From Balneolaceae bacterium (lineage in GTDB: Bacteria; Bacteroidota; Rhodothermia; Balneolales; Balneolaceae): a stretch of DNA of 56,207 nucleotides. The DNA is taken from NCBI GenBank assembly GCA_020832225.1, contig JAFIFA010000110.1:1-56207 (forward strand), written 5' to 3'. Positions 1-56,207 of the stretch are shown one piece after another (position 1 is the stretch's first letter; every line of letters begins with the position of its first letter). The translations under genes were made by a program, and so were the position numbers. The notes under the pieces were generated by a model that made no database searches, was not told the origin of the DNA, and worked only from the letters and a program-made list of their open reading frames with translations.

Positions 1-2047
1 AGTGAGGTATCTCAGCAGATGCATCGCCGGTCATCAGATAGGTGTCAAACCACTGAAGCATTCTGTAGGAGTAGTCGAGCCGTGAGGCTGCACGGGTGTT
101 ACCATGGCCTTCACCAGGATACCAGACAAGTCTTACCGGTACCTCCGGCTTTCGCACCTTGAGATGCCGGTATAGTTCGAGAGACTGGGCCGGATGAACA
201 CGGGTATCTTCAGCGCCGTGCATAATCAGTATCGGGGTCTCTGCTCTGTCTACCCAATAGATCGGGCTTCGTTTGAGATAGTCCATCCACTTCTCATCAG
301 ATTCCCACATTCTCTCGCGTGAGTGAACCAGGTAGAGCTCTTCAGGGATATCGCTGGTACCCCACTTGGAAAGATTATTGCTGATTCCAACAAACATAAC
401 GGAGGCAGCAAATCGATCGGAATAGTAGGTGGCCATCCAAGCTGAGGCGTACCCACCGTAAGAGCCACCGGTTACTCCGATACGATCGGGGTCGGCAACT
501 CCTTTTTCAATAAGATAGTCCACGCCATCAACCACATCATCAAACTCCTTGCCGGCAAGGTCGGCCTGGCTGCTGTAGATGAAATCTATACCGCGACCAG
601 TGCTTCCCCGGTAGTTGGGATAGAAAACAGCGTATCCCTTGGCGGCTGCCATCTGTCCCGGAATCTGATAGCCGGTAAGCCAGCCATTGCTGTAGTGTGC
701 TTCAGGTCCGCCGTGTACCATTGTGATTAAAGGTACCCGCTCTCCTTCCTGATAACCAACAGGGTAGATCAACATCCCCTCAATATCAAACTCACCATCT
801 CTGGCCGTGTAGCGAACAACTTCCTGCTTTCCGAGATCAAGATCTTCAAGCCAGCTGTTGTGTTTGGTCATACGAACCGGCTCTGCATTTCTTCGGTCTC
901 TTCTCACAAAGACTTCATTCGGATGCTCCGGAGTGCTTGCCACAAATGAAATGGTGCCGTTGCCTGCTTTGGAGAAAGAAGTGATGGCGTAGCGGCTGCC
1001 ATGGAAGAGAGTGCGTTTGTTGGTGCCGTCGGGCCGTATAGTACCGATTAGAGTAGCGGTGCTTTCACTTGCCAGGAAGGTAATCTCATTGTTTGCGGTC
1101 CAGCGAATATGCTCATATTTCCCTTCAAAATCGCGGTCGATAATTTGGGGTGTGCCGCCCTCAGCCGATACGATCAGAATGCGGCCGTCAATTGGGTCAT
1201 GAATATCTTGTCCGGCGCGGATTGCGAGTCTCTGTCCGTTCGGGCTCCAAACAACCTGACCAATTTTGCCTTCATTATCGATCTCAGCCACAATTTCACG
1301 GCTGCGGTAGTCAACAACAAACACCTGCTGCGCCATGAATGAATCATCAACAGTAGGTGTGGGTGCAGCTGAAACGGCCAGCTTGCTGCCATCCGGGCTC
1401 CACTCAATCATATAGATCGACCCATCCACCTGGATTCGGTGCGGATCGTGCCCCTCTCGTGTTACATTGGTGATGTAACCTTTACGATTGGTCTGGTTCT
1501 CTTCATAAACTTCGGCCTTGTATGGCAGAGGCGATGAGGAAGCCTCGGCCTCTTCAAAAGCGGTGAATGCGATGTGGTCACCGTCGTGGTGCCAGTGATA
1601 TGAAACAATGTTGCGATCGAAGCTGAAAAGCTTACTCGCTTCACCACCATCTAGTGGAAGCTCGTATAGAGAGCGTGTATCATCACCTGACCTCTGGGCG
1701 AGGAAAGTAACAGAGTTATGACCGGGGCGGAAATTGACCGACGCGACGGAACCTGAGGTATAGTAGGGCTTGGTTGTTCCCTCAGATACATTCAGGATGT
1801 AGAGGTGTGTGCTGTTTGTGGCATTCTCCTTGTAGGGGTCTGCCGGAACGCTTACCGTGTAAGCGACATGTGATCCATCTTCAGAGATTACGGAACTGGT
1901 AACCTGCTTCATTTTTGCTACATGCTCTGGTGTTACACCATTCTGTGCAAAGAGATCTGCAGACATGAAAACGGCGATCAACATCGCAGCCAGCAGAGTC
2001 GAAATTCTCTTGCCGGCGCGTTGGAACCGAATGTATGGTAGATTCAT
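1..2047 (-). CDS. S9 family (prolyl oligopeptidase/acylaminoacyl) peptidase, secreted, C-terminus cut by window edge
   Basis: The frame is open from the ATG at 2047 to the left edge, so the extreme C-terminus is missing. The N-terminus is a signal peptide ending near LFAQ, so the product is probably periplasmic or outer-membrane-exposed. A WD40/PD40-like beta-propeller half follows, with repeated phrases such as WSPDGSKLAV and WSPNGQRLAI. The C-terminal alpha/beta-hydrolase domain has the nucleophile elbow GGSYGGY (Ser about residue 529), the Asp region HGAEDTRVHP and the His region GEGHGN, so the Ser-Asp-His triad is complete. S9 peptidases of this kind remove or cut short peptides, often after proline. 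The next gene is divergent. A paralogue of the same architecture lies at 51154-53136. Family is near certain; substrate unknown. Confidence 0.93.
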   Translation of the reverse strand, partial: MNLPYIRFQRAGKRISTLLAAMLIAVFMSADLFAQNGVTPEHVAKMKQVTSSVISEDGSHVAYTVSVPADPYKENATNSTHLYILNVSEGTTKPYYTSGSVASVNFRPGHNSVTFLAQRSGDDTRSLYELPLDGGEASKLFSFDRNIVSYHWHHDGDHIAFTAFEEAEASSSPLPYKAEVYEENQTNRKGYITNVTREGHDPHRIQVDGSIYMIEWSPDGSKLAVSAAPTPTVDDSFMAQQVFVVDYRSREIVAEIDNEGKIGQVVWSPNGQRLAIRAGQDIHDPIDGRILIVSAEGGTPQIIDRDFEGKYEHIRWTANNEITFLASESTATLIGTIRPDGTNKRTLFHGSRYAITSFSKAGNGTISFVASTPEHPNEVFVRRDRRNAEPVRMTKHNSWLEDLDLGKQEVVRYTARDGEFDIEGMLIYPVGYQEGERVPLITMVHGGPEAHYSNGWLTGYQIPGQMAAAKGYAVFYPNYRGSTGRGIDFIYSSQADLAGKEFDDVVDGVDYLIEKGVADPDRIGVTGGSYGGYASAWMATYYSDRFAASVMFVGISNNLSKWGTSDIPEELYLVHSRERMWESDEKWMDYLKRSPIYWVDRAETPILIMHGAEDTRVHPAQSLELYRHLKVRKPEVPVRLVWYPGEGHGNTRAASRLDYSYRMLQWFDTYLMTGDASAEIPH

Positions 2048-2345
2048 AACGGGTTTGATTTATTTGAGTTGACAAATTTTTCGAATGATAAATAAAAAAT
2101 GGGGAAGCTCAGAAATGAGTTCCCAAAATTTTTGATCCCAAACAGAAAACTATCATGAGGATAAAATATTCTCTCATTTCCAGCAGAATCAGTTATTCAG
2201 GGCGCTGTTAAACAGAAGGTAGTTCTGTCTCTCATTATCTTTTCATTATCTTCATCAGATAATAGTTAACAATTCGTTTACAATCGGAACCCGCATATCC
2301 GGTAACTTAGAAAGCAGAATTCAGACTTAAACCAACCGATCCGTT

Positions 2346-3806
2346 ATGAGTAAAAAAGGAATTAGCCGACTCGAATTTCTAAAAACCAGCGCACTCTCAA
2401 CCGTTGCCCTGGGCAGTGGGCTGGCGGGTGCAAGAACAGCAAACAGACCCCGTAAATCGTCATATGGCGATGCCAAAAACGTCATATTCCTTGTTGTTGA
2501 CGGAATGAGTACAGGTACATTGGCACTGGCTGATCTTGTGAAGCAGGAGAAATATGGAGATAAAACGAACTGGATCAAGTTGTACGAGTCGGATCGTGAT
2601 TACCATCGCGGATTAATGGATATGGCTACCCGGGATTCTGTAGTTCCCGATTCTGCTGCGGCCGCCTCTGCCTGGGGATGCGGAAAGCGCATCAATAACA
2701 ACGCAGTGAACATGGGGCCAAATGATGAAGAGTATAAAACGATATGTGAAATCTTCAGGGACGCCGGAAAAGCAACGGGCCTGGTAACAACCACCCGAAT
2801 TACCCACGCCACCCCTTCCGGGTTTGCAATTAATATGCCGTCCAGGCAGATGGAGGATGAGATCGCCGAGCAGTATTCGGAGCGTGATTTTGACCTGCTG
2901 ATGGGTGGTGGGCACCGTCACTTCAGCCCTGAGCACCGTTCAGACAGCAAGGATCTCTACTCAACTTTCCAAGAGAAAGGCTACACCGTTGTTCGCGATA
3001 AGAACGAAATGGGAAGAGCGAGCCGCAACAGCAAACTGCTTGGTATTTTTTATGATTCACACCTTCCCTACACGGTTGATTACAATAGTGATGAAGAGAT
3101 CCGCTCGTCGGTACCAACACTTGCCGAGATGACCTCTACAGCTCTTGACCGACTCAGCAGAAGTGATGATGGTTTTATTCTTCAGATTGAGGGCGGGCGC
3201 GTGGACCATGCAGCACACGGTAACTGTCCGTCGGGCTTGATCTACGATCAAATTGCGTTTGATGACGCCATAAAAGAAGTGATGGATTTTACCGATGGAC
3301 GAGACGACACGCTGGTGATTCTTACCACAGATCACGGTAATGCCAATCCGGGCCTGAGCGGAATGGGTTCGGGGTACAGGGATTCGCCCAAAATGCTGGA
3401 AACCATTCATAACTATCGCCACAGTTTTGAGTGGATGTATGGTGAACTGGGTTTTCATTGGTCGATGGATTCACTGGAGGGTGTTACCGTAAAGCAGATT
3501 ATGGATCTTGTGGAGTACTCTTCCAATACAAAGATTACCAGAGAGGAGGCGATCATGATCAAGCGATCGTTCCAGGGGCAATTTAAAGCGCCATTCAGAA
3601 ATCGGCAGGGACCGGCAGGTGTGATGTCTGGTGTGCTGGCAAACTACAACGGTATCTACTTTATAAGCACAAGCCACACGGCAGACTATGTGGAGATCGC
3701 CGCATGGGGGCCTGGCAGTGATCGCATTCCGTCGTTTGTGCGCAACACAGATCTGTTTGATCTGATGGTGGATATGGCCGATGTTCGTGCATACGCTGAG
3801 GCGTAA
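2346..3806 (+). CDS. Alkaline phosphatase (PhoA-type)
   Basis: A 486-residue metal-dependent phosphomonoesterase that releases phosphate from organic esters, probably outside the cytoplasm. Visible family features are the first metal Asp in FLVVDGMSTG (Asp52), the nucleophile Ser in VVPDSAAAASA (Ser103), THATPSGF, the metal-binding run EGGRVDHAAHGN, LTTDHGN, and a late His in TSHTADYVEIAAWGPGSD. The N-terminus SRLEFLKTSALSTVALGSG resembles a Tat signal, but the second Arg is Leu, so export by Tat is uncertain. No phosphate-uptake genes lie next to it. The gene is followed by a strong terminator and looks monocistronic. Confidence 0.93.
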   Translation: MSKKGISRLEFLKTSALSTVALGSGLAGARTANRPRKSSYGDAKNVIFLVVDGMSTGTLALADLVKQEKYGDKTNWIKLYESDRDYHRGLMDMATRDSVVPDSAAAASAWGCGKRINNNAVNMGPNDEEYKTICEIFRDAGKATGLVTTTRITHATPSGFAINMPSRQMEDEIAEQYSERDFDLLMGGGHRHFSPEHRSDSKDLYSTFQEKGYTVVRDKNEMGRASRNSKLLGIFYDSHLPYTVDYNSDEEIRSSVPTLAEMTSTALDRLSRSDDGFILQIEGGRVDHAAHGNCPSGLIYDQIAFDDAIKEVMDFTDGRDDTLVILTTDHGNANPGLSGMGSGYRDSPKMLETIHNYRHSFEWMYGELGFHWSMDSLEGVTVKQIMDLVEYSSNTKITREEAIMIKRSFQGQFKAPFRNRQGPAGVMSGVLANYNGIYFISTSHTADYVEIAAWGPGSDRIPSFVRNTDLFDLMVDMADVRAYAEA

Positions 3807-3834
3807 ATTCAGACATACTTTTGCTTACATTTTG

Positions 3835-3866
3835 AAAGCCTCTGCATCACATGCAGGGGCTTTTTC
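3835..3866 (+). terminator. Rho-independent terminator of the alkaline phosphatase gene
   Basis: A 13-bp stem with one G-U pair (3835-3847 against 3851-3863) and a 3-nt loop CAC is followed by a T-run. It lies 28 bases after the phosphatase stop codon. The 264 bases from here to the next gene hold nothing else I recognise. Confidence 0.85.
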
Positions 3867-4163
3867 TATTTCAGCCCGGTTATTCTTTTTTTGGCTCTCA
3901 ATAATTTTAATGGAATCAGGCCCATATTGTTTATTTATTCAAAGGTGAGAAGAAATTGGTATGTGAAAGCAAGGGAAAGGGGGCGGTTCTGAGTTTATGG
4001 CCAATGACGAAAAGCGCATAGGGCCTGGTGAACTGCATCTATTGAATATCTTAACACTTAGTTATTCAAACCATGCTTGATGGGGGTCTGCCAGAACAAA
4101 TTATCAATAAGCAATAAATGGATTTGAACTATGGATAAAGGGAAAGAGTATAGAGCGGGCACG

Positions 4164-5279
4164 ATGAATGAAAAAAGAATTACGCGCCGAAGTGCACTCA
4201 GGTTGATTTCCGGTGGGGCGGCAGCGATGGCTATCTCTCCGTTGATAAGCGGTGCTTTAACAGCAAAACCTTTAAGAAATGGTGTGAAACTGGCATTGGT
4301 AGGCGGTGCCCATATTCACGCACCCGATTTTGTGAACCGGATGTCAGAATCCAGTTTAGTTGAGACAAAGTATGTGTGGGATCCGGACCGAGGAACCGCC
4401 GAATCACGGCAAGAGGTGTCGGGCGGCGAGATTGTGGAGAGTCCCGAGGCTATCTGGGATGACCCGGAGGTTGAAGGGGTTGTAATTGGAACCGAAACGT
4501 TCCGCCATATGGAGTTGATTGAGCGGGCGGTCGCCTCAGGAAAGCATCTATTTGTGGAGAAGCCTGTAGGAATGGATGGTGATGAATCGCGGAAAATTGC
4601 TGAAATGGTTTATGATGCTGGAGTGATCTTTCAGACAGGCTATTTTATGCGAAGCAGTGCAGTGAACCGCACGGTTAAAAAGTTGCTTGACGAGAATGCC
4701 CTGGGCGATATAACCCGTGTGAGACTGAGCAATGTTCACAGCGGGGCGATTGGTGGCTGGTTTGATGGTGAATGGAACTGGATGACCGACCTGGAACAGG
4801 CAGGTGTTGGTGCTTTCGGGGATCTGGGTTGCCATGCGGTAGATCTGCTTCTATGGTTTATGGAAGGCGACTCTGTAGAGTCGTGCACAGCACATATTGA
4901 TACGGTCCTGGAGCGCTATCCCGGTTGCGATGAGTATGGTGAGGGAATGGTGCGGTTTCAATCGGGTGCCGTGGCTACAATTGCTGCCGGATGGGTGGAT
5001 CACAGAAACCCAAACCAGATTGAAATATCAGGAACTGAGGGCCACCTTCGGGTCACGGAGGGGGGTATCTATCTACAACAATCGGAGATGGACGCTTCGG
5101 GTAATGAGGTATGGAGTCCCACTGAGGATGAGATCGATCATCCACTGGATCTGTTTTTCCGTGCGGTAGCCGGAGAGGATGATCTACCCTTGGTGAATCC
5201 GGGCGAGGCAGCCGCGGTGAATGAGCTGATTACAGCGATGTACTCTGCTTCAGAATCTGAAAGTTGGGTGAAGCCTTAA
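4164..5279 (+). CDS. Gfo/Idh/MocA family oxidoreductase with Tat signal
   Basis: A 371-residue NAD(P)-dependent sugar or cyclitol oxidoreductase, substrate unknown. The Tat signal ITRRSALRLISGGAAAMA marks it for export already folded. The Rossmann region begins LALVGGAHIHAP, and the family's catalytic EKP motif is present as FVEKPVGM. The C-terminal alpha/beta domain contains GDLGCHAVDLLLWF. An in-frame ATG at 4131 would add 11 residues. I prefer 4164 because it leaves a short n-region of 7 residues before the twin arginines, as is usual for these proteins; neither start has a convincing Shine-Dalgarno. Exported members often act on sugars released by extracellular hydrolases, but no sugar-operon partners flank it here. 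Confidence 0.88.
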   Translation: MNEKRITRRSALRLISGGAAAMAISPLISGALTAKPLRNGVKLALVGGAHIHAPDFVNRMSESSLVETKYVWDPDRGTAESRQEVSGGEIVESPEAIWDDPEVEGVVIGTETFRHMELIERAVASGKHLFVEKPVGMDGDESRKIAEMVYDAGVIFQTGYFMRSSAVNRTVKKLLDENALGDITRVRLSNVHSGAIGGWFDGEWNWMTDLEQAGVGAFGDLGCHAVDLLLWFMEGDSVESCTAHIDTVLERYPGCDEYGEGMVRFQSGAVATIAAGWVDHRNPNQIEISGTEGHLRVTEGGIYLQQSEMDASGNEVWSPTEDEIDHPLDLFFRAVAGEDDLPLVNPGEAAAVNELITAMYSASESESWVKP

Positions 5280-5289
5280 TTAAAAAATA

Positions 5290-5772
5290 TCAGCTTCGCC
5301 CGTTCTCATTTGCATTTCGGAGAAAGCGTGACAGACCCTGTACATCCAGATAGCCACGTCGCTGGTCAATAACATTTCCTTGGGGATCAATTACAACGGT
5401 GAATGGATAGGCTGTTACACCCATTTTGCGAGCAAAATCCTCTTCGGTCATCTCCACGCCGTTAAAGCGAACCATGTTGTCGGAGTTGTTTCCGTTTACC
5501 TTAACGGGTACAAAGTCACGATCCAGGATAGCACGGATTGTGGGTGCCGGGTAGACTTCCCTGTTCATCTTGCGGCACCACTGGCAGCCAACCTCAAAGA
5601 TATCAATCAGAATAAGGCGATCCTGCTCCTCTGCCAGCTCGATGGCATCTTGAAGAACCATCCAGTCCGGCGCATTTTCAATCTCTTCGGGCATAATGTT
5701 TTGCAGTGAATAAACCGCAAATATGGCGATAAAAACAGCGATCAATCCGCCAATGATAACTTTTCTGCTCAT
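5290..5772 (-). CDS. Membrane-anchored thioredoxin-fold protein
   Basis: A 160-residue protein with one N-terminal membrane segment (about residues 5-23) and a periplasmic thioredoxin-like domain. The redox motif CQWC sits at residues 63-66 and the conserved cis-proline is in TAYPF (Pro123). The run LILIDIFEVGCQWCRKMNREV is typical of thioredoxin_7/DUF255-like proteins, which reduce or shuffle periplasmic disulfides. It converges on the oxidoreductase gene with a 10-bp gap. No cytochrome-maturation or DsbD gene is adjacent, so the partner is unknown. Confidence 0.85.
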   Translation of the reverse strand: MSRKVIIGGLIAVFIAIFAVYSLQNIMPEEIENAPDWMVLQDAIELAEEQDRLILIDIFEVGCQWCRKMNREVYPAPTIRAILDRDFVPVKVNGNNSDNMVRFNGVEMTEEDFARKMGVTAYPFTVVIDPQGNVIDQRRGYLDVQGLSRFLRNANENGRS

Positions 5773-6317
5773 TGATTCAGGTCAATTTGGTTCACTTTTG
5801 GTGTAGCATTGGAATATACGAACAACGTCCAAAAGAGCAGAAATTATATTCTGTTTGAAAATGGAATCGTAAAGTGAGCTAGATCCTCTTCTGATGTCAT
5901 TAAAACCCCACCTTTCTCAAGCTTAGTGTGACATCAGTCGATAAGATATATAAATAGCCAAGGTATCTGTAAAGGTGTGAGTAAGTGCGGATTCCGATTA
6001 CGAATCAACAAATGTTTTTATCAAAATATCGGAATCAAGATCTGAGTCTAAAACCACACACAAGCTGTTGCTCTTTAGCTTAACTAATTCCGGATATACC
6101 TCTCGAATAATTCGCTAAAAGCACGACAAGAGTACAGAAGCCGACATAGGTAGTTTAACATTTAACAAGGTTTGGAGAACATTGCGGCAAAATGATTTGT
6201 TGAAGCCATACAGAAAAAATCCAATGTTGACATCATTTTAAAATATTTAACACGAGTTCGGGAATTCAAGTGCATGGGTTTCGTTAGTATCACGCATCCC
6301 CTTAAACAGTAATAGAG
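5773..6317. other. Intergenic region upstream of the RND efflux operon
   Basis: About 545 bases without a credible gene. It separates the divergent thioredoxin-like gene from the efflux operon and presumably holds both promoters. The only structure I could find is a perfect 9-bp inverted repeat, listed separately. The rest is AT-rich and unremarkable. Confidence 0.6.
5891..5937. repeat. 9-bp inverted repeat upstream of the efflux operon
   Basis: CTGATGTCA at 5891-5899 and TGACATCAG at 5929-5937 are perfect inverted copies with a 29-base spacer. No T-run follows, so a terminator is unlikely. It could be a pair of half-sites for a regulator, but it lies nearly 400 bases from the efflux start and may be chance. 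Confidence 0.35.
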
Positions 6318-7610
6318 ATGATCAAAACAGCTAAAATAATTACAATTCTTGCTTTCGGGCTATTGCTCTACTCCTGCAACGGAGACGATGAAAGTGTTGA
6401 TAACTCACAAAGGAGCGATAATATACCTGCAGTTGAGGCTGTAGAGGCTCAATTTGGGTCCCTTCCTCTTGAGCAGAGGCTCAGTGGAGTTGCCACCGCT
6501 TCAAATCAGGTAGATATCTACCCCAGGATATCTGCTCCGGTTGAAGAGATATTTGTTCAAAATGGTCAGGAGGTGGAGCGCGGAGATGTGCTGATTAAAC
6601 TTCGTGACAATGAATACAGAGAGCGATTAAGGCAGGCTGAAGCAAACCTGAGAATTAATCAGGCTCAAATGAGACAAGCAAGAGCAGCGCTTGGTGAAGT
6701 TGAGTCTCAGATGAGAAGACAGAGAATACTTGCCGAGAGAGACCTTACAAGCGAACTTGAAATGGAGCAGATTCAGGCTGAACTGGAATCTGCAGAGGCT
6801 AGTTATGAACTTGCCCGGGCTCAGGTGGAGCAGGCTGAGTCGAGCGTTGAAGAGCAGAAAGATGCACTTGAGCAAACCTACATCAGAGCGCCCATAAGTG
6901 GAACCGTTGGGCAACGTAATGCGGAAGTGGGAATGCAGGCTAATACAGGCAACAGAATTTTAACGATAGGGGATCTCTCAAGATCCAAAGTTACGGTAAG
7001 CCTTACCGAGCGAATGATGCGTGATGTCCGAACCGGTCAAAATGTTCGAATTTTCTCTGAAAACCTGCCTGACACTGTTCTTAAGGGAGAAGTTTCCAGG
7101 ATTTCACCATTTTTGGGTGCCGGTAGCTTCAGTACAACAGCTGAAATTGATGTCAATAACGAAGACAGGCTTCTGATGCCGGGAATGTTTGTGACTGTGG
7201 ATATCCTCTATGGCGAAAGTGAGCAGGCCACAATTATTCCTCTCAGCGCCATCTACAGAAATTCAAGAACCGGGCAAACCGGTGTCTACGTGGCAACCAA
7301 TTTTGGGATGGAAGCCGAGATGATGGAAGAATTAGAGAATGACGAGGGATTGGCAACATTAAGCAACCCTACCGATGTAGAGTTTGTAGAAATTGAAGTG
7401 ATTGCAAGAGGGCGTGAAGCGGCCGGAGTTGCCGGTATCCGAAGCGGCCAGTGGGTTGTTACCGTAGGGCAGAATCTGCTTGAGCGTGATGGAGGTGAAA
7501 GTGCCCGCATTCGCCCAATGACCTGGAATCAGATTATGGCAATGCAGAATATGCAGCCTCAGGATCTGCTCCAGCAAATCATGAACAATGGGGTTGCCCA
7601 GGGTTCTTAA
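6318..7610 (+). CDS. RND efflux periplasmic adaptor (membrane fusion) lipoprotein
   Basis: A 430-residue AcrA/MexA-type adaptor that links an inner-membrane RND pump to an outer-membrane channel. The lipobox LYSC (Cys20) anchors it to a membrane. Two lipoyl half-motifs (IYPRISAPVEEIFVQNGQ and TYIRAPISGTVGQRNAE) bracket a long alpha-helical hairpin at about residues 95-180, rich in Glu, Gln, Arg and Ala heptads. Beta-barrel and membrane-proximal domains follow (GMFVTVDILYGE). The pump gene starts 32 bases downstream, so they form an operon. No outer-membrane factor is encoded here, so a channel encoded elsewhere must be used. Confidence 0.93.
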   Translation: MIKTAKIITILAFGLLLYSCNGDDESVDNSQRSDNIPAVEAVEAQFGSLPLEQRLSGVATASNQVDIYPRISAPVEEIFVQNGQEVERGDVLIKLRDNEYRERLRQAEANLRINQAQMRQARAALGEVESQMRRQRILAERDLTSELEMEQIQAELESAEASYELARAQVEQAESSVEEQKDALEQTYIRAPISGTVGQRNAEVGMQANTGNRILTIGDLSRSKVTVSLTERMMRDVRTGQNVRIFSENLPDTVLKGEVSRISPFLGAGSFSTTAEIDVNNEDRLLMPGMFVTVDILYGESEQATIIPLSAIYRNSRTGQTGVYVATNFGMEAEMMEELENDEGLATLSNPTDVEFVEIEVIARGREAAGVAGIRSGQWVVTVGQNLLERDGGESARIRPMTWNQIMAMQNMQPQDLLQQIMNNGVAQGS

Positions 7611-7642
7611 TAACAGTGTAACTATAATAGCACCTTTTCGAT

Positions 7643-10600
7643 ATGGGATTAACCGAGACTTCGATTAAGCGCCCGATTGCAACCGCGATGGTTTACCTCA
7701 TCGTAATTGTACTTGGGATTACAGGACTTCGCTATCTGCCGGTGGACCTTCTCCCACCCATTGAGTTTCCGAGATTAACGGTTACTACAGACTATCCGAA
7801 TGTTGGTCCGGAAGAGATAGAGACCATCATCACAGACCAGATCGAGAATGCGCTGGCGGGAATTGCCAACGTGGACGAAGTTACATCCAGCTCTGAAGAA
7901 GGCCGAAGTCGTGTTACACTCAATTTCTCTCAAAATACCAACCTCGATGAGGCGGCTAACGATATTCGGGCCGCTCTTGATCGAGTCAGGCGTAGTTTGC
8001 CCGATGAAGCTGATGCTCCCAGGGTTCGAAAGTTTGACCCCAACGACTCCCCTATTGTAATACTTGGTGCCCAATCAACAAGGCCTCTTGATGAACTAAC
8101 GAGGACACTTGAGCGGGATATCTCCAAAAGAATAGAACAAGTTCCCGGTGTAGGCTCCATTGATGTATGGGGAGGAGTATATCGTGAAATCAGGGTTGAC
8201 CTAAAACGGGATCGATTGGCGGCCAGTGGTTTAACGGCTGCCGATGTGCAGAGCGCTATTGTGGCCGAAAACAATACGCTTCCCGGAGGTAATGTGAAAG
8301 ATGGCTTCACAGATCTCTATGTGAGAACGCTTGGGGAGTTCACTTCAATTGATCAGATCTCAGAGACTATTATAACCCGAATCGACGGCCAGCCCGTCCG
8401 GGTTCGGGATGTGGCCAATGTGGAGGATGCCTATCGTGATATAGGTCGGGTTGTGGCTGTTAACGACCAGCCTATGATTCGAATGGGAATTCGAAAACAG
8501 ACCGGTGCTAATACGGTGGAGGTATCGCATGGCATCCATCGTGAAATAGAGCGGATAAATAGCGAAAGAGACGATATTAATCTGCTGGTAGTTACGGATC
8601 AGAGTGATTTTATTCAGGAATCGATCAGTAACGTGCAGGAAGCAGCAATGTGGGGGGCGCTACTGGCGATATTTGTTCTCTACCTCTTCCTCAGAAACGG
8701 GTCTACCACCTTCATAATCGCACTGGCAATACCGGTATCGGTGATTGCCACGTTTGGGCTCCTCTACTTTACCGGCCTCACACTCAATCAAATGAGTTTT
8801 GGGGGGCTCGCTCTGGGAATCGGTCTCATTGTTGATAATGCGATTGTGGTTCTGGAGAATATTGTACGGCTCAGAAGTCAGGGTAAATCTCTCTCGGAGA
8901 GCGCACTGACCGGTACACAAGAGGTTGGCGGGGCAATTGTGGCCTCCACGATTACCACATCGGTGATCTTTCTGCCGGTTGTATTTATGCAGACCATTAC
9001 GGGTACCCTCTTCCAAGAGCTGGCACTTGTAGTTGTATTCGCGCTTGTCTGTTCGCTGCTTGTAGCACTTACGCTCGTTCCGATGTTGGCCAGTAAATTT
9101 ATGACCATCAAACCGGACAGCCCTGAGACTGATAATAAGAAAGGGTGGTTTCAGAAGTATTTTGAGAAAGTTGAGGATAAGTATAGTGGACTGCTTCGTG
9201 TCGCAATCAACCGTAAATTTGTAGTCTTCTCGCTCACAATTATTGTTGTTGCTGGCTCATTTTATGGAATGAGGTTTATTGAGACGGAGCTTGCGCCGCA
9301 AACTGAAGCTGATGAGGTGAGAATCGATTTCTTCCTGTCAGACGGGATGAATATTGCCATTGCGAACGAATACCTTAAGGAACTTCAGAGAAAGGTTGAA
9401 GAGATCGCGCCGATGGATGAAGTGAAGTATCTGTCTACCGATGTACGAAATGGCCGTGCACAGGTTGAGCTTAATATGGTGGATCCGTCCGAGAGAACAG
9501 TTAGTACATTTGCCCTGGCCGATGAGCTTCGGAATCAGCTTGAAGGTTCGATTCCGGGTGGTTCATTCAGGGTTCGTGCACAAAGTGGACTGTGGATTTT
9601 GAGACGTGTATTCGGATCGGGCGGTGACGAAGCCGTTCAGCTTCAGCTGCGAGGCTACGACCTTGATGTTGCCGATGAGCTGGCCGATGACATTCGGCAG
9701 CGGATGGAGCGAATACCGGAAGTTCGCGATGTGCGATCAGATCGTGAAGATGGTCGTCCTGAGCAAAATATCATTTTTGACCGGGATAAGATTGCCGAAC
9801 TAGGCCTCTCAGGCCGGGAAGTGGCACAAGCAATTCAGGCCAACGTAGGTGGAGTTAATGCAGGCGTGTTCCGTGAAGGCGGTGATGAATTTGATATTCG
9901 TGTTCGGCTGCAGCAGGGCGACCGCATGAGTACACTTGACCTGGATAACATCTCCGTTAGATCAGCTGATGGAGAGGTGGTTCCGGTATCTACTGTGATT
10001 AATCAGGAAGCTTCCCGTGGTCCGGAGTCTATCAATCGAATTAATGGGCAGCGTGTGACCTACATTTCTGCTAATCTGGAAAGTGGTGTACCGCTCGGAA
10101 ATGCCGTAGAGAAAATACAGGCCGAGCTTGCCGATCTTGCGATACCTGCGGGGTTTAGTATTGTCTACGGAGGTGAATATGAAGAGCAGCAGCGTGCACA
10201 ACGCGATTTCCTGATCTCCATTCTGATGGCGATCGCCCTTATCTATATGGTAATGGCCGCACAGTTTGAACGTTTCCTCGATCCACTGATCGTGATGTTT
10301 GCCGTTCCTGTGGCAGTGGTGGGTGTGATTCCGACCATGCTACTGACGGGCACTACATTTAACATGCAGAGCATCATGGGGGTAATGATGTTGATCGGTA
10401 TTGTGGTGAATAACGCCATTGTACTGGTGGATTATATCAACCTGATGAGGCGTGACAAGGAAATGAATGTACTTGAGGCAGTTGTGAAATCAGGCAAGCT
10501 ACGTTTAAGACCGATTCTGATGACTACATTAACAACTGTACTTGGACTTCTACCCCTCTCTTTTGGTTGGGGAGCCGGTGGTGAAATCCAGGCCTCACTT

Positions 10601-10768
10601 GCCCGGGTTGTGATTGGCGGTCTAACCGCATCCACACTGATTACACTCGTGTTGATTCCGGTAGTCTATATCTCAGCGAATGATGCCAAGCAGTGGATTG
10701 CTGCCAAAAAAGAGCAGTGGCTGCCATCTTCTTCTGAAGAGGCTGTTCCTGCAACACAGACGTCGTGA
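7643..10768 (+). CDS. RND (HAE1/AcrB-like) efflux pump
   Basis: A 1041-residue proton-driven exporter, the full length for the family, with two repeats of one TM helix, a periplasmic porter loop and a TM bundle. TM4 reads GIGLIVDNAIVVLENIVR and TM10 reads GIVVNNAIVLVDYIN. The AcrB proton-relay residues Asp408 and Lys940 are therefore Asn, while the first TM4 Asp is kept; this is the usual pattern in SwrC-like pumps of non-proteobacteria. Substrates are unknown: drugs, bile-like amphiphiles or lipids are all possible. No local regulator is adjacent. Confidence 0.95.
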   Translation: MGLTETSIKRPIATAMVYLIVIVLGITGLRYLPVDLLPPIEFPRLTVTTDYPNVGPEEIETIITDQIENALAGIANVDEVTSSSEEGRSRVTLNFSQNTNLDEAANDIRAALDRVRRSLPDEADAPRVRKFDPNDSPIVILGAQSTRPLDELTRTLERDISKRIEQVPGVGSIDVWGGVYREIRVDLKRDRLAASGLTAADVQSAIVAENNTLPGGNVKDGFTDLYVRTLGEFTSIDQISETIITRIDGQPVRVRDVANVEDAYRDIGRVVAVNDQPMIRMGIRKQTGANTVEVSHGIHREIERINSERDDINLLVVTDQSDFIQESISNVQEAAMWGALLAIFVLYLFLRNGSTTFIIALAIPVSVIATFGLLYFTGLTLNQMSFGGLALGIGLIVDNAIVVLENIVRLRSQGKSLSESALTGTQEVGGAIVASTITTSVIFLPVVFMQTITGTLFQELALVVVFALVCSLLVALTLVPMLASKFMTIKPDSPETDNKKGWFQKYFEKVEDKYSGLLRVAINRKFVVFSLTIIVVAGSFYGMRFIETELAPQTEADEVRIDFFLSDGMNIAIANEYLKELQRKVEEIAPMDEVKYLSTDVRNGRAQVELNMVDPSERTVSTFALADELRNQLEGSIPGGSFRVRAQSGLWILRRVFGSGGDEAVQLQLRGYDLDVADELADDIRQRMERIPEVRDVRSDREDGRPEQNIIFDRDKIAELGLSGREVAQAIQANVGGVNAGVFREGGDEFDIRVRLQQGDRMSTLDLDNISVRSADGEVVPVSTVINQEASRGPESINRINGQRVTYISANLESGVPLGNAVEKIQAELADLAIPAGFSIVYGGEYEEQQRAQRDFLISILMAIALIYMVMAAQFERFLDPLIVMFAVPVAVVGVIPTMLLTGTTFNMQSIMGVMMLIGIVVNNAIVLVDYINLMRRDKEMNVLEAVVKSGKLRLRPILMTTLTTVLGLLPLSFGWGAGGEIQASLARVVIGGLTASTLITLVLIPVVYISANDAKQWIAAKKEQWLPSSSEEAVPATQTS

Positions 10769-10791
10769 GTGGTGAGTTGAAAGGGAGAAGG

Positions 10792-10822
10792 TGTTGAATT
10801 GTAGAACTGTTGAATCGTTGAG
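10792..10822. repeat. Short tandem GTTGAATnG-like repeat
   Basis: Three imperfect copies of a TGTTGAATTG / TAGAACTG / TTGAATCGTTGA word run in tandem just after the efflux pump gene. It is a low-complexity remnant; no function can be assigned. Confidence 0.45.
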
Positions 10823-10883
10823 GATCGGTAAGATTGATGCTGAAAGCTCGAAGTGAGTATTGATTATAGATATGAGTAGAATT

Positions 10884-10943
10884 CCCCTCCTTTCCAAGAG
10901 CCTGCCCTGAACCGTCGAGGAGGGGATAAAGGGGTGGCTGGAT
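10884..10943. repeat. Dispersed repeat with CCCCTCCT/AGGAGGGG inverted arms and an AGGGGTGG core
   Basis: CCCCTCCT at 10884-10891 is inverted as AGGAGGGG at 10918-10925. It is followed by AAGGGGTGGCTGGAT, which closely matches the reverse complement of a word near 56083-56098. Two related copies 45 kb apart suggest a dispersed extragenic repeat family. Confidence 0.55.
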
Positions 10944-11174
10944 TAGGGGGGCATAAAATGTAACCGGAGCATTGATGGTTACGGGGAACGCCACTTTCAC
11001 TCGAAAATCTCCTTACTGATTCCATCCCACTTGCGCCTAGGTAAATCTCTTTCCTTTTCAATAACCACTACTCGGCGCTGGTATGGTTGTGCTCATTGTT
11101 TTTCTACCCATATATTGTCCTTAGCGGGACAAGAGCATTCCATTAATGCCAATTGCTACGGACTGTGTTGGAGT

Positions 11175-11187
11175 GCCCTTTCAGGGC
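11175..11187. repeat. Small palindromic repeat GCCCT-TTC-AGGGC
   Basis: A perfect 5-bp stem with a 3-nt loop in the context TGGAGTGCCCTTTCAGGGCT. A related inverted copy, GGCCCTGAAAGGAGCGGAA, occurs at 38050-38068. This supports a small dispersed repeat rather than a terminator, since no T-run follows. Confidence 0.4.
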
Positions 11188-11297
11188 TTAGGATAGGAGG
11201 CATTTGGGCACAAATGCTAGAACAGGAATATTGGAGGGCAAATAGATTATAGGTGGCGAATTTTTTTTGATAATGTCCTCAGCGCTCGCCGCGCCTT

Positions 11298-11319
11298 CTT
11301 CGTGACCGCCGCGGTTAAA
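11298..11319 (+). repeat. Copy of the CTTCGTGnnCnCnGnGGTTAAA dispersed repeat
   Basis: CTTCGTGACCGCCGCGGTTAAA matches the two copies at 42133-42154 and 42292-42313 at nearly all constant positions. All three copies lie between genes. Confidence 0.55.
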
Positions 11320-11710
11320 TACGCTCCAAACCATTTATAGGTTCCGTAAATCAGATATCAACCGGAAACATCAATGATGTTAGCTCAAGGGAGGTCAAGA
11401 TTTCAGAAATTTCACTTCTGAGTTCTTTTTTTACTTCGTGCCCATTGTGGTAAAAACAGATACCAAATTTATAGAACCAATTAAGTGTGGGCTGGATATG
11501 GTTATCCGAAAGAATAAATTTTTTTCAGAAGATGGGCAGGTGTATTGATCAAGAAGAGCTTTTTGAATAATCAATCGCTACTAATATAGGGCAGTTAGGG
11601 TATTCAATCCAAAAGAGATTCAGCATGTGATATCAATATATAACTAATGTAATATTTTGATATATTAAGAGCCATCAATTATAAACTATATAAGAGTAAA
11701 AAAATACGAC

Positions 11711-12148
11711 ATGCCAAGAAAAATAGGCTCCTTAACACTCTACTCTGTAGATGATCTGCATGAACTACTTGGTGTCAGTAAAATGACGCTTCGTGCTTAT
11801 TTGCGGGAAGGCCGGCTTAGGGGGCGAAAGCTGGGTGTTCAGTGGTATGTCACTGAAGAGGCGATCAAGGAGTATTTTGATGAATCCGGCAGTGAGGAGC
11901 CGGAAAGCAACAAATCGACCGGTAAGAAAAAGAGGGAGAGAAAAGAACAGGAATTGATCTATGTAGTTCAGGGAGTAAATGACCTGGTCAGTGAAACCGA
12001 AATATGTGAGACCATTGAAGAGACTCTCGAATGCCTCAAGAACCAGGCGATCATCAGTCTGTTCCAGGTAGAGATCAAAGATTCTGAGTCGGGTGAGATT
12101 ATTGAACTTGTAAAGGCGCGGGATTTCCTGGAGCGGTACACCCAATAG
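11711..12148 (+). CDS. Excisionase-type helix-turn-helix protein with unknown C-terminal domain
   Basis: A 145-residue protein. Residues about 10-60 form a MerR/excisionase-like winged HTH (YSVDDLHELLGVSKMTLRAY, then a basic wing GRLRGRKLGVQWYVTEEAIKEYF), so DNA binding is likely. A charged linker rich in Glu, Ser and Lys (about 62-85) leads to a C-terminal alpha/beta segment of roughly 60 residues (ELIYVVQGVNDLV to ARDFLERYT) that I do not recognise. A second unknown gene follows after 52 bases and may share its transcript. No integrase is nearby, so the excisionase resemblance concerns the fold, not proof of a mobile element. Confidence 0.75.
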   Translation: MPRKIGSLTLYSVDDLHELLGVSKMTLRAYLREGRLRGRKLGVQWYVTEEAIKEYFDESGSEEPESNKSTGKKKRERKEQELIYVVQGVNDLVSETEICETIEETLECLKNQAIISLFQVEIKDSESGEIIELVKARDFLERYTQ

Positions 12149-12200
12149 CACTATTTTTAAAAAAACTGATCATCAAAACAGAGTTTGAAAAAAGAAGATT

Positions 12201-12494
12201 ATGAAGCTAAAGCAAACCTCACTACAGGTAATTGAATTTGGTGAAGAGCCTGAAGATCATTTCTACTGCCTTGTGGATCTGAAAATCAGTCCCGATGGAA
12301 TCGATGTTAACAAATTGCGATTGGTTGATCCTAGAAATTTTGATGCGGAGTTTAGGGATAGTGGATGCATTCTCATGCTAACGGGAGATGAGATTTCCAG
12401 CCTGGTTGGGCGAGGTGATCTTGAGGGTGGTGATAAATTACACGAATCACTCTACACCCTGGCAGTAGAAGAAGGCATTATCAAAAAAGGATAA
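12201..12494 (+). CDS. Conserved-looking small protein of unknown function
   Basis: A 97-residue soluble acidic protein without signal peptide or membrane segment. It begins MKLKQTSLQVIEFGEEPEDH and ends EEGIIKKG. The phrase FYCLVDLKISPDGIDVNKLRLVDP suggests beta strands. It is not a family I recognise. An A-rich leader precedes the ATG, it sits 52 bases after the HTH gene on the same strand, and it ends inside a hairpin shared with the converging NUDIX gene. Confidence 0.65.
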   Translation: MKLKQTSLQVIEFGEEPEDHFYCLVDLKISPDGIDVNKLRLVDPRNFDAEFRDSGCILMLTGDEISSLVGRGDLEGGDKLHESLYTLAVEEGIIKKG

Positions 12495-12510
12495 CCTGAA
12501 TCGGTTATCC
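12483..12510 (-). terminator. Terminator of the NUDIX gene overlapping both converging stop codons
   Basis: GGATAACC (12489-12496) and GGTTATCC (12503-12510) form a perfect 8-bp stem with a 6-nt loop. On the minus strand it is followed by six T residues (12483-12488), a standard intrinsic terminator for the NUDIX gene. The stop codons of both converging genes lie inside the stem. On the plus strand no T-run follows. Confidence 0.75.
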
Positions 12511-13089
12511 AAAATTGATCTCAAAAGGACCGTGTTTTCTCCACCAAAGAAATGTTTTAGTAAGCGCACAGATTGTTTTGCCGTCATGGATTTCTCCGCT
12601 CTCAATCATGTTGAGTGCTTCTGAAAAGGGAATGCGATAATTGAGTAGAAATTCATCATCATCGGAACTCTTCTCCTCCATTTTAAGTCCCCAGGCGGCG
12701 TAGATATGGATCAGCTCATCTGCATACCCAATGGCCGGATAGAAGGACCCTGTGTGCGTGAGATTACTGCAAGTGAGTCCGCTCTCTTCTGATAATTCGC
12801 GCCGTGCGGTAACTTCTGGCAACTCACCATCATCCAGTTTACCGGCAGGAACCTCTATAAAAAGCTCCCTGGGCGGGTAGCGAAACTGTTTTACTAGCAT
12901 AATTGAACCATCTTCAAATACAGGCACTATTGCACTAGCACCCGGGTGTTTGATCCAGTCTCTGGCCGATTCAGATCCATCAGGAAGCTGAACCTTGTCG
13001 AAATAGACCTGAAGAAGTTTTCCATCGTATACTTTTTCAGATTCAATCGTTGTCTCTCTAAGCTGATCTTCAGGTGATGGTTTATTCAT
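12505..13089 (-). CDS. NUDIX hydrolase, ADP-ribose pyrophosphatase-like
   Basis: A 194-residue NUDIX enzyme, most likely cleaving ADP-ribose or a similar nucleoside diphosphate sugar to two monophosphates. The NUDIX box is complete from Gly in PAGKLDDGE through TARRELSEESGL. The upstream FRYPPRELFIEVPAGKLD is characteristic of the ADP-ribose pyrophosphatase branch. The frame extends to 13149, but the family-like N-terminus begins at the Met at 13089 (MNKPSPEDQLRET); the upstream basic stretch is probably untranslated leader. It is divergent from the phosphatidyltransferase gene. Confidence 0.9.
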   Translation of the reverse strand: MNKPSPEDQLRETTIESEKVYDGKLLQVYFDKVQLPDGSESARDWIKHPGASAIVPVFEDGSIMLVKQFRYPPRELFIEVPAGKLDDGELPEVTARRELSEESGLTCSNLTHTGSFYPAIGYADELIHIYAAWGLKMEEKSSDDDEFLLNYRIPFSEALNMIESGEIHDGKTICALTKTFLWWRKHGPFEINFG

Positions 13090-13162
13090 ATTTCTCTTTA
13101 ACTGTTTATTACTCTTTGAAAAAACGTATTTTAAACGGGTCAATTTCAACAGAAAATTTCAA

Positions 13163-13753
13163 ATGAGAGAAGCTGCTAACATTGACGGTAAGAAGGTATT
13201 GGTTCGGGATGACATATTCACTTGGTCAAACCTAATCTCTTTTTCCCGGGTACTTGTTGTCTTTCCGATCATTTGGATCCACATTCATAACAACTATGAA
13301 GTTAATGCGTGGATCTGGGGGCTTATCCTATATGGGGCCATTTCCGACTACCTGGACGGACTGGTAGCGAGGTGGAGAAATGAGATCTCCGAACTGGGGA
13401 AAGTGCTCGACCCGGTTGCCGACAAAGTGATGGCCTTCTTTCTGTTTCTCTACACCGTTGTTCTGGGCTGGATTCCGCTCTGGTACTTTTTTCTGGGTGT
13501 AGTCAGGGATCTGCTCATTATGGCGGGTTCTGCGCACATAAAACGCAAAAGGGGGAAAGTTGCGATGTCAATAATGTCCGGAAAAGTATCTGTTAATATT
13601 ATGGCTCTCTACTGGATCTCTGTCTTCTTTTTTCCGGAAGCAGAAATTACACAGACCTATTTGATGATCGTCTCTGCCGTAGTCATGGTTGTTTCCTTTA
13701 TTGAGTATAAGAGGCGATATTATAAGATCATAAATGGTGCTGATTTCAATTAA
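13163..13753 (+). CDS. CDP-alcohol phosphatidyltransferase (PgsA-like)
   Basis: A 196-residue integral membrane enzyme that transfers a phosphatidyl group from CDP-diacylglycerol to an alcohol, probably glycerol-3-phosphate. The family signature DGxxARxxxxxxxxGxxxDxxxD is intact as DGLVAR...ELGKVLDPVAD. Several hydrophobic helices follow. The head-group acceptor cannot be decided from the motif alone. The gene is 17 bases upstream of ftsY, which suggests a shared transcript for envelope-related functions. Confidence 0.9.
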   Translation: MREAANIDGKKVLVRDDIFTWSNLISFSRVLVVFPIIWIHIHNNYEVNAWIWGLILYGAISDYLDGLVARWRNEISELGKVLDPVADKVMAFFLFLYTVVLGWIPLWYFFLGVVRDLLIMAGSAHIKRKRGKVAMSIMSGKVSVNIMALYWISVFFFPEAEITQTYLMIVSAVVMVVSFIEYKRRYYKIINGADFN

Positions 13754-13770
13754 TTGCGAATAGAAGATAA

Positions 13771-14724
13771 ATGAGCTGGCTAGAAAAACTTGGTTTAAAG
13801 AAGAAAGAAAAACTTGAAAAAGGTGTTGAGAAGAGCCGTGACGGACTTCTTAATAAAATTGGTAAGTCGATTGCAGGAAAAGACAGCGTCGATGATGCCA
13901 CGCTGGATGATCTCGAAGATGCGTTGATCTCTTCAGATGTTGGTGTGAAGACTACCATAGAGATTATTAATAGAATTGAGAAGCGGGTTGCAAGGGATAA
14001 GTATGTAACCGAAAATGAGCTTCAAAAAATGCTCAGGGAAGAGATTGCGGCTTTGTTGAAAGAAAATTCGCCCGATCAGCCAGCTGAATTTGATGCCGAT
14101 TTTACTCATAAACCTCATGTTGTAATGGTGGTTGGGGTGAACGGAGTGGGTAAGACTACAAGCATCGGAAAACTTGCTCACCTCTACAAAAGAGCAGGCA
14201 AAAATGTAGTTCTTGGTGCTGCCGATACATTTCGCGCAGCCGCTGTCGATCAGTTGAAAATCTGGAGTGAACGAGCGGGTGTACCCATTGTGCAACAGGG
14301 GCAGAACGCAGATCCCGCTGCCGTTGCATTCGATACCGTCTCTTCTGCCAAGTCGAAGGGTGCCGATATTGCACTTGTCGATACCGCAGGCCGTCTTCAC
14401 AATAAGAAGTCGCTGATGGAAGAACTAGGTAAAATCAAGCGGGTGATGGGCAAGGTCACCGATGGTGCTCCGCACGAAATACTTCTCGTTCTGGATGCAT
14501 CAACAGGACAGAATGCAATGCAGCAGGCCAAGGCATTCACCGATGTAGTGGATGTGACCGGTCTGATTCTTACCAAACTGGATGGTACAGCCAAGGGTGG
14601 GATTGTGATCGGTATCTCTAACGAACTTAGTGTCCCCGTCAAGTATATTGGCGTTGGTGAACAGATCGAAGATTTGCAGATCTTTGACCGGGATTCATTT
14701 GTGAATGCCCTTTTTGGCGGTTAG
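13771..14724 (+). CDS. ftsY: Signal recognition particle receptor FtsY
   Basis: A 317-residue SRP receptor GTPase that docks ribosome-nascent chain-SRP complexes at the membrane. The N domain (DLEDALISSDVGVKTT) and G domain are complete: P-loop GVNGVGKTTSIGKLA, DTFRAAAVDQL, DTAGRLH, and TKLDGTAKGG. The long acidic N-terminal extension of E. coli FtsY is absent, leaving only a short amphipathic lysine-rich start (MSWLEKLGLKKKEKLEKG). It lies between a phospholipid synthase and a secreted TPR-CHAT gene. Confidence 0.97.
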   Translation: MSWLEKLGLKKKEKLEKGVEKSRDGLLNKIGKSIAGKDSVDDATLDDLEDALISSDVGVKTTIEIINRIEKRVARDKYVTENELQKMLREEIAALLKENSPDQPAEFDADFTHKPHVVMVVGVNGVGKTTSIGKLAHLYKRAGKNVVLGAADTFRAAAVDQLKIWSERAGVPIVQQGQNADPAAVAFDTVSSAKSKGADIALVDTAGRLHNKKSLMEELGKIKRVMGKVTDGAPHEILLVLDASTGQNAMQQAKAFTDVVDVTGLILTKLDGTAKGGIVIGISNELSVPVKYIGVGEQIEDLQIFDRDSFVNALFGG

Positions 14725-14784
14725 AAGCAGCTTTACAATCTGAATAGCGTTCGTTAACATGCTGTGTCTTAAAAAACATATCGT

Positions 14785-17700
14785 ATGCTCAACTCTTTGT
14801 GTGTTCAAACTCTGAAAGATTCCTATGTCCGGCAATTTTTGCTGCTCCTTGTTTGGACATTAGTACCTGCATCTCTCATTGTGAAAGATCTCTCTGCACA
14901 GGATAATGGGAACCTGCAACAGCAATTCGAAAAAGCAGTTGACCACTTCTATAAAACAGAATATGCTGAGTCTCGTGAGATCCTCACATCTATTCGGGAT
15001 GAAATCTGCGAAAGTGAGTACTTTTCTGCCTGTATTGGCACACTGACATATGTTGGGTTTTTTAAAAGGAATGACAGAGAGTATGACGAGGCTGAAGAAC
15101 TTCTTCTAAGTGCGGCAGATCTGGCTGACGAAATTTTGGAGGAAGACGATCCGGCTATCATCAATCTCTATGTGCAGATCGCCTATACCTATACCGACCG
15201 ATCGGAAATAGAGAACGCTGACCGATGGGCAGATAAAGCTGTAGAGCATGCTGAACAGTTTTCAGTTGAAGGTACAATTAAAGCAAAAGCCTTTGTGGCG
15301 CGAGGTTATGTTGATGATCTGAAGGGTGATTACAGGAGTGCCATTGATCGATACAAGAAGGGAATTGAAGAGGTTGAGAACCTGGAACGGGATTACGAAA
15401 TCTACCGGGTTTTAACAATGGCCTACAATAACATGGGAATCTCCTACCGCCGTCTCGGAAGGCTTGATGATGCGATGAGGCACTACCTCACAAATGAGCA
15501 GCTCGTAAAAGATGCGTATGGTGAAAACCACAGGGAGATGGGTTTGGTCTATAACAGTCTCGGGTCTGTTTACTACGGTATTGGAGATTATGGAACGGCC
15601 GCAGACTATTTTGAGCAGACAGCCCTTGTTTTCAGGCAGGTCCATGGAGAAGAGAATAGCCTGGTAGCCGCTGGATACAACAATGCAGGTCTCTCATACA
15701 TCCAGCTTGGAGATCTGGAAAGGGCCACCGAAATGCTCGAAAATGCCCAAAGAATAAAAGAGCAAACACTTGGGAGCGACCACCGTGATACGGCTATTGG
15801 GTATAATAACCTTGCATCGGTCTATATGCAGAGAGGAGAATTAGAGCGTGCAGAAGTGAATTATAAACTCTCAATCGAGGTACGCAATAATGTTTATGGA
15901 GATGATCACCCATCCCTGGTAGATCCGAAGGTTCAGCTTTCCCGGTTGTATATGCAACTTGAAATGATGGATGATGCACGCAGTGTACTTAGCCGTGCTG
16001 AGGAGATCGTGTTAAACCGCCTGGGAGAAGAGCATCCGGATCTGCTGGAAATCTATACAGCTATTGGTGATACCTACATGGAGGAGGGCGAATTACAGCT
16101 TGCGCTCAATTACTATGAAGCTGTTTTTACCGCGGTCACAGGTCGTGACTATGACCCTGAAGTTGAAGGTATGTCTGATGAAGGAGTTCCGATCAGGCAA
16201 CTGGGTGTTGACATTGAAGATGTAACCTATCCACTCAGATTAATCGAAACCTTAAAACGAATCACTTCGGTTCTCAAGCAATTCTACGAAGAAGATGGCA
16301 ACCAGGAGTATCTGGTAGAGGCACTCTATCTTTATGATATAGCGAACCGCACGATCGACCATCTTCAGACGCAGTTTCAGAGTGAAGCGTCCAAGCTGAA
16401 TCTGGTGGATCAAAACTATGAGATCTACGGTGGTGCAATGGATGTGATCTACCGGCTATATGAAGAGACAGGTGATTCAATGTGGTCCAACCTATTCTAC
16501 GAATATTCAGAAACGAGCCGTTCCCGGGTTGCACTCGACCTGCTTCAGGATTTAGAAGCCCGTGACTTTGCCGGGGTTCCGGATGATATTCTGCAGAGTG
16601 AGCGGGATCTTAATGCTGAGGTTGCCAGTCACCTTCAAAGGCTCAATCTGGAGCTCGATAAGGGGATCGACGGTGATGAAGAGGTGGTGAATCTCTACAG
16701 AGACTCACTTTTCAGGGCACAGCGCGAATTGAGGGAGTTTACACAATCGCTGGAGCAGCAATACCCCGAATACCACGAACTGAAGTATCAAAGACAAATT
16801 TTACCAAGGCGAGACCTGCAGGAGTTTATTGCAAGCAATGAGACGGTGCTCTCCTATGCGTTTGGTACAGAAAATCTCTATGCAATTGTGGTTCGGAAGA
16901 ACAGTTTTACGGTGAAAAACCTTGGCGATCAGAGTGGTATCTCTGAAGAGGTCGACAAGCTGAGGCAAAGCATTATTGATGGAGATACTGAAAGTTATTC
17001 TGAGGTCGCTTATAGACTCTATCATACGTTGATTGAGCCGGTCTCCGGTCTGATTCGGGGAAGATCCCTTACAATATTTCCCGATCAGGCACTTCACTAC
17101 CTCCCATTTGAGTCACTTTTGACCGAAGAGACAGCCGGATCGGTTGCATACCACCGAATGCCGTTTTTGGTTAATGATTTCAAAATACAGTATGCATCCT
17201 CGGCAACCGTACTCAATTCAACGCAAAAGCGTCGTTCTCCCGAAGCCCGTAACTTTCTTGGGCTGGCACCCTTTTACGATGAGAGTGCAGATGTGGATGA
17301 GGATTCCGGCCTTGAACGTTACTTTACCGGTTTTTCTCCTCTGCCGCTCTCCAGCTATGAAACAAAGGAGATTTCAGACCTCTTCAGCCAAAGAAGAACA
17401 TTCAGGGATTTTTTCTTTCCCCAGAAGACGGAAGTGCTGGTCGATCGCCGTGCCACAAAGACGCGGATGATGAGTGGTTCCCTTGAGGATTACAGTTTTA
17501 TACATTTTGCTACACACGCTTTTGTGAATGAGGAGAATCCCGCTCTCTCAGGAATTGCGTTACATTCCGGTTCCGACTATTCAGACGGCGTTATCTACCT
17601 GAACGATATCTACAACATGCAGATGAATGCCGATCTGGTGGTGCTTAGCGCTTGCGACACCGGCCTTGGTGCCGTCCGTCGGGGTGAAGGGTTGATCGGT

Positions 17701-17922
17701 TTTAGTCGTGCGTTCTTCTACGCAGGAGCATCCAATCTGGTTGTTTCGATGTGGAGGGTGAGCGATCAGCCTACATCAAGACTGATGATCAATTTTTACG
17801 GCCAGATTCTGGATGGAAACAGCTACGGCAGATCGATAAGGGAGGCGAAGCTGGAACTTATCTCAAATCCTGAGACAGCCGCCCCGAGATATTGGGCGGC
17901 CTTTGTTCTGAACGGACGATAA
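14785..17922 (+). CDS. Secreted TPR-CHAT protein (caspase-like clan CD peptidase)
   Basis: A 1045-residue protein with an N-terminal hydrophobic export signal (about residues 18-38, ending LSAQ). A long superhelix of tetratricopeptide repeats of about 42 residues, kinesin-light-chain style (YNNMGISYRRLGRLDDAM and relatives), spans roughly residues 50-470. A helical linker follows, then a C-terminal CHAT domain. The catalytic pair is visible as His911 in FIHFATHAF and Cys957 in VVLSACDTGLG, followed by the usual RRGEGLIGFSRAFFYAGA. CHAT domains are separase/caspase relatives; TPRs often sense a partner that unleashes the peptidase. It lies 60 bases after ftsY. Substrate and activator are unknown. 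Confidence 0.9.
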   Translation: MLNSLCVQTLKDSYVRQFLLLLVWTLVPASLIVKDLSAQDNGNLQQQFEKAVDHFYKTEYAESREILTSIRDEICESEYFSACIGTLTYVGFFKRNDREYDEAEELLLSAADLADEILEEDDPAIINLYVQIAYTYTDRSEIENADRWADKAVEHAEQFSVEGTIKAKAFVARGYVDDLKGDYRSAIDRYKKGIEEVENLERDYEIYRVLTMAYNNMGISYRRLGRLDDAMRHYLTNEQLVKDAYGENHREMGLVYNSLGSVYYGIGDYGTAADYFEQTALVFRQVHGEENSLVAAGYNNAGLSYIQLGDLERATEMLENAQRIKEQTLGSDHRDTAIGYNNLASVYMQRGELERAEVNYKLSIEVRNNVYGDDHPSLVDPKVQLSRLYMQLEMMDDARSVLSRAEEIVLNRLGEEHPDLLEIYTAIGDTYMEEGELQLALNYYEAVFTAVTGRDYDPEVEGMSDEGVPIRQLGVDIEDVTYPLRLIETLKRITSVLKQFYEEDGNQEYLVEALYLYDIANRTIDHLQTQFQSEASKLNLVDQNYEIYGGAMDVIYRLYEETGDSMWSNLFYEYSETSRSRVALDLLQDLEARDFAGVPDDILQSERDLNAEVASHLQRLNLELDKGIDGDEEVVNLYRDSLFRAQRELREFTQSLEQQYPEYHELKYQRQILPRRDLQEFIASNETVLSYAFGTENLYAIVVRKNSFTVKNLGDQSGISEEVDKLRQSIIDGDTESYSEVAYRLYHTLIEPVSGLIRGRSLTIFPDQALHYLPFESLLTEETAGSVAYHRMPFLVNDFKIQYASSATVLNSTQKRRSPEARNFLGLAPFYDESADVDEDSGLERYFTGFSPLPLSSYETKEISDLFSQRRTFRDFFFPQKTEVLVDRRATKTRMMSGSLEDYSFIHFATHAFVNEENPALSGIALHSGSDYSDGVIYLNDIYNMQMNADLVVLSACDTGLGAVRRGEGLIGFSRAFFYAGASNLVVSMWRVSDQPTSRLMINFYGQILDGNSYGRSIREAKLELISNPETAAPRYWAAFVLNGR

Positions 17923-17944
17923 ACGGGCGCAGCAATCTTGTCTC

Positions 17945-19639
17945 CTATCTGGGAAGCTGACGCGTAATCTCGATAAACTCCTGATTATCCACTACGGGGC
18001 GACCTTCGTAGTTCATCACCTCAATAGAGGAAGCAAAGATCAGACGAGTGACTCTTGTGAGCTTTTCAAAGTCGATCTTGTCCACTGTGTCGGATGGTGC
18101 GTGGTAATCTTCGTGAACGCCGGTGAAGAAGAAAACGAAGGGAACGCCAAGCCGGCCAAAGTTCCAGTGGTCACTTCGCCGATAGAACTGATTTCGATCC
18201 TGAAGGTCGTTGTAGCGTCGGTCGAGGCGCATATCAACGGTTTGACTGTTGGCGTGCGTAACCAGGCTATCGAGCCCGGATGAGATGATCTCTCCGCCGA
18301 TCAGGTATACGTAATCCGTATCACCCCGCTCGATATTTTCAGGATCACTCCTTCCGATCATATCAGCGTTAAAGCTGGCAACGGTCTGCTCGATAGGTAT
18401 CACCGGGTGATCCGAATAGTATCTTGAACCCAGTAGCCCCAGCTCCTCTGCCGATACATGGAGAAATAGGATACTCCGCTTTGGCCGGTATCCATCATTG
18501 GAGGCCTTTTGAAGGGCGTTGGCGATTGCCATCAATGCAACCGTACCGCTGCCGTTATCATCAGCTCCGTTGTTAATCATATCGCCGGTCTCGTCGGGCT
18601 GTGTAATCCCAATGTGGTCGTAATGAGCCACAAGAACGAGTACTTCATCCCTGAGCTCGGGATCCGCTCCTTCCATGTAGGCGATCACATTTTCCGTTTC
18701 GAGCGTGCCGGATCCGTCGTATGGAGTGTAGTCGAGAAAATAGGATGTTTCCCGCGGACGGAATGTTGTGATTTCGTCTTTAAGTGTAATCCGCTTCTCT
18801 TCAAGTCTCTCTTCAGAATCCAGCCCGAGCATGTTTGCTGCCATTTCAGGGCTGATCTGAAGGAAAGCCTTAGGAAAACCCGGGGTTCTCTGCTGTTCAT
18901 CACGATAAGCCAGGCTGATATTAGATGGATTGGTCATCAGCATGGAGCTGATTTCTGCCAACTCCTGATACTCCTCCGAAGAGTACCCGGAAACAAGCAG
19001 AATTCCGGCTGCATCTTTATCAACAAGAATAGAGCGAAGCCTGCTGTTGCTGGTGATGTTTGGATTGACCAGCGTATCGCCCTCTTCTGTTACATACGGT
19101 ATATCTTCAAAGATCATCACCCAGCGATCTTTAAGATCGAGTCCATCAGCATCAAGATGATAAACATCTCTTTCAGGGTCATTCAGCCCAAAACCTGCAA
19201 AGACAACATCGCCCCGTTGCGGGTTGGCTCCTCCGAAAAGACGGAAGTATTCACCGCTTGAACTACCCGACTCAACAGTGTGATTTATGGCCAGGGTATC
19301 TCCATTTTCAATCCGGAACGTTCTGTAGACCAGGCTGTCTGTGTAGTCTGCGTTGAGGTCAAAATGCTGAAAGTAGGTTCCGTCATCACCCTTTGGTGAG
19401 ATACCGAGATCGCGGTAGAAATCGGCCAGATAATCTGCTGCAATCTTCTGTCCTCTCATTCCTGAAAAGCGCCCTTCCAGAGAGTCGTGTGCAATCACTT
19501 CGAGGTGTGTTTGCAGGAAGTCTGAAGTGATCTCATCGCTGTAGTTTAGAAGCGTTTCGGAAGAGGTGATCTCTGTGAGGTCTGATGTGGATGCACAACC
19601 CGCCAGAAAGAGCAGTCCAAGAAATAGGGTTCGTCTCAT
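17945..19639 (-). CDS. M28 family metallopeptidase, lipoprotein
   Basis: A 564-residue zinc aminopeptidase-like protein. The lipobox LAGC (Cys15) indicates a lipid anchor. A PA-like insert appears to occupy the middle. The di-zinc ligands are visible in the C-terminal domain: VAHYDHIGI, NNGADDNGSGTVALM, HVSAEELGLLGS, FNADMIGR and EDYHAPSDTVDKIDF. It most likely removes N-terminal residues from peptides in the periplasm or at the cell surface. The start codon overlaps the end of scpA by 4 bases, so the two are probably translationally coupled despite unrelated roles. Confidence 0.93.
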   Translation of the reverse strand: MRRTLFLGLLFLAGCASTSDLTEITSSETLLNYSDEITSDFLQTHLEVIAHDSLEGRFSGMRGQKIAADYLADFYRDLGISPKGDDGTYFQHFDLNADYTDSLVYRTFRIENGDTLAINHTVESGSSSGEYFRLFGGANPQRGDVVFAGFGLNDPERDVYHLDADGLDLKDRWVMIFEDIPYVTEEGDTLVNPNITSNSRLRSILVDKDAAGILLVSGYSSEEYQELAEISSMLMTNPSNISLAYRDEQQRTPGFPKAFLQISPEMAANMLGLDSEERLEEKRITLKDEITTFRPRETSYFLDYTPYDGSGTLETENVIAYMEGADPELRDEVLVLVAHYDHIGITQPDETGDMINNGADDNGSGTVALMAIANALQKASNDGYRPKRSILFLHVSAEELGLLGSRYYSDHPVIPIEQTVASFNADMIGRSDPENIERGDTDYVYLIGGEIISSGLDSLVTHANSQTVDMRLDRRYNDLQDRNQFYRRSDHWNFGRLGVPFVFFFTGVHEDYHAPSDTVDKIDFEKLTRVTRLIFASSIEVMNYEGRPVVDNQEFIEITRQLPR

Positions 19640-20409
19640 TTGAATTCTGATTTGAAAGGTTTTTTTTCTGTCCCTATGATCTCATCAACCGGTACCAGAT
19701 CGATATGGAAATTGGTAGGGTCATCTTCGTCGATAAAAATTCTGAGTTGCTGCTCCTTTAGCATCTCGAGTACGGCAAGAAATGTCACAACAATGGCTGT
19801 TCGCTGCTTCAGTTCCAGGCAGAAGTCGTAAAAAGAGGTTCGCCCTCTTTTCTGAAGCTGTTCAAGCACATACTCTGCCTGCTGCTCTACGGTGAGTTTC
19901 ACCTTTTCTACTTTATGGACCACATTCTGTCGCTTGATATCGGCGAGCACCTTCCGAAAGGCGGCCATCAGGTCGAATAACGTAACGTCCTTTAACGCTT
20001 CTCCACTTGCCTGTGCATCCACATCATCCTCTTCAAGGTATCCGCGAAAATATTTCTGCTGGGTCTCTTCATCAATGATGGAGAGTTTTTCTGCCATCTC
20101 CTTGTAGCGTTTGTATTCAAGCAGTTTCTGAACCAGCTCATATCTCGGGTCACCTTCATCGAGTTCATCTTCATCCTCATTTTCACGAGGGAGCATCATT
20201 CGGGCCTTAATCGACATGAGCAGACTTGCCATATAGATAAATTCACTCGCCACATCCAGATCCAACTCCTCCATCAGGCGGATGTAGTCCAGAAACTCAT
20301 GCGTGATGTGCGAAATGGGTATATCGTAGATATTGAGCTCATCCCGCTTTATAAAAAATAGAAGCAGGTCGAGGGGGCCTTCAAAGTTGCTTAGCTGTAC
20401 TCTGTACAT
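19636..20409 (-). CDS. scpA: Segregation and condensation protein A
   Basis: A 257-residue kleisin that bridges the SMC ATPase heads in the bacterial condensin. The N-terminal SMC-binding region FEGPLDLLLFFIKRDELNIYDIPISHITHEFLDYI and the C-terminal winged-helix half (KRGRTSFYDFCLELKQRTAIVVTFLAVLEML) are typical. The scpB partner is not adjacent in this window. The last four bases overlap the start of the M28 peptidase gene. Confidence 0.95.
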   Translation of the reverse strand: MYRVQLSNFEGPLDLLLFFIKRDELNIYDIPISHITHEFLDYIRLMEELDLDVASEFIYMASLLMSIKARMMLPRENEDEDELDEGDPRYELVQKLLEYKRYKEMAEKLSIIDEETQQKYFRGYLEEDDVDAQASGEALKDVTLFDLMAAFRKVLADIKRQNVVHKVEKVKLTVEQQAEYVLEQLQKRGRTSFYDFCLELKQRTAIVVTFLAVLEMLKEQQLRIFIDEDDPTNFHIDLVPVDEIIGTEKKPFKSEFK

Positions 20410-20543
20410 ACTTAATAAGGGGTGCTTTTTGTCGAATGAGTCAAGATCGGCATTAAAGAGTTAAAAATGAAGTTCTGAGGTTGATTATCTCTTCAGGAAT
20501 GAGCAACATATGGTTGTATATACAATAAACAGAGGAGCCCGCC

Positions 20544-20948
20544 ATGTATACCAGTGCAAATGCATTCAGCAGAGAGATCAGCCGTCACTATGACAATGTA
20601 TTCAGAAGTCTAAACCTGACTACATCATACGTGGAACTTCTTCTCTATATTCATAAGAAGAAAGATTGCACACAGAAGGAGCTGGCAGATGAAATGATGC
20701 TCGCACCCTCTACAATTACACGTTTCATTTCGAAACTGGAAAAAAGAAAATTTGTAGAGAAGAATCGAAGCGGTAAGACCGTTACCGTAAAGCTTACAAA
20801 AGGTGGTAATGGCAAAATCACGGAGATTAAGAAATTATATCGCAAAGCCGATAAAGAGTTAGCTGCTATTCTTGGAGAACGATTTCTTGAGACAACTTCT
20901 AAATTGCTTGAATTTGGTGCAGATCAGCTTGGCAATCAGGAAGAATGA
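20544..20948 (+). CDS. MarR family transcriptional regulator
   Basis: A 134-residue winged-helix dimer-type repressor. The recognition region is clear: KKDCTQKELADEMMLAPSTITRFISKLEKRKFVEKNRSGKTVTVKLTKGG. An unusually good Shine-Dalgarno for this window (GAGGAG) precedes the ATG. It is divergent from scpA and precedes the histidine kinase by 132 bases on the same strand. MarR proteins usually bind a palindrome near their own promoter and respond to small phenolics or oxidants; the target here is unknown. Confidence 0.9.
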   Translation: MYTSANAFSREISRHYDNVFRSLNLTTSYVELLLYIHKKKDCTQKELADEMMLAPSTITRFISKLEKRKFVEKNRSGKTVTVKLTKGGNGKITEIKKLYRKADKELAAILGERFLETTSKLLEFGADQLGNQEE

Positions 20949-21080
20949 AATTATTTTAAGTATGGTGCGATACTTTACAAAGCTGTAACACCCACTGAGC
21001 TCTTCAACTTCATTTGCAGATAATGGAACAATTTTTTTCACTGTTCCGGTGTATAATATTACACCTGGGTCGGCTCTTAT

Positions 21081-23198
21081 GTGCTCTCTCTCTTTGTTTC
21101 ATTACAATTTGTGTTTGCGGGTACAATCTCCCTGCCAATTGAAGAAATGGATGTTCTCAGCATTCAGGAACAGGATCGCAGCAGCCCGGAAAATGTGCTC
21201 AGGCTCAATGATGAAGCGGCAGATCTGATCGATGCCGGTGAGCTGGATGAGGCCAGGGAGCTCATCGATGAAGCACTATCTATCGCTGAAAGTATTGGTG
21301 ATGATGAGGGCAAGGCCTACGCTTACGGAAATCTTGGTAACTACTACTCAACCAAGGGCTACTACAGCGAGATGATAAATGAACTGCAGAGACCTTTCAG
21401 GGAGCTTTCAGGAACATCAAGAGGTGCCTCTCTCGGTAACCTTATTGGTATCGGCCATATGTACAGTGGTGAATATGAAGCGGCACTGAAAGTGTATGCA
21501 GCTGCCCTTGAGCTGGCTGAAGAGACAGATAACAGGCGAATGATTGCGGGGATCCGACAGAACATGGCGTCGACCTACAGCAATCTCGGTGACGCCCATC
21601 AGTCGATAGAAAACTACCTTTTGAGCCTGGAGATGGCTGAGGAGATGGAAGACTCGCTTACAATGGCTGTGGCTTATGAGAATTTAGGGTATATCAACAC
21701 GGATGAGCGAAATGAAGAGCTGGCAGAGCGTTATCTCACCAAAGCATCCGAAATTACCAATGCGATCGGAAATGTCCGATATAAGATGAGTGTGGCATTA
21801 AATTTCGGGGTCTTCTATCGAACATTTGATCGATATGATGAAGCTTTGGCAAGTTACAGACAGGCGATCGAACTGGCAGAAGAGGTTGGGAACCCAATTG
21901 TGCCTATTCAGGCCAGATACAATATGGGCAATGTCTATCAGGATATGGGAGATTATGAACAAGCCCGAACCTACTACGAGCAGTCGCTGCAGGGTAGCCG
22001 GGAGCTCGGTGTCGATCAGGGAATTATGTTTAACTACTCCGGGCTTGCTGATCTGCATGTATTGACGGACCAACACGAAGAAGCAATTCCTCTTTTTCTT
22101 AATTCGCTTGAGCTTGCAGAGAAAGCAGAGAGCCGGAGTATGTCAGCCACTTTAATGCAGAAACTCTCTACTGCATACGAAGCAATTGGTGATACGGCAC
22201 AGGCATACAGCTACCTGAAGAGTTACATGGAGTTGAGGGAGGAGCAGTATGAAACAAATCGTGAAGAGGCACTTGCGAGGCAAGAGTCGCTTCTGAATCT
22301 TCGGATGGAGCGGGAAAACCGTGAACTGGCGGAGGCCACCATGGCGCATCAGCGTAATGTGATAATCGCTTTTGTTCTGCTTCTGATTGTAACGGCTCTG
22401 GCACTTGTAGGGTTTATCTGGCTTACACGAAAGGAAAAACGGGCAAACCGACTACTGGCAGAGAAAAAGAGAGAGCTGGAAGAGGTCAATCTTGAAAAAG
22501 ACAAAATTCTCTCGATCTTATCGCACGATCTGAGGAAACCACTCTCTCAGCTTCAGGGTGTGGTATTCTTAATTCGGGAAGGTGCTTTAAATCATGAAGA
22601 TCTGGATCAGCTACTAAAACAGGTAGACCGCCAGCTCAATCAGGGTATAACCACACTCGGCAACTATCTCCAGTGGGCCCAGAGTCAAATGGAGGGGATT
22701 AAACCGGAGCTTAAAAGTACAGACCTTTCAGGGCTTGCCTCCAGTCTGGTTGATGAAGTGGCCGATCAAATGGGGGGAAAGAGTGTTGAATTTATTAAAG
22801 AACTTAGCCCGGATGCCGGCGCTCTGGCCGATCCTGATATGATGAAGGTAACATTGAGAAACCTGCTCTCCAATGCCGTTAAATATGTAGATGATGGTGG
22901 TCGTGTTACGATTAAAACGGAGAGATATGGTGATCAAACAATGATCTCGGTGGAGGATAATGGAATTGGTATCAGTGAAGATGCCCAGAAGGAGATTTTC
23001 AAATCGTTCAGCAAAACCAGCGTGGGAACCATGGGTGAGGTGGGAACCGGGCTTGGACTTGCGATCTGTAAAGATTTTACTGAAAAGCAGAACGGGACAA
23101 TTAGTTGCGAGTCTGTACCCGGCGAGTGGACTCGTTTTACAATATCTCTTCCGGCCAGTCAAATACGTGAACGAGTTACCTCATCGGTTAGCAGTTAA
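21081..23198 (+). CDS. TPR-containing sensor histidine kinase
   Basis: A 705-residue sensor typical of the Bacteroidota group: an exported TPR sensor (about residues 35-400, e.g. YNMGNVYQDMGDYEQARTYY), one membrane helix (about 427-448), a short coiled coil, then HisKA with the phospho-acceptor His482 in LSHDLRKPLSQLQG and an HATPase domain with NLLSNAVKYV, VEDNGIGIS and GTGLGLAICKDF. No response regulator is adjacent. The start is problematic: the only in-frame start after the upstream stop at 21054 is GTG at 21081, which gives a signal peptide without positive charges. A better signal-like start in another frame lies at 21023 (see findings). Confidence 0.9.
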   Translation: MLSLFVSLQFVFAGTISLPIEEMDVLSIQEQDRSSPENVLRLNDEAADLIDAGELDEARELIDEALSIAESIGDDEGKAYAYGNLGNYYSTKGYYSEMINELQRPFRELSGTSRGASLGNLIGIGHMYSGEYEAALKVYAAALELAEETDNRRMIAGIRQNMASTYSNLGDAHQSIENYLLSLEMAEEMEDSLTMAVAYENLGYINTDERNEELAERYLTKASEITNAIGNVRYKMSVALNFGVFYRTFDRYDEALASYRQAIELAEEVGNPIVPIQARYNMGNVYQDMGDYEQARTYYEQSLQGSRELGVDQGIMFNYSGLADLHVLTDQHEEAIPLFLNSLELAEKAESRSMSATLMQKLSTAYEAIGDTAQAYSYLKSYMELREEQYETNREEALARQESLLNLRMERENRELAEATMAHQRNVIIAFVLLLIVTALALVGFIWLTRKEKRANRLLAEKKRELEEVNLEKDKILSILSHDLRKPLSQLQGVVFLIREGALNHEDLDQLLKQVDRQLNQGITTLGNYLQWAQSQMEGIKPELKSTDLSGLASSLVDEVADQMGGKSVEFIKELSPDAGALADPDMMKVTLRNLLSNAVKYVDDGGRVTIKTERYGDQTMISVEDNGIGISEDAQKEIFKSFSKTSVGTMGEVGTGLGLAICKDFTEKQNGTISCESVPGEWTRFTISLPASQIRERVTSSVSS

Positions 23199-23296
23199 AA
23201 GAGGTAGTAAACCGCATCCCCTACTCCCTGTGGAAGGTTAAGGTCGAATATCCTATACTGAGAGCGCAAAACCTAAGAACTCACCCGCTCTGAGCA

Positions 23297-24619
23297 ATGG
23301 CTGTATTCCTCTGGTTACTCCTTGTGGTTGCCCTTATTGTCTGGATGACGGTGAGGCTCAAGCTACACCCCTTTCTGGCCCTTTTGACCGGCGCCATACT
23401 GATCGGATTTTTAGCCGGTGTAGCAGGTGCTGATATCCTCGGAGCGTTAACAGGAGGATTCGGAGCCACCCTGCAGAGCATCGGAATCGTGATTGCAGCC
23501 GGTACCATTATTGGTGAATATCTGGATCGGAGCGGTGGCGCTAAAGTTCTCGCCGAAAATATTCTAAAGTGGGTTGGAGGGAAGCGATCTCCGGAAGCGA
23601 TGGGTGTTACCGGCTATATCGTCTCCATACCGGTCTTTTGTGATTCCGGATTCATTGTGCTCTCCTCACTCATGAGGGCGATTGGCAAACGAACCAAAAT
23701 CTCAATGGCTGTACTGGCCGTGGCGCTTGCCTCGGGGCTCTATGCCACGCATGTCTTTGTACCCCCAACACCCGGCCCGCTGGCAGCTGCTGCCACCCTG
23801 GAAGCGGATATCGGAAGAGTCTTGTTGCTGGGGCTGCTTGTATCGATCCCGGTGATGATAACCGCGCTGATCTTCGCCAGAGTCTGGTGTAGCCGATTTG
23901 ATATTAGTCCGGGCCTGTTCAATGATGAAGTTGAAAGACCTGAAAATCCACCCCGGTTCTCCATTGCAATTGCCCCCATTTTGACCCCAATCTTTTTGAT
24001 TGCGTTGAAGTCGGTTGCTGAATATCCAACCTCACCATTTGGTGATGGGAGCTTTCAATCCCTGTTGATCTTTTTGGGTGATCCGGTGATCGCTCTTCTC
24101 GCCGGGGTCGTGATCGCTTTCATGATGGTGGGTAACGGCAAGAAACGGATACAAAACAAGTGGCTGGAGGAGGCGCTGAAAAAGGCGGGTATCATCATCC
24201 TGATTACCGGCGCCGGAGGAGCATTCGGAGCCGTTTTGCGAGAGACCGATCTGGCTGATTTTGCGGAGGGGTTTGCATCAGCCGGAAGCTTTGGGGTATT
24301 GATTCCATTCCTGATTGCCGCGTTTCTGAAGACGGCCCAGGGCTCCTCTACTGTAGCCATCATAACGGCAGCGGCAATCTGTGCGCCACTGATTGAGCCA
24401 TTGGGACTCGACTCAGTAAACGGAAAAGCACTGGCGGTACTGGCGATTGGGGCCGGGTCGCTGACGGTATCGCACGTGAACGACAGCTACTTCTGGGTTG
24501 TGGCAAAGTTCTCAGGTATGGAGACATCAACCGCTCTGAAAACACACACCGTTGCCACCCTGCTGATGGGTATTACAGGGCTTGTTGCTGCTCAGATACT
24601 TGCCTGGCTTCTGGTTTAA
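23297..24619 (+). CDS. GntP family permease (gluconate/organic acid:H+ symporter)
   Basis: A 440-residue polytopic membrane protein with about 12 hydrophobic segments. Family motifs are visible, including GYIVSIPVFCDSGFIVLS, HVFVPPTPGPLAAA, FLKTAQGSSTVAIITAAA and SHVNDSYFWVV. Members import gluconate, glycerate or related hydroxy acids with protons. No gluconate kinase or dehydratase gene is adjacent, so the substrate is open. It lies about 100 bases after the sensor kinase. Confidence 0.92.
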   Translation: MAVFLWLLLVVALIVWMTVRLKLHPFLALLTGAILIGFLAGVAGADILGALTGGFGATLQSIGIVIAAGTIIGEYLDRSGGAKVLAENILKWVGGKRSPEAMGVTGYIVSIPVFCDSGFIVLSSLMRAIGKRTKISMAVLAVALASGLYATHVFVPPTPGPLAAAATLEADIGRVLLLGLLVSIPVMITALIFARVWCSRFDISPGLFNDEVERPENPPRFSIAIAPILTPIFLIALKSVAEYPTSPFGDGSFQSLLIFLGDPVIALLAGVVIAFMMVGNGKKRIQNKWLEEALKKAGIIILITGAGGAFGAVLRETDLADFAEGFASAGSFGVLIPFLIAAFLKTAQGSSTVAIITAAAICAPLIEPLGLDSVNGKALAVLAIGAGSLTVSHVNDSYFWVVAKFSGMETSTALKTHTVATLLMGITGLVAAQILAWLLV

Positions 24620-24643
24620 TAGGCTGTTGAACCTGACAGTGAG

Positions 24644-27247
24644 CTATCGTACGATCATAAATTTCTTGATCTGATAATCATTGCCGGAGTAGATCCGTGC
24701 AAAATAGACTCCCGAAGGCGCCGAAGGAATGGAAATAGCGGCCTGTGTGGAGTTTACATCCTGTAGATAAACTCTCTGGCCGGCAATATTGAAGATCTCA
24801 ACCCGGTCTATAACCGATGAGGAGCGAATGGTGAATCTCGAACTGCTCGGATTGGGATATAGGGAGACAAACCCACCGCCCACAGGTGTACCATCAACCG
24901 TAAGGTGAACATGAACCGGCTCTGATCGATGTCCACCGGCTATAACCTGATATCTGAACGAGTCCTCTCCGGTAAAACCGGTGTTGGCAACGTATGAAAA
25001 GCTCCCGTCAGGATTGAGCTGAACCAGTCCGTTAGAGGCCGGATCAATCAAAACAGCCTCCATTTGCGAACCGCCCGGTGAGAGATCGTTGGCCAAAACA
25101 CCATCTTCTGCAGCGATATGATTGATCCCATCCAGCCCAACGCGGTAAAAGTCCGTAACGGCAATCGGGTTGCCAGGCAGGGTTGGAAGCTCCTCTTTCA
25201 TCACAAAGTAACTCTGTTTGCGAAATTCTTCGTGTTCAACTGTGTTCCACTCATCCCACAGAAAACGGTCCGATGTTTCTGCGGAGAAATCGTTGTAGAA
25301 GATTCCAATTGCGATACCATCCGATGTTCGGGTGATGGTTTCGGGAACAGATCGGTCATCATGCATCACCTCAAGCCGGGAGGGATCGGTAAACTGAAGC
25401 AGAGACCATGGCAGCCTTATTTCGATGCGGTCATTGTAGAGTGAAACGGCATCTGTACTCTTTTTGGGCAAATTGAGGCGATGGACCCCAAGCTGTCCGA
25501 TATCCTGCGCCTCTTCATCATTGGCATCGTTTTTCCATCTCACAAGCCTCCAGGGTGCACCATCTGTGGGTGCTGATCGATAGAGTTGTTCGGGTGAGGA
25601 GGAGCCGTGCCAGATACCAAAGAGATCGTACGCCTGAGTTACGTAGAGCTTTGCGCTGTAGTTGGTGATCATCAGGGCAAACTCGGCCCTGTTTTCCACA
25701 ACCTCTCCATTCGGCAGCATCGACTCTCCGAGATCGGCGTCGTAGGTGTCCAGCGAGATCCAGATGGTATCATCTTCGGCGATATGCCGATCTATGTCGA
25801 GCTGCATTTTGAAATAGGCATAACCCGCATCTTTCCAAACACTTTTTATAGGATCATCTTCACCAAACTCCTCCCGCAGTATTGGCTCACGTTCAGGCGA
25901 TCGGAAGCCAATCAATCCATAATTCTGTTCTGCGGCGGTAACGTTGTGCCAGAGCACGCGGCGGTTAATGTCGAAGTCAAAGGGATTGGTAATCCAGGTC
26001 TGTTTAAACCACTCATCTATCCAGGAGAACTGGATGCCTCCTCCGCCTCCTGCCTGATGGATATTCTTGAGCATTCGGATATTGTTTTTACCCTGTTCAT
26101 CTTCGGGATATCCGCCATGATGAATACCACTATGGGCATACTTTGCGACACCCCAGCTGGAAGTCCCTCCAAATTCAGCTATAATCAACGGGAATCTGCT
26201 GTAGTGTTCCTTGAGACGTGTAAGATAACCCAGATAGCTATTCTGCCCTAGATGGTCTTGGAATGACGTATAACCCGGGTGTCGGCTAATGTAGTTGGGA
26301 TAGTATGGATAAGCGTGGTATGAGATGAAAAAACCAGCCTCTGCCCTGCTGTGATCCATGTCGGAGAAGTCGATCGATGCGCTCACTTCATATGTATTCT
26401 CCTCAAAAGGGTGATCGAGCGGATCAAGTGTTGGCCAGCTCGATACGGAGATGGGTCGTTGAGTGCTGTAGTGATCCATCTCAAAAGTAAGCAGGAAGTC
26501 CATTCGTGCAGTCAGCCACGCTTCAGTCGCTTCAGTCTGATCGATAGAGAGGTAATTGCCATTAAACGAGTTCTGCCCGGAGTTGGCTTGATTCGTTTCG
26601 ATCACTTCCGGCGGATGGATCTCCCTGCCGATGATGTAGCCTATCACCCATTGGGAGATATCGGCATCAAATGTGCCATATGCCTTGCCCTGTCTTGTGC
26701 TAATTGATGCATCGCCATGAACAGCCCGTACATTTTCACGGATCTCTTGCTCGAACTGACCGGTTAGAGTAAATAGGTTATCATTATAGCCCTCAATCTC
26801 CTCTTCGAGCCACACCCCTTGAAACAGATAAAGTGGATAGTTTGGGTTTTCCAGATTGTATCGACGGAGCTCCCTGTAGAAGCGTGGAAAGTGTAGCGTG
26901 TATACACGAATGGTGTTGAATCCCGCTTCACGAATCAGCTCGAACCATCTTCTGTAGTCGGCGCTGGTAGCGGCAAGCTCACCTGCAAATGTGCCGGGCA
27001 CAGCTACACCGAGGTTCACTCCTTTAATGAATAGCGGGGAGTATCCTTCGCCATTCCAGACTGTGATATTGGTGCTGTCTGTTGAAAATGGAACCGGAGA
27101 ATCATTGCTTAACTGTGCATGGCTTTTAAATGGTAAAAGCAGAGCAGTAATACAGATGACAATCGATAAAAACAGATTGGTGCGTATCGAATATAGATTC
27201 AATAGGGTCGGTTTAGTTTCGGCCGATCTCGTTTTTGAGCTGTTCAA
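24644..27247 (-). CDS. Secreted glycoside-hydrolase-like protein with Ig-like and type IX sorting domains
   Basis: An 867-residue exported protein. A hydrophobic signal at about 25-44 ends HAQ. Residues about 70-460 look like a clan GH-A TIM barrel: it opens FIKGVNLGVAVPGTF, has REAGFNTIRVYTLH, a possible acid/base Glu209 in IGREIHP and a possible nucleophile Glu358 in LIIAEFGG. A long beta-rich segment follows, then a cadherin/Ig-like domain (about 690-790, GVLANDLSPGG). The C-terminal 70 residues (SLYPNPSSSRFTIRSS, then SGVYFARIYSG and KKFMIVR) are a T9SS type A sorting domain. Polysaccharide substrate unknown. The ATG overlaps the upstream HD gene by 35 bases and leaves a long n-region; a TTG near 27200 is an alternative start. 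Confidence 0.8.
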   Translation of the reverse strand: MNSSKTRSAETKPTLLNLYSIRTNLFLSIVICITALLLPFKSHAQLSNDSPVPFSTDSTNITVWNGEGYSPLFIKGVNLGVAVPGTFAGELAATSADYRRWFELIREAGFNTIRVYTLHFPRFYRELRRYNLENPNYPLYLFQGVWLEEEIEGYNDNLFTLTGQFEQEIRENVRAVHGDASISTRQGKAYGTFDADISQWVIGYIIGREIHPPEVIETNQANSGQNSFNGNYLSIDQTEATEAWLTARMDFLLTFEMDHYSTQRPISVSSWPTLDPLDHPFEENTYEVSASIDFSDMDHSRAEAGFFISYHAYPYYPNYISRHPGYTSFQDHLGQNSYLGYLTRLKEHYSRFPLIIAEFGGTSSWGVAKYAHSGIHHGGYPEDEQGKNNIRMLKNIHQAGGGGGIQFSWIDEWFKQTWITNPFDFDINRRVLWHNVTAAEQNYGLIGFRSPEREPILREEFGEDDPIKSVWKDAGYAYFKMQLDIDRHIAEDDTIWISLDTYDADLGESMLPNGEVVENRAEFALMITNYSAKLYVTQAYDLFGIWHGSSSPEQLYRSAPTDGAPWRLVRWKNDANDEEAQDIGQLGVHRLNLPKKSTDAVSLYNDRIEIRLPWSLLQFTDPSRLEVMHDDRSVPETITRTSDGIAIGIFYNDFSAETSDRFLWDEWNTVEHEEFRKQSYFVMKEELPTLPGNPIAVTDFYRVGLDGINHIAAEDGVLANDLSPGGSQMEAVLIDPASNGLVQLNPDGSFSYVANTGFTGEDSFRYQVIAGGHRSEPVHVHLTVDGTPVGGGFVSLYPNPSSSRFTIRSSSVIDRVEIFNIAGQRVYLQDVNSTQAAISIPSAPSGVYFARIYSGNDYQIKKFMIVR

Positions 27248-27851
27248 GGAAGTCTCTCATGTATCGGACTCTCTCTTTGGCACTCTTTTTTCCGGCTTCG
27301 GTGTTCATGGTTCCCGGTAATTTGAAAAGCTTCGAATAGAAGTGATCAATGGTATATTTCAAGTCATCCGGTTCTCGTGATTCACAAAAAGGATCGTCCG
27401 GGCTGTAGAGTATCCTGTCCAATTTACCCCCAACGATCATACATCTTGCAATTCCAATGGCACCGATGGCATCCAGCCTGTCGGCGTCCTGTACAATTTT
27501 TGCCTCAACCGTTTCGGGTTTGATGCCTGCCGAATAACTGTGAGCCTCAATTGCGTGTTTCACTGAACTTAGCTTATCGGCAGGAAACTCTTTTTTCTTC
27601 AGAAAGAGCTCTGCTTTTTGTCCGGCCAAGACGGAGGCTTTTTTTCGATCAGGATGATTCTTGGGGAGAACCACGCAATCGTGGAGCCAGGCAGCTGCAA
27701 TTGTGACCTCCTTATCGGCATCCAGGTGGGTCAGTAACTTTTTGGCGTTAGCGACTACGCGTTCTATATGGGCGATATCGTGTGCGGCATCGGTAGCTGT
27801 ACCATTCAGGATAAACGTTCTGCAGGTCTTTTCGAGCTGATGAATTGTCAT
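27213..27851 (-). CDS. HD-domain phosphohydrolase (YpgQ/YedJ-like)
   Basis: A 212-residue metal-dependent hydrolase of the HD superfamily. Metal ligands are visible in DAAHDIAHIERVVANA, AAWLHDCV and VQDADRLDAIGAIGIAR, the pattern of the YpgQ/YedJ branch, some members of which hydrolyse nucleoside triphosphates. The frame continues upstream to 28094, but that extension lies inside the YaiO gene; the Met at 27851, 10 bases after the YaiO stop, gives the family-like N-terminus. It belongs to the minus-strand run 31223 to 24644. Confidence 0.85.
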   Translation of the reverse strand: MTIHQLEKTCRTFILNGTATDAAHDIAHIERVVANAKKLLTHLDADKEVTIAAAWLHDCVVLPKNHPDRKKASVLAGQKAELFLKKKEFPADKLSSVKHAIEAHSYSAGIKPETVEAKIVQDADRLDAIGAIGIARCMIVGGKLDRILYSPDDPFCESREPDDLKYTIDHFYSKLFKLPGTMNTEAGKKSAKERVRYMRDFLEQLKNEIGRN

Positions 27852-27861
27852 GGAATAATGG

Positions 27862-28668
27862 TTAAAAGCGGATTCGGCTGCCAACTTCAAATGTGTAGAT
27901 GCGAACAAAGTTGTCTGTGAATGGGAACTCCTGATCTGTGGCTTTGAGTTCACCAAAGATTTCAAATCGATCTGCAAAAAGGCGATTGCCAACCAGCGAG
28001 ATAAAACGTGAGCGGAGAAAGCTCTCTCCATCGAACCCTTCAACCAGCCGCTGTTCATCGGGAGAGAACCCAAAACCGCCCATAATTGTGGCAAAGGTGT
28101 TGGGATTGCCGAAATAGCGCCGCGCAGTGAGGTTCAGCGATACGGATGAGCCACTCTCCTGTGGTGAGTAGAAGGGTCGGGCAATCAGCAACCAGTCGCC
28201 GGCATATTTACTGATCGAGCCGGTGATCAATAGCGCATCGTTTTCACCAAAGTTCAGGTATCGCAGTCCGAGTGATGACTCCCACCCTTTCGGGAGAATG
28301 CGGTAGTACTCCGCACCTGCCCGATAGTCTGGAAAGAGGTCACCGCCGGATATGCCTAACTGAAGGTGTCCATACCAGCTCTCGCCAAAGTTGGGCCAGA
28401 ACTCAAATTCACCCTGATAGTCGGTGATATCAAACCTGTGCCCGGCATACCCGTTTACGATTAAAGGGCCGTAGTCTGTAAATCTTCTGAACTCTGCCTT
28501 TACTCTCTGCCACGGCTCCAGATCTTCTCCGTAGCGATCGTAGGTCATTGTAAGGCCGGCCATATTGGGAAGAGTGCGGTACTCTCTTTCCTGAGCCAAA
28601 ACATGACTGCTATCGACCCAAAGCAGAATTGGAAAAAGGATGAATAAGGGGGAAAGTTTTTTGATCAA
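27862..28668 (-). CDS. YaiO-like outer membrane beta-barrel protein
   Basis: A 268-residue exported protein with a cleavable signal (ends VLAQ) and alternating aromatic and polar strands throughout, ending in a terminal aromatic residue (FEVGSRIRF) as expected for an outer-membrane barrel. Phrases such as YGHLQLGISGGDLFPDYRAGAEYYR and SSLGLRYLNFGEND resemble the YaiO family. Its function is unknown. It lies 11 bases from the rhodanese gene and 10 from the HD gene, so operon membership is likely. Confidence 0.75.
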   Translation of the reverse strand: MIKKLSPLFILFPILLWVDSSHVLAQEREYRTLPNMAGLTMTYDRYGEDLEPWQRVKAEFRRFTDYGPLIVNGYAGHRFDITDYQGEFEFWPNFGESWYGHLQLGISGGDLFPDYRAGAEYYRILPKGWESSLGLRYLNFGENDALLITGSISKYAGDWLLIARPFYSPQESGSSVSLNLTARRYFGNPNTFATIMGGFGFSPDEQRLVEGFDGESFLRSRFISLVGNRLFADRFEIFGELKATDQEFPFTDNFVRIYTFEVGSRIRF

Positions 28669-28679
28669 CGGTTTTTTAT

Positions 28680-29582
28680 CTACTGAATAATTGCATTGGG
28701 GTCGTTTCCATATTCAAACCAGGAACCCTCATATGGCCGAACCGAATCGAAGCCCATCAGGCTCAGGGCAAAGTAGGCGTGAGAGCCACGAACATTGGTC
28801 TGGCAATGAGGAATCACCTCTTTGTCTGGCGTGATACCGAGTGAGCTGTAGAGGTCACGGATCTCCTGTGCCGATCTAAAGAAAGGAATTCCCTGGGGCT
28901 CCAAAACCTCACTCCACTCCAGGTTCACCGCATTCGGGATATGTCCTCCCCGATCTGCTCTTACATCATTACCCAAATACTCATCTTCCGATCTCGCATC
29001 AAAAATTACCTTGTTCGGATCATTGGCCGCTTCCATTACATAGGTGATGTCACAACTCTTTGTTTCGTTTACATCGAAGCTGAATGTTCCTTCACTCCGC
29101 TCTGCGGGTGTGTCAGCAATGTCGTAACCATACGCAATCCAAGCCTGAAGGCCACCATTTACGATGGCTGAGTTACCAAAACCGTAGTAGTCCAGCGCAT
29201 AGAAGAGTCGTGCCGCAGAGAGGGCGTTTCCACCATCGTAAATTATTACACGGTCATCATTGCTCAGCCCAATTGCCCTCATTTTTTCCTGAAAGGTATC
29301 GGGGCCAATCAGAAAACTCTCAATGGGATGGTCGGGATCTGTTAGTTCAGAGATCGCGGCAAAATGTACGGCTCCGGGAATCAGAGAGTCGGCATGCTCT
29401 TCACGGGCATCAATTAGTAAAAAGTCCTCGTCAGACTGCAACAGCTCATGGAGCTCTCCGGCGCTGAGAAGCAGATGTGAATTGGGATAGTCGGTGAGTG
29501 GCACATCTCGTTGCTCCCCATTCTCTCCACAGGCAGAAAGTAGGAAAATCAACAATAGTGGCAAGGATAACAGTCGCTTCAT
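28680..29582 (-). CDS. Two-domain rhodanese (sulfurtransferase) lipoprotein
   Basis: A 300-residue thiosulfate/3-mercaptopyruvate sulfurtransferase-like protein. Lipobox LSAC (Cys18) indicates a lipid anchor. The first rhodanese domain (VIIYDGGNALSAARLFYAL) lacks the catalytic Cys, as usual. The second carries Cys260 in IPHCQTNVRGSH. This loop differs from the canonical CGSGVT or CRxGVT types, so donor specificity is uncertain. It follows the peptidase-like gene by 77 bases and is close-packed with yaiO. Confidence 0.88.
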   Translation of the reverse strand: MKRLLSLPLLLIFLLSACGENGEQRDVPLTDYPNSHLLLSAGELHELLQSDEDFLLIDAREEHADSLIPGAVHFAAISELTDPDHPIESFLIGPDTFQEKMRAIGLSNDDRVIIYDGGNALSAARLFYALDYYGFGNSAIVNGGLQAWIAYGYDIADTPAERSEGTFSFDVNETKSCDITYVMEAANDPNKVIFDARSEDEYLGNDVRADRGGHIPNAVNLEWSEVLEPQGIPFFRSAQEIRDLYSSLGITPDKEVIPHCQTNVRGSHAYFALSLMGFDSVRPYEGSWFEYGNDPNAIIQ

Positions 29583-29659
29583 AGTACGTCAAATTGGTTC
29601 AGAATTGGGTCTTATGATACGAAAAAAGGAGCAGAAAAGGATAGCGTTGCAATCGGCAT

Positions 29660-30751
29660 TTAGCGGTTTAAAGAGGGCTTGCAACCCCACCCGGAGTGTG
29701 ATTGAATTCCGGACTGCCTGCCAAACCGTGGAGCCCTGTAATGTATATCAACACCATCACGGAAGGTGGAGTCATCAAAAAATGGGAGGGTTCCGCAGTC
29801 AATGTTCTCCTCAAGCATGGCCGGCGGTGACTCCTCTTCATGGCTACGGTTGAGCCGGTATAGTTCATCAATGTAGTTTGATACAATCTCCAGGTCATAA
29901 ATGGCGAGTGTAATCACAGTCTGAATATTACGCGAAAGCCGCAAAAATGTGGTCTCAGCGATTTCATCTGCTACTTTTCGTGCATCCATTCCAGGATTCT
30001 CCTCCAAGATAAGGATCGGTTCCGGGTCGATATAAGAGAGGTGAAGGTTTTGAGGTGAAGCGAGAAGCAGATCTGTCAACGGGTATAGGGCTTGCGCCAT
30101 CGCTGGAGTTCCATTGCTGCATGTAGAGAGAACAATCATTCTGAAACGATCATTGTCGTTACCAAGAAAACGTTGAATACCTTCTGCGAACGAGTCGGTA
30201 TAAACTTCAACAGCGGGAAGCGACTGGTGGTAAGCAGTTTCCGGGAGTTGGGGAATTTCATGGCCGAAATAGAGGAAATAGTGTGGTCGCTCTGCTTTCT
30301 CATCTCGGCTGTATTGATGGTAGAGTTCTGCCTCGCGACTAAGGAAGTGATCATCGCTGTGGTGGCGGTACTTCAGGTGCTCCTGTAGTTCTCCGCGGTT
30401 GTATCGGAACATCTCGTTGCTTCGGCGAGGGAAGAGACCGAGAAATGAGCGTCGCGGCTTCTGATAATAGATGATCACCTCACCGGATAATGCGCTCTCC
30501 GCAATATCTTTGGCTCGGGTTATGGTCATATCGCCTGCTTCGGCCGGGGTTCCATCACCAAAATGGAATAGGTAGTCTCCGTCTCCGTGTATATAGAAAA
30601 TGAGGGTATAGTCCGGGGGTGCAGCGAGATCGCTCTCCGGAGTGTCCTCAAGAACAGAAACCGATCCGCACCCGGCCAGAATGAGCAGAAGCGATACTAA
30701 CAGTGTAAGGCTCACGGCTCTTTCCGGCCGGATCCGTTTGCGGATGGTCAT
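29660..30751 (-). CDS. Lipoprotein with clan CD (clostripain/caspase-like) peptidase features
   Basis: A 363-residue lipoprotein (lipobox LAGC, Cys28). After residue 47 it has the alternating beta/alpha layout of the caspase fold: YTLIFYIHGDGDYLFHFGDG, then HYFLYFGHEIP (His164) and RFRMIVLSTCSNGTPAMAQAL (Cys211) followed by LLLASPQN. A strand-His and strand-Cys pair followed by an A(S/P) segment matches the layout of C11-type peptidases, but the short motifs are not canonical. I call this a probable, not certain, cysteine peptidase or an inactive relative. It lies 28 bases after an unknown membrane protein gene on the same transcript. Confidence 0.6.
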   Translation of the reverse strand: MTIRKRIRPERAVSLTLLVSLLLILAGCGSVSVLEDTPESDLAAPPDYTLIFYIHGDGDYLFHFGDGTPAEAGDMTITRAKDIAESALSGEVIIYYQKPRRSFLGLFPRRSNEMFRYNRGELQEHLKYRHHSDDHFLSREAELYHQYSRDEKAERPHYFLYFGHEIPQLPETAYHQSLPAVEVYTDSFAEGIQRFLGNDNDRFRMIVLSTCSNGTPAMAQALYPLTDLLLASPQNLHLSYIDPEPILILEENPGMDARKVADEIAETTFLRLSRNIQTVITLAIYDLEIVSNYIDELYRLNRSHEEESPPAMLEENIDCGTLPFFDDSTFRDGVDIHYRAPRFGRQSGIQSHSGWGCKPSLNR

Positions 30752-30779
30752 GTTAAATCTATATGATTATCTGAAGCTA

Positions 30780-31223
30780 TCAGAGCAGTAGCAGAATGAT
30801 AACAATTAAGAGTGCAGTTGTGAGGCTAAGGGTGATATTTCGGTTCGCTTGTTCCATCATCTGCTGTGAGTAGTCGGAAAAGTCGAGGAGATCCTCATCC
30901 ACCACTTCATCATATCCATCTTCACCATTCAGTTCATTCATTCTGTCCTGAATACTGCCTTTCAGAGAGTAGAGCTGATCTTTTTCATCCTGATCCCATT
31001 CCGCAGCCTTCTCAATTCGGTCAACCGCTTCGATCATCCGTTCAAAGGAATCGTTCAGTAGGATTCGCTGCTCTTCCGCATTGTCGGTGGCTTTCACGGC
31101 CTGAACAGTTTCGTTAAAGTGTTCCTTCAGCGTTTCACTCAAGTTGACAGACTGTGCATTCACCTGAAATTGAAACGCAAAGGCAAGAATTATAGTAGAT
31201 ACAAGTAGATTTAGGCTTTTCAT
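30780..31223 (-). CDS. Small exported protein with C-terminal membrane anchor, unknown function
   Basis: A 147-residue protein with a signal peptide (ends VNAQ), a helical acidic middle (about 25-125, heptad-like with many Glu, Asp and Arg) and a C-terminal hydrophobic tail of about 17 residues (TALLIVIILLLL). I do not recognise the family. It is the first gene of the minus-strand cluster, 28 bases before the clostripain-like lipoprotein, so it could be a scaffold, inhibitor or anchor for that protein (inference). Confidence 0.65.
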   Translation of the reverse strand: MKSLNLLVSTIILAFAFQFQVNAQSVNLSETLKEHFNETVQAVKATDNAEEQRILLNDSFERMIEAVDRIEKAAEWDQDEKDQLYSLKGSIQDRMNELNGEDGYDEVVDEDLLDFSDYSQQMMEQANRNITLSLTTALLIVIILLLL

Positions 31224-31422
31224 TATGGGACAGGTTCGTTAACGTTTGTTTATTGGTCATGTTCATAACTAATTATTCACCAATAATTAACAAAAAGGTC
31301 CCGAAAAATTCTTGTTTGCTTTCTGAAAAGAGGTTCGGGGATTAAAGTCAGGCTCAAATAGTGCGCTCTAAAGAGCATTAGACCCGGATTTTTACAAATG
31401 CTAAAAACTGAATTGATCATCT

Positions 31423-34143
31423 ATGGAAGAGACATCAGAGCAATTAGAGGGTAAGATCAAACCGTGGCACAGCCTCTCTGCTGAGAGTGTTATCGATGAG
31501 CTGAATACCAATGAGAAGGGAATCAGCGAGGAGGAGGCAGCAAAAAGGCTTGAAGAGTATGGGCCAAATAAACTTCCTGAGGGCAAAAAGCGCTCTGCGC
31601 TGATGCGATTTCTGATACAGTTTCACAACGTGCTGATCTATGTTCTGATTATGGCAGCGGTAATCACAGCGCTCCTTGATCACTGGATTGATACCTGGGT
31701 CATTTTGGCGGTAGTATTGGTGAACGCGGTAATCGGTTTTGTACAGGAGGGGAAGGCAGAACAGGCACTGGAGGGGATTCGAAAGATGCTCTCTCTTCAC
31801 GCAACCGTTCTCAGGGATGGTGAGAGAAAGGATGTTGAAGCTGAGGATCTGGTTCCCGGTGATGTGGTTCTGCTTGAATCGGGTGACAAAGTGCCTGCCG
31901 ACGTCAGGCTTATACATACAAGGAATTTCAGGGTTGAGGAGTCGGCTCTCACGGGAGAATCGGTTGCCGTGGAGAAGCATACGGAAGCTGTGGAGGAAAA
32001 TTCGGTGCCGGGCGATCGACTCTCAATGGCATTTTCCGGTACTTCTGTGGTATATGGACGAGCCACGGGCATTGTTGCATCAACCGGAGCTGATACCGAA
32101 TTAGGAAAGATAAACCGCATGATGAGTGATGTGGAGGAGATTACCACGCCACTCCTGAAACAGATCGATGAGTTCGGAAAGGCACTCTCACTAATTATCA
32201 TAGGCGTTACCGGGCTCTTCTTTGCTATCGGTTACTTCTTTCGCGACTACTCCCTTGATGAGCTCTTTATGGCCGTTATCAGCCTTGCGGTGGCCGCAAT
32301 TCCGGAGGGGCTGCCCGCTATTATGACGATTACACTCGCCGTGGGTGTACAGGCAATGGCCAGGAGAAATGCCATCATTCGCAGATTGCCGTCAGTTGAG
32401 ACACTCGGATCGGTATCGGTAATCTGCTCCGACAAAACCGGTACTCTGACCAAGAATGAGATGACGGTTACCTCCTTCACCACTGCTGAGGGAACATATG
32501 ATGTACAAGGAACAGGCTACAGCCCCGAAGGTGGGATTACTCTACATGATGAACCGGTAAATGGGGATAGCAAACTCTTTAACCGGCTCATGCAGACGGT
32601 GATGGCTTGCAATGATGCACAGCTTCGGAAGAGTGAGGATAAATGGAGCATAGATGGCGACCCGACGGAAGGCGCGCTGATTACCCTTGCCCATAAAGCG
32701 GGTTTCGGCAATTTCAAACCCGAGCGGATCGATTCGATCCCTTTTGAGTCGGATCACAAGTACATGGCTACACTGAACAGTGTCGATGGAGAACGTCTGA
32801 TACTAATGAAGGGGGCGCCCGAAAGGCTGCTGGATATCTGCGCCAATCAGCTTGTCCCGGATGGTACTCAGGAGCTGAATCACTCTTTCTGGGAGGAGGA
32901 GATGGAGCGGCAGGCCGGGGAAGGACGACGACTCATAGCCGCCGCCTATAGAAAAGCGGATGACAGCAGAGATGGGATTGATCATGAGGATGTGCGTGAG
33001 GGGATGACGTTTCTGGGCCTGTTTGGCATTATTGATCCACCACGACCGGAAGCGATTGAGTCGATCAGGCTCTGTAAGCAGGCCGGTATTGAGGTGAAGA
33101 TGATTACGGGCGATCATGTGAAGACCGCCAGCGCGATCGGCCTCGAACTCGGTATCGGGGATGGCGTGAAGGCAATTAGCGGCCATGAGCTGGAGAAGAT
33201 GAGCGATGAAGAGCTGAAAGAGGCTGCCGCAGAGTATGATGTGTTTGCGAGAACAAGTCCCGAGCATAAACTGAGGCTGGTGACGGCACTGCAGGCAAAA
33301 GGAAAAATCTGTGCAATGACAGGGGATGGAGTGAACGATGCACCTGCCCTGAAACGTGCAGATGTTGGAATTGCGATGGGGATCAAAGGGACTGAGGTGA
33401 CCAAGGACGCCTCGGAGATGGTGCTTGCTGACGATAACTTCGCTTCCATCGCAAATGCGGTTGAAGAGGGTCGAACGATCTATGACAACCTGAGGAAGGC
33501 AATCCTCTTTATTCTGCCCACGAATGGAGCCGAGTCTTTTGTCATCATGGCGGCTGTGTTGATGGGGATCGCCCTGCCGATCACGCCTGTGCAAATTTTG
33601 TGGGTTAATATGATTACCGCAGTGACACTCGCCCTGGCTCTCTCTTTTGAGCCGTCTGAACCGGGCGTGATGAAGCGTCCGCCGCGCGACACCAATGCCG
33701 GTATTTTGGGAGGATATTTTTTATGGAGGGTGGCGTTTGTATCCCTTCTGATAGGCGGACTAACGCTATCCCTCTACTACTGGCTCAAGGATATGGGCTA
33801 CGATCTGGAGGAGGCAAGAACGGTAGCGGTAAACACACTGGTTGCAGGGCAGCTCTTCTACCTCTTTAACTGCCGCAGGATGAATGATCCCTCAATTGGC
33901 AGCGGATTTTTCGGTAACAAATATGCTTTTTATGCCGTGGGTGTTCTGATCATTTTCCAGATGATCTTTACCTATGCCCCATTCATGAATGAGTGGTTTG
34001 GAACCACGCCTCACGCTTTTTGGTATTGGGTCTACCCTCTTAGCGGTGGATTTTTGGTATTTATGATTGTAGAGCTGGAGAAATATCTGATTGGACAAAG
34101 CAGAGCCGCAAAAAGAAGGAAAATTGCGGAAAGTTCGGAGTGA
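31423..34143 (+). CDS. P-type cation-transporting ATPase (P2 type)
   Basis: A 906-residue ion pump with the full P2 layout: an N-terminal cation-ATPase domain (WHSLSAESVIDEL), TM pairs, actuator motif TGES, TM4 PEGLPA, the phosphorylated Asp337 in SDKTGTLT, KGAPERLL in the nucleotide domain, and TGDGVNDAPALKRADVGIAMG in the hinge. TM6 reads VNMITAVTLALALSFEPSE: the Asp that completes the calcium site in SERCA (NxxTD) is Ala here. The transported ion (Ca2+, Na+ or other) is therefore unclear. It precedes glutamate dehydrogenase on the same strand by 60 bases. Confidence 0.93.
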   Translation: MEETSEQLEGKIKPWHSLSAESVIDELNTNEKGISEEEAAKRLEEYGPNKLPEGKKRSALMRFLIQFHNVLIYVLIMAAVITALLDHWIDTWVILAVVLVNAVIGFVQEGKAEQALEGIRKMLSLHATVLRDGERKDVEAEDLVPGDVVLLESGDKVPADVRLIHTRNFRVEESALTGESVAVEKHTEAVEENSVPGDRLSMAFSGTSVVYGRATGIVASTGADTELGKINRMMSDVEEITTPLLKQIDEFGKALSLIIIGVTGLFFAIGYFFRDYSLDELFMAVISLAVAAIPEGLPAIMTITLAVGVQAMARRNAIIRRLPSVETLGSVSVICSDKTGTLTKNEMTVTSFTTAEGTYDVQGTGYSPEGGITLHDEPVNGDSKLFNRLMQTVMACNDAQLRKSEDKWSIDGDPTEGALITLAHKAGFGNFKPERIDSIPFESDHKYMATLNSVDGERLILMKGAPERLLDICANQLVPDGTQELNHSFWEEEMERQAGEGRRLIAAAYRKADDSRDGIDHEDVREGMTFLGLFGIIDPPRPEAIESIRLCKQAGIEVKMITGDHVKTASAIGLELGIGDGVKAISGHELEKMSDEELKEAAAEYDVFARTSPEHKLRLVTALQAKGKICAMTGDGVNDAPALKRADVGIAMGIKGTEVTKDASEMVLADDNFASIANAVEEGRTIYDNLRKAILFILPTNGAESFVIMAAVLMGIALPITPVQILWVNMITAVTLALALSFEPSEPGVMKRPPRDTNAGILGGYFLWRVAFVSLLIGGLTLSLYYWLKDMGYDLEEARTVAVNTLVAGQLFYLFNCRRMNDPSIGSGFFGNKYAFYAVGVLIIFQMIFTYAPFMNEWFGTTPHAFWYWVYPLSGGFLVFMIVELEKYLIGQSRAAKRRKIAESSE

Positions 34144-34203
34144 TTTGCCCAAAGTTCCTGTTGCCCAAAAGAGAATGGGGATTAATTAATCTAAAGGCAG
34201 ACT

Positions 34204-35544
34204 ATGAAGAGTTACAAAAATGTTGATGAGCTAATTGGAATGGTGTCGGAAAGGGACCCTGATGAGAAGGAGTTCCGGCAAGCCGTTCATGAGGTGATGC
34301 AGCATGTGATACCCTTTGTTAATGAAAACGAAGAGTACCAGGTTAGCGGACTTATTGAGCGAATGGTCGAGCCGGAGCGCGCTGTAATGTTCAGGGTGCC
34401 GTGGGAAGATGATGAAGGGATCTACCATGTGAATCGCGGCTACCGTGTACAGTTTAACAGCGCCCTTGGCCCCTATAAAGGCGGACTGCGCTTCCATCCC
34501 TCAGTGAATCTCAGCATCGTCAAATTTCTTGCTTTTGAACAGACATTTAAGAACAGTCTTACCGGGTTGCCACTGGGCGGTGGAAAAGGTGGCTCCGATT
34601 TTAATCCGCGGGGCCGCTCAGATTCGGAGATCATGCGCTTTTGCCAGAGTTTTGTGAATGAACTCTATCGATATGTATCGAGTGATACGGATGTTCCGGC
34701 CGGCGATATCGGTGTAGGAGAACGCGAAGTTGGCTATATGTTTGGGCAGTACAAGCGCCTCACCGCAGAGTTTACCGGTGTATTGACCGGAAAGGGATTG
34801 GCCTATGGCGGAAGCAAGGTTCGGCTGCAGGCAACCGGGTTTGGACTTCTATACTTTGTCCGCGAAATGATGAAAAATGCAGAAGAGTCTGTTGAAGGTA
34901 AAAAAGTGGTGATCTCCGGCTCCGGTAATGTTGCTCAGTATGCCTGCCAAAAAGCGATCGACCTCGGAGCTACCGTCATCTCAATGTCCGATTCAGATGG
35001 ATACATTGTGGATGAGGAGGGCATCGACCAGGAGAAGCTTGATTTCATCAAGAATCTGAAGAACAACAAAGGCGGACGCATCAAAGAGTACAAAGATGAG
35101 TATGATGTCGAGTTTCATGAAGGGAGCCCATGGGGACTCAAGTGCGATGTAGCACTTCCATGCGCCACCCAGAATGAGATAGATAAGAATGATGCGGAAA
35201 AACTGATCGAAAACGGTGTCATCTGTGTAGCCGAAGGAGCCAATATGCCTTGTACTGAAGATGCAATGAAGGCGTTCCACGATTCAGAGGTGCTCTACGC
35301 CCCGGGCAAGGCTACCAATGCCGGCGGAGTTGCGGTTTCAGGCCTTGAGATGACACAGAATGCGAAACGTCTCTCTTGGAGTTTTGAAGATGTGGATGAG
35401 AAGCTGGTGGAGATTATGCAGACCATCCACTCCAAATGTACCGAGCACGGGGACGAAAACGGCAAAGTCAACTATCTGAAAGGGGCAAATATTGCAGGCT
35501 TTATCAAGGTGGCCGATGCGATGATCGCCCAGGGCCACGTCTGA
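34204..35544 (+). CDS. gdhA: Glutamate dehydrogenase, probably NADP-dependent
   Basis: A 446-residue enzyme that aminates 2-oxoglutarate with ammonium. Family blocks are complete: GPYKGGLRFHPSVNLSIVKFLAFEQ, GLPLGGGKGGSDFNP with the catalytic Lys, DVPAGDIGVGEREVGYMFGQYKRL and the nucleotide-binding VVISGSGNVAQYA. Length and motif spelling match the GdhA hexameric class, usually NADP-specific. It could also feed a compatible-solute or nitrogen pool in a salt-adapted cell (inference). Confidence 0.95.
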   Translation: MKSYKNVDELIGMVSERDPDEKEFRQAVHEVMQHVIPFVNENEEYQVSGLIERMVEPERAVMFRVPWEDDEGIYHVNRGYRVQFNSALGPYKGGLRFHPSVNLSIVKFLAFEQTFKNSLTGLPLGGGKGGSDFNPRGRSDSEIMRFCQSFVNELYRYVSSDTDVPAGDIGVGEREVGYMFGQYKRLTAEFTGVLTGKGLAYGGSKVRLQATGFGLLYFVREMMKNAEESVEGKKVVISGSGNVAQYACQKAIDLGATVISMSDSDGYIVDEEGIDQEKLDFIKNLKNNKGGRIKEYKDEYDVEFHEGSPWGLKCDVALPCATQNEIDKNDAEKLIENGVICVAEGANMPCTEDAMKAFHDSEVLYAPGKATNAGGVAVSGLEMTQNAKRLSWSFEDVDEKLVEIMQTIHSKCTEHGDENGKVNYLKGANIAGFIKVADAMIAQGHV

Positions 35545-35614
35545 TTAGCCATGTATTTTGAACTCTGCGCATCTTTGAATAGAATAGGGGCGAACGAAAT
35601 AAATTGACGATTCC

Positions 35615-36511
35615 ATGGAGTTAAGTGAACTGTTAGAGGCGATGCAGGATTTCCTGAACCTTCAGCTTTTTAACCTGCAGGACACACCGGTTACCATCAT
35701 GTCGCTGGTGATATTCATCGTCTTCCTGTCAATTTTTCTGTTTTTGGGAAGCTTTACCCGCCGTTTTCTGCAGGGGAAATTTCTCGACAAGTTTGAACTC
35801 GATTCCGGTCTGAAATACACACTTGGTCGTGTTGCGCAGTATATCATCGTAATTCTCGGTGTGCTCATTTCCTTTCAGTTTGTAGGTATTGATCTCACTA
35901 GCCTGGCCGTGATCTTCGGTCTGCTCTCTGTGGGTATCGGTTTTGGTCTTCAGAACATAACGGCCAACTTTATATCGGGACTCATTATTATGTTTGAAAG
36001 ACCAATATCTGTTGGAGATTGGGTAGAGGTAGGCGGTATTGAGGGTGGAGTGACGGAGATCAGTATCCGATCCACCAAGATTCGGACCCTGAACAACACC
36101 TCAATCATTGTACCCAATACTCAGTTTGTAGAAAACAACGTGATCAACTTTTCGCATGGTGATCCCACGTTTCGTCTCGATGTAGAAGTGGGTGTTTCCT
36201 ACGCGTCTGATCTTGATACGGTTCTGAAGGCTCTGAATGAAGTAGCAGTTGAGCATCCAAAAGTGATGAAGAGCCCGAAACATCAGGTTCACCTCACCGA
36301 GTTTGCAGATTCCGCCTGGGATATGCAGCTCCGTGTCTGGATTCCTGATGTGAAGGAGCGATACATTTTGCGAAATGAAATTCACCAGGCCATCGTGCGG
36401 AAGTTTGAAGAGCACGACATCGAGATTCCATTTCCTCAGCGGGATCTTCATGTCCGCTCAAGTGTAGACCTTCCTGTTCAGACAGGAAATGGAAAGAAGA
36501 GTAAAGAGTGA
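35615..36511 (+). CDS. MscS-type mechanosensitive channel
   Basis: A 298-residue small-conductance channel protein that releases solutes on hypo-osmotic shock. Three hydrophobic segments are followed by the pore helix AVIFGLLSVGIGFGLQNITANFISG and the beta domain FERPISVGDWVEVGG, EISIRSTKIRTLNNTSIIVPN. Length fits the core MscS family without extra domains. It follows gdhA on the same strand. Confidence 0.93.
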   Translation: MELSELLEAMQDFLNLQLFNLQDTPVTIMSLVIFIVFLSIFLFLGSFTRRFLQGKFLDKFELDSGLKYTLGRVAQYIIVILGVLISFQFVGIDLTSLAVIFGLLSVGIGFGLQNITANFISGLIIMFERPISVGDWVEVGGIEGGVTEISIRSTKIRTLNNTSIIVPNTQFVENNVINFSHGDPTFRLDVEVGVSYASDLDTVLKALNEVAVEHPKVMKSPKHQVHLTEFADSAWDMQLRVWIPDVKERYILRNEIHQAIVRKFEEHDIEIPFPQRDLHVRSSVDLPVQTGNGKKSKE

Positions 36512-36555
36512 TGGCGCGGCCGGGCAGCCGCACCGATCAGCTCTGAATGGCTCGA

Positions 36556-37155
36556 CTACTCATGCCCCCATGGTGCGGGCGGAACTTCGTCCATCGGTTC
36601 GGTGAGGTCAAAGTCGACTCTCCATGACCACTCATCACCGCGGATGGTGCCATATGTGTACCTTTCTCCGGGCACGATCTCAATCCTCCACCCTCTGAAT
36701 ATTCCCGTCTCTTCGGTTCGTTCAACCGATTTAAACTCCTGGCGCAACGCGGTGCCTTCATCTACGGAGAAGCCGCCATACATGGTGAAGTCGTCCTCAC
36801 TTCCATCCCTCATGCGGTGGTCATGGCGAATTTCAAGTCCATCATCATGCTTGGTAAAGATCCACGTTCTGGAGCGATCCCAATCGTCCTCTTCCTCCAG
36901 CTCAATATGGAACGGCATCTTGAGCTGATCATCATCACACTCCCGGAAATGTACAATCAACAGTTCAGTGCCGGTTAGCATCTCATCCCCTTCCGGTTCC
37001 AGCGTGAGTCCGCCGGGATAGGCGTTGCCGCACTGCTCTGCCAGTGCAGAGAAGAACTCTTCAAAAGCAGCCGGAGCCTCTTCGGGATTATCTCCGGAAC
37101 TGTTGCAGGATATGAGCGGAATTGCGAGAAGCGATGCGAATAGGAGTTTTTTCAT
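36556..37155 (-). CDS. Lipoprotein of unknown function
   Basis: A 199-residue protein with a clear lipobox (LISC, Cys17). The mature part is acidic and strand-rich (HFRECDDDQLKMPFHIELEEEDDWDRSRTW, then RHDHRMRDGSEDDFTMYGG) and has two Cys residues after the lipid Cys (in EQCGN and RECDD) that could pair. I do not recognise a family. It converges with mscS. Confidence 0.75.
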   Translation of the reverse strand: MKKLLFASLLAIPLISCNSSGDNPEEAPAAFEEFFSALAEQCGNAYPGGLTLEPEGDEMLTGTELLIVHFRECDDDQLKMPFHIELEEEDDWDRSRTWIFTKHDDGLEIRHDHRMRDGSEDDFTMYGGFSVDEGTALRQEFKSVERTEETGIFRGWRIEIVPGERYTYGTIRGDEWSWRVDFDLTEPMDEVPPAPWGHE

Positions 37156-37332
37156 GATCGACTGAACTGAGTTTAGTGTTTTGTCTTAGGTTCGGAATAT
37201 AAATCTTTTAAGCCTGAGTTCGATTAATAATAGGTTAGCCGCCAGAATATAATTTACCCTGCCTGATACTTTTTTGCCCTTTCTTTTCGTATTATAAATG
37301 TAAGAACAAAGTAAGAACAAATACCACTTGCC

Positions 37333-37539
37333 ATGATTAAGAAACTTCAAAAAATCGGAAACAGCCGGGGCATACTTCTTGAAAAGCCTCTCTTGAAACT
37401 TCTCAAAGTTGAGGATAGTGGCAGTGTGGAGATTGTTCCTCATGAGGACGGGTTGTTGATAAAGAAAGTTGACGTCCAGTCCGCTTATCGGGAAGTCAGC
37501 AGAAAACACCGTAAATCTCTGGATAAACTTGCTGAATAA
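37333..37539 (+). CDS. AbrB/MazE-type antitoxin
   Basis: A 68-residue SpoVT/AbrB swapped-hairpin DNA-binding protein: MIKKLQKIGNSRGILLEKPL is the usual start of such antitoxins. The basic C-terminal tail (SAYREVSRKHRKSLDKLAE) would bind the toxin. Its stop codon overlaps the toxin ATG (TAATG), the normal coupling of a type II toxin-antitoxin operon. AbrB-type antitoxins with Doc toxins are a known pairing; the antitoxin probably represses its own promoter in the 177-base gap upstream. The antitoxin is intact although the toxin is not. Confidence 0.85.
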   Translation: MIKKLQKIGNSRGILLEKPLLKLLKVEDSGSVEIVPHEDGLLIKKVDVQSAYREVSRKHRKSLDKLAE

Positions 37540-37931
37540 TGCCTGAGCCTACCTTCCTGGCACTGGAAGATATTCTGTTTATTCATCAAGAAGAGATCTA
37601 AATTTCCGGCGGTGAACCCAACATCCGCGATCAAGAAGGAATCAAAGCATGTGTCGATGCTCCCAAAGCCAGTTTTGGGGGAGACTATCTGCATGACTTA
37701 TTTGAAATGGCGGCTAGTTATATCTCGTGCCTGACGATGCGCCATCCATTTGTTGACGGAAATAAACGTATAGCTTTGGCTTCTGCCCTTACTTTTCTGT
37801 ATTTGAATGATTACAGTGTTGAAGAATCCTACGATGAAGAACTGGCAGATTTGGTTTTGAACTTTGTGACAAAGAAGATATCAAAAGAGGAAATTGCCGA
37901 GTATTTTAGAGCTAATTCAAAACGATTGTAG
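37539..37931 (+). pseudogene. Doc (death-on-curing, Fic-fold) toxin interrupted by an in-frame stop
   Basis: Reading from the ATG at 37539, one frame gives the whole Doc protein of about 130 codons: FLALEDILFIHQEEI, then TAA at 37599-37601, then ISGGEPNIRDQEGIKACV, KASFGGDYLHDLFEMAA and the Fic active-site motif HPFVDGNKRIALA. Everything on both sides of the stop matches the family in register, so one substitution (for example GAA or AAA to TAA) explains the break. Only a truncated product from the internal ATG at 37707 could keep the HPFxDGNKR motif, lacking the N-terminal third. Doc phosphorylates EF-Tu in the best-known system. Probably inactivated. Confidence 0.85.
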
Positions 37932-37942
37932 GCTCGGTGGCT

Positions 37943-37969
37943 AAAAATGCGTAGCGCTCCGCAGTTTTT
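37943..37969 (+). terminator. Probable terminator of the AbrB/Doc operon
   Basis: AAAAATGCG pairs with CGCA-G-TTTTT across an 8-base loop (one bulged G), and the right arm provides the T-run. It lies 12 bases after the Doc stop codon, where a terminator is expected. Confidence 0.5.
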
Positions 37970-38049
37970 CGAATCAAGCGGAATGAAAACAATGGGTTGT
38001 TAGTAGTGCATTGTCAATCTAGCCACTTAAACGCCAATCCGTTGATGGA

Positions 38050-38072
38050 GGCCCTGAAAGGAGCGGAACTTC
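38050..38072 (-). repeat. Second copy of the CCTTTCAGGGC-type repeat
   Basis: GGCCCTGAAAGGAGCGGAA is the inverse of the word found around 11171-11189 (GGAGTGCCCTTTCAGGGCT) with a few differences. Both copies are intergenic. The 173 bases between Doc and the next gene otherwise hold only the terminator. Confidence 0.4.
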
Positions 38073-38104
38073 ATTTTTCGAAATTTTAGAATCAAACTCA
38101 GGTT

Positions 38105-39550
38105 TTAAGCTTCTTTGCTTACCGATATATCCCCGGCCAGATCGGTAACCACTTCTATGATCAACTCCACATCTCTTAGTGTGGTTCTGGGATTGATAAA
38201 ACAGACCCGCATCACGGTTTTTCCATCTATCCGTGTACCGGTGAGGAAGATGCGTCCATCCTGCTCGATGGCGGCGATAATCCTTTTGTTGAGCCGTTCA
38301 GCCTCATCTTCACTCGCTCCTGCGGGCTTGTATCGAAAACAGACGATCGAGAGTGGCGCGGGTGCCATCAGCTCGAAACCGGGAGCGCTCTCAACCATTG
38401 AGGCTAAATGGCGGGCTTTATCGATATCCTGACCGATCATCTCCACAATCCGCTTTTTGCCAAAGGTTTTGAGCGTCATCCAAACCTTCAGCGACTTAAA
38501 GCTTTTGGTGAGCGGCAGCTGATATTCCATCAGATCGGTCCTCTCCTCGCCTGTATCTTCACCAATCAGGTAATCCGGGAGATGGCTGAATGTCTTGCGA
38601 AGATTTTCAGGCTCTTTCACCAAAATGCAGGCGGCCTCAAAAGGCACATAGAGCCATTTGTGCGGATTGATTACAACCGAATCGGCCTTTTCTATTCCTT
38701 GAAAAAGAGAGGCTGTGGAGGCAAGAGCTGCCGCCGGTCCGCCATAAGCTGCATCCACGTGGTACCAAAGTCGTTCGCCTTTGGCTATTTCTTCAATCTT
38801 CACGAGATCATCGACCGCCCCCGTGTTGGTGGTGCCCGCTATACCGATCACACAGATCGGGTTAAGCCCTGCTTCACGATCCTCAATGATTGCTTTTTTG
38901 AGCAGATCGGTGCGAATACGGAAGCTGCTGTCGACGGGAATTTTGCGGAGGTACTTCTTTCCAATCCCAAGCATATCCACCGCCTTGTCAAAACTGGAGT
39001 GCCCCTCCTCAGAGACGTAGATGGTCATTGGTTTGAGGCCGTAGAGCCCTTTATCCGACATCGATTCGGGCGCCATATTCTTTCGTGCTACAGCCAGACA
39101 GTTGAAGTTCGCGGTTGAGCCTCCGTCCAGAATAGCTCCGGCCGCCGTTTTGGGGTAGCCGATGAATTGCGAAACCCAGCGAATCACCAGTTTCTCCATC
39201 TCGGTGCTGATCGGCGAAGAGTGCCATTTGAGGTTGTTCTGGTTGAGAGCGGCACTGACCATCTCGGCCATAATGGCTGCCTGATTTCCTCCCCCGGTAA
39301 TATATCCGAAGTAGCGTGGCCCGATATTCATGGTTGCCCCACCCACCACATCGGTTCGCACTTTCTCCAATACTTCGGAGAGATAGAGCCCTTCATTTGG
39401 AAGATCTTCATCGAACGGTTGAAGTACCTGATCGGGAGACATTCCGGCAAACACTCTCCGGGTCAGCTTTTCTGTATAGATCTCTTCAATAATGTCGGCC
39501 GTCTGATCAATAAACCGGCGCAGTTCTTCTGGGGTAAAGTCGAGATTCAT
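38105..39550 (-). CDS. PLP-dependent group II amino acid decarboxylase
   Basis: A 481-residue pyridoxal-phosphate enzyme of the aromatic amino acid / glutamate decarboxylase family. Visible blocks are the substrate region (MNIGPRYFGYITGGGNQAA), ILDGGSTANFNCLAVARKN, VSEEGHSSFDKAVDMLGIG with the ring-stacking His, HVDAAYGGPAAA with the Asp, and the Schiff-base Lys in VINPHKWLY. The substrate (Tyr, Trp, Dopa, Glu or 2,4-diaminobutyrate) cannot be read from this. The gene is divergent from the NhaC antiporter. Confidence 0.93.
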   Translation of the reverse strand: MNLDFTPEELRRFIDQTADIIEEIYTEKLTRRVFAGMSPDQVLQPFDEDLPNEGLYLSEVLEKVRTDVVGGATMNIGPRYFGYITGGGNQAAIMAEMVSAALNQNNLKWHSSPISTEMEKLVIRWVSQFIGYPKTAAGAILDGGSTANFNCLAVARKNMAPESMSDKGLYGLKPMTIYVSEEGHSSFDKAVDMLGIGKKYLRKIPVDSSFRIRTDLLKKAIIEDREAGLNPICVIGIAGTTNTGAVDDLVKIEEIAKGERLWYHVDAAYGGPAAALASTASLFQGIEKADSVVINPHKWLYVPFEAACILVKEPENLRKTFSHLPDYLIGEDTGEERTDLMEYQLPLTKSFKSLKVWMTLKTFGKKRIVEMIGQDIDKARHLASMVESAPGFELMAPAPLSIVCFRYKPAGASEDEAERLNKRIIAAIEQDGRIFLTGTRIDGKTVMRVCFINPRTTLRDVELIIEVVTDLAGDISVSKEA

Positions 39551-39701
39551 AGTGGCAGAGCAGATGATATTTGGATTCAGAAATAAAGGTAATCAAAAAA
39601 ATCTGCAGCGACTCAAAAGTAGATCTTGTCAAAAGTTTAAAAGCCGGATGCATTTGTCCGATGATCTCTTATTTTATAGCCGCTCAACCTAATACAGATT
39701 T

Positions 39702-41267
39702 ATGAGAAAGGCATTTGAAGATACAATTCAGAAGTGGAAGGATCCCGTAACCAGGCGGCGCATCTATTTTGGTGCGTTTATGGCAATGGTTATTGCCGGG
39801 GTCTATTACGTAACCACTCACGGCAGTTTTCCTGAACAGGATGGACATTTCGGCTTTTGGTCGATTATGCCGCCGCTTGTCGCTATTCTACTGGCATTCT
39901 GGACCCGTGAAGTGGTGAGTGCGCTCTTTATTGGCATCTGTCTTGGAGGTGTTATCTCCGGTGAACTGAACGTGGTGCAGGGTTTCCTCATACCGTCGAT
40001 CGGTACCGAGAGTTTTGCGCTGATACTCCTAGTCTACCTCTGGGCTTTGGGCGGATTGATTGGAATCTGGACGCGCACAGGCGGCGCTGAAAAGTTTGCG
40101 GTATGGGCGAGCAATCTGATGGTTCGCGGTCCGCGCTCAGCGAAGTTCTTCACCTGGTTGATGGGTCTTGTTTTCCATCAGGGTGGAACCATCAGTACGG
40201 TGCTTACAGGAGCTACCGTTCGTCCGATTGCCGACAAGCACAATGTATCCCATGAGGAGCTCTCCTACATGGTAGATAGTACTGCCTCTCCGGCCGCCAC
40301 GCTGATCCCGTTTAACGTCTGGCCGATCTATGTTGGCGGATTGGTTCTTGGAACGGTTGCTATTTTTGAGACTGCGCAGGATGGTATCAACTTCTTCTTT
40401 ACCTCACTGCCGTACAACTTCTACGCAATTTTTGCGATTCTGATCACCCTCCTCTTTGCCTGGGAGAAGCTTCCATGGGTACCCGGCAAGAAGATGAGAA
40501 AGGCGATTGAGCGCTCACGAACAACCGGGCAGCTCGATCGTAAAGGTGCAACACCAATGGCGGCAGATGAACTGACCGATAATAAGGTGCCTAAAAACTA
40601 TACACCCGGTCTGATCGACTTTTTTGGACCGATCGGAACATTGCTCGGTGTGGCAATTATCCCCTACGCATATACCTTCTTCTATTTGGGATCAGACAGC
40701 CCCACACTACTGATTGCAGAAGCCTTTATGCTCTCGGTGCTGGTGGGAATTGGAATTGCGATCGCCAAGGGGATGGAGCTGCAGGTGGCTATTAACGGGT
40801 TCATTGATGGCTGTAAGGGGGTAACGATCGGGGCAATTATCCTGGCGCTGGCCGTTACGCTTAAAGAGGTGGCTGATGCCGTTGGTACTGCAGACTATGT
40901 GGTGATGCTGATTGGAGATATGATAGTGCCGTTTGTACTGCCGGGAGCATTGATGGTGCTTTGCATGGTTATTGCATTCTCAACGGGAACATCATGGGGG
41001 ACCTACGCAGTAGTGTTCCCGATTGCAATGCCGCTTGCGTGGGCTGTAGTTCCCGACGTCTTCTTCCTTCAGCTCTGCTTTGCAGCTGTTGTTGGCGGAA
41101 GCGTGATGGGCGACCAGTGTTCTCCTATATCAGATACAACCATTCTGAGCTCCCTGGCAACCGGCTGTGATTTGATGGATCACGTAACGACCCAGTTGCC
41201 GCTGGCAATTCTGGCCGGTGTGCTTGCAATGATCAGCTATGCCGCGTTGGTGATCATGTTTGTGTAA
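39702..41267 (+). CDS. NhaC family Na+/H+ antiporter
   Basis: A 521-residue polytopic membrane protein. Typical blocks are FWSIMPPLVAILLAFWTREVVSALFIGICLGG, GIWTRTGGAEKFA, DSTASPAATLIPFNVWPIYVGGL, ATGTSWGTYAVVFPIAMPLAW-like text (here FSTGTSWGTYAVVFPIAMPLA) and GDQCSPISDTTILSSLATGCDLMDHV. NhaC members exchange Na+ or an organic acid for H+ or Na+. It fits a marine or saline lifestyle. Confidence 0.93.
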   Translation: MRKAFEDTIQKWKDPVTRRRIYFGAFMAMVIAGVYYVTTHGSFPEQDGHFGFWSIMPPLVAILLAFWTREVVSALFIGICLGGVISGELNVVQGFLIPSIGTESFALILLVYLWALGGLIGIWTRTGGAEKFAVWASNLMVRGPRSAKFFTWLMGLVFHQGGTISTVLTGATVRPIADKHNVSHEELSYMVDSTASPAATLIPFNVWPIYVGGLVLGTVAIFETAQDGINFFFTSLPYNFYAIFAILITLLFAWEKLPWVPGKKMRKAIERSRTTGQLDRKGATPMAADELTDNKVPKNYTPGLIDFFGPIGTLLGVAIIPYAYTFFYLGSDSPTLLIAEAFMLSVLVGIGIAIAKGMELQVAINGFIDGCKGVTIGAIILALAVTLKEVADAVGTADYVVMLIGDMIVPFVLPGALMVLCMVIAFSTGTSWGTYAVVFPIAMPLAWAVVPDVFFLQLCFAAVVGGSVMGDQCSPISDTTILSSLATGCDLMDHVTTQLPLAILAGVLAMISYAALVIMFV

Positions 41268-41354
41268 ACAGTACTCGCTTACCCTGCGGGGCATGGATTT
41301 AAGGTAGTATCGGTTTTCCAGAGAGTAATTGGAGATACAACGGAGTGCAATCAG

Positions 41355-41685
41355 ATGACGGAGAAAGAGAAGTCAGTACTCAGAGAGCTAATTCTTGAGA
41401 AGATCTCGAGCGTGGGTGAAGAGATTGAAGAGCTTAAGGAGCTGACCAAGCCTGTCACTCTTGATAACTCGATTGGCCGCCTCTCAAGGATGGATGCCAT
41501 CAACAACAAGGCGATACAATGAGAAAGCGCTCAGAGACAAGAAGCGCACTCTTCAGAAGCTTGAGCGGGCACAGGAACGCGCTGAGAAGGATGAACTTGG
41601 AAACTGCATGTGCTGCGGTGAGCCCATCCCTTTTGGTCGACTAAAGATCATGCCCTACACGACGAAGTGTGTAAAATGCGCATGA
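41355..41685 (+). pseudogene. TraR/DksA-type zinc-finger protein split by a one-base frameshift
   Basis: From the ATG at 41355, frame one reads MTEKEKSVLRELILEKISS to LDNSIGRLSRMDAINNKAI and meets TGA at 41520. One base further along, the next frame reads NEKALRDKKRTLQKLERAQE to the zinc finger CMCCGEPIPFGRLKIMP...CVKC and ends at 41685. Omitting one base near 41517 (the C of ATAC) restores a continuous 109-residue protein whose join ...INNKAI-NEKALR fits the family. All four zinc Cys are present. DksA/TraR-like proteins act in the RNA polymerase secondary channel; short forms like this are less studied. Whether the shift is a mutation, a sequencing error or recoding cannot be told here. Confidence 0.85.
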
Positions 41686-41728
41686 CAAACTTTTAAATAA
41701 CACACTTCGTTATCCGACCGTGAATTGC

Positions 41729-41995
41729 TCAGGTATCGCCTCTTTTCGGTGCTTCTCCGGTCTCAATTTCCAGATAGATTCTCTGCTTAACGGCATCGGC
41801 AATAAATGATATGCCGGCATTGAGAGCAACCAGTCCGAAAAGCCCGATCCAGAACCAAAGCGCCATATGGGCGAGATCAAAGTGATCCGGACTGTTTCCC
41901 TTAATAATTGTTGCCTCAGCGATGAAATTGATGCCCAGCCCTACAAGTGTAACCCCAATGACGGAGTGCCGCCACCATTTCTTTTTGTAATCCAT
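41729..41995 (-). CDS. Small membrane protein of unknown function
   Basis: An 88-residue protein with two hydrophobic helices (VIGVTLVGLGINFIAEATI and MALWFWIGLFGLVALNAGISFIAD), a basic N-terminus and a charged C-terminal tail, so both ends are probably cytoplasmic. No recognised domain. It converges with the zinc-finger gene. Confidence 0.7.
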   Translation of the reverse strand: MDYKKKWWRHSVIGVTLVGLGINFIAEATIIKGNSPDHFDLAHMALWFWIGLFGLVALNAGISFIADAVKQRIYLEIETGEAPKRGDT

Positions 41996-42132
41996 TTTTG
42001 CCCAACGGTTTGTTCAATGTTTCAAACCGTAAAGCCTGTGGATGAATAATCGTTCCCGGATGTGGATAAAGTGGTGGTTTAACTACTAAGGTCGCAATGC
42101 TTTAACAATGGCCACAATGTTAACTTTCTATC

Positions 42133-42154
42133 CTTCGTGATCTCTGTGGTTAAA
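42133..42154 (+). repeat. CTTCGTG...GTGGTTAAA dispersed repeat, copy A
   Basis: CTTCGTGATCTCTGTGGTTAAA. Compared with 42292-42313 it differs at only a few positions. It lies 138 bases upstream of that second copy. Confidence 0.6.
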
Positions 42155-42210
42155 CAAGTCTGTTCAGGAACCCAGAATAGGGTTAACAAAGGTACCGACC
42201 CTTTTTTACC

Positions 42211-42247
42211 TCGGCGAACGCGGAGATGGCGCAGAGGTACGCAGAGG
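42211..42247 (+). repeat. Tandem GCGGAG/GCAGAG repeat
   Basis: Three spaced copies of an ACGCGGAG / GCGCAGAG / ACGCAGAG word run in tandem about every 11 bases. Repeats of this composition pair in the opposite sense with the CTCCGTGG type on either side, which suggests one composite repeat element bounded by 42133 and 42313. Confidence 0.5.
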
Positions 42248-42291
42248 GATCGATGCATTTAATCAACATTGTTTTGTGCCCTTTGAATCCA

Positions 42292-42313
42292 CTTCGTGCC
42301 CTCCGTGGTTAAA
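42292..42313 (+). repeat. CTTCGTG...GTGGTTAAA dispersed repeat, copy B
   Basis: CTTCGTGCCCTCCGTGGTTAAA, ending immediately before the stop codon of the DUF4159 gene on the other strand. Same family as 11298-11319 and 42133-42154. Confidence 0.6.
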
Positions 42314-42315
42314 TA

Positions 42316-42987
42316 TCAGGGCGTAGTCATCGCGTAGACCAGAACATTAACTCCAAAACGGAGGGCTGCCTGCACAATCTCTTCCGGGTTGGAGTGCTTG
42401 TCGTAGGCCCAGCCATCACTCGGATTGGATTCGTAGGTGTAGAGGATCACCATACGCCCGTCTCTGTATACGCCAAAGGCCTGAGGGGGCTTGCCGTCAT
42501 GCTCATGTACTTTTGGCGGACGCCCCTCCGGAAATTCATATACGATATCGTAGATAGGGTGATTGGCCGGAAGCTCAAAAAACTCCTCATCGGGGAAGAC
42601 GCGCTTCAGCAGTGGCCTCACATATTGATCCATTCCATAGTCATCATCAACCATCAGGAAGCCACCGTTCTCGAGGTACCTGCGGAGGTTATCCATTTCG
42701 GAGTCGTTCAGGGTGATGTTGCCGTGCCCCGTAATAAAGAGAAACGGATAGTTAAAAATATCGCGGCTACCAACCTGGACATCATCATAGCGCGGGTTAA
42801 TCGGTATCGGCACTCTCTCCTTTGCGAACCCGATCAGATTGGTCAGGGCGGTTGGTGTAGTGTACCAATCCCCGCCGCCTCCATACTGAACCCGGGCGAT
42901 GGAGAACTCACCGTTGTCCTGAGCTTTGGCGGGCACCACCAGAATGAGAGAAAGAAGAAAGATTGTGAGTGTCAGAAGCTTTTTCAC
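42316..42987 (-). CDS. DUF4159 domain protein, exported
   Basis: A 223-residue protein with a signal peptide VKKLLTLTIFLLSLILVVPAKAQ (shown here in part as KKLLTLTIFLLSLILVVP) if translation starts at the GTG at 42987. The frame continues upstream to an ATG at 43062, but the extra 25 residues would push the signal inward. The mature part has the DUF4159 pattern: RVQYGGGGDWYTTPTAL, PFLFITGHGN, LRRYLENGGFLMVDDDYG and NHPIYDIVYEF. The fold resembles a class I glutamine-amidotransferase-like/ThuA layout, but the function is unknown. Such genes often accompany MoxR/DUF58 loci elsewhere; none is here. Confidence 0.82.
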   Translation of the reverse strand: MKKLLTLTIFLLSLILVVPAKAQDNGEFSIARVQYGGGGDWYTTPTALTNLIGFAKERVPIPINPRYDDVQVGSRDIFNYPFLFITGHGNITLNDSEMDNLRRYLENGGFLMVDDDYGMDQYVRPLLKRVFPDEEFFELPANHPIYDIVYEFPEGRPPKVHEHDGKPPQAFGVYRDGRMVILYTYESNPSDGWAYDKHSNPEEIVQAALRFGVNVLVYAMTTP

Positions 42988-43181
42988 AGCAAGGGGACCG
43001 TTTTGTTGTATCAACGGGGATTTAGACGGATCAGTATAGAGATAATCTGAAGTAATTGGCAATGAGTCTTAGATGAAATCTGTCAGGCAACAAACTTAAA
43101 TGAAACCAAGACTCAACGCCGCCGTATTGCAAATCAGTTAAATAACGACAGCTTATTTCAACCTCATCCATCTGAATTGGC

Positions 43182-44357
43182 ATGAATCAATCATTCAAAT
43201 CCCTATTATTAATATCCTTGCTTCTATTACTGGTTGCATGTTCGGAAGAAGAGTGGGAAGCAATTGCCATACCTGAAGGTATCCCGAAATACGCAATTAA
43301 TCCGGAGCAGACTGCAGAGGTTCAGCTTGATGATGTACTGTACGATTATCAGTTTTTGAAACTGGAAACCCCCGATGATGTTGCAATTGAGTTGGTTCGC
43401 AGAGTGATCTTCCGTGACGACAGGATCTATCTGTTCGACTCAAGCCCTTCCGGATCTCGCGCTAAAATTTCCGTTTTCGACTCCGATGGTACGTTTCAAT
43501 TCGTGATTGATAAAACCGGAAGAGGCCCCGGAGAGTATACAGAGATCCACGATGTTGATCTGACGGACGAGAACATCATCGTCATATCAACATCGCAGAT
43601 CCTGTACTACAAACGATCAACAGGAAGTCACGTTCGAACAGAAGAAAACCGGTTTGGGAACGACCGTATGCAGTGGGCGCGATTTTTCGATGATGATACA
43701 GGGGTGTTTACGGCCGGCAGGGGCAGGGCTAACCGTAGTATGAATCATCTGAAATTCTTCGACATTAGCTCGGACTCTATTTTGTACGAAGCGTTGCCGT
43801 TCCCAAGCCATGCAGTTCAAATGGCAGGATCACAACGATTTCTCTTTTCAACAGATGAGGGTTTATACACACGCCCGGTTAATTCAAACGTTGTGTACCG
43901 TATCAATAATGGTGAAGACTATTTTGCTGTTGAACCCAGCTATGCACTGGACTTTGGAGATCTCTGGGTTTCAGAAGGCTTCCTGCGCAGTTCTTTCAGG
44001 AACATGGATCAAATCTTTACAGAGCGGATATACGAAGATTTTGTCCACACGGCAGATATCTTCGAAACCACAGAGTTTTTGTATGCAGTTTACAGCTTTG
44101 GCGGAGAGGAGTTTGTCTACCTCTATGACAAAGAGACGGGCAGTCATAAAGATGTTTCCAATTTTGGGAGCAACAGAATTGGTTGGCCGTTCAAACCAGT
44201 TGCAACGGATGCCGACCGGATTGTGGGGATCACCTTTCCTTTTGAATTAAGTTCTGATGAATCTGAACTCAGCCCTGAGTTGCAGCAGATCGTTCATGAT
44301 AGTGACAATGAAAGCAACCCGATTCTGATTTTTGGGCGCTTCGGATTGGATCGATAA
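43182..44357 (+). CDS. 6-bladed beta-propeller lipoprotein
   Basis: A 391-residue lipoprotein (lipobox LVAC, Cys20). The mature region shows repeated strand phrases typical of NHL/6-bladed propellers of the Bacteroidota group: FLKLETPDDV near the start, RVIFRDDRIYLFDSS, KISVFDSDGTFQFVIDKTGRGPGEY and FVYLYDKETGSH. The GRGPGEY segment is a hallmark of this family. Its role is unknown; surface binding is plausible. Confidence 0.85.
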   Translation: MNQSFKSLLLISLLLLLVACSEEEWEAIAIPEGIPKYAINPEQTAEVQLDDVLYDYQFLKLETPDDVAIELVRRVIFRDDRIYLFDSSPSGSRAKISVFDSDGTFQFVIDKTGRGPGEYTEIHDVDLTDENIIVISTSQILYYKRSTGSHVRTEENRFGNDRMQWARFFDDDTGVFTAGRGRANRSMNHLKFFDISSDSILYEALPFPSHAVQMAGSQRFLFSTDEGLYTRPVNSNVVYRINNGEDYFAVEPSYALDFGDLWVSEGFLRSSFRNMDQIFTERIYEDFVHTADIFETTEFLYAVYSFGGEEFVYLYDKETGSHKDVSNFGSNRIGWPFKPVATDADRIVGITFPFELSSDESELSPELQQIVHDSDNESNPILIFGRFGLDR

Positions 44358-44382
44358 TCACGGTTTCAGAGCCAACCCGAAT

Positions 44383-45333
44383 TCATGCAAATTCATCCAG
44401 ATCTTTCTGTTTGTTTGCGCCCTGAAGGATGGAGTGGCTCTCATCATGGGCTTCAAAGGGCTCCAGGTGGATCGTAATAACGGCGTCGTTTTTTAGGGAG
44501 TCGATTAACCGGCGCTCAACCAGTGTGGCATCGTCATGCGCGCTCTTTAGCGTGATATCATCCGAGAAAACCAGATGTAGCTCAACCCAGGTTGTACTTC
44601 CTGAGGTTCTGTGGCGAAGATGGTGCCAGTCGATCACGCTATCGGGCAGATCACTGCTTAGAACCTTCTTGAGTGCCTTGTCCGCATTCAGGTTGCGGGT
44701 ATCCATCAACCCTTTTACTGAAAAACTGAGAAGTTTGTGCGCCTCATAGATGATGTAAGCGGCAATCATAAAACTGATCAGAAGATCAACCCACAGCCAG
44801 CCGGTATAGTGAATGATCACCAGGGCAAGCACCACTCCACCACTGGTCCATACATCGGTGAGAGTATGCTTTCCATTACTGACGGCAATCATGTTGTCGT
44901 GCTTTCGTCCGGTACGAAGCACATAGGTACCGAGAACTAAATTGATCAGTGCAGCAATCACCAGAAGTGTGATTCCGGTTCCAATATTAGTGATATCAAT
45001 CCCGGTGATGGCGCTTTGGACCGCGTGCCAGATGATGGTGATTCCGGCTGCAACGATAATGGCCCCCTCTGCACCTACGGACAGAAACTCAACCCGCTCG
45101 TGACCGTAATGGTGGTCCTCGTCGGCTGGTTTTTGGCTGAGATAGTATCCGTAAACCACAAACATAACCGCAAAAAAGTGAACCACAGATTCAGCTGAAT
45201 CAGATAGCGCAGCGGTTGATCCGGTCACATAAAAGGCGGCAATTTTTACAGAGAGTGAAGCGGCAGATACAAAGAGGCTGATTAGAAGAGCTCTCTTTAC
45301 GGGATCATGCTTCTGTGCAGATATCGATTCCAT
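44383..45333 (-). CDS. Cation diffusion facilitator (CDF) transporter
   Basis: A 316-residue divalent metal:proton antiporter, probably exporting Zn2+, Mn2+ or Fe2+. TM2 contains ALSDSAESVVHFF and TM5 contains SNGKHTLTDVWTSGGVVLA, positions that carry the transport-site residues. HHYGHERVEFLSVG connects TM2 and TM3. The C-terminal cytoplasmic domain (DWHHLRHRTSGSTTWVELHLVF) provides a dimer and metal sensor. It follows aat by 86 bases on the same strand. Confidence 0.92.
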   Translation of the reverse strand: MESISAQKHDPVKRALLISLFVSAASLSVKIAAFYVTGSTAALSDSAESVVHFFAVMFVVYGYYLSQKPADEDHHYGHERVEFLSVGAEGAIIVAAGITIIWHAVQSAITGIDITNIGTGITLLVIAALINLVLGTYVLRTGRKHDNMIAVSNGKHTLTDVWTSGGVVLALVIIHYTGWLWVDLLISFMIAAYIIYEAHKLLSFSVKGLMDTRNLNADKALKKVLSSDLPDSVIDWHHLRHRTSGSTTWVELHLVFSDDITLKSAHDDATLVERRLIDSLKNDAVITIHLEPFEAHDESHSILQGANKQKDLDEFA

Positions 45334-45419
45334 ATCAAAAAGATAGGAAGATAAATTGAGAGTTGCGCAATTTAGACTATCCTAAAATAAGGATTTTGTT
45401 GCACATAAGACCTGCCCTT

Positions 45420-46022
45420 CTAGCTAAAGTGGGCCTCCATTTGAATAGCTTCACTAAGTAGTTGATAATACTTTTGTGCGAGTATTTCGGTACAGCCAAA
45501 CTGTGCCAAATGATCGGTATAGAACTGCGTGTCCCAAAGCTTAAACCCACCATCTTCAAGTATACGATGACAGTGCCACAAAGCCACTTTATCCGCCTCT
45601 TTTTTACGCCTGAAAATTGACTCACCAAAAAAAGCTGCTCCCAGCGATACACCGTAGAGCCCGCCGGCAAGTTCACCATCGGCATCAAACATCTCTACCG
45701 AATGGGCATGCCCTGCCATATGGAGTACTTCATAGGAGTCAAGAATCAGATCTGAGATCCATGTTGAATCTCTGTCTGCACACGCCTCCATTACGGTTCG
45801 AAAGCATGTATTAACCCGGCATTCGAAGCGGTTTTGACGGATAATTCGGCCCACATTCGATGAGACCCGGAACTTATCCATCGGTATGATACCACGCATT
45901 CGGGCGGAGTACCAGTTTACGTCATCATCATCTCTCGACTCGCTCATCGGAAAGATGCCGCGTGAGTAGCCCTCAAGCAGCACTTCCGGCGGTATTATTT
46001 TATGACCGTTCGAGTCATTCAT
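45420..46022 (-). CDS. aat: Leucyl/phenylalanyl-tRNA-protein transferase
   Basis: A 200-residue enzyme of the N-degron pathway that adds Leu or Phe from tRNA to proteins with N-terminal Arg or Lys, marking them for ClpS/ClpAP. Family blocks are PPEVLLEGYSRGIFPMSE, NWYSARMRGIIPMD, TWISDLILDSYEVLHMAGHAHSVE and GGLYGVSLGAAFFGESIF. It is the third gene of a minus-strand run with uvrB and a methyltransferase, separated from the latter by 15 bases. Confidence 0.95.
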   Translation of the reverse strand: MNDSNGHKIIPPEVLLEGYSRGIFPMSESRDDDDVNWYSARMRGIIPMDKFRVSSNVGRIIRQNRFECRVNTCFRTVMEACADRDSTWISDLILDSYEVLHMAGHAHSVEMFDADGELAGGLYGVSLGAAFFGESIFRRKKEADKVALWHCHRILEDGGFKLWDTQFYTDHLAQFGCTEILAQKYYQLLSEAIQMEAHFS

Positions 46023-46037
46023 GCTGCAGAGGTTCGG

Positions 46038-46616
46038 TCAGGAAGCTTCAGCCGTGTTGCTGTGATTATACACTTTGTATATAAAGTAAGGCGGGATGTT
46101 TAGCGGCTCAAAGTCGGTTTCGTAGTTACCAAAGACCTCCATTACGGGCTTTTTGAGGTGTCCGCTGGTTTGATAGGCCAGAAAGAGTCCGTCGGGCTTC
46201 AGGATCGATTTGGTCGCATTCAGGACAGCGATTTTACGATCTTTCTTGAGGAACGAAAACGGTATACCCGAAAGCACGTAGTCTATATTTCCAACATCCT
46301 CCTTATCCAGAACACTCTCCACATCGCCTGCAAGGATGTTGTGGATGGTGACTCGCGGATCGGAAATCGACTCCCTGAGTCCGGCCGCAAAATCTTCGTT
46401 GGCTTCAACCAGGATTAGTCTTGAGCCTTCCGACATATTGCTGACGATATATTTCGTGAACACACCATTGCCGGGTCCATACTCAACCAGTGTGAAGTCG
46501 CGGCTAAAGTCGATATTGGTGCAGACCTTCTTAACACAGCGAAGCGAAGTCGGGATTACGGAAGCGACATCCTTGTCCTTCACAAAGGTCTTAAAAAACT
46601 GAAGTTTATTACTCAT
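46038..46616 (-). CDS. Class I SAM-dependent methyltransferase, phospholipid-methyltransferase-like
   Basis: A 192-residue enzyme. Motif I is LVEYGPGNGVFTKYI, followed by the acidic LILVEANEDFAAGL and motif IV-like DYVLSGIPFSFLKK. The layout with VASVIPTSLRCVKKVC at the start resembles PmtA-like phospholipid N-methyltransferases and the rRNA adenine dimethylase superfamily. The actual acceptor is unknown. Gaps of 15 bases to uvrB and to aat make an operon likely. Confidence 0.82.
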   Translation of the reverse strand: MSNKLQFFKTFVKDKDVASVIPTSLRCVKKVCTNIDFSRDFTLVEYGPGNGVFTKYIVSNMSEGSRLILVEANEDFAAGLRESISDPRVTIHNILAGDVESVLDKEDVGNIDYVLSGIPFSFLKKDRKIAVLNATKSILKPDGLFLAYQTSGHLKKPVMEVFGNYETDFEPLNIPPYFIYKVYNHSNTAEAS

Positions 46617-46631
46617 GATAGTCTACGGGGT

Positions 46632-48683
46632 TCAAAGTTCTTTCTCTAATGTAGCAATTTGATCGCGAATTCTCGCAGCCTCTTCAAATTCCATATTCTT
46701 GGCAGAATAGAGCATTGATTCACGCAGATATTCGAGAAATTTATCCTTGCTTTCAAATGTTACTTCTTTCATGGCCGGTCCGGGCTTATACTTAATGCCA
46801 TCTTCGGCCACCTTAACCACCTCAAGATGGTCCTTCTCTTTTTTATCTTCACCTGCTTCGAGAGTGAAGTCCTGTGTGGATATAAGCGCCGGATCAACCA
46901 ACGGTTTCAGCTCCTTCTTGATTGTCTGAGGGGTGATGCCATGCTTCTCGTTGTAATCCTGCTGGACTTTACGCCTTCGCTCGGTCTCATCAACCACCTT
47001 CTGTATGCTCTTGGTTATTTTGTCGGCGTAGAGTATCGCCTTTCCGCCAACATTTCTCGCTGCCCGACCAACAATCTGGAATAGCGAGGTTTCTGATCGA
47101 AGGAAGCCCTCTTTGTCGGCATCCAGAATTGCCACCAGGCTCAGTTCCGGAATATCGATCCCCTCTCTGAGAAGGTTGATTCCAACCAGCACCTTGAAAT
47201 CACCACGGCGGAATTTGTAAAGCACCTCAATTCGCTGCATTGCGTCCAGCTCACTATGCATATAAGCGGCAGGAATGCCGAGGTTTTTGAGATACTCACT
47301 CAGTTCCTCGCTGAGACGTTTTGTGAGCGTGATGCAGAGCACCCGTTCATCCTTCTCAACCCGTTTGCGGATCTCTTCAAGGAGATCGTCAACCTGGGTG
47401 CCGAGTGGGCGGACCTCAATTTCAGGCTCCATCAGGCCGGTCGGGCGAATAATCTGCTCAACGTAGACCCCTCCCGATTGCTCAAGCTCATAATCGTTTG
47501 GTGTGGCGCTGACGAAGATTGCCTGATTGATCATTCCCTCCCACTCCTCAAACGTGAGCGGGCGGTTATCCATTGCTGATGGGAGGCGAAACCCATGCTC
47601 TACCAGTTCCAGTTTACGCGAACGATGGCCACCATACATCGCCCCGATTTGCGGAACGGTTTGATGGCTCTCATCAACAACGAGCAGATAGTCATCGGGG
47701 AAGTAGTCCATCAGGCAGTATGGCCGCTCTCCCGGTTTTCTGGCGCTCAGATATCGCGAGTAGTTCTCAATACCGGAGCAGTAGCCAATCTCCTGCATCA
47801 TCTCGATGTCGAAGAGGGTTCGCTGTTCAATCCGTTTCGCTTCCAGGAATTTCTGTTCATTCTGGAGTACTTCGACCCGCCAGTGCATCTCTTCACGAAT
47901 CTGCTTGATCGACTCCTCGAGCCGTGCCTGAGTGGTAACGTAGTGGGAAGCCGGATAGACGCGAAACTCATCCACATCATCGATGATGTCACCGGTGTCA
48001 ACGTTGAACACCTGCATTTTTTCAATCTCATCACCCCACATGGTAATGCGGAGGCCCTCTTCTGAGTAGGCCGGGTAGATATCGACCACATCTCCCCTCA
48101 CGCGAAACGTGCCGCGCGTAAATTCATGGTCACTACGGCGGTAGTGGAGATCAACAAGATCGTAAAGCAGGGTGTTGCGGGGAATATCCTGCCCCACGTT
48201 CAGCTGTATAATCAGTTTCTCATACTCAGAGGGGGAGCCGATGCCGTAGATGCAGCTAACGGATGAGACAATAATGACATCCCGCCTTCCGGAGAGCAGG
48301 GAGCTGGTAGCCCTGAGCCGTAGTCTCTGTATCTCTTCGTTGATGGAAAGATCCTTTTCGATATACTTATCCTGCGAGGAGATGTAGGCCTCGGGCTGGT
48401 AGTAGTCGTAATAGGAGATGAAGAACTCGACCCGGTTTTCCGGGAAAAAGTCGCTGAGCTCCCGATATAGCTGAGCCGCCAGCGTCTTGTTGTGGCTCAT
48501 TACGAGCGTCGGCTTCTGCACGTTTTCGATCACACCGGCTACGGTTCGGGTTTTACCCGATCCGGTTATTCCGAGAAGTGTTTGATAGGGGTCGTTGTTC
48601 TGTATGCCCTCGGTAAGCTCTTTAATGGCGTTCGGTTGATCGCCCGCCGGCTCCCAGGGTGAGTGAAGTTTAAATTGAGACAT
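46632..48683 (-). CDS. uvrB: Excinuclease ABC subunit B
   Basis: A 683-residue damage-recognition helicase of nucleotide excision repair, loaded by UvrA and required for UvrC incision. Walker A is LLGITGSGKTRTVAG, the beta-hairpin region is FISYYDYYQPEAYI, Walker B is VVDESHQT, and the helicase motif LREGIDIPELSLVAILDADKEGFLRS is complete. The C-terminal UVR motif (MEFEEAARIRDQIATLE) is present. The frame opens upstream to 48797, but the conserved start is MSQFKLHSPWEPAGDQP at 48683. Confidence 0.97.
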   Translation of the reverse strand: MSQFKLHSPWEPAGDQPNAIKELTEGIQNNDPYQTLLGITGSGKTRTVAGVIENVQKPTLVMSHNKTLAAQLYRELSDFFPENRVEFFISYYDYYQPEAYISSQDKYIEKDLSINEEIQRLRLRATSSLLSGRRDVIIVSSVSCIYGIGSPSEYEKLIIQLNVGQDIPRNTLLYDLVDLHYRRSDHEFTRGTFRVRGDVVDIYPAYSEEGLRITMWGDEIEKMQVFNVDTGDIIDDVDEFRVYPASHYVTTQARLEESIKQIREEMHWRVEVLQNEQKFLEAKRIEQRTLFDIEMMQEIGYCSGIENYSRYLSARKPGERPYCLMDYFPDDYLLVVDESHQTVPQIGAMYGGHRSRKLELVEHGFRLPSAMDNRPLTFEEWEGMINQAIFVSATPNDYELEQSGGVYVEQIIRPTGLMEPEIEVRPLGTQVDDLLEEIRKRVEKDERVLCITLTKRLSEELSEYLKNLGIPAAYMHSELDAMQRIEVLYKFRRGDFKVLVGINLLREGIDIPELSLVAILDADKEGFLRSETSLFQIVGRAARNVGGKAILYADKITKSIQKVVDETERRRKVQQDYNEKHGITPQTIKKELKPLVDPALISTQDFTLEAGEDKKEKDHLEVVKVAEDGIKYKPGPAMKEVTFESKDKFLEYLRESMLYSAKNMEFEEAARIRDQIATLEKEL

Positions 48684-48878
48684 AAGCTTATAAGATAAAC
48701 AGCTATGAACCCGAATAAAACAATCTGAGGCCAAAACATTTCCTCTATTACACATTTTTGCGTGAATTGAGCTACCTTTAAGGCGATTTCCGCCCAATTA
48801 CGGCGGCCGAAAACGGAAATAGCTTCAGATCAAGGCAATCCGTTTGGTTTTACTTACAATATCCACAGCTACAAAAGA

Positions 48879-50009
48879 ATGTCAGATAAGGACCAGCTCA
48901 AGAAACAGAGACAGCAGATCGACAAAATCGACGAACAGATACTCGATCTTCTGCAGGAGAGAACCCGTGTGGTTCAGGATGTGATTGAGCGGAAGGTGGA
49001 GAATCAGCTTCCGGTATTTGTGGCTGGAAGGGAGAATGAAAAGACCGACTCCTTCAGGCAGAAAGCCTCCGAAAGAGGTATCGATCCCGACTGGGCCGAG
49101 GATTTCCTGAGAATGGTGATGGCCTCATCGAGGGCAGCACAATCGGCGGAAAAATTTCCGCGATCGACCAGCGAGCCAAAGCACGTTCTCTATGTGGGCG
49201 GAAGCGGCGGCATGGGTTCGCTCTACCGAAAGTTTACCGACAGCAGCGGCCATATCTCCTACTCTATCGACAAAAACAATTGGTTTGAGCTGGAAGAGAT
49301 GGCCCCAAAGCTCGATTTGGTGATCATAACGGTGCCGATCAATGTTACCGAAGATGTAATCAGGCGCATCGCTCCCAAGCTTCACAAAGATACGATTCTG
49401 GCCGATTTCACCAGTAATAAGGGCGAACCGCTGCAGGCGATGCTTGATGCGCATCCCGGTCCCGTCTTGGGTCTGCACCCGATGCACGGTCCCGACGTGC
49501 CCAATCTATCCAAACAGCTGATGGTTTTTTGTGCCGGACGCCATCCGGAAAAGGCAGAGTGGTTCCGTGAGCAGTGCAAGCTCTGGGGGATGAGAGTGAT
49601 TGATGCAGAGCCTGAAAAGCACGATCACGTGATGCATCTGGTACAGGGATTGCGCCACTTTGTAGCGCTGCTCCACGGCTCCTTCATGAAGCAGTATGAT
49701 CTCTTTCCAAACGAAATGCTCGACTACTCCAGCCCGATATATCGCGCCGAGCTGATGATGACCGGCCGGATCTTCGCCCAGGATGCGGAGCTCTACGCTG
49801 ACATCGTTTTTGCCAATAAAGAGCGACGCGAGCTTCTTCTCACTTTCTTCAATCACCACAAAGCGCTGATGGAGATGGTGGAGAGGGATGACAAGAAGGG
49901 ATTCATCAGGGAGTTTGAGGCTGTAACCGACTTCTTTGGCAGTTTTGCCTCACAGGCGCTCAAAGAGAGTGGTTACCTGATAAACCGCCTTGCCGACAGG
50001 TTCTCCTGA
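48879..50009 (+). CDS. tyrA: Chorismate mutase / prephenate dehydrogenase (T-protein)
   Basis: A 376-residue bifunctional enzyme of tyrosine synthesis. Residues about 1-90 are an AroQ chorismate mutase helix bundle (QRQQIDKIDEQILDLLQERTRVVQDV). The dehydrogenase part starts with a Rossmann motif VLYVGGSGGMGSLYRKF and continues with VIITVPINVTEDVI, FTSNKGEPLQ and LGLHPMHGPD, where the His is the catalytic residue. The architecture equals that of E. coli TyrA. Two crcB genes follow on the same strand after 34 bases. Confidence 0.93.
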   Translation: MSDKDQLKKQRQQIDKIDEQILDLLQERTRVVQDVIERKVENQLPVFVAGRENEKTDSFRQKASERGIDPDWAEDFLRMVMASSRAAQSAEKFPRSTSEPKHVLYVGGSGGMGSLYRKFTDSSGHISYSIDKNNWFELEEMAPKLDLVIITVPINVTEDVIRRIAPKLHKDTILADFTSNKGEPLQAMLDAHPGPVLGLHPMHGPDVPNLSKQLMVFCAGRHPEKAEWFREQCKLWGMRVIDAEPEKHDHVMHLVQGLRHFVALLHGSFMKQYDLFPNEMLDYSSPIYRAELMMTGRIFAQDAELYADIVFANKERRELLLTFFNHHKALMEMVERDDKKGFIREFEAVTDFFGSFASQALKESGYLINRLADRFS

Positions 50010-50043
50010 GAATCACAATAAAAAAAAGCGTTTATGAATCATT

Positions 50044-50436
50044 ATGACTAACCTTTTACTCGTTGCTGCCGGAGGTGCAATAGGAGCCGTTCTGCGGTTT
50101 CTGGTTGCCCTATGGGTCGGGTCATTTTCAGGAAGGCCTGAGTCCCTGACAGGTACGGTAATTGCGAATGTGACCGGCTGCTTTCTGGCCGGACTCCTTC
50201 TGGGATGGGTTTCTGTTGCGGGTACACCCGGAGAGTCGGCCATGCTGTTTCTAACCATCGGCATCCTCGGCTCCTACACTACGTTTAGCACGTTTGTTCT
50301 GGAGCTCTCAGGAATGATCGAGAGTGAGAAGAAACAGCTGATACTCTACATATTCTGGCAGCTCGTTGTGGCACTTTTTGCTGCAGCCGGCGGAGTTATA
50401 CTGGGTGCGGCCGCCGCAGGAGGCACCTTTGGATAG
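50044..50436 (+). CDS. crcB: Fluoride channel CrcB/Fluc, first subunit
   Basis: A 130-residue four-helix membrane protein that exports fluoride as part of a dimer. It retains the canonical motifs GGAIGAVLRF, the pore Asn in ANVTGCFLAG, and GSYTTFSTFVLE with the Phe-box and central Na+ region. A second, diverged crcB overlaps its end by 8 bases. A fluoride riboswitch is not evident: only 34 bases separate it from tyrA. Confidence 0.93.
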   Translation: MTNLLLVAAGGAIGAVLRFLVALWVGSFSGRPESLTGTVIANVTGCFLAGLLLGWVSVAGTPGESAMLFLTIGILGSYTTFSTFVLELSGMIESEKKQLILYIFWQLVVALFAAAGGVILGAAAAGGTFG

Positions 50437-50836
50437 AAAAACCGTACTTCCGCAGCTTCCCTGGGTAGCATTTGGCGGAATGACCGGCGCTATGCTCAGA
50501 CATGGAATAAATACGGGTGTTACCTCACTCTTTGGGGACTCATATATCTACCTCGCAACCGCTTTTGAGAACGTGGCGGGTAGCGGCATGATGGGATTTC
50601 TCTTCGTTTGGCTGGCCTCCAGATACCCTGAAAACCGGGCGCTTAACAGCTTTCTATTGGTTGGGTTGATCGGATCCTATACGACCTACTCCGGATTTGG
50701 CACCCAATCATATATCCTTATCCAGAATGCACCCGCACTCTTTGCTTTCTATTTTTTCGGGCAGATCTTTCTTGGCCTGATCGCGCTTGCCGTCGGTATG
50801 AAAGTTGCTTCCGGAATTACCTCTCGTTCAAGCTGA
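50429..50836 (+). CDS. Second CrcB/Fluc subunit, diverged
   Basis: A 135-residue protein starting most plausibly at the TTG at 50429 (LDRKTVLPQLPWVAFGG), whose first 8 bases overlap the end of the first crcB; the frame itself is open to 50366. It keeps GGMTGAMLRHG and the Asn in FENVAGSGMMG, but TTFSTF is TTYSGF, so one Phe-box residue and the Ser/Thr pattern differ. Paired CrcB genes encode heterodimers with antiparallel subunits in other bacteria. One half of this channel may be degenerate. Confidence 0.85.
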   Translation: MDRKTVLPQLPWVAFGGMTGAMLRHGINTGVTSLFGDSYIYLATAFENVAGSGMMGFLFVWLASRYPENRALNSFLLVGLIGSYTTYSGFGTQSYILIQNAPALFAFYFFGQIFLGLIALAVGMKVASGITSRSS

Positions 50837-51153
50837 GTTCATTCAGGCTGTCGGGCGGTGATTGGAAAGTTGAGATTTGTAAAATCGTAGATTAAAGCCA
50901 CGGCACATCTTTTGAACGCGAAGCGAATCACGGAAAGGCACGGAGTTGTCCGTGTCTCCGTGGCAAACTTCAAAACTCTTCAAGGGAAGCACACACTTTA
51001 TCGCACCAAGCTTGATTGAGGGATTGTTTAAAAGCTTTTTCTCAACTACAAACCAATCCAAATATCTTTTCCTGTCTGCACACCGTTAACAATGACTTTC
51101 GCTCCGTTTTATATACTTTAAGTCAAAACCAATGTTAAACCGATTAGAATACC
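50837..51153. other. Intergenic region with a CTCCGTGG-type repeat relic
   Basis: About 317 bases between crcB and the S9 peptidase gene, both on the plus strand. It carries the repeat listed at 50929-50967 and presumably the promoter of the S9 gene at its right end; I see no terminator or gene. Confidence 0.55.
50929..50967. repeat. Inverted CACGGAG/CTCCGTG repeat relic
   Basis: CACGGAAAGGCACGGAG at 50929-50945 is followed by CCGTGTCTCCGTGGCAAAC. CACGGA (50939-50944) and TCCGTG (50949-50954) form a 6-bp hairpin with a GTTG loop. The word composition matches the repeat family at 42133-42313. Confidence 0.5.
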
Positions 51154-53136
51154 ATGAATTTTAGAATCTGTCTGAGCACACTTCTCTTTTTCATTCTGTT
51201 TTCAATTCTACCTCAGCATCTCAATGCACAAGGTGTTACTCCCGACGATATTGTATCGGTCAAGACGGTCGGTGCTGTTGTTTTGAGTGACGATGGGAGT
51301 CATGTCGCCTATACCCTGAGCGTGCCTCGCACTGAGGAGGAGGATATCGGAACCAACTACTCCGAACTCTACATCATACCGGCTTCAGGCGGTGACCCCG
51401 TTTCGGTAGTTGAAAAGCCGAACAGTGCAAGTAACCCTCAGTGGGGACCGGACGATCGGCTCTACTTTACCTCTCGAATAACGGATCACCACGATCAGGT
51501 TCAGGTCTATTCAGTAGATCGAAATGGTGGTGATTTGCAGAAACATACCAGCTCGTCTCACGGATTGAGTAGTTATGCGTGGAGCGGTGATGGTTCAAGA
51601 ATTGCCTACAGCGCAATGGACCCCGTTTCCGAAGAGCAACGCGACCGACAAGAGCGCGGATTTGATATGATTGTGGCCGGCGAGAATGAGCGCTTTATGA
51701 GGCTATGGGTACAGGATCGTGATGGTGATGCCGAAAGAGTCTCTCCCGACTCCCTCTTTATCCGAGGCTTTTCCTGGGCGCCAAACGGCAATGAACTGGC
51801 AGTGAGAGTTACAGAGAGGCCGGGAGCCGATCAGGATGAGATGTATTCAAAGGTCGGAGTTCTGAGTGCAGATGGATCTGATTTTAACGAGTTGATGAGT
51901 TCGCCAAAGAAGAAGTCGGCCATGAGTTGGTCGCCGGACGGAAGCAAACTCGCCGTTCTTGCCGGTAAAGTCTATAGCGACCCGCTTCCACAGCGGATCT
52001 GGGTTGTTGATGCAGATGGTGATGCGAAAAAGGATAAGACGCCTTCAGATTGGGAGGGAACCCCTGAGTGGATTGGGTGGATGGATGATCAGACACTGAT
52101 CTTCACTGCTGTAGAGCGTTCAACAACGGCTTTGTACCGACTCGACATCAACAATGGCGGAACCTCAAAAATGGTTGACGGTGGCGATAAGATTTTTCGA
52201 AGCGCAAGCGTGGATAGCCGAAACCGCTCCTTTGCCGCGTCTGTGAACACTAAAGAGCATCCCGGTGAGGTCTATGTAGCCGACATCCGTCGCGGTCAGT
52301 TCCAGCGACTAACCCACCATAACGACTGGCTATCGGAGAGGCAGCTTGGTGAGCAGAGCTCCATCACCTGGAAAGGAGCGGATGATATGGAGATTGAGGG
52401 CATTCTGATTAAGCCGGTTGGGTATGAAGAGGGACAGAGATATCCGCTGGCTATTCTGCCGCATGGCGGACCTGAGGGTATCAGTATGAACGGATGGAAT
52501 ACACGGCCACTCTACCCGGTGCAGGTTCTGGCTAATGAAGGGTATGTCGTATTTAAACCCAACTACAGGGGAAGCGGCGGACGCGGAACGGCATTCGCTT
52601 CAGCCAACCATCGCGATCTGGGAGGCAAGGAGTTTGATGACGTGCTTTTGGGCATCGACTATCTTGAGGAGATCGGACTGATTGATCCTGATAGGGTTGG
52701 CATCAGCGGAACCTCGTATGGGGGTTACTTTGCTGCATGGGCAGCGACTCGCCATAGCGATCGATTTGCGGCGGGCATCACTTTTGCGGGTCTCTCCAAC
52801 TGGATCTCCTTCATGGGCACAACGGATATTCCCCACGAAATGAGCGTAGTGCACTGGGATCTCTACTGGTTCGACAATCCGGGACAGAACTGGGAGCGTT
52901 CGCCCGTGGCGTGGCTCAATCAGGCCAATACACCGCTTCTGGTAGCTACCGGCCTGGCAGATGAGCGGGTGCACCCCGAGCAGTCGATACAGATGCACCA
53001 GTTCCTTGAGATGAAGGGGATTCCAACCGGATTGATCCTCTACCCTCGCCAGCCACACGGCCTCACCGAGCGCGCCCATCAGCTCGACTTTATGGAGCGT
53101 GTGATTGAGTGGTTTGGGGAGTATCTCGAACCTTAA
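51154..53136 (+). CDS. S9 family peptidase, secreted
   Basis: A 660-residue exported serine peptidase (signal peptide ends LNAQ). The N-terminal half is a propeller with WSPDGSKLAVLAG-type repeats. The hydrolase half has the nucleophile in SGTSYGGYFAAW (Ser521), the Asp in GLADERVHP and the His in RQPHGLTERA. It begins with the same GVTPDDIVSVKTVGAVVLSDDGSHVAYTLSVP phrase found in the protein at 1-2047 (GVTPEHVAKMKQVTSSVISEDGSHVAYTVSVP), so the two are paralogues. It probably trims peptides taken up from outside. Confidence 0.93.
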   Translation: MNFRICLSTLLFFILFSILPQHLNAQGVTPDDIVSVKTVGAVVLSDDGSHVAYTLSVPRTEEEDIGTNYSELYIIPASGGDPVSVVEKPNSASNPQWGPDDRLYFTSRITDHHDQVQVYSVDRNGGDLQKHTSSSHGLSSYAWSGDGSRIAYSAMDPVSEEQRDRQERGFDMIVAGENERFMRLWVQDRDGDAERVSPDSLFIRGFSWAPNGNELAVRVTERPGADQDEMYSKVGVLSADGSDFNELMSSPKKKSAMSWSPDGSKLAVLAGKVYSDPLPQRIWVVDADGDAKKDKTPSDWEGTPEWIGWMDDQTLIFTAVERSTTALYRLDINNGGTSKMVDGGDKIFRSASVDSRNRSFAASVNTKEHPGEVYVADIRRGQFQRLTHHNDWLSERQLGEQSSITWKGADDMEIEGILIKPVGYEEGQRYPLAILPHGGPEGISMNGWNTRPLYPVQVLANEGYVVFKPNYRGSGGRGTAFASANHRDLGGKEFDDVLLGIDYLEEIGLIDPDRVGISGTSYGGYFAAWAATRHSDRFAAGITFAGLSNWISFMGTTDIPHEMSVVHWDLYWFDNPGQNWERSPVAWLNQANTPLLVATGLADERVHPEQSIQMHQFLEMKGIPTGLILYPRQPHGLTERAHQLDFMERVIEWFGEYLEP

Positions 53137-53144
53137 ACCTCCAC

Positions 53145-53572
53145 AAACATGGTATGTCTCGCAGGGGAACATCGGGCGGTTTAGTGTTTCTGTGGCAAAA
53201 GACATACCATGTTTCTTGCCATCTCAACGAACCATTAAACATGGTATGTCTCGGAGGGAGAACATAGTCTTTCCTTTCAATTAGCTCATCAAATGCGGTT
53301 TAGTGTTTTGATAGCAATAGACATACCATGTTTTTTGCCATCTCAGCGAATCTTTAAACATGGTATGTCTCGGGCGAGCAACTTAGTTTTACTTTTCAAT
53401 TAGCTCATTGATGGCGTTTAGTATTTTGATAGCAATAGACATACCATGTTTTTTGCCATCTCAGCGAATCTTTAAACATGGTATGTCTCGGGCGAGCAAC
53501 ATAGTCTTTCCTTTCAATTAGCTCATTAAGGGCGGTTTAGTGTTTCTGTGGCAAAAAAGACATACCATGTTT
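53145..53572. repeat. Array of four inverted-repeat units built on AACATGGTATGTC
   Basis: Left arms AAACATGGTATGTCTC lie at 53145, 53237, 53356 and 53474. Right arms AGACATACCATGTTT lie at 53200, 53319, 53437 and 53558. Units are 70, 97, 96 and 99 bp. A right arm and the next left arm are always 22 bases apart, so three 15-bp hairpins with 22-nt loops can form between units; the loop is identical between units 2-3 and 3-4 (TTTGCCATCTCAGCGAATC...). Each arm also contains its own dyad ACAT-GGT-ATGT. It lies between two plus-strand genes (S9 peptidase and DinB-like). It resembles REP/BIME-like or MITE-type extragenic palindromes. Interiors are homologous, not unique, so this is not CRISPR. Confidence 0.93.
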
Positions 53573-53612
53573 CTTATGCGCCGCTGTGGTTTAACCAAAA
53601 AGAACTCAGGTC

Positions 53613-54152
53613 TTGAAAAAGAAATCCCTTACTGCTTTCAACCAGATCGAAGCCCAAAGAAGCGGCATTGTTTCGCTCTATGAGAGTCTGTCACCCGAAC
53701 AGCTCAAATTTAAACCGGCCGCCGATCACTGGAATCTGCTTCAGGTGATGAAGCACCTGATCATTGCAGAGGAGAAAACCCTGCAATACATACGAAGGAA
53801 GCTTGAACACCATGAAAAAGTACGCAAAGCGGGTTTTGGAGCAACCATCAGAAATCTGATGCTAAAAGTGGCACTGGCTCTTCCTCTGAAATTCAGGGCA
53901 CCGGCCGTTGCGGAGGTGAAGGAGGAGCATCCGGATCTGTCTGAAATGATCAATGAGTGGAATGGCATCCGGAAGGAGTTTGGGGAGATCATCAGACAAA
54001 ACAGCGATGAGATTCTCTCCAAAGAGCTCTACCTCCATCCGCGGGCCGGTAAGCTGAGCGTTATACAGGCACTACAGTTTACGCAGACTCATATATCCCA
54101 CCATCAGAAGCAGATGAAGAGAATTCAGGATCACAAAGAGTTTCCGGGTTGA
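53613..54152 (+). CDS. DinB-like metal-binding protein
   Basis: A 179-residue four-helix-bundle protein of the DinB/YfiT superfamily, starting at a TTG at 53613 with a weak CTCAGG upstream. The putative metal His residues are in WNLLQVMKHLIIAEEK and in FTQTHISHHQKQMKRI. Members include thiol transferases and many of unknown function. The promoter, if independent, must lie inside or beside the inverted-repeat array immediately upstream. Confidence 0.85.
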   Translation: MKKKSLTAFNQIEAQRSGIVSLYESLSPEQLKFKPAADHWNLLQVMKHLIIAEEKTLQYIRRKLEHHEKVRKAGFGATIRNLMLKVALALPLKFRAPAVAEVKEEHPDLSEMINEWNGIRKEFGEIIRQNSDEILSKELYLHPRAGKLSVIQALQFTQTHISHHQKQMKRIQDHKEFPG

Positions 54153-54231
54153 GAAAATGGTTGACTTGGTTGAGGTTGCCGAATAGAGTGGTGTTACGTT
54201 CTGGAAATCTCAACAGAAAGCCTCTTCCGGC

Positions 54232-54972
54232 TCACGATTTCCTTTTGTCTCTCACATACAGCGCTTTGGCCTGCCCGTCTCCCACTTTTCGCTCATCCAT
54301 ATCGAATAGTTGTGTGGCGCTGATTAGCTCACCCAGTTTTTGATAGCCGTAGTTACGGGGGTCGAACTGTGCTGACGCCTTGGAGATGTAGCTGCCAACC
54401 GGAGCCAGATGTGCCCAGCCCGACTCATCGGAGGCCGCATCCACAGCATCCCTGATTAGCGTGACCAGTTTGGTGTCCTGCTTCAGCTCTCGAGTATTTT
54501 TCTTTTTACAGGATGTCGATCTCTCATCATCATCGTCATCCTGAAGTACCTCGGTATAGATAAATTTATCACAAGCCGCCACAAATGGTTCGGGTGTCTT
54601 CTTTTCTCCAAAGCCGTAGACAATCAGCCCCGCTTCACGAATGCGAGCGGCAAGCTTGGTAAAATCACTGTCGCTGGAAACCAGACAGAAGCCTTCAAAC
54701 TTGTTTGTATAGAGAAGGTCCATAGCGTCTATGATGAGGGCACTATCGGTGGCATTCTTGCCCTTTGTGTAGCCAAACTGCTGTATTGGCTGAATGGAGT
54801 GCTGCAGCAAAATCTCCTTCCACCGATTCAGTTGGGGCTGTGTCCAATCACCATAAATACGTTTCACATTTGCGGTGCCATACTTTGCAATCTCAGCAAG
54901 AAGCCGTTCAATGATTGCAGCCTGTGCGTTATCAGCGTCAATCAATACGGCAAGTTTGCGGGTCTTTTCCAT
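54232..54972 (-). CDS. NYN-domain (LabA/DUF88-like) protein with C-terminal OST-HTH/LOTUS domain
   Basis: A 246-residue protein. The PIN-like NYN nuclease domain is visible with its acidic residues: AVLIDADNAQ, KNATDSALIIDAMDLL and CLVSSDSDFTKLA. After an acidic, low-complexity linker (DDDDDERSTS), the C-terminal 75 residues (LVTLIRDAVDAASDE, PVGSYISKASAQFDPRNYGYQKLGELI) match the OST-HTH/LOTUS RNA-binding fold. The pairing suggests an RNA-directed ribonuclease (inference from domain families). Confidence 0.88.
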   Translation of the reverse strand: MEKTRKLAVLIDADNAQAAIIERLLAEIAKYGTANVKRIYGDWTQPQLNRWKEILLQHSIQPIQQFGYTKGKNATDSALIIDAMDLLYTNKFEGFCLVSSDSDFTKLAARIREAGLIVYGFGEKKTPEPFVAACDKFIYTEVLQDDDDDERSTSCKKKNTRELKQDTKLVTLIRDAVDAASDESGWAHLAPVGSYISKASAQFDPRNYGYQKLGELISATQLFDMDERKVGDGQAKALYVRDKRKS

Positions 54973-55053
54973 GAATATAGTCGAGTCAGGTTTGTTGAAA
55001 GCTTTACGCTTAATATACCATTCGAATGGCAGAGTATGCAGTGAAACAGAAAT

Positions 55054-55806
55054 CTACCATAGGTTTATGAAAACACCGACCGAAGCAAAGTTGATCCACG
55101 AAAAGTTATAGACCTCATCCACATCGGCTCCTCCCTCTATCAGGCGATACCCTCCGTAAAGGCCCCAACTCTCTCCAATTCTGTGGTTGAAAGTGAGTGA
55201 AACATCGGTTGCACGCCCTTGTGTGCTGGCAAGGGTCTCCGCATCGAAGATGATAGAAGAGCGATCGCCAAAACGGCGTTCCGCATAGAGATGAATGAGC
55301 GGTACAAACCCAAGATCTGTATTCTCTTCATTGATACCGGCTTGAGTCAGTTGTACCTTCGCATCGCGGATCAGCGCAGCGGCCCCTGCTCCGAGAGTCC
55401 AGTTTTCACGATCAAGAAAGGTATATCGATAGGTGAGTCGGTAGGTGTTGAAGCGGTAGACACCATCTGTGGCGAGATCTGCTTCGTAGGTGCTCCCCTC
55501 AAAGTCGACCGGCTCATCAAAAGCTCCGGTGCCAACTTTGCTTATTGGGGCAAAAAGCGCCCGGAATGTGTGGCGTTCACCAAACGTGGCGTTCAGCCTG
55601 AGCCTGAAGTAGGGAACGGCATCCTGCCCGATGAGACCAAGCATATCGAACTCTGTGCCGCCATCATTGGGAATTCGAACATCATTACGGCTGAACCAGA
55701 GTGCTCCTGACTCAGCTTCAAGCATGATGTCCTGACTTTGACCCTCTGCGGGGATCATCAAAAAGGATGTGATAAGAATGAGAACCGGAAGGTATAAGCG
55801 TTTCAT
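55054..55806 (-). CDS. Putative outer membrane beta-barrel protein
   Basis: A 250-residue exported protein (signal MKRLYLPVLILITSFLMIPA, cleaved near GQS). The mature sequence alternates polar and aromatic residues over many short strands (VPYFRLRLNATFGERHTF, TYRLTYRYTFLDRENWTLGAG, WGLYGGYRLIEGG) and ends in aromatic VGVFINLW, as expected for an eight- to ten-stranded outer-membrane barrel. No specific family recognised. Confidence 0.75.
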   Translation of the reverse strand: MKRLYLPVLILITSFLMIPAEGQSQDIMLEAESGALWFSRNDVRIPNDGGTEFDMLGLIGQDAVPYFRLRLNATFGERHTFRALFAPISKVGTGAFDEPVDFEGSTYEADLATDGVYRFNTYRLTYRYTFLDRENWTLGAGAAALIRDAKVQLTQAGINEENTDLGFVPLIHLYAERRFGDRSSIIFDAETLASTQGRATDVSLTFNHRIGESWGLYGGYRLIEGGADVDEVYNFSWINFASVGVFINLW

Positions 55807-56207
55807 ATGAAGATGGTGAGTTAAACGGTTAATGAATAGTCAAATAGTCAACTCTATTAATTGAAATCCATTGTCTTTCATTCATTTAGGTATACTAAAA
55901 ATTGAGATAACTCCATTCAGTGGGCAAAAAGCGCAAACTTAAAATGATTTAGAATCTATTTGGAATTTTTGAAGATCTCCTCCTTCTCAAAGAGTGCTCA
56001 TATTTTGAAGGAGTAGCGAAGTTAGGGGTGGATCAAATAGGTTATGGGGATTTTTACTCTTTTGGGCAGGAAATAATTTTGGTCCAACCACCCCTAACCC
56101 CTGACATTACCCATATAATTTTTGGCATAGCTAAAATTTACGATTGAGTTTTACCCGGCCTTGAATCAATTGGCGGGAAGAGGGTGGCTGGCGGGTGACG
56201 AATAGAA
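55807..56207. other. Intergenic region at the right edge
   Basis: About 400 bases with no credible gene. The first part is AT-rich and likely holds the promoter of the barrel gene. The rest contains the inverted AGGGGTGG repeat listed next. The window ends before another gene appears. Confidence 0.55.
56022..56097. repeat. Inverted TTAGGGGTGG / CCACCCCTAA repeat
   Basis: TTAGGGGTGG at 56022-56031 is perfectly inverted as CCACCCCTAA at 56088-56097, 56 bases apart. The right arm continues as ACCCCTGAC and, reverse-complemented, resembles the AAGGGGTGGCTGGAT word at 10929-10943. Confidence 0.65.

Follow-up and report, generated by a model that had tools for sequence, protein, structure and literature searches.

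A very probable tandem array of four REPINs behind a peptidase gene in a Balneolaceae genome, and its GTAG-less REP family

The contig analysed here (56,207 nt, Balneolaceae bacterium, assembly GCA_020832225.1; the whole stretch is referred to as the window) carries a block of alternating inverted repeats at positions 53145–53572, which raises the question of what the repeats are and how they came to lie between two genes. The block is made up of eight exact 15-bp copies of AAACATGGTATGTCT or its reverse AGACATACCATGTTT, which start at 53145 (+), 53200 (−), 53237 (+), 53319 (−), 53356 (+), 53437 (−), 53474 (+) and 53558 (−) and thus strictly alternate in orientation. The array of eight words noticed in a preliminary description of the locus is therefore real, and the exact word length is 15 bp. 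Taken as inverted pairs, the words are the arms of four units, which, like the linkers between them, have no strand of their own: unit 1 (53145–53214, arms 53145–53159 and 53200–53214, interior 40 nt), unit 2 (53237–53333, arms 53237–53251 and 53319–53333, interior 67 nt), unit 3 (53356–53451, arms 53356–53370 and 53437–53451, interior 66 nt) and unit 4 (53474–53572, arms 53474–53488 and 53558–53572, interior 69 nt). These interiors replace the 24–70 bases given previously, and unit 1 is an internally deleted copy. Linker 1 (53215–53236, CTTGCCATCTCAACGAACCATT), linker 2 (53334–53355, TTTGCCATCTCAGCGAATCTTT) and linker 3 (53452–53473) are all 22 nt long, as had been described; the second and third are identical, and the first deviates from them at four positions. 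Two versions of the right interior, also reported before, are both present, with TTTCTGTGGCAAAA in units 1 and 4 and TTTTGATAGCAATAG in units 2 and 3.

The preliminary description had proposed a search of the genome and its relatives for further copies, and these were found both genome-wide and genus-wide. In the 3.37-Mb genome of the window (G000), the 13-nt core AACATGGTATGTC occurred in 50 exact copies, compared with about 0.1 expected, on seven contigs (C10, C11, which is the window, C20, C59, C173, C196 and C223). Nearly all exact cores were found in pairs of a forward and a reverse copy with a spacing of 82–84 nt, and a strict paired pattern (defined below) counted 23 units. Every array lay outside likely genes, and the neighbours were unrelated genes across the genome. 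A merely local duplication or an assembly artefact might be suspected, since the assembly consists of 231 contigs and units 2–4 are similar; against this, interior identity among the units of the window array is about 0.81, that is, about 19% divergence, and copies are present in many independent genomes and contigs. The array is therefore not merely a local duplication, and we dismiss this explanation altogether.

To the 22-nt linkers the preliminary description had given a special role, as loops of hairpins formed by neighbouring units. In the other arrays of the same genome the linkers ranged from 11 to 30 nt, while the unit of 92–96 bp, from forward to reverse arm, was constant, occurred singly elsewhere and flanked RAYT genes in related genomes. 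Since linker length varies between arrays, the 22-nt loop is no general property and the forward-to-reverse unit is. Hairpins with 22-nt loops thus found no support as functional unit and are not what moves; the constant 22 nt in the window array is a by-product of tandem duplication. Mean interior identity within arrays was 0.81–0.90 across this genome, whereas the interiors of the window array matched those of its other arrays at 0.46–0.54, compared with 0.51 for shuffled sequence. This contrast fits the earlier suggestion that the array expanded by recombination, but gives no sign that it did so from the middle. The arrays on C10, C20, C59 and C173 have one interior family in common.

Three other loci of this genome deserve mention. 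On C10, six REPINs form an array of about 700 bp (L038:3306-4018) between apparent infC and rpmI/rplT genes, which usually form one ribosomal operon. On C20, a different Y1 transposase gene stands amid its own repeats around GGCTGAAAGCC (L039:2850-3950), apparently a second REP system. On C205, toxin-antitoxin-like genes that resemble VapC/PIN and nucleotidyltransferase components alternate with units, about 850 bp apart, that have the variant arm AAAAATGGTATGTC (L044:5002-6847), and the contig ends just past the third unit.

When the whole array was compared with related genomes by BLAST, matches were obtained in its own genome only; because the interiors differ, an arm pattern was used instead. 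The arm, with at most one mismatch, was present in 27 of the 28 genomes of the window's genus. Units were counted with the paired pattern ATGGTAT-N58-82-ATACCAT, with the reversed pattern as control. Many genomes of the genus were strongly enriched (23 to 37 units in the richest, control 0–1), the remaining ones were near background, and G087, from another genus, had 53 units (reversed control 0–1). Among 117 distinct units from 18 genomes, related units being counted, the unit consisted of a 15-bp arm, about 66 variable bases and the inverted arm, and was 92–96 bp long in 111. The same 117 units gave the arm consensus A[AG]ACATGGTAT[GT]T[CT]T, which spans 15 bp and is sharply delimited at either end: A[AG]A stands at the outer boundary and a variable RTTC at the inner one, with no GT[AG]G tetranucleotide.

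Each arm is itself a dyad, A[AG]ACAT-GGT-AT[GT]T[CT]T, in which a 6-bp stem encloses the 3-nt loop GGT. The stem is perfect in the AAAC..GTTT and AGAC..GTCT variants and has one A.C mismatch in the variant of the window's genome (AAACAT-GGT-ATGTCT); the perfect form AAACAT-GGT-ATGTTT is present in G024. At the three variable positions of the arm, both arms were changed in 36, 40 and 20 units and mismatched in 4, 2 and 3, respectively, and the columns just inside the arm agreed between the two ends at about chance level only. As the same variant is nearly always found in both arms of a unit, the two arms evolve together. Such matched variants fit base pairing and recognition by one protein alike and do not by themselves discriminate between them. 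Covariation within one arm, between the outer A/G and the inner C/T, was not evident, the A..C mismatch type being the commonest.

Among the readings offered in the preliminary description was mobilization in trans by a Y1/RAYT-type transposase, and the related genomes strongly support it. In G025 (C29) a 195-aa ORF fits exactly into the space between units, and a related ORF is placed likewise in G024 (C289). The NCBIfam model REP_Tyr_transpos ('REP-associated tyrosine transposase') matched the ORF with an E value of 1.4e-15, which is below the curated cut-off of the model, and the HUH motif NHFHFL (HFH) and a YIHRNP motif are invariant in four members of the clade. Searching the PDB by sequence with the clade RAYT gave no match. 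An AlphaFold model, confident for residues 5–128 only, gave 4ER8 as its best PDB match in Foldseek (E 9e-7, probability 1.00), the structure of the Escherichia coli RAYT bound to a REP hairpin, followed by the IS608 and ISDra2 transposases. The Pfam Y1_Tnp profile found other Y1 families, such as that on C20 of the window's genome, and detected the cognate RAYT marginally or not at all.

RAYT loci were collected with this protein as query, and those at least 52% identical to it were defined as the clade. Units lay within 700 bp of the RAYT in six of six clade loci and in none of 31 more distant ones (p = 4.3e-7, the loci of related genomes being partly dependent); of these six, the G002 copy is incomplete and lies at the end of a contig. 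In G087, which was picked for its many units, the closest RAYT was embedded as predicted beforehand, with six units upstream and five downstream. Whether copies flank a Y1 transposase gene, a check suggested at the outset, can thus be answered affirmatively for the related genomes. The arms beside clade RAYTs are mostly of the GGTATTT version, and the window's genome has GGTATGT. Other RAYTs of the same genomes have dyads of their own, for example AGACTTCCGAAGTCT in G007 and AAACCTCCAAGGTTT in G012. The clade is probably RAYT group 5, or TnpAREP subclass 2.6, which its non-GTAG REPs fit.

The assembly that contains the window (96% complete, 231 contigs) had no RAYT of this clade; the best match, on C58, has 34% identity and no units beside it. 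Either its REPINs are orphans or their RAYT gene went unassembled. In an assembly of 231 contigs, where genes flanked by repeats easily drop out because repeats disrupt assembly, the orphan reading is likely without being proven. In G021, which has units and only seven contigs, the clade query likewise found no match, which makes a real loss of the RAYT plausible there.

The short, dispersed units of constant length, with perfect 15-bp inverted ends and sharp borders, could also be read as MITEs belonging to a DDE insertion sequence of the classical terminal-inverted-repeat type, moved by double-stranded cut-and-paste with the arms as transposon ends. The transposase between the arms, however, is a Y1 HUH protein and not a DDE enzyme, the arms are themselves stem-loop dyads, as is typical where single strands are recognized, and the RAYT has full REPINs, rather than single ends, on either side. 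We therefore consider a DDE origin very unlikely.

Integrons offered another comparison, since attC arrays, like the array studied here, are tandem sites with inverted ends, and a chromosomal integron seems common in the window's genus: integron integrases scoring over the TIGR02249 cut-off were present in 15 of 28 genomes, that of the window (G000:C145:17721-18659, L151) and 14 relatives (also L153:12627-18036). The layout on C205, with units every 850 bp or so among toxin-antitoxin-like genes, is what a cassette array or CALIN might look like. The repeats beside the integrase of G003, however, are canonical (TAACAA...CGTTATA) and unlike the arm, so that the true attC-like repeats of the genus are another sequence; no arm units lay near any of the eight integrase loci examined, and the units have no R or L boxes and are scattered far from integrases. 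Identity with integron attC sites was rejected, and we regard it as scarcely conceivable for the arrays.

At the locus itself, the peptidase gene (51154–53136, + strand) ends 9 bp upstream of the array, which is extragenic, and 40 bp past the array a gene for a DinB-superfamily protein begins (53613–54152, + strand; PF12867, E 4e-16). Its TTG start (53613) aligned with the TTG at which the G026 orthologue begins (L218:1814). The array does lie directly upstream of a TTG-started DinB-like gene, as first described. The upstream gene encodes an S9-family (prolyl oligopeptidase-like) enzyme. In G026, whose DinB protein is 52% identical, the two orthologues are adjacent, about 52 bp apart, with no units between them; this site documents absence there rather than a precise empty site. 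The lack of units there means that either one lineage gained the array or the other lost it. In two other species, G024 and G033 (L225, L226), units with other arm variants lie behind the S9-peptidase orthologue, and the region behind this gene may be a repeated insertion site across species. The simplest reading of the window site is that one REPIN was inserted and then amplified in tandem.

These positions, together with the dyad arm, would also suit an array that is primarily regulatory for the host, as eight sites for a dimeric protein or as a structured RNA or bidirectional terminator for the 3' end of the peptidase message. Folding is indeed strong (z = −5.8 for the array as RNA, z = −3.4 to −5.6 for single units as DNA). 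The identical unit type nevertheless stands beside unrelated genes genome-wide, the majority of S9-peptidase orthologues have no units, the interiors are unrelated between arrays, and the Rfam search of the array gave nothing above the gathering score, with a sub-threshold miRNA match to the palindrome only. A primarily regulatory nature thus appears most improbable; a secondary regulatory role, beside the REPIN nature of the array, is conceivable.

Taken together, these results make it very probable that the repeats form four REPINs in a BIME-like tandem array, from a GTAG-less REP family whose partner is the clade RAYT. The units have inverted ends at a constant distance, dispersed extragenic copies, ends capable of forming stem-loops, a spacer less conserved than the ends, and matched changes at both ends, as REPINs do; in related genomes a RAYT gene is flanked by REPs of the same family, and the protein has the HUH Y1 fold over the modelled residues 5–128, with 4ER8 as closest structure. 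The GTAG-tagged REP superfamily has a GT[AG]G foot at one end of the palindrome (PMC3733652); as the arm has no such foot, we do not place the array there. REPINs are known as a kind, and the family in these salt-loving Balneolaceae appears to be undescribed so far.

Judging by how the units are distributed, they are presumably mobile. In the mechanism we propose, single strands of a unit would fold through their arms, and the RAYT would recognize the arm hairpins, cut beside them and re-insert the unit elsewhere. Single-stranded REP hairpins are bound by other TnpAREP proteins, which cut at dinucleotides beside them (PMC8266576); this chemistry of recognition and cutting, shown biochemically in part for those proteins, is inferred here. 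Behind the S9-peptidase gene, a single inserted REPIN would have been amplified on the spot into four units. The REPINs of this genome would now be orphans, unless the RAYT gene is simply absent from the assembly, and any function of the array for the cell, such as 3'-end stabilization or termination, would be secondary.

The build of the arm recurs more widely. In a sample of 54 RAYT loci (L244-L323) from Balneolota and Bacteroidota-type genomes, 15-nt dyads with a 6-bp stem and a 3-nt loop were 7.7-fold denser within 350 bp of the RAYT gene than 1–2.5 kb away, and were present at 46 of the 54 loci. Examples beside Bacteroidota-type RAYTs are AAACCTGACAGGTTT, AAACCTATAAGGTTT and AAACTTCCGAAGTTT; such dyads often come in inverted pairs with a span of 33 nt, and the window arm is built alike. 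Other odd loop lengths were enriched near RAYTs too, in part because of nested palindromes. At the level of sequence, the 15-nt dyad with a 3-nt loop gives the 'atypical' Bacteroidota REPs a putative definition. More tentatively, group-5 RAYTs of Bacteroidota and Balneolota might share GTAG-free 15-nt-dyad REPs, each with a 6-bp stem and an asymmetric 3-nt loop, in inverted doublets of about 33 or 96 nt, and orphan REPINs might persist in several species whose genomes have no cognate RAYT, with another RAYT or a host function perhaps maintaining them; we regard this generalization as possible but doubtful.

For the poorly known GTAG-less RAYTs, the family supplies a defined REP, with its sequence, its architecture, a matching RAYT clade and natural arm variants. 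It can therefore be asked how group-5 RAYTs recognize DNA without a GTAG guide, and how REPIN populations persist without a RAYT.

Among known systems, the closest in architecture are the REPINs of Pseudomonas fluorescens SBW25, which are replicating REP doublets (PMC3116915). Both are inverted REP doublets with a link to a RAYT, conserved ends (about 16 bp in SBW25), a less conserved spacer of maintained length, matched end changes, and dispersed, extragenic copies. The window family differs in its AT-rich 15-nt dyad arms without a GTAG-type foot, in interiors that are unrelated between arrays of one genome, and in its host, a member of the Balneolaceae and not of the Proteobacteria. With BIMEs, in which REPs are regularly spaced and alternate in orientation, and with the REPs that flank RAYT genes (PMC2817692), it has in common alternating regular REPs, some adjoining a rayt gene, and inter-REP segments that recur inside a cluster but change from one cluster to the next; the window array differs in REP sequence and RAYT group, and no cognate RAYT was found in its own assembly. 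The REPs of TnpAREP subclass 2.6 (group 5, mainly Bacteroidetes) have no GT[AG]G and a weaker secondary structure and were found by eye, and the main text of that study gives no REPIN consensus for the subclass (PMC6006769). Our clade resembles it in its NHxH and YIHxNP motifs (NHFH and YIHRNP are each one residue off the published NH[LIV]H and YIH[QN]NP), in the missing GT[AG]G foot, and in 'atypical' flanking structures of which the genome has further copies at other places; unlike in that subclass, the REP is here defined, as a 15-nt dyad with a 3-nt loop arranged in doublets of about 96 bp.
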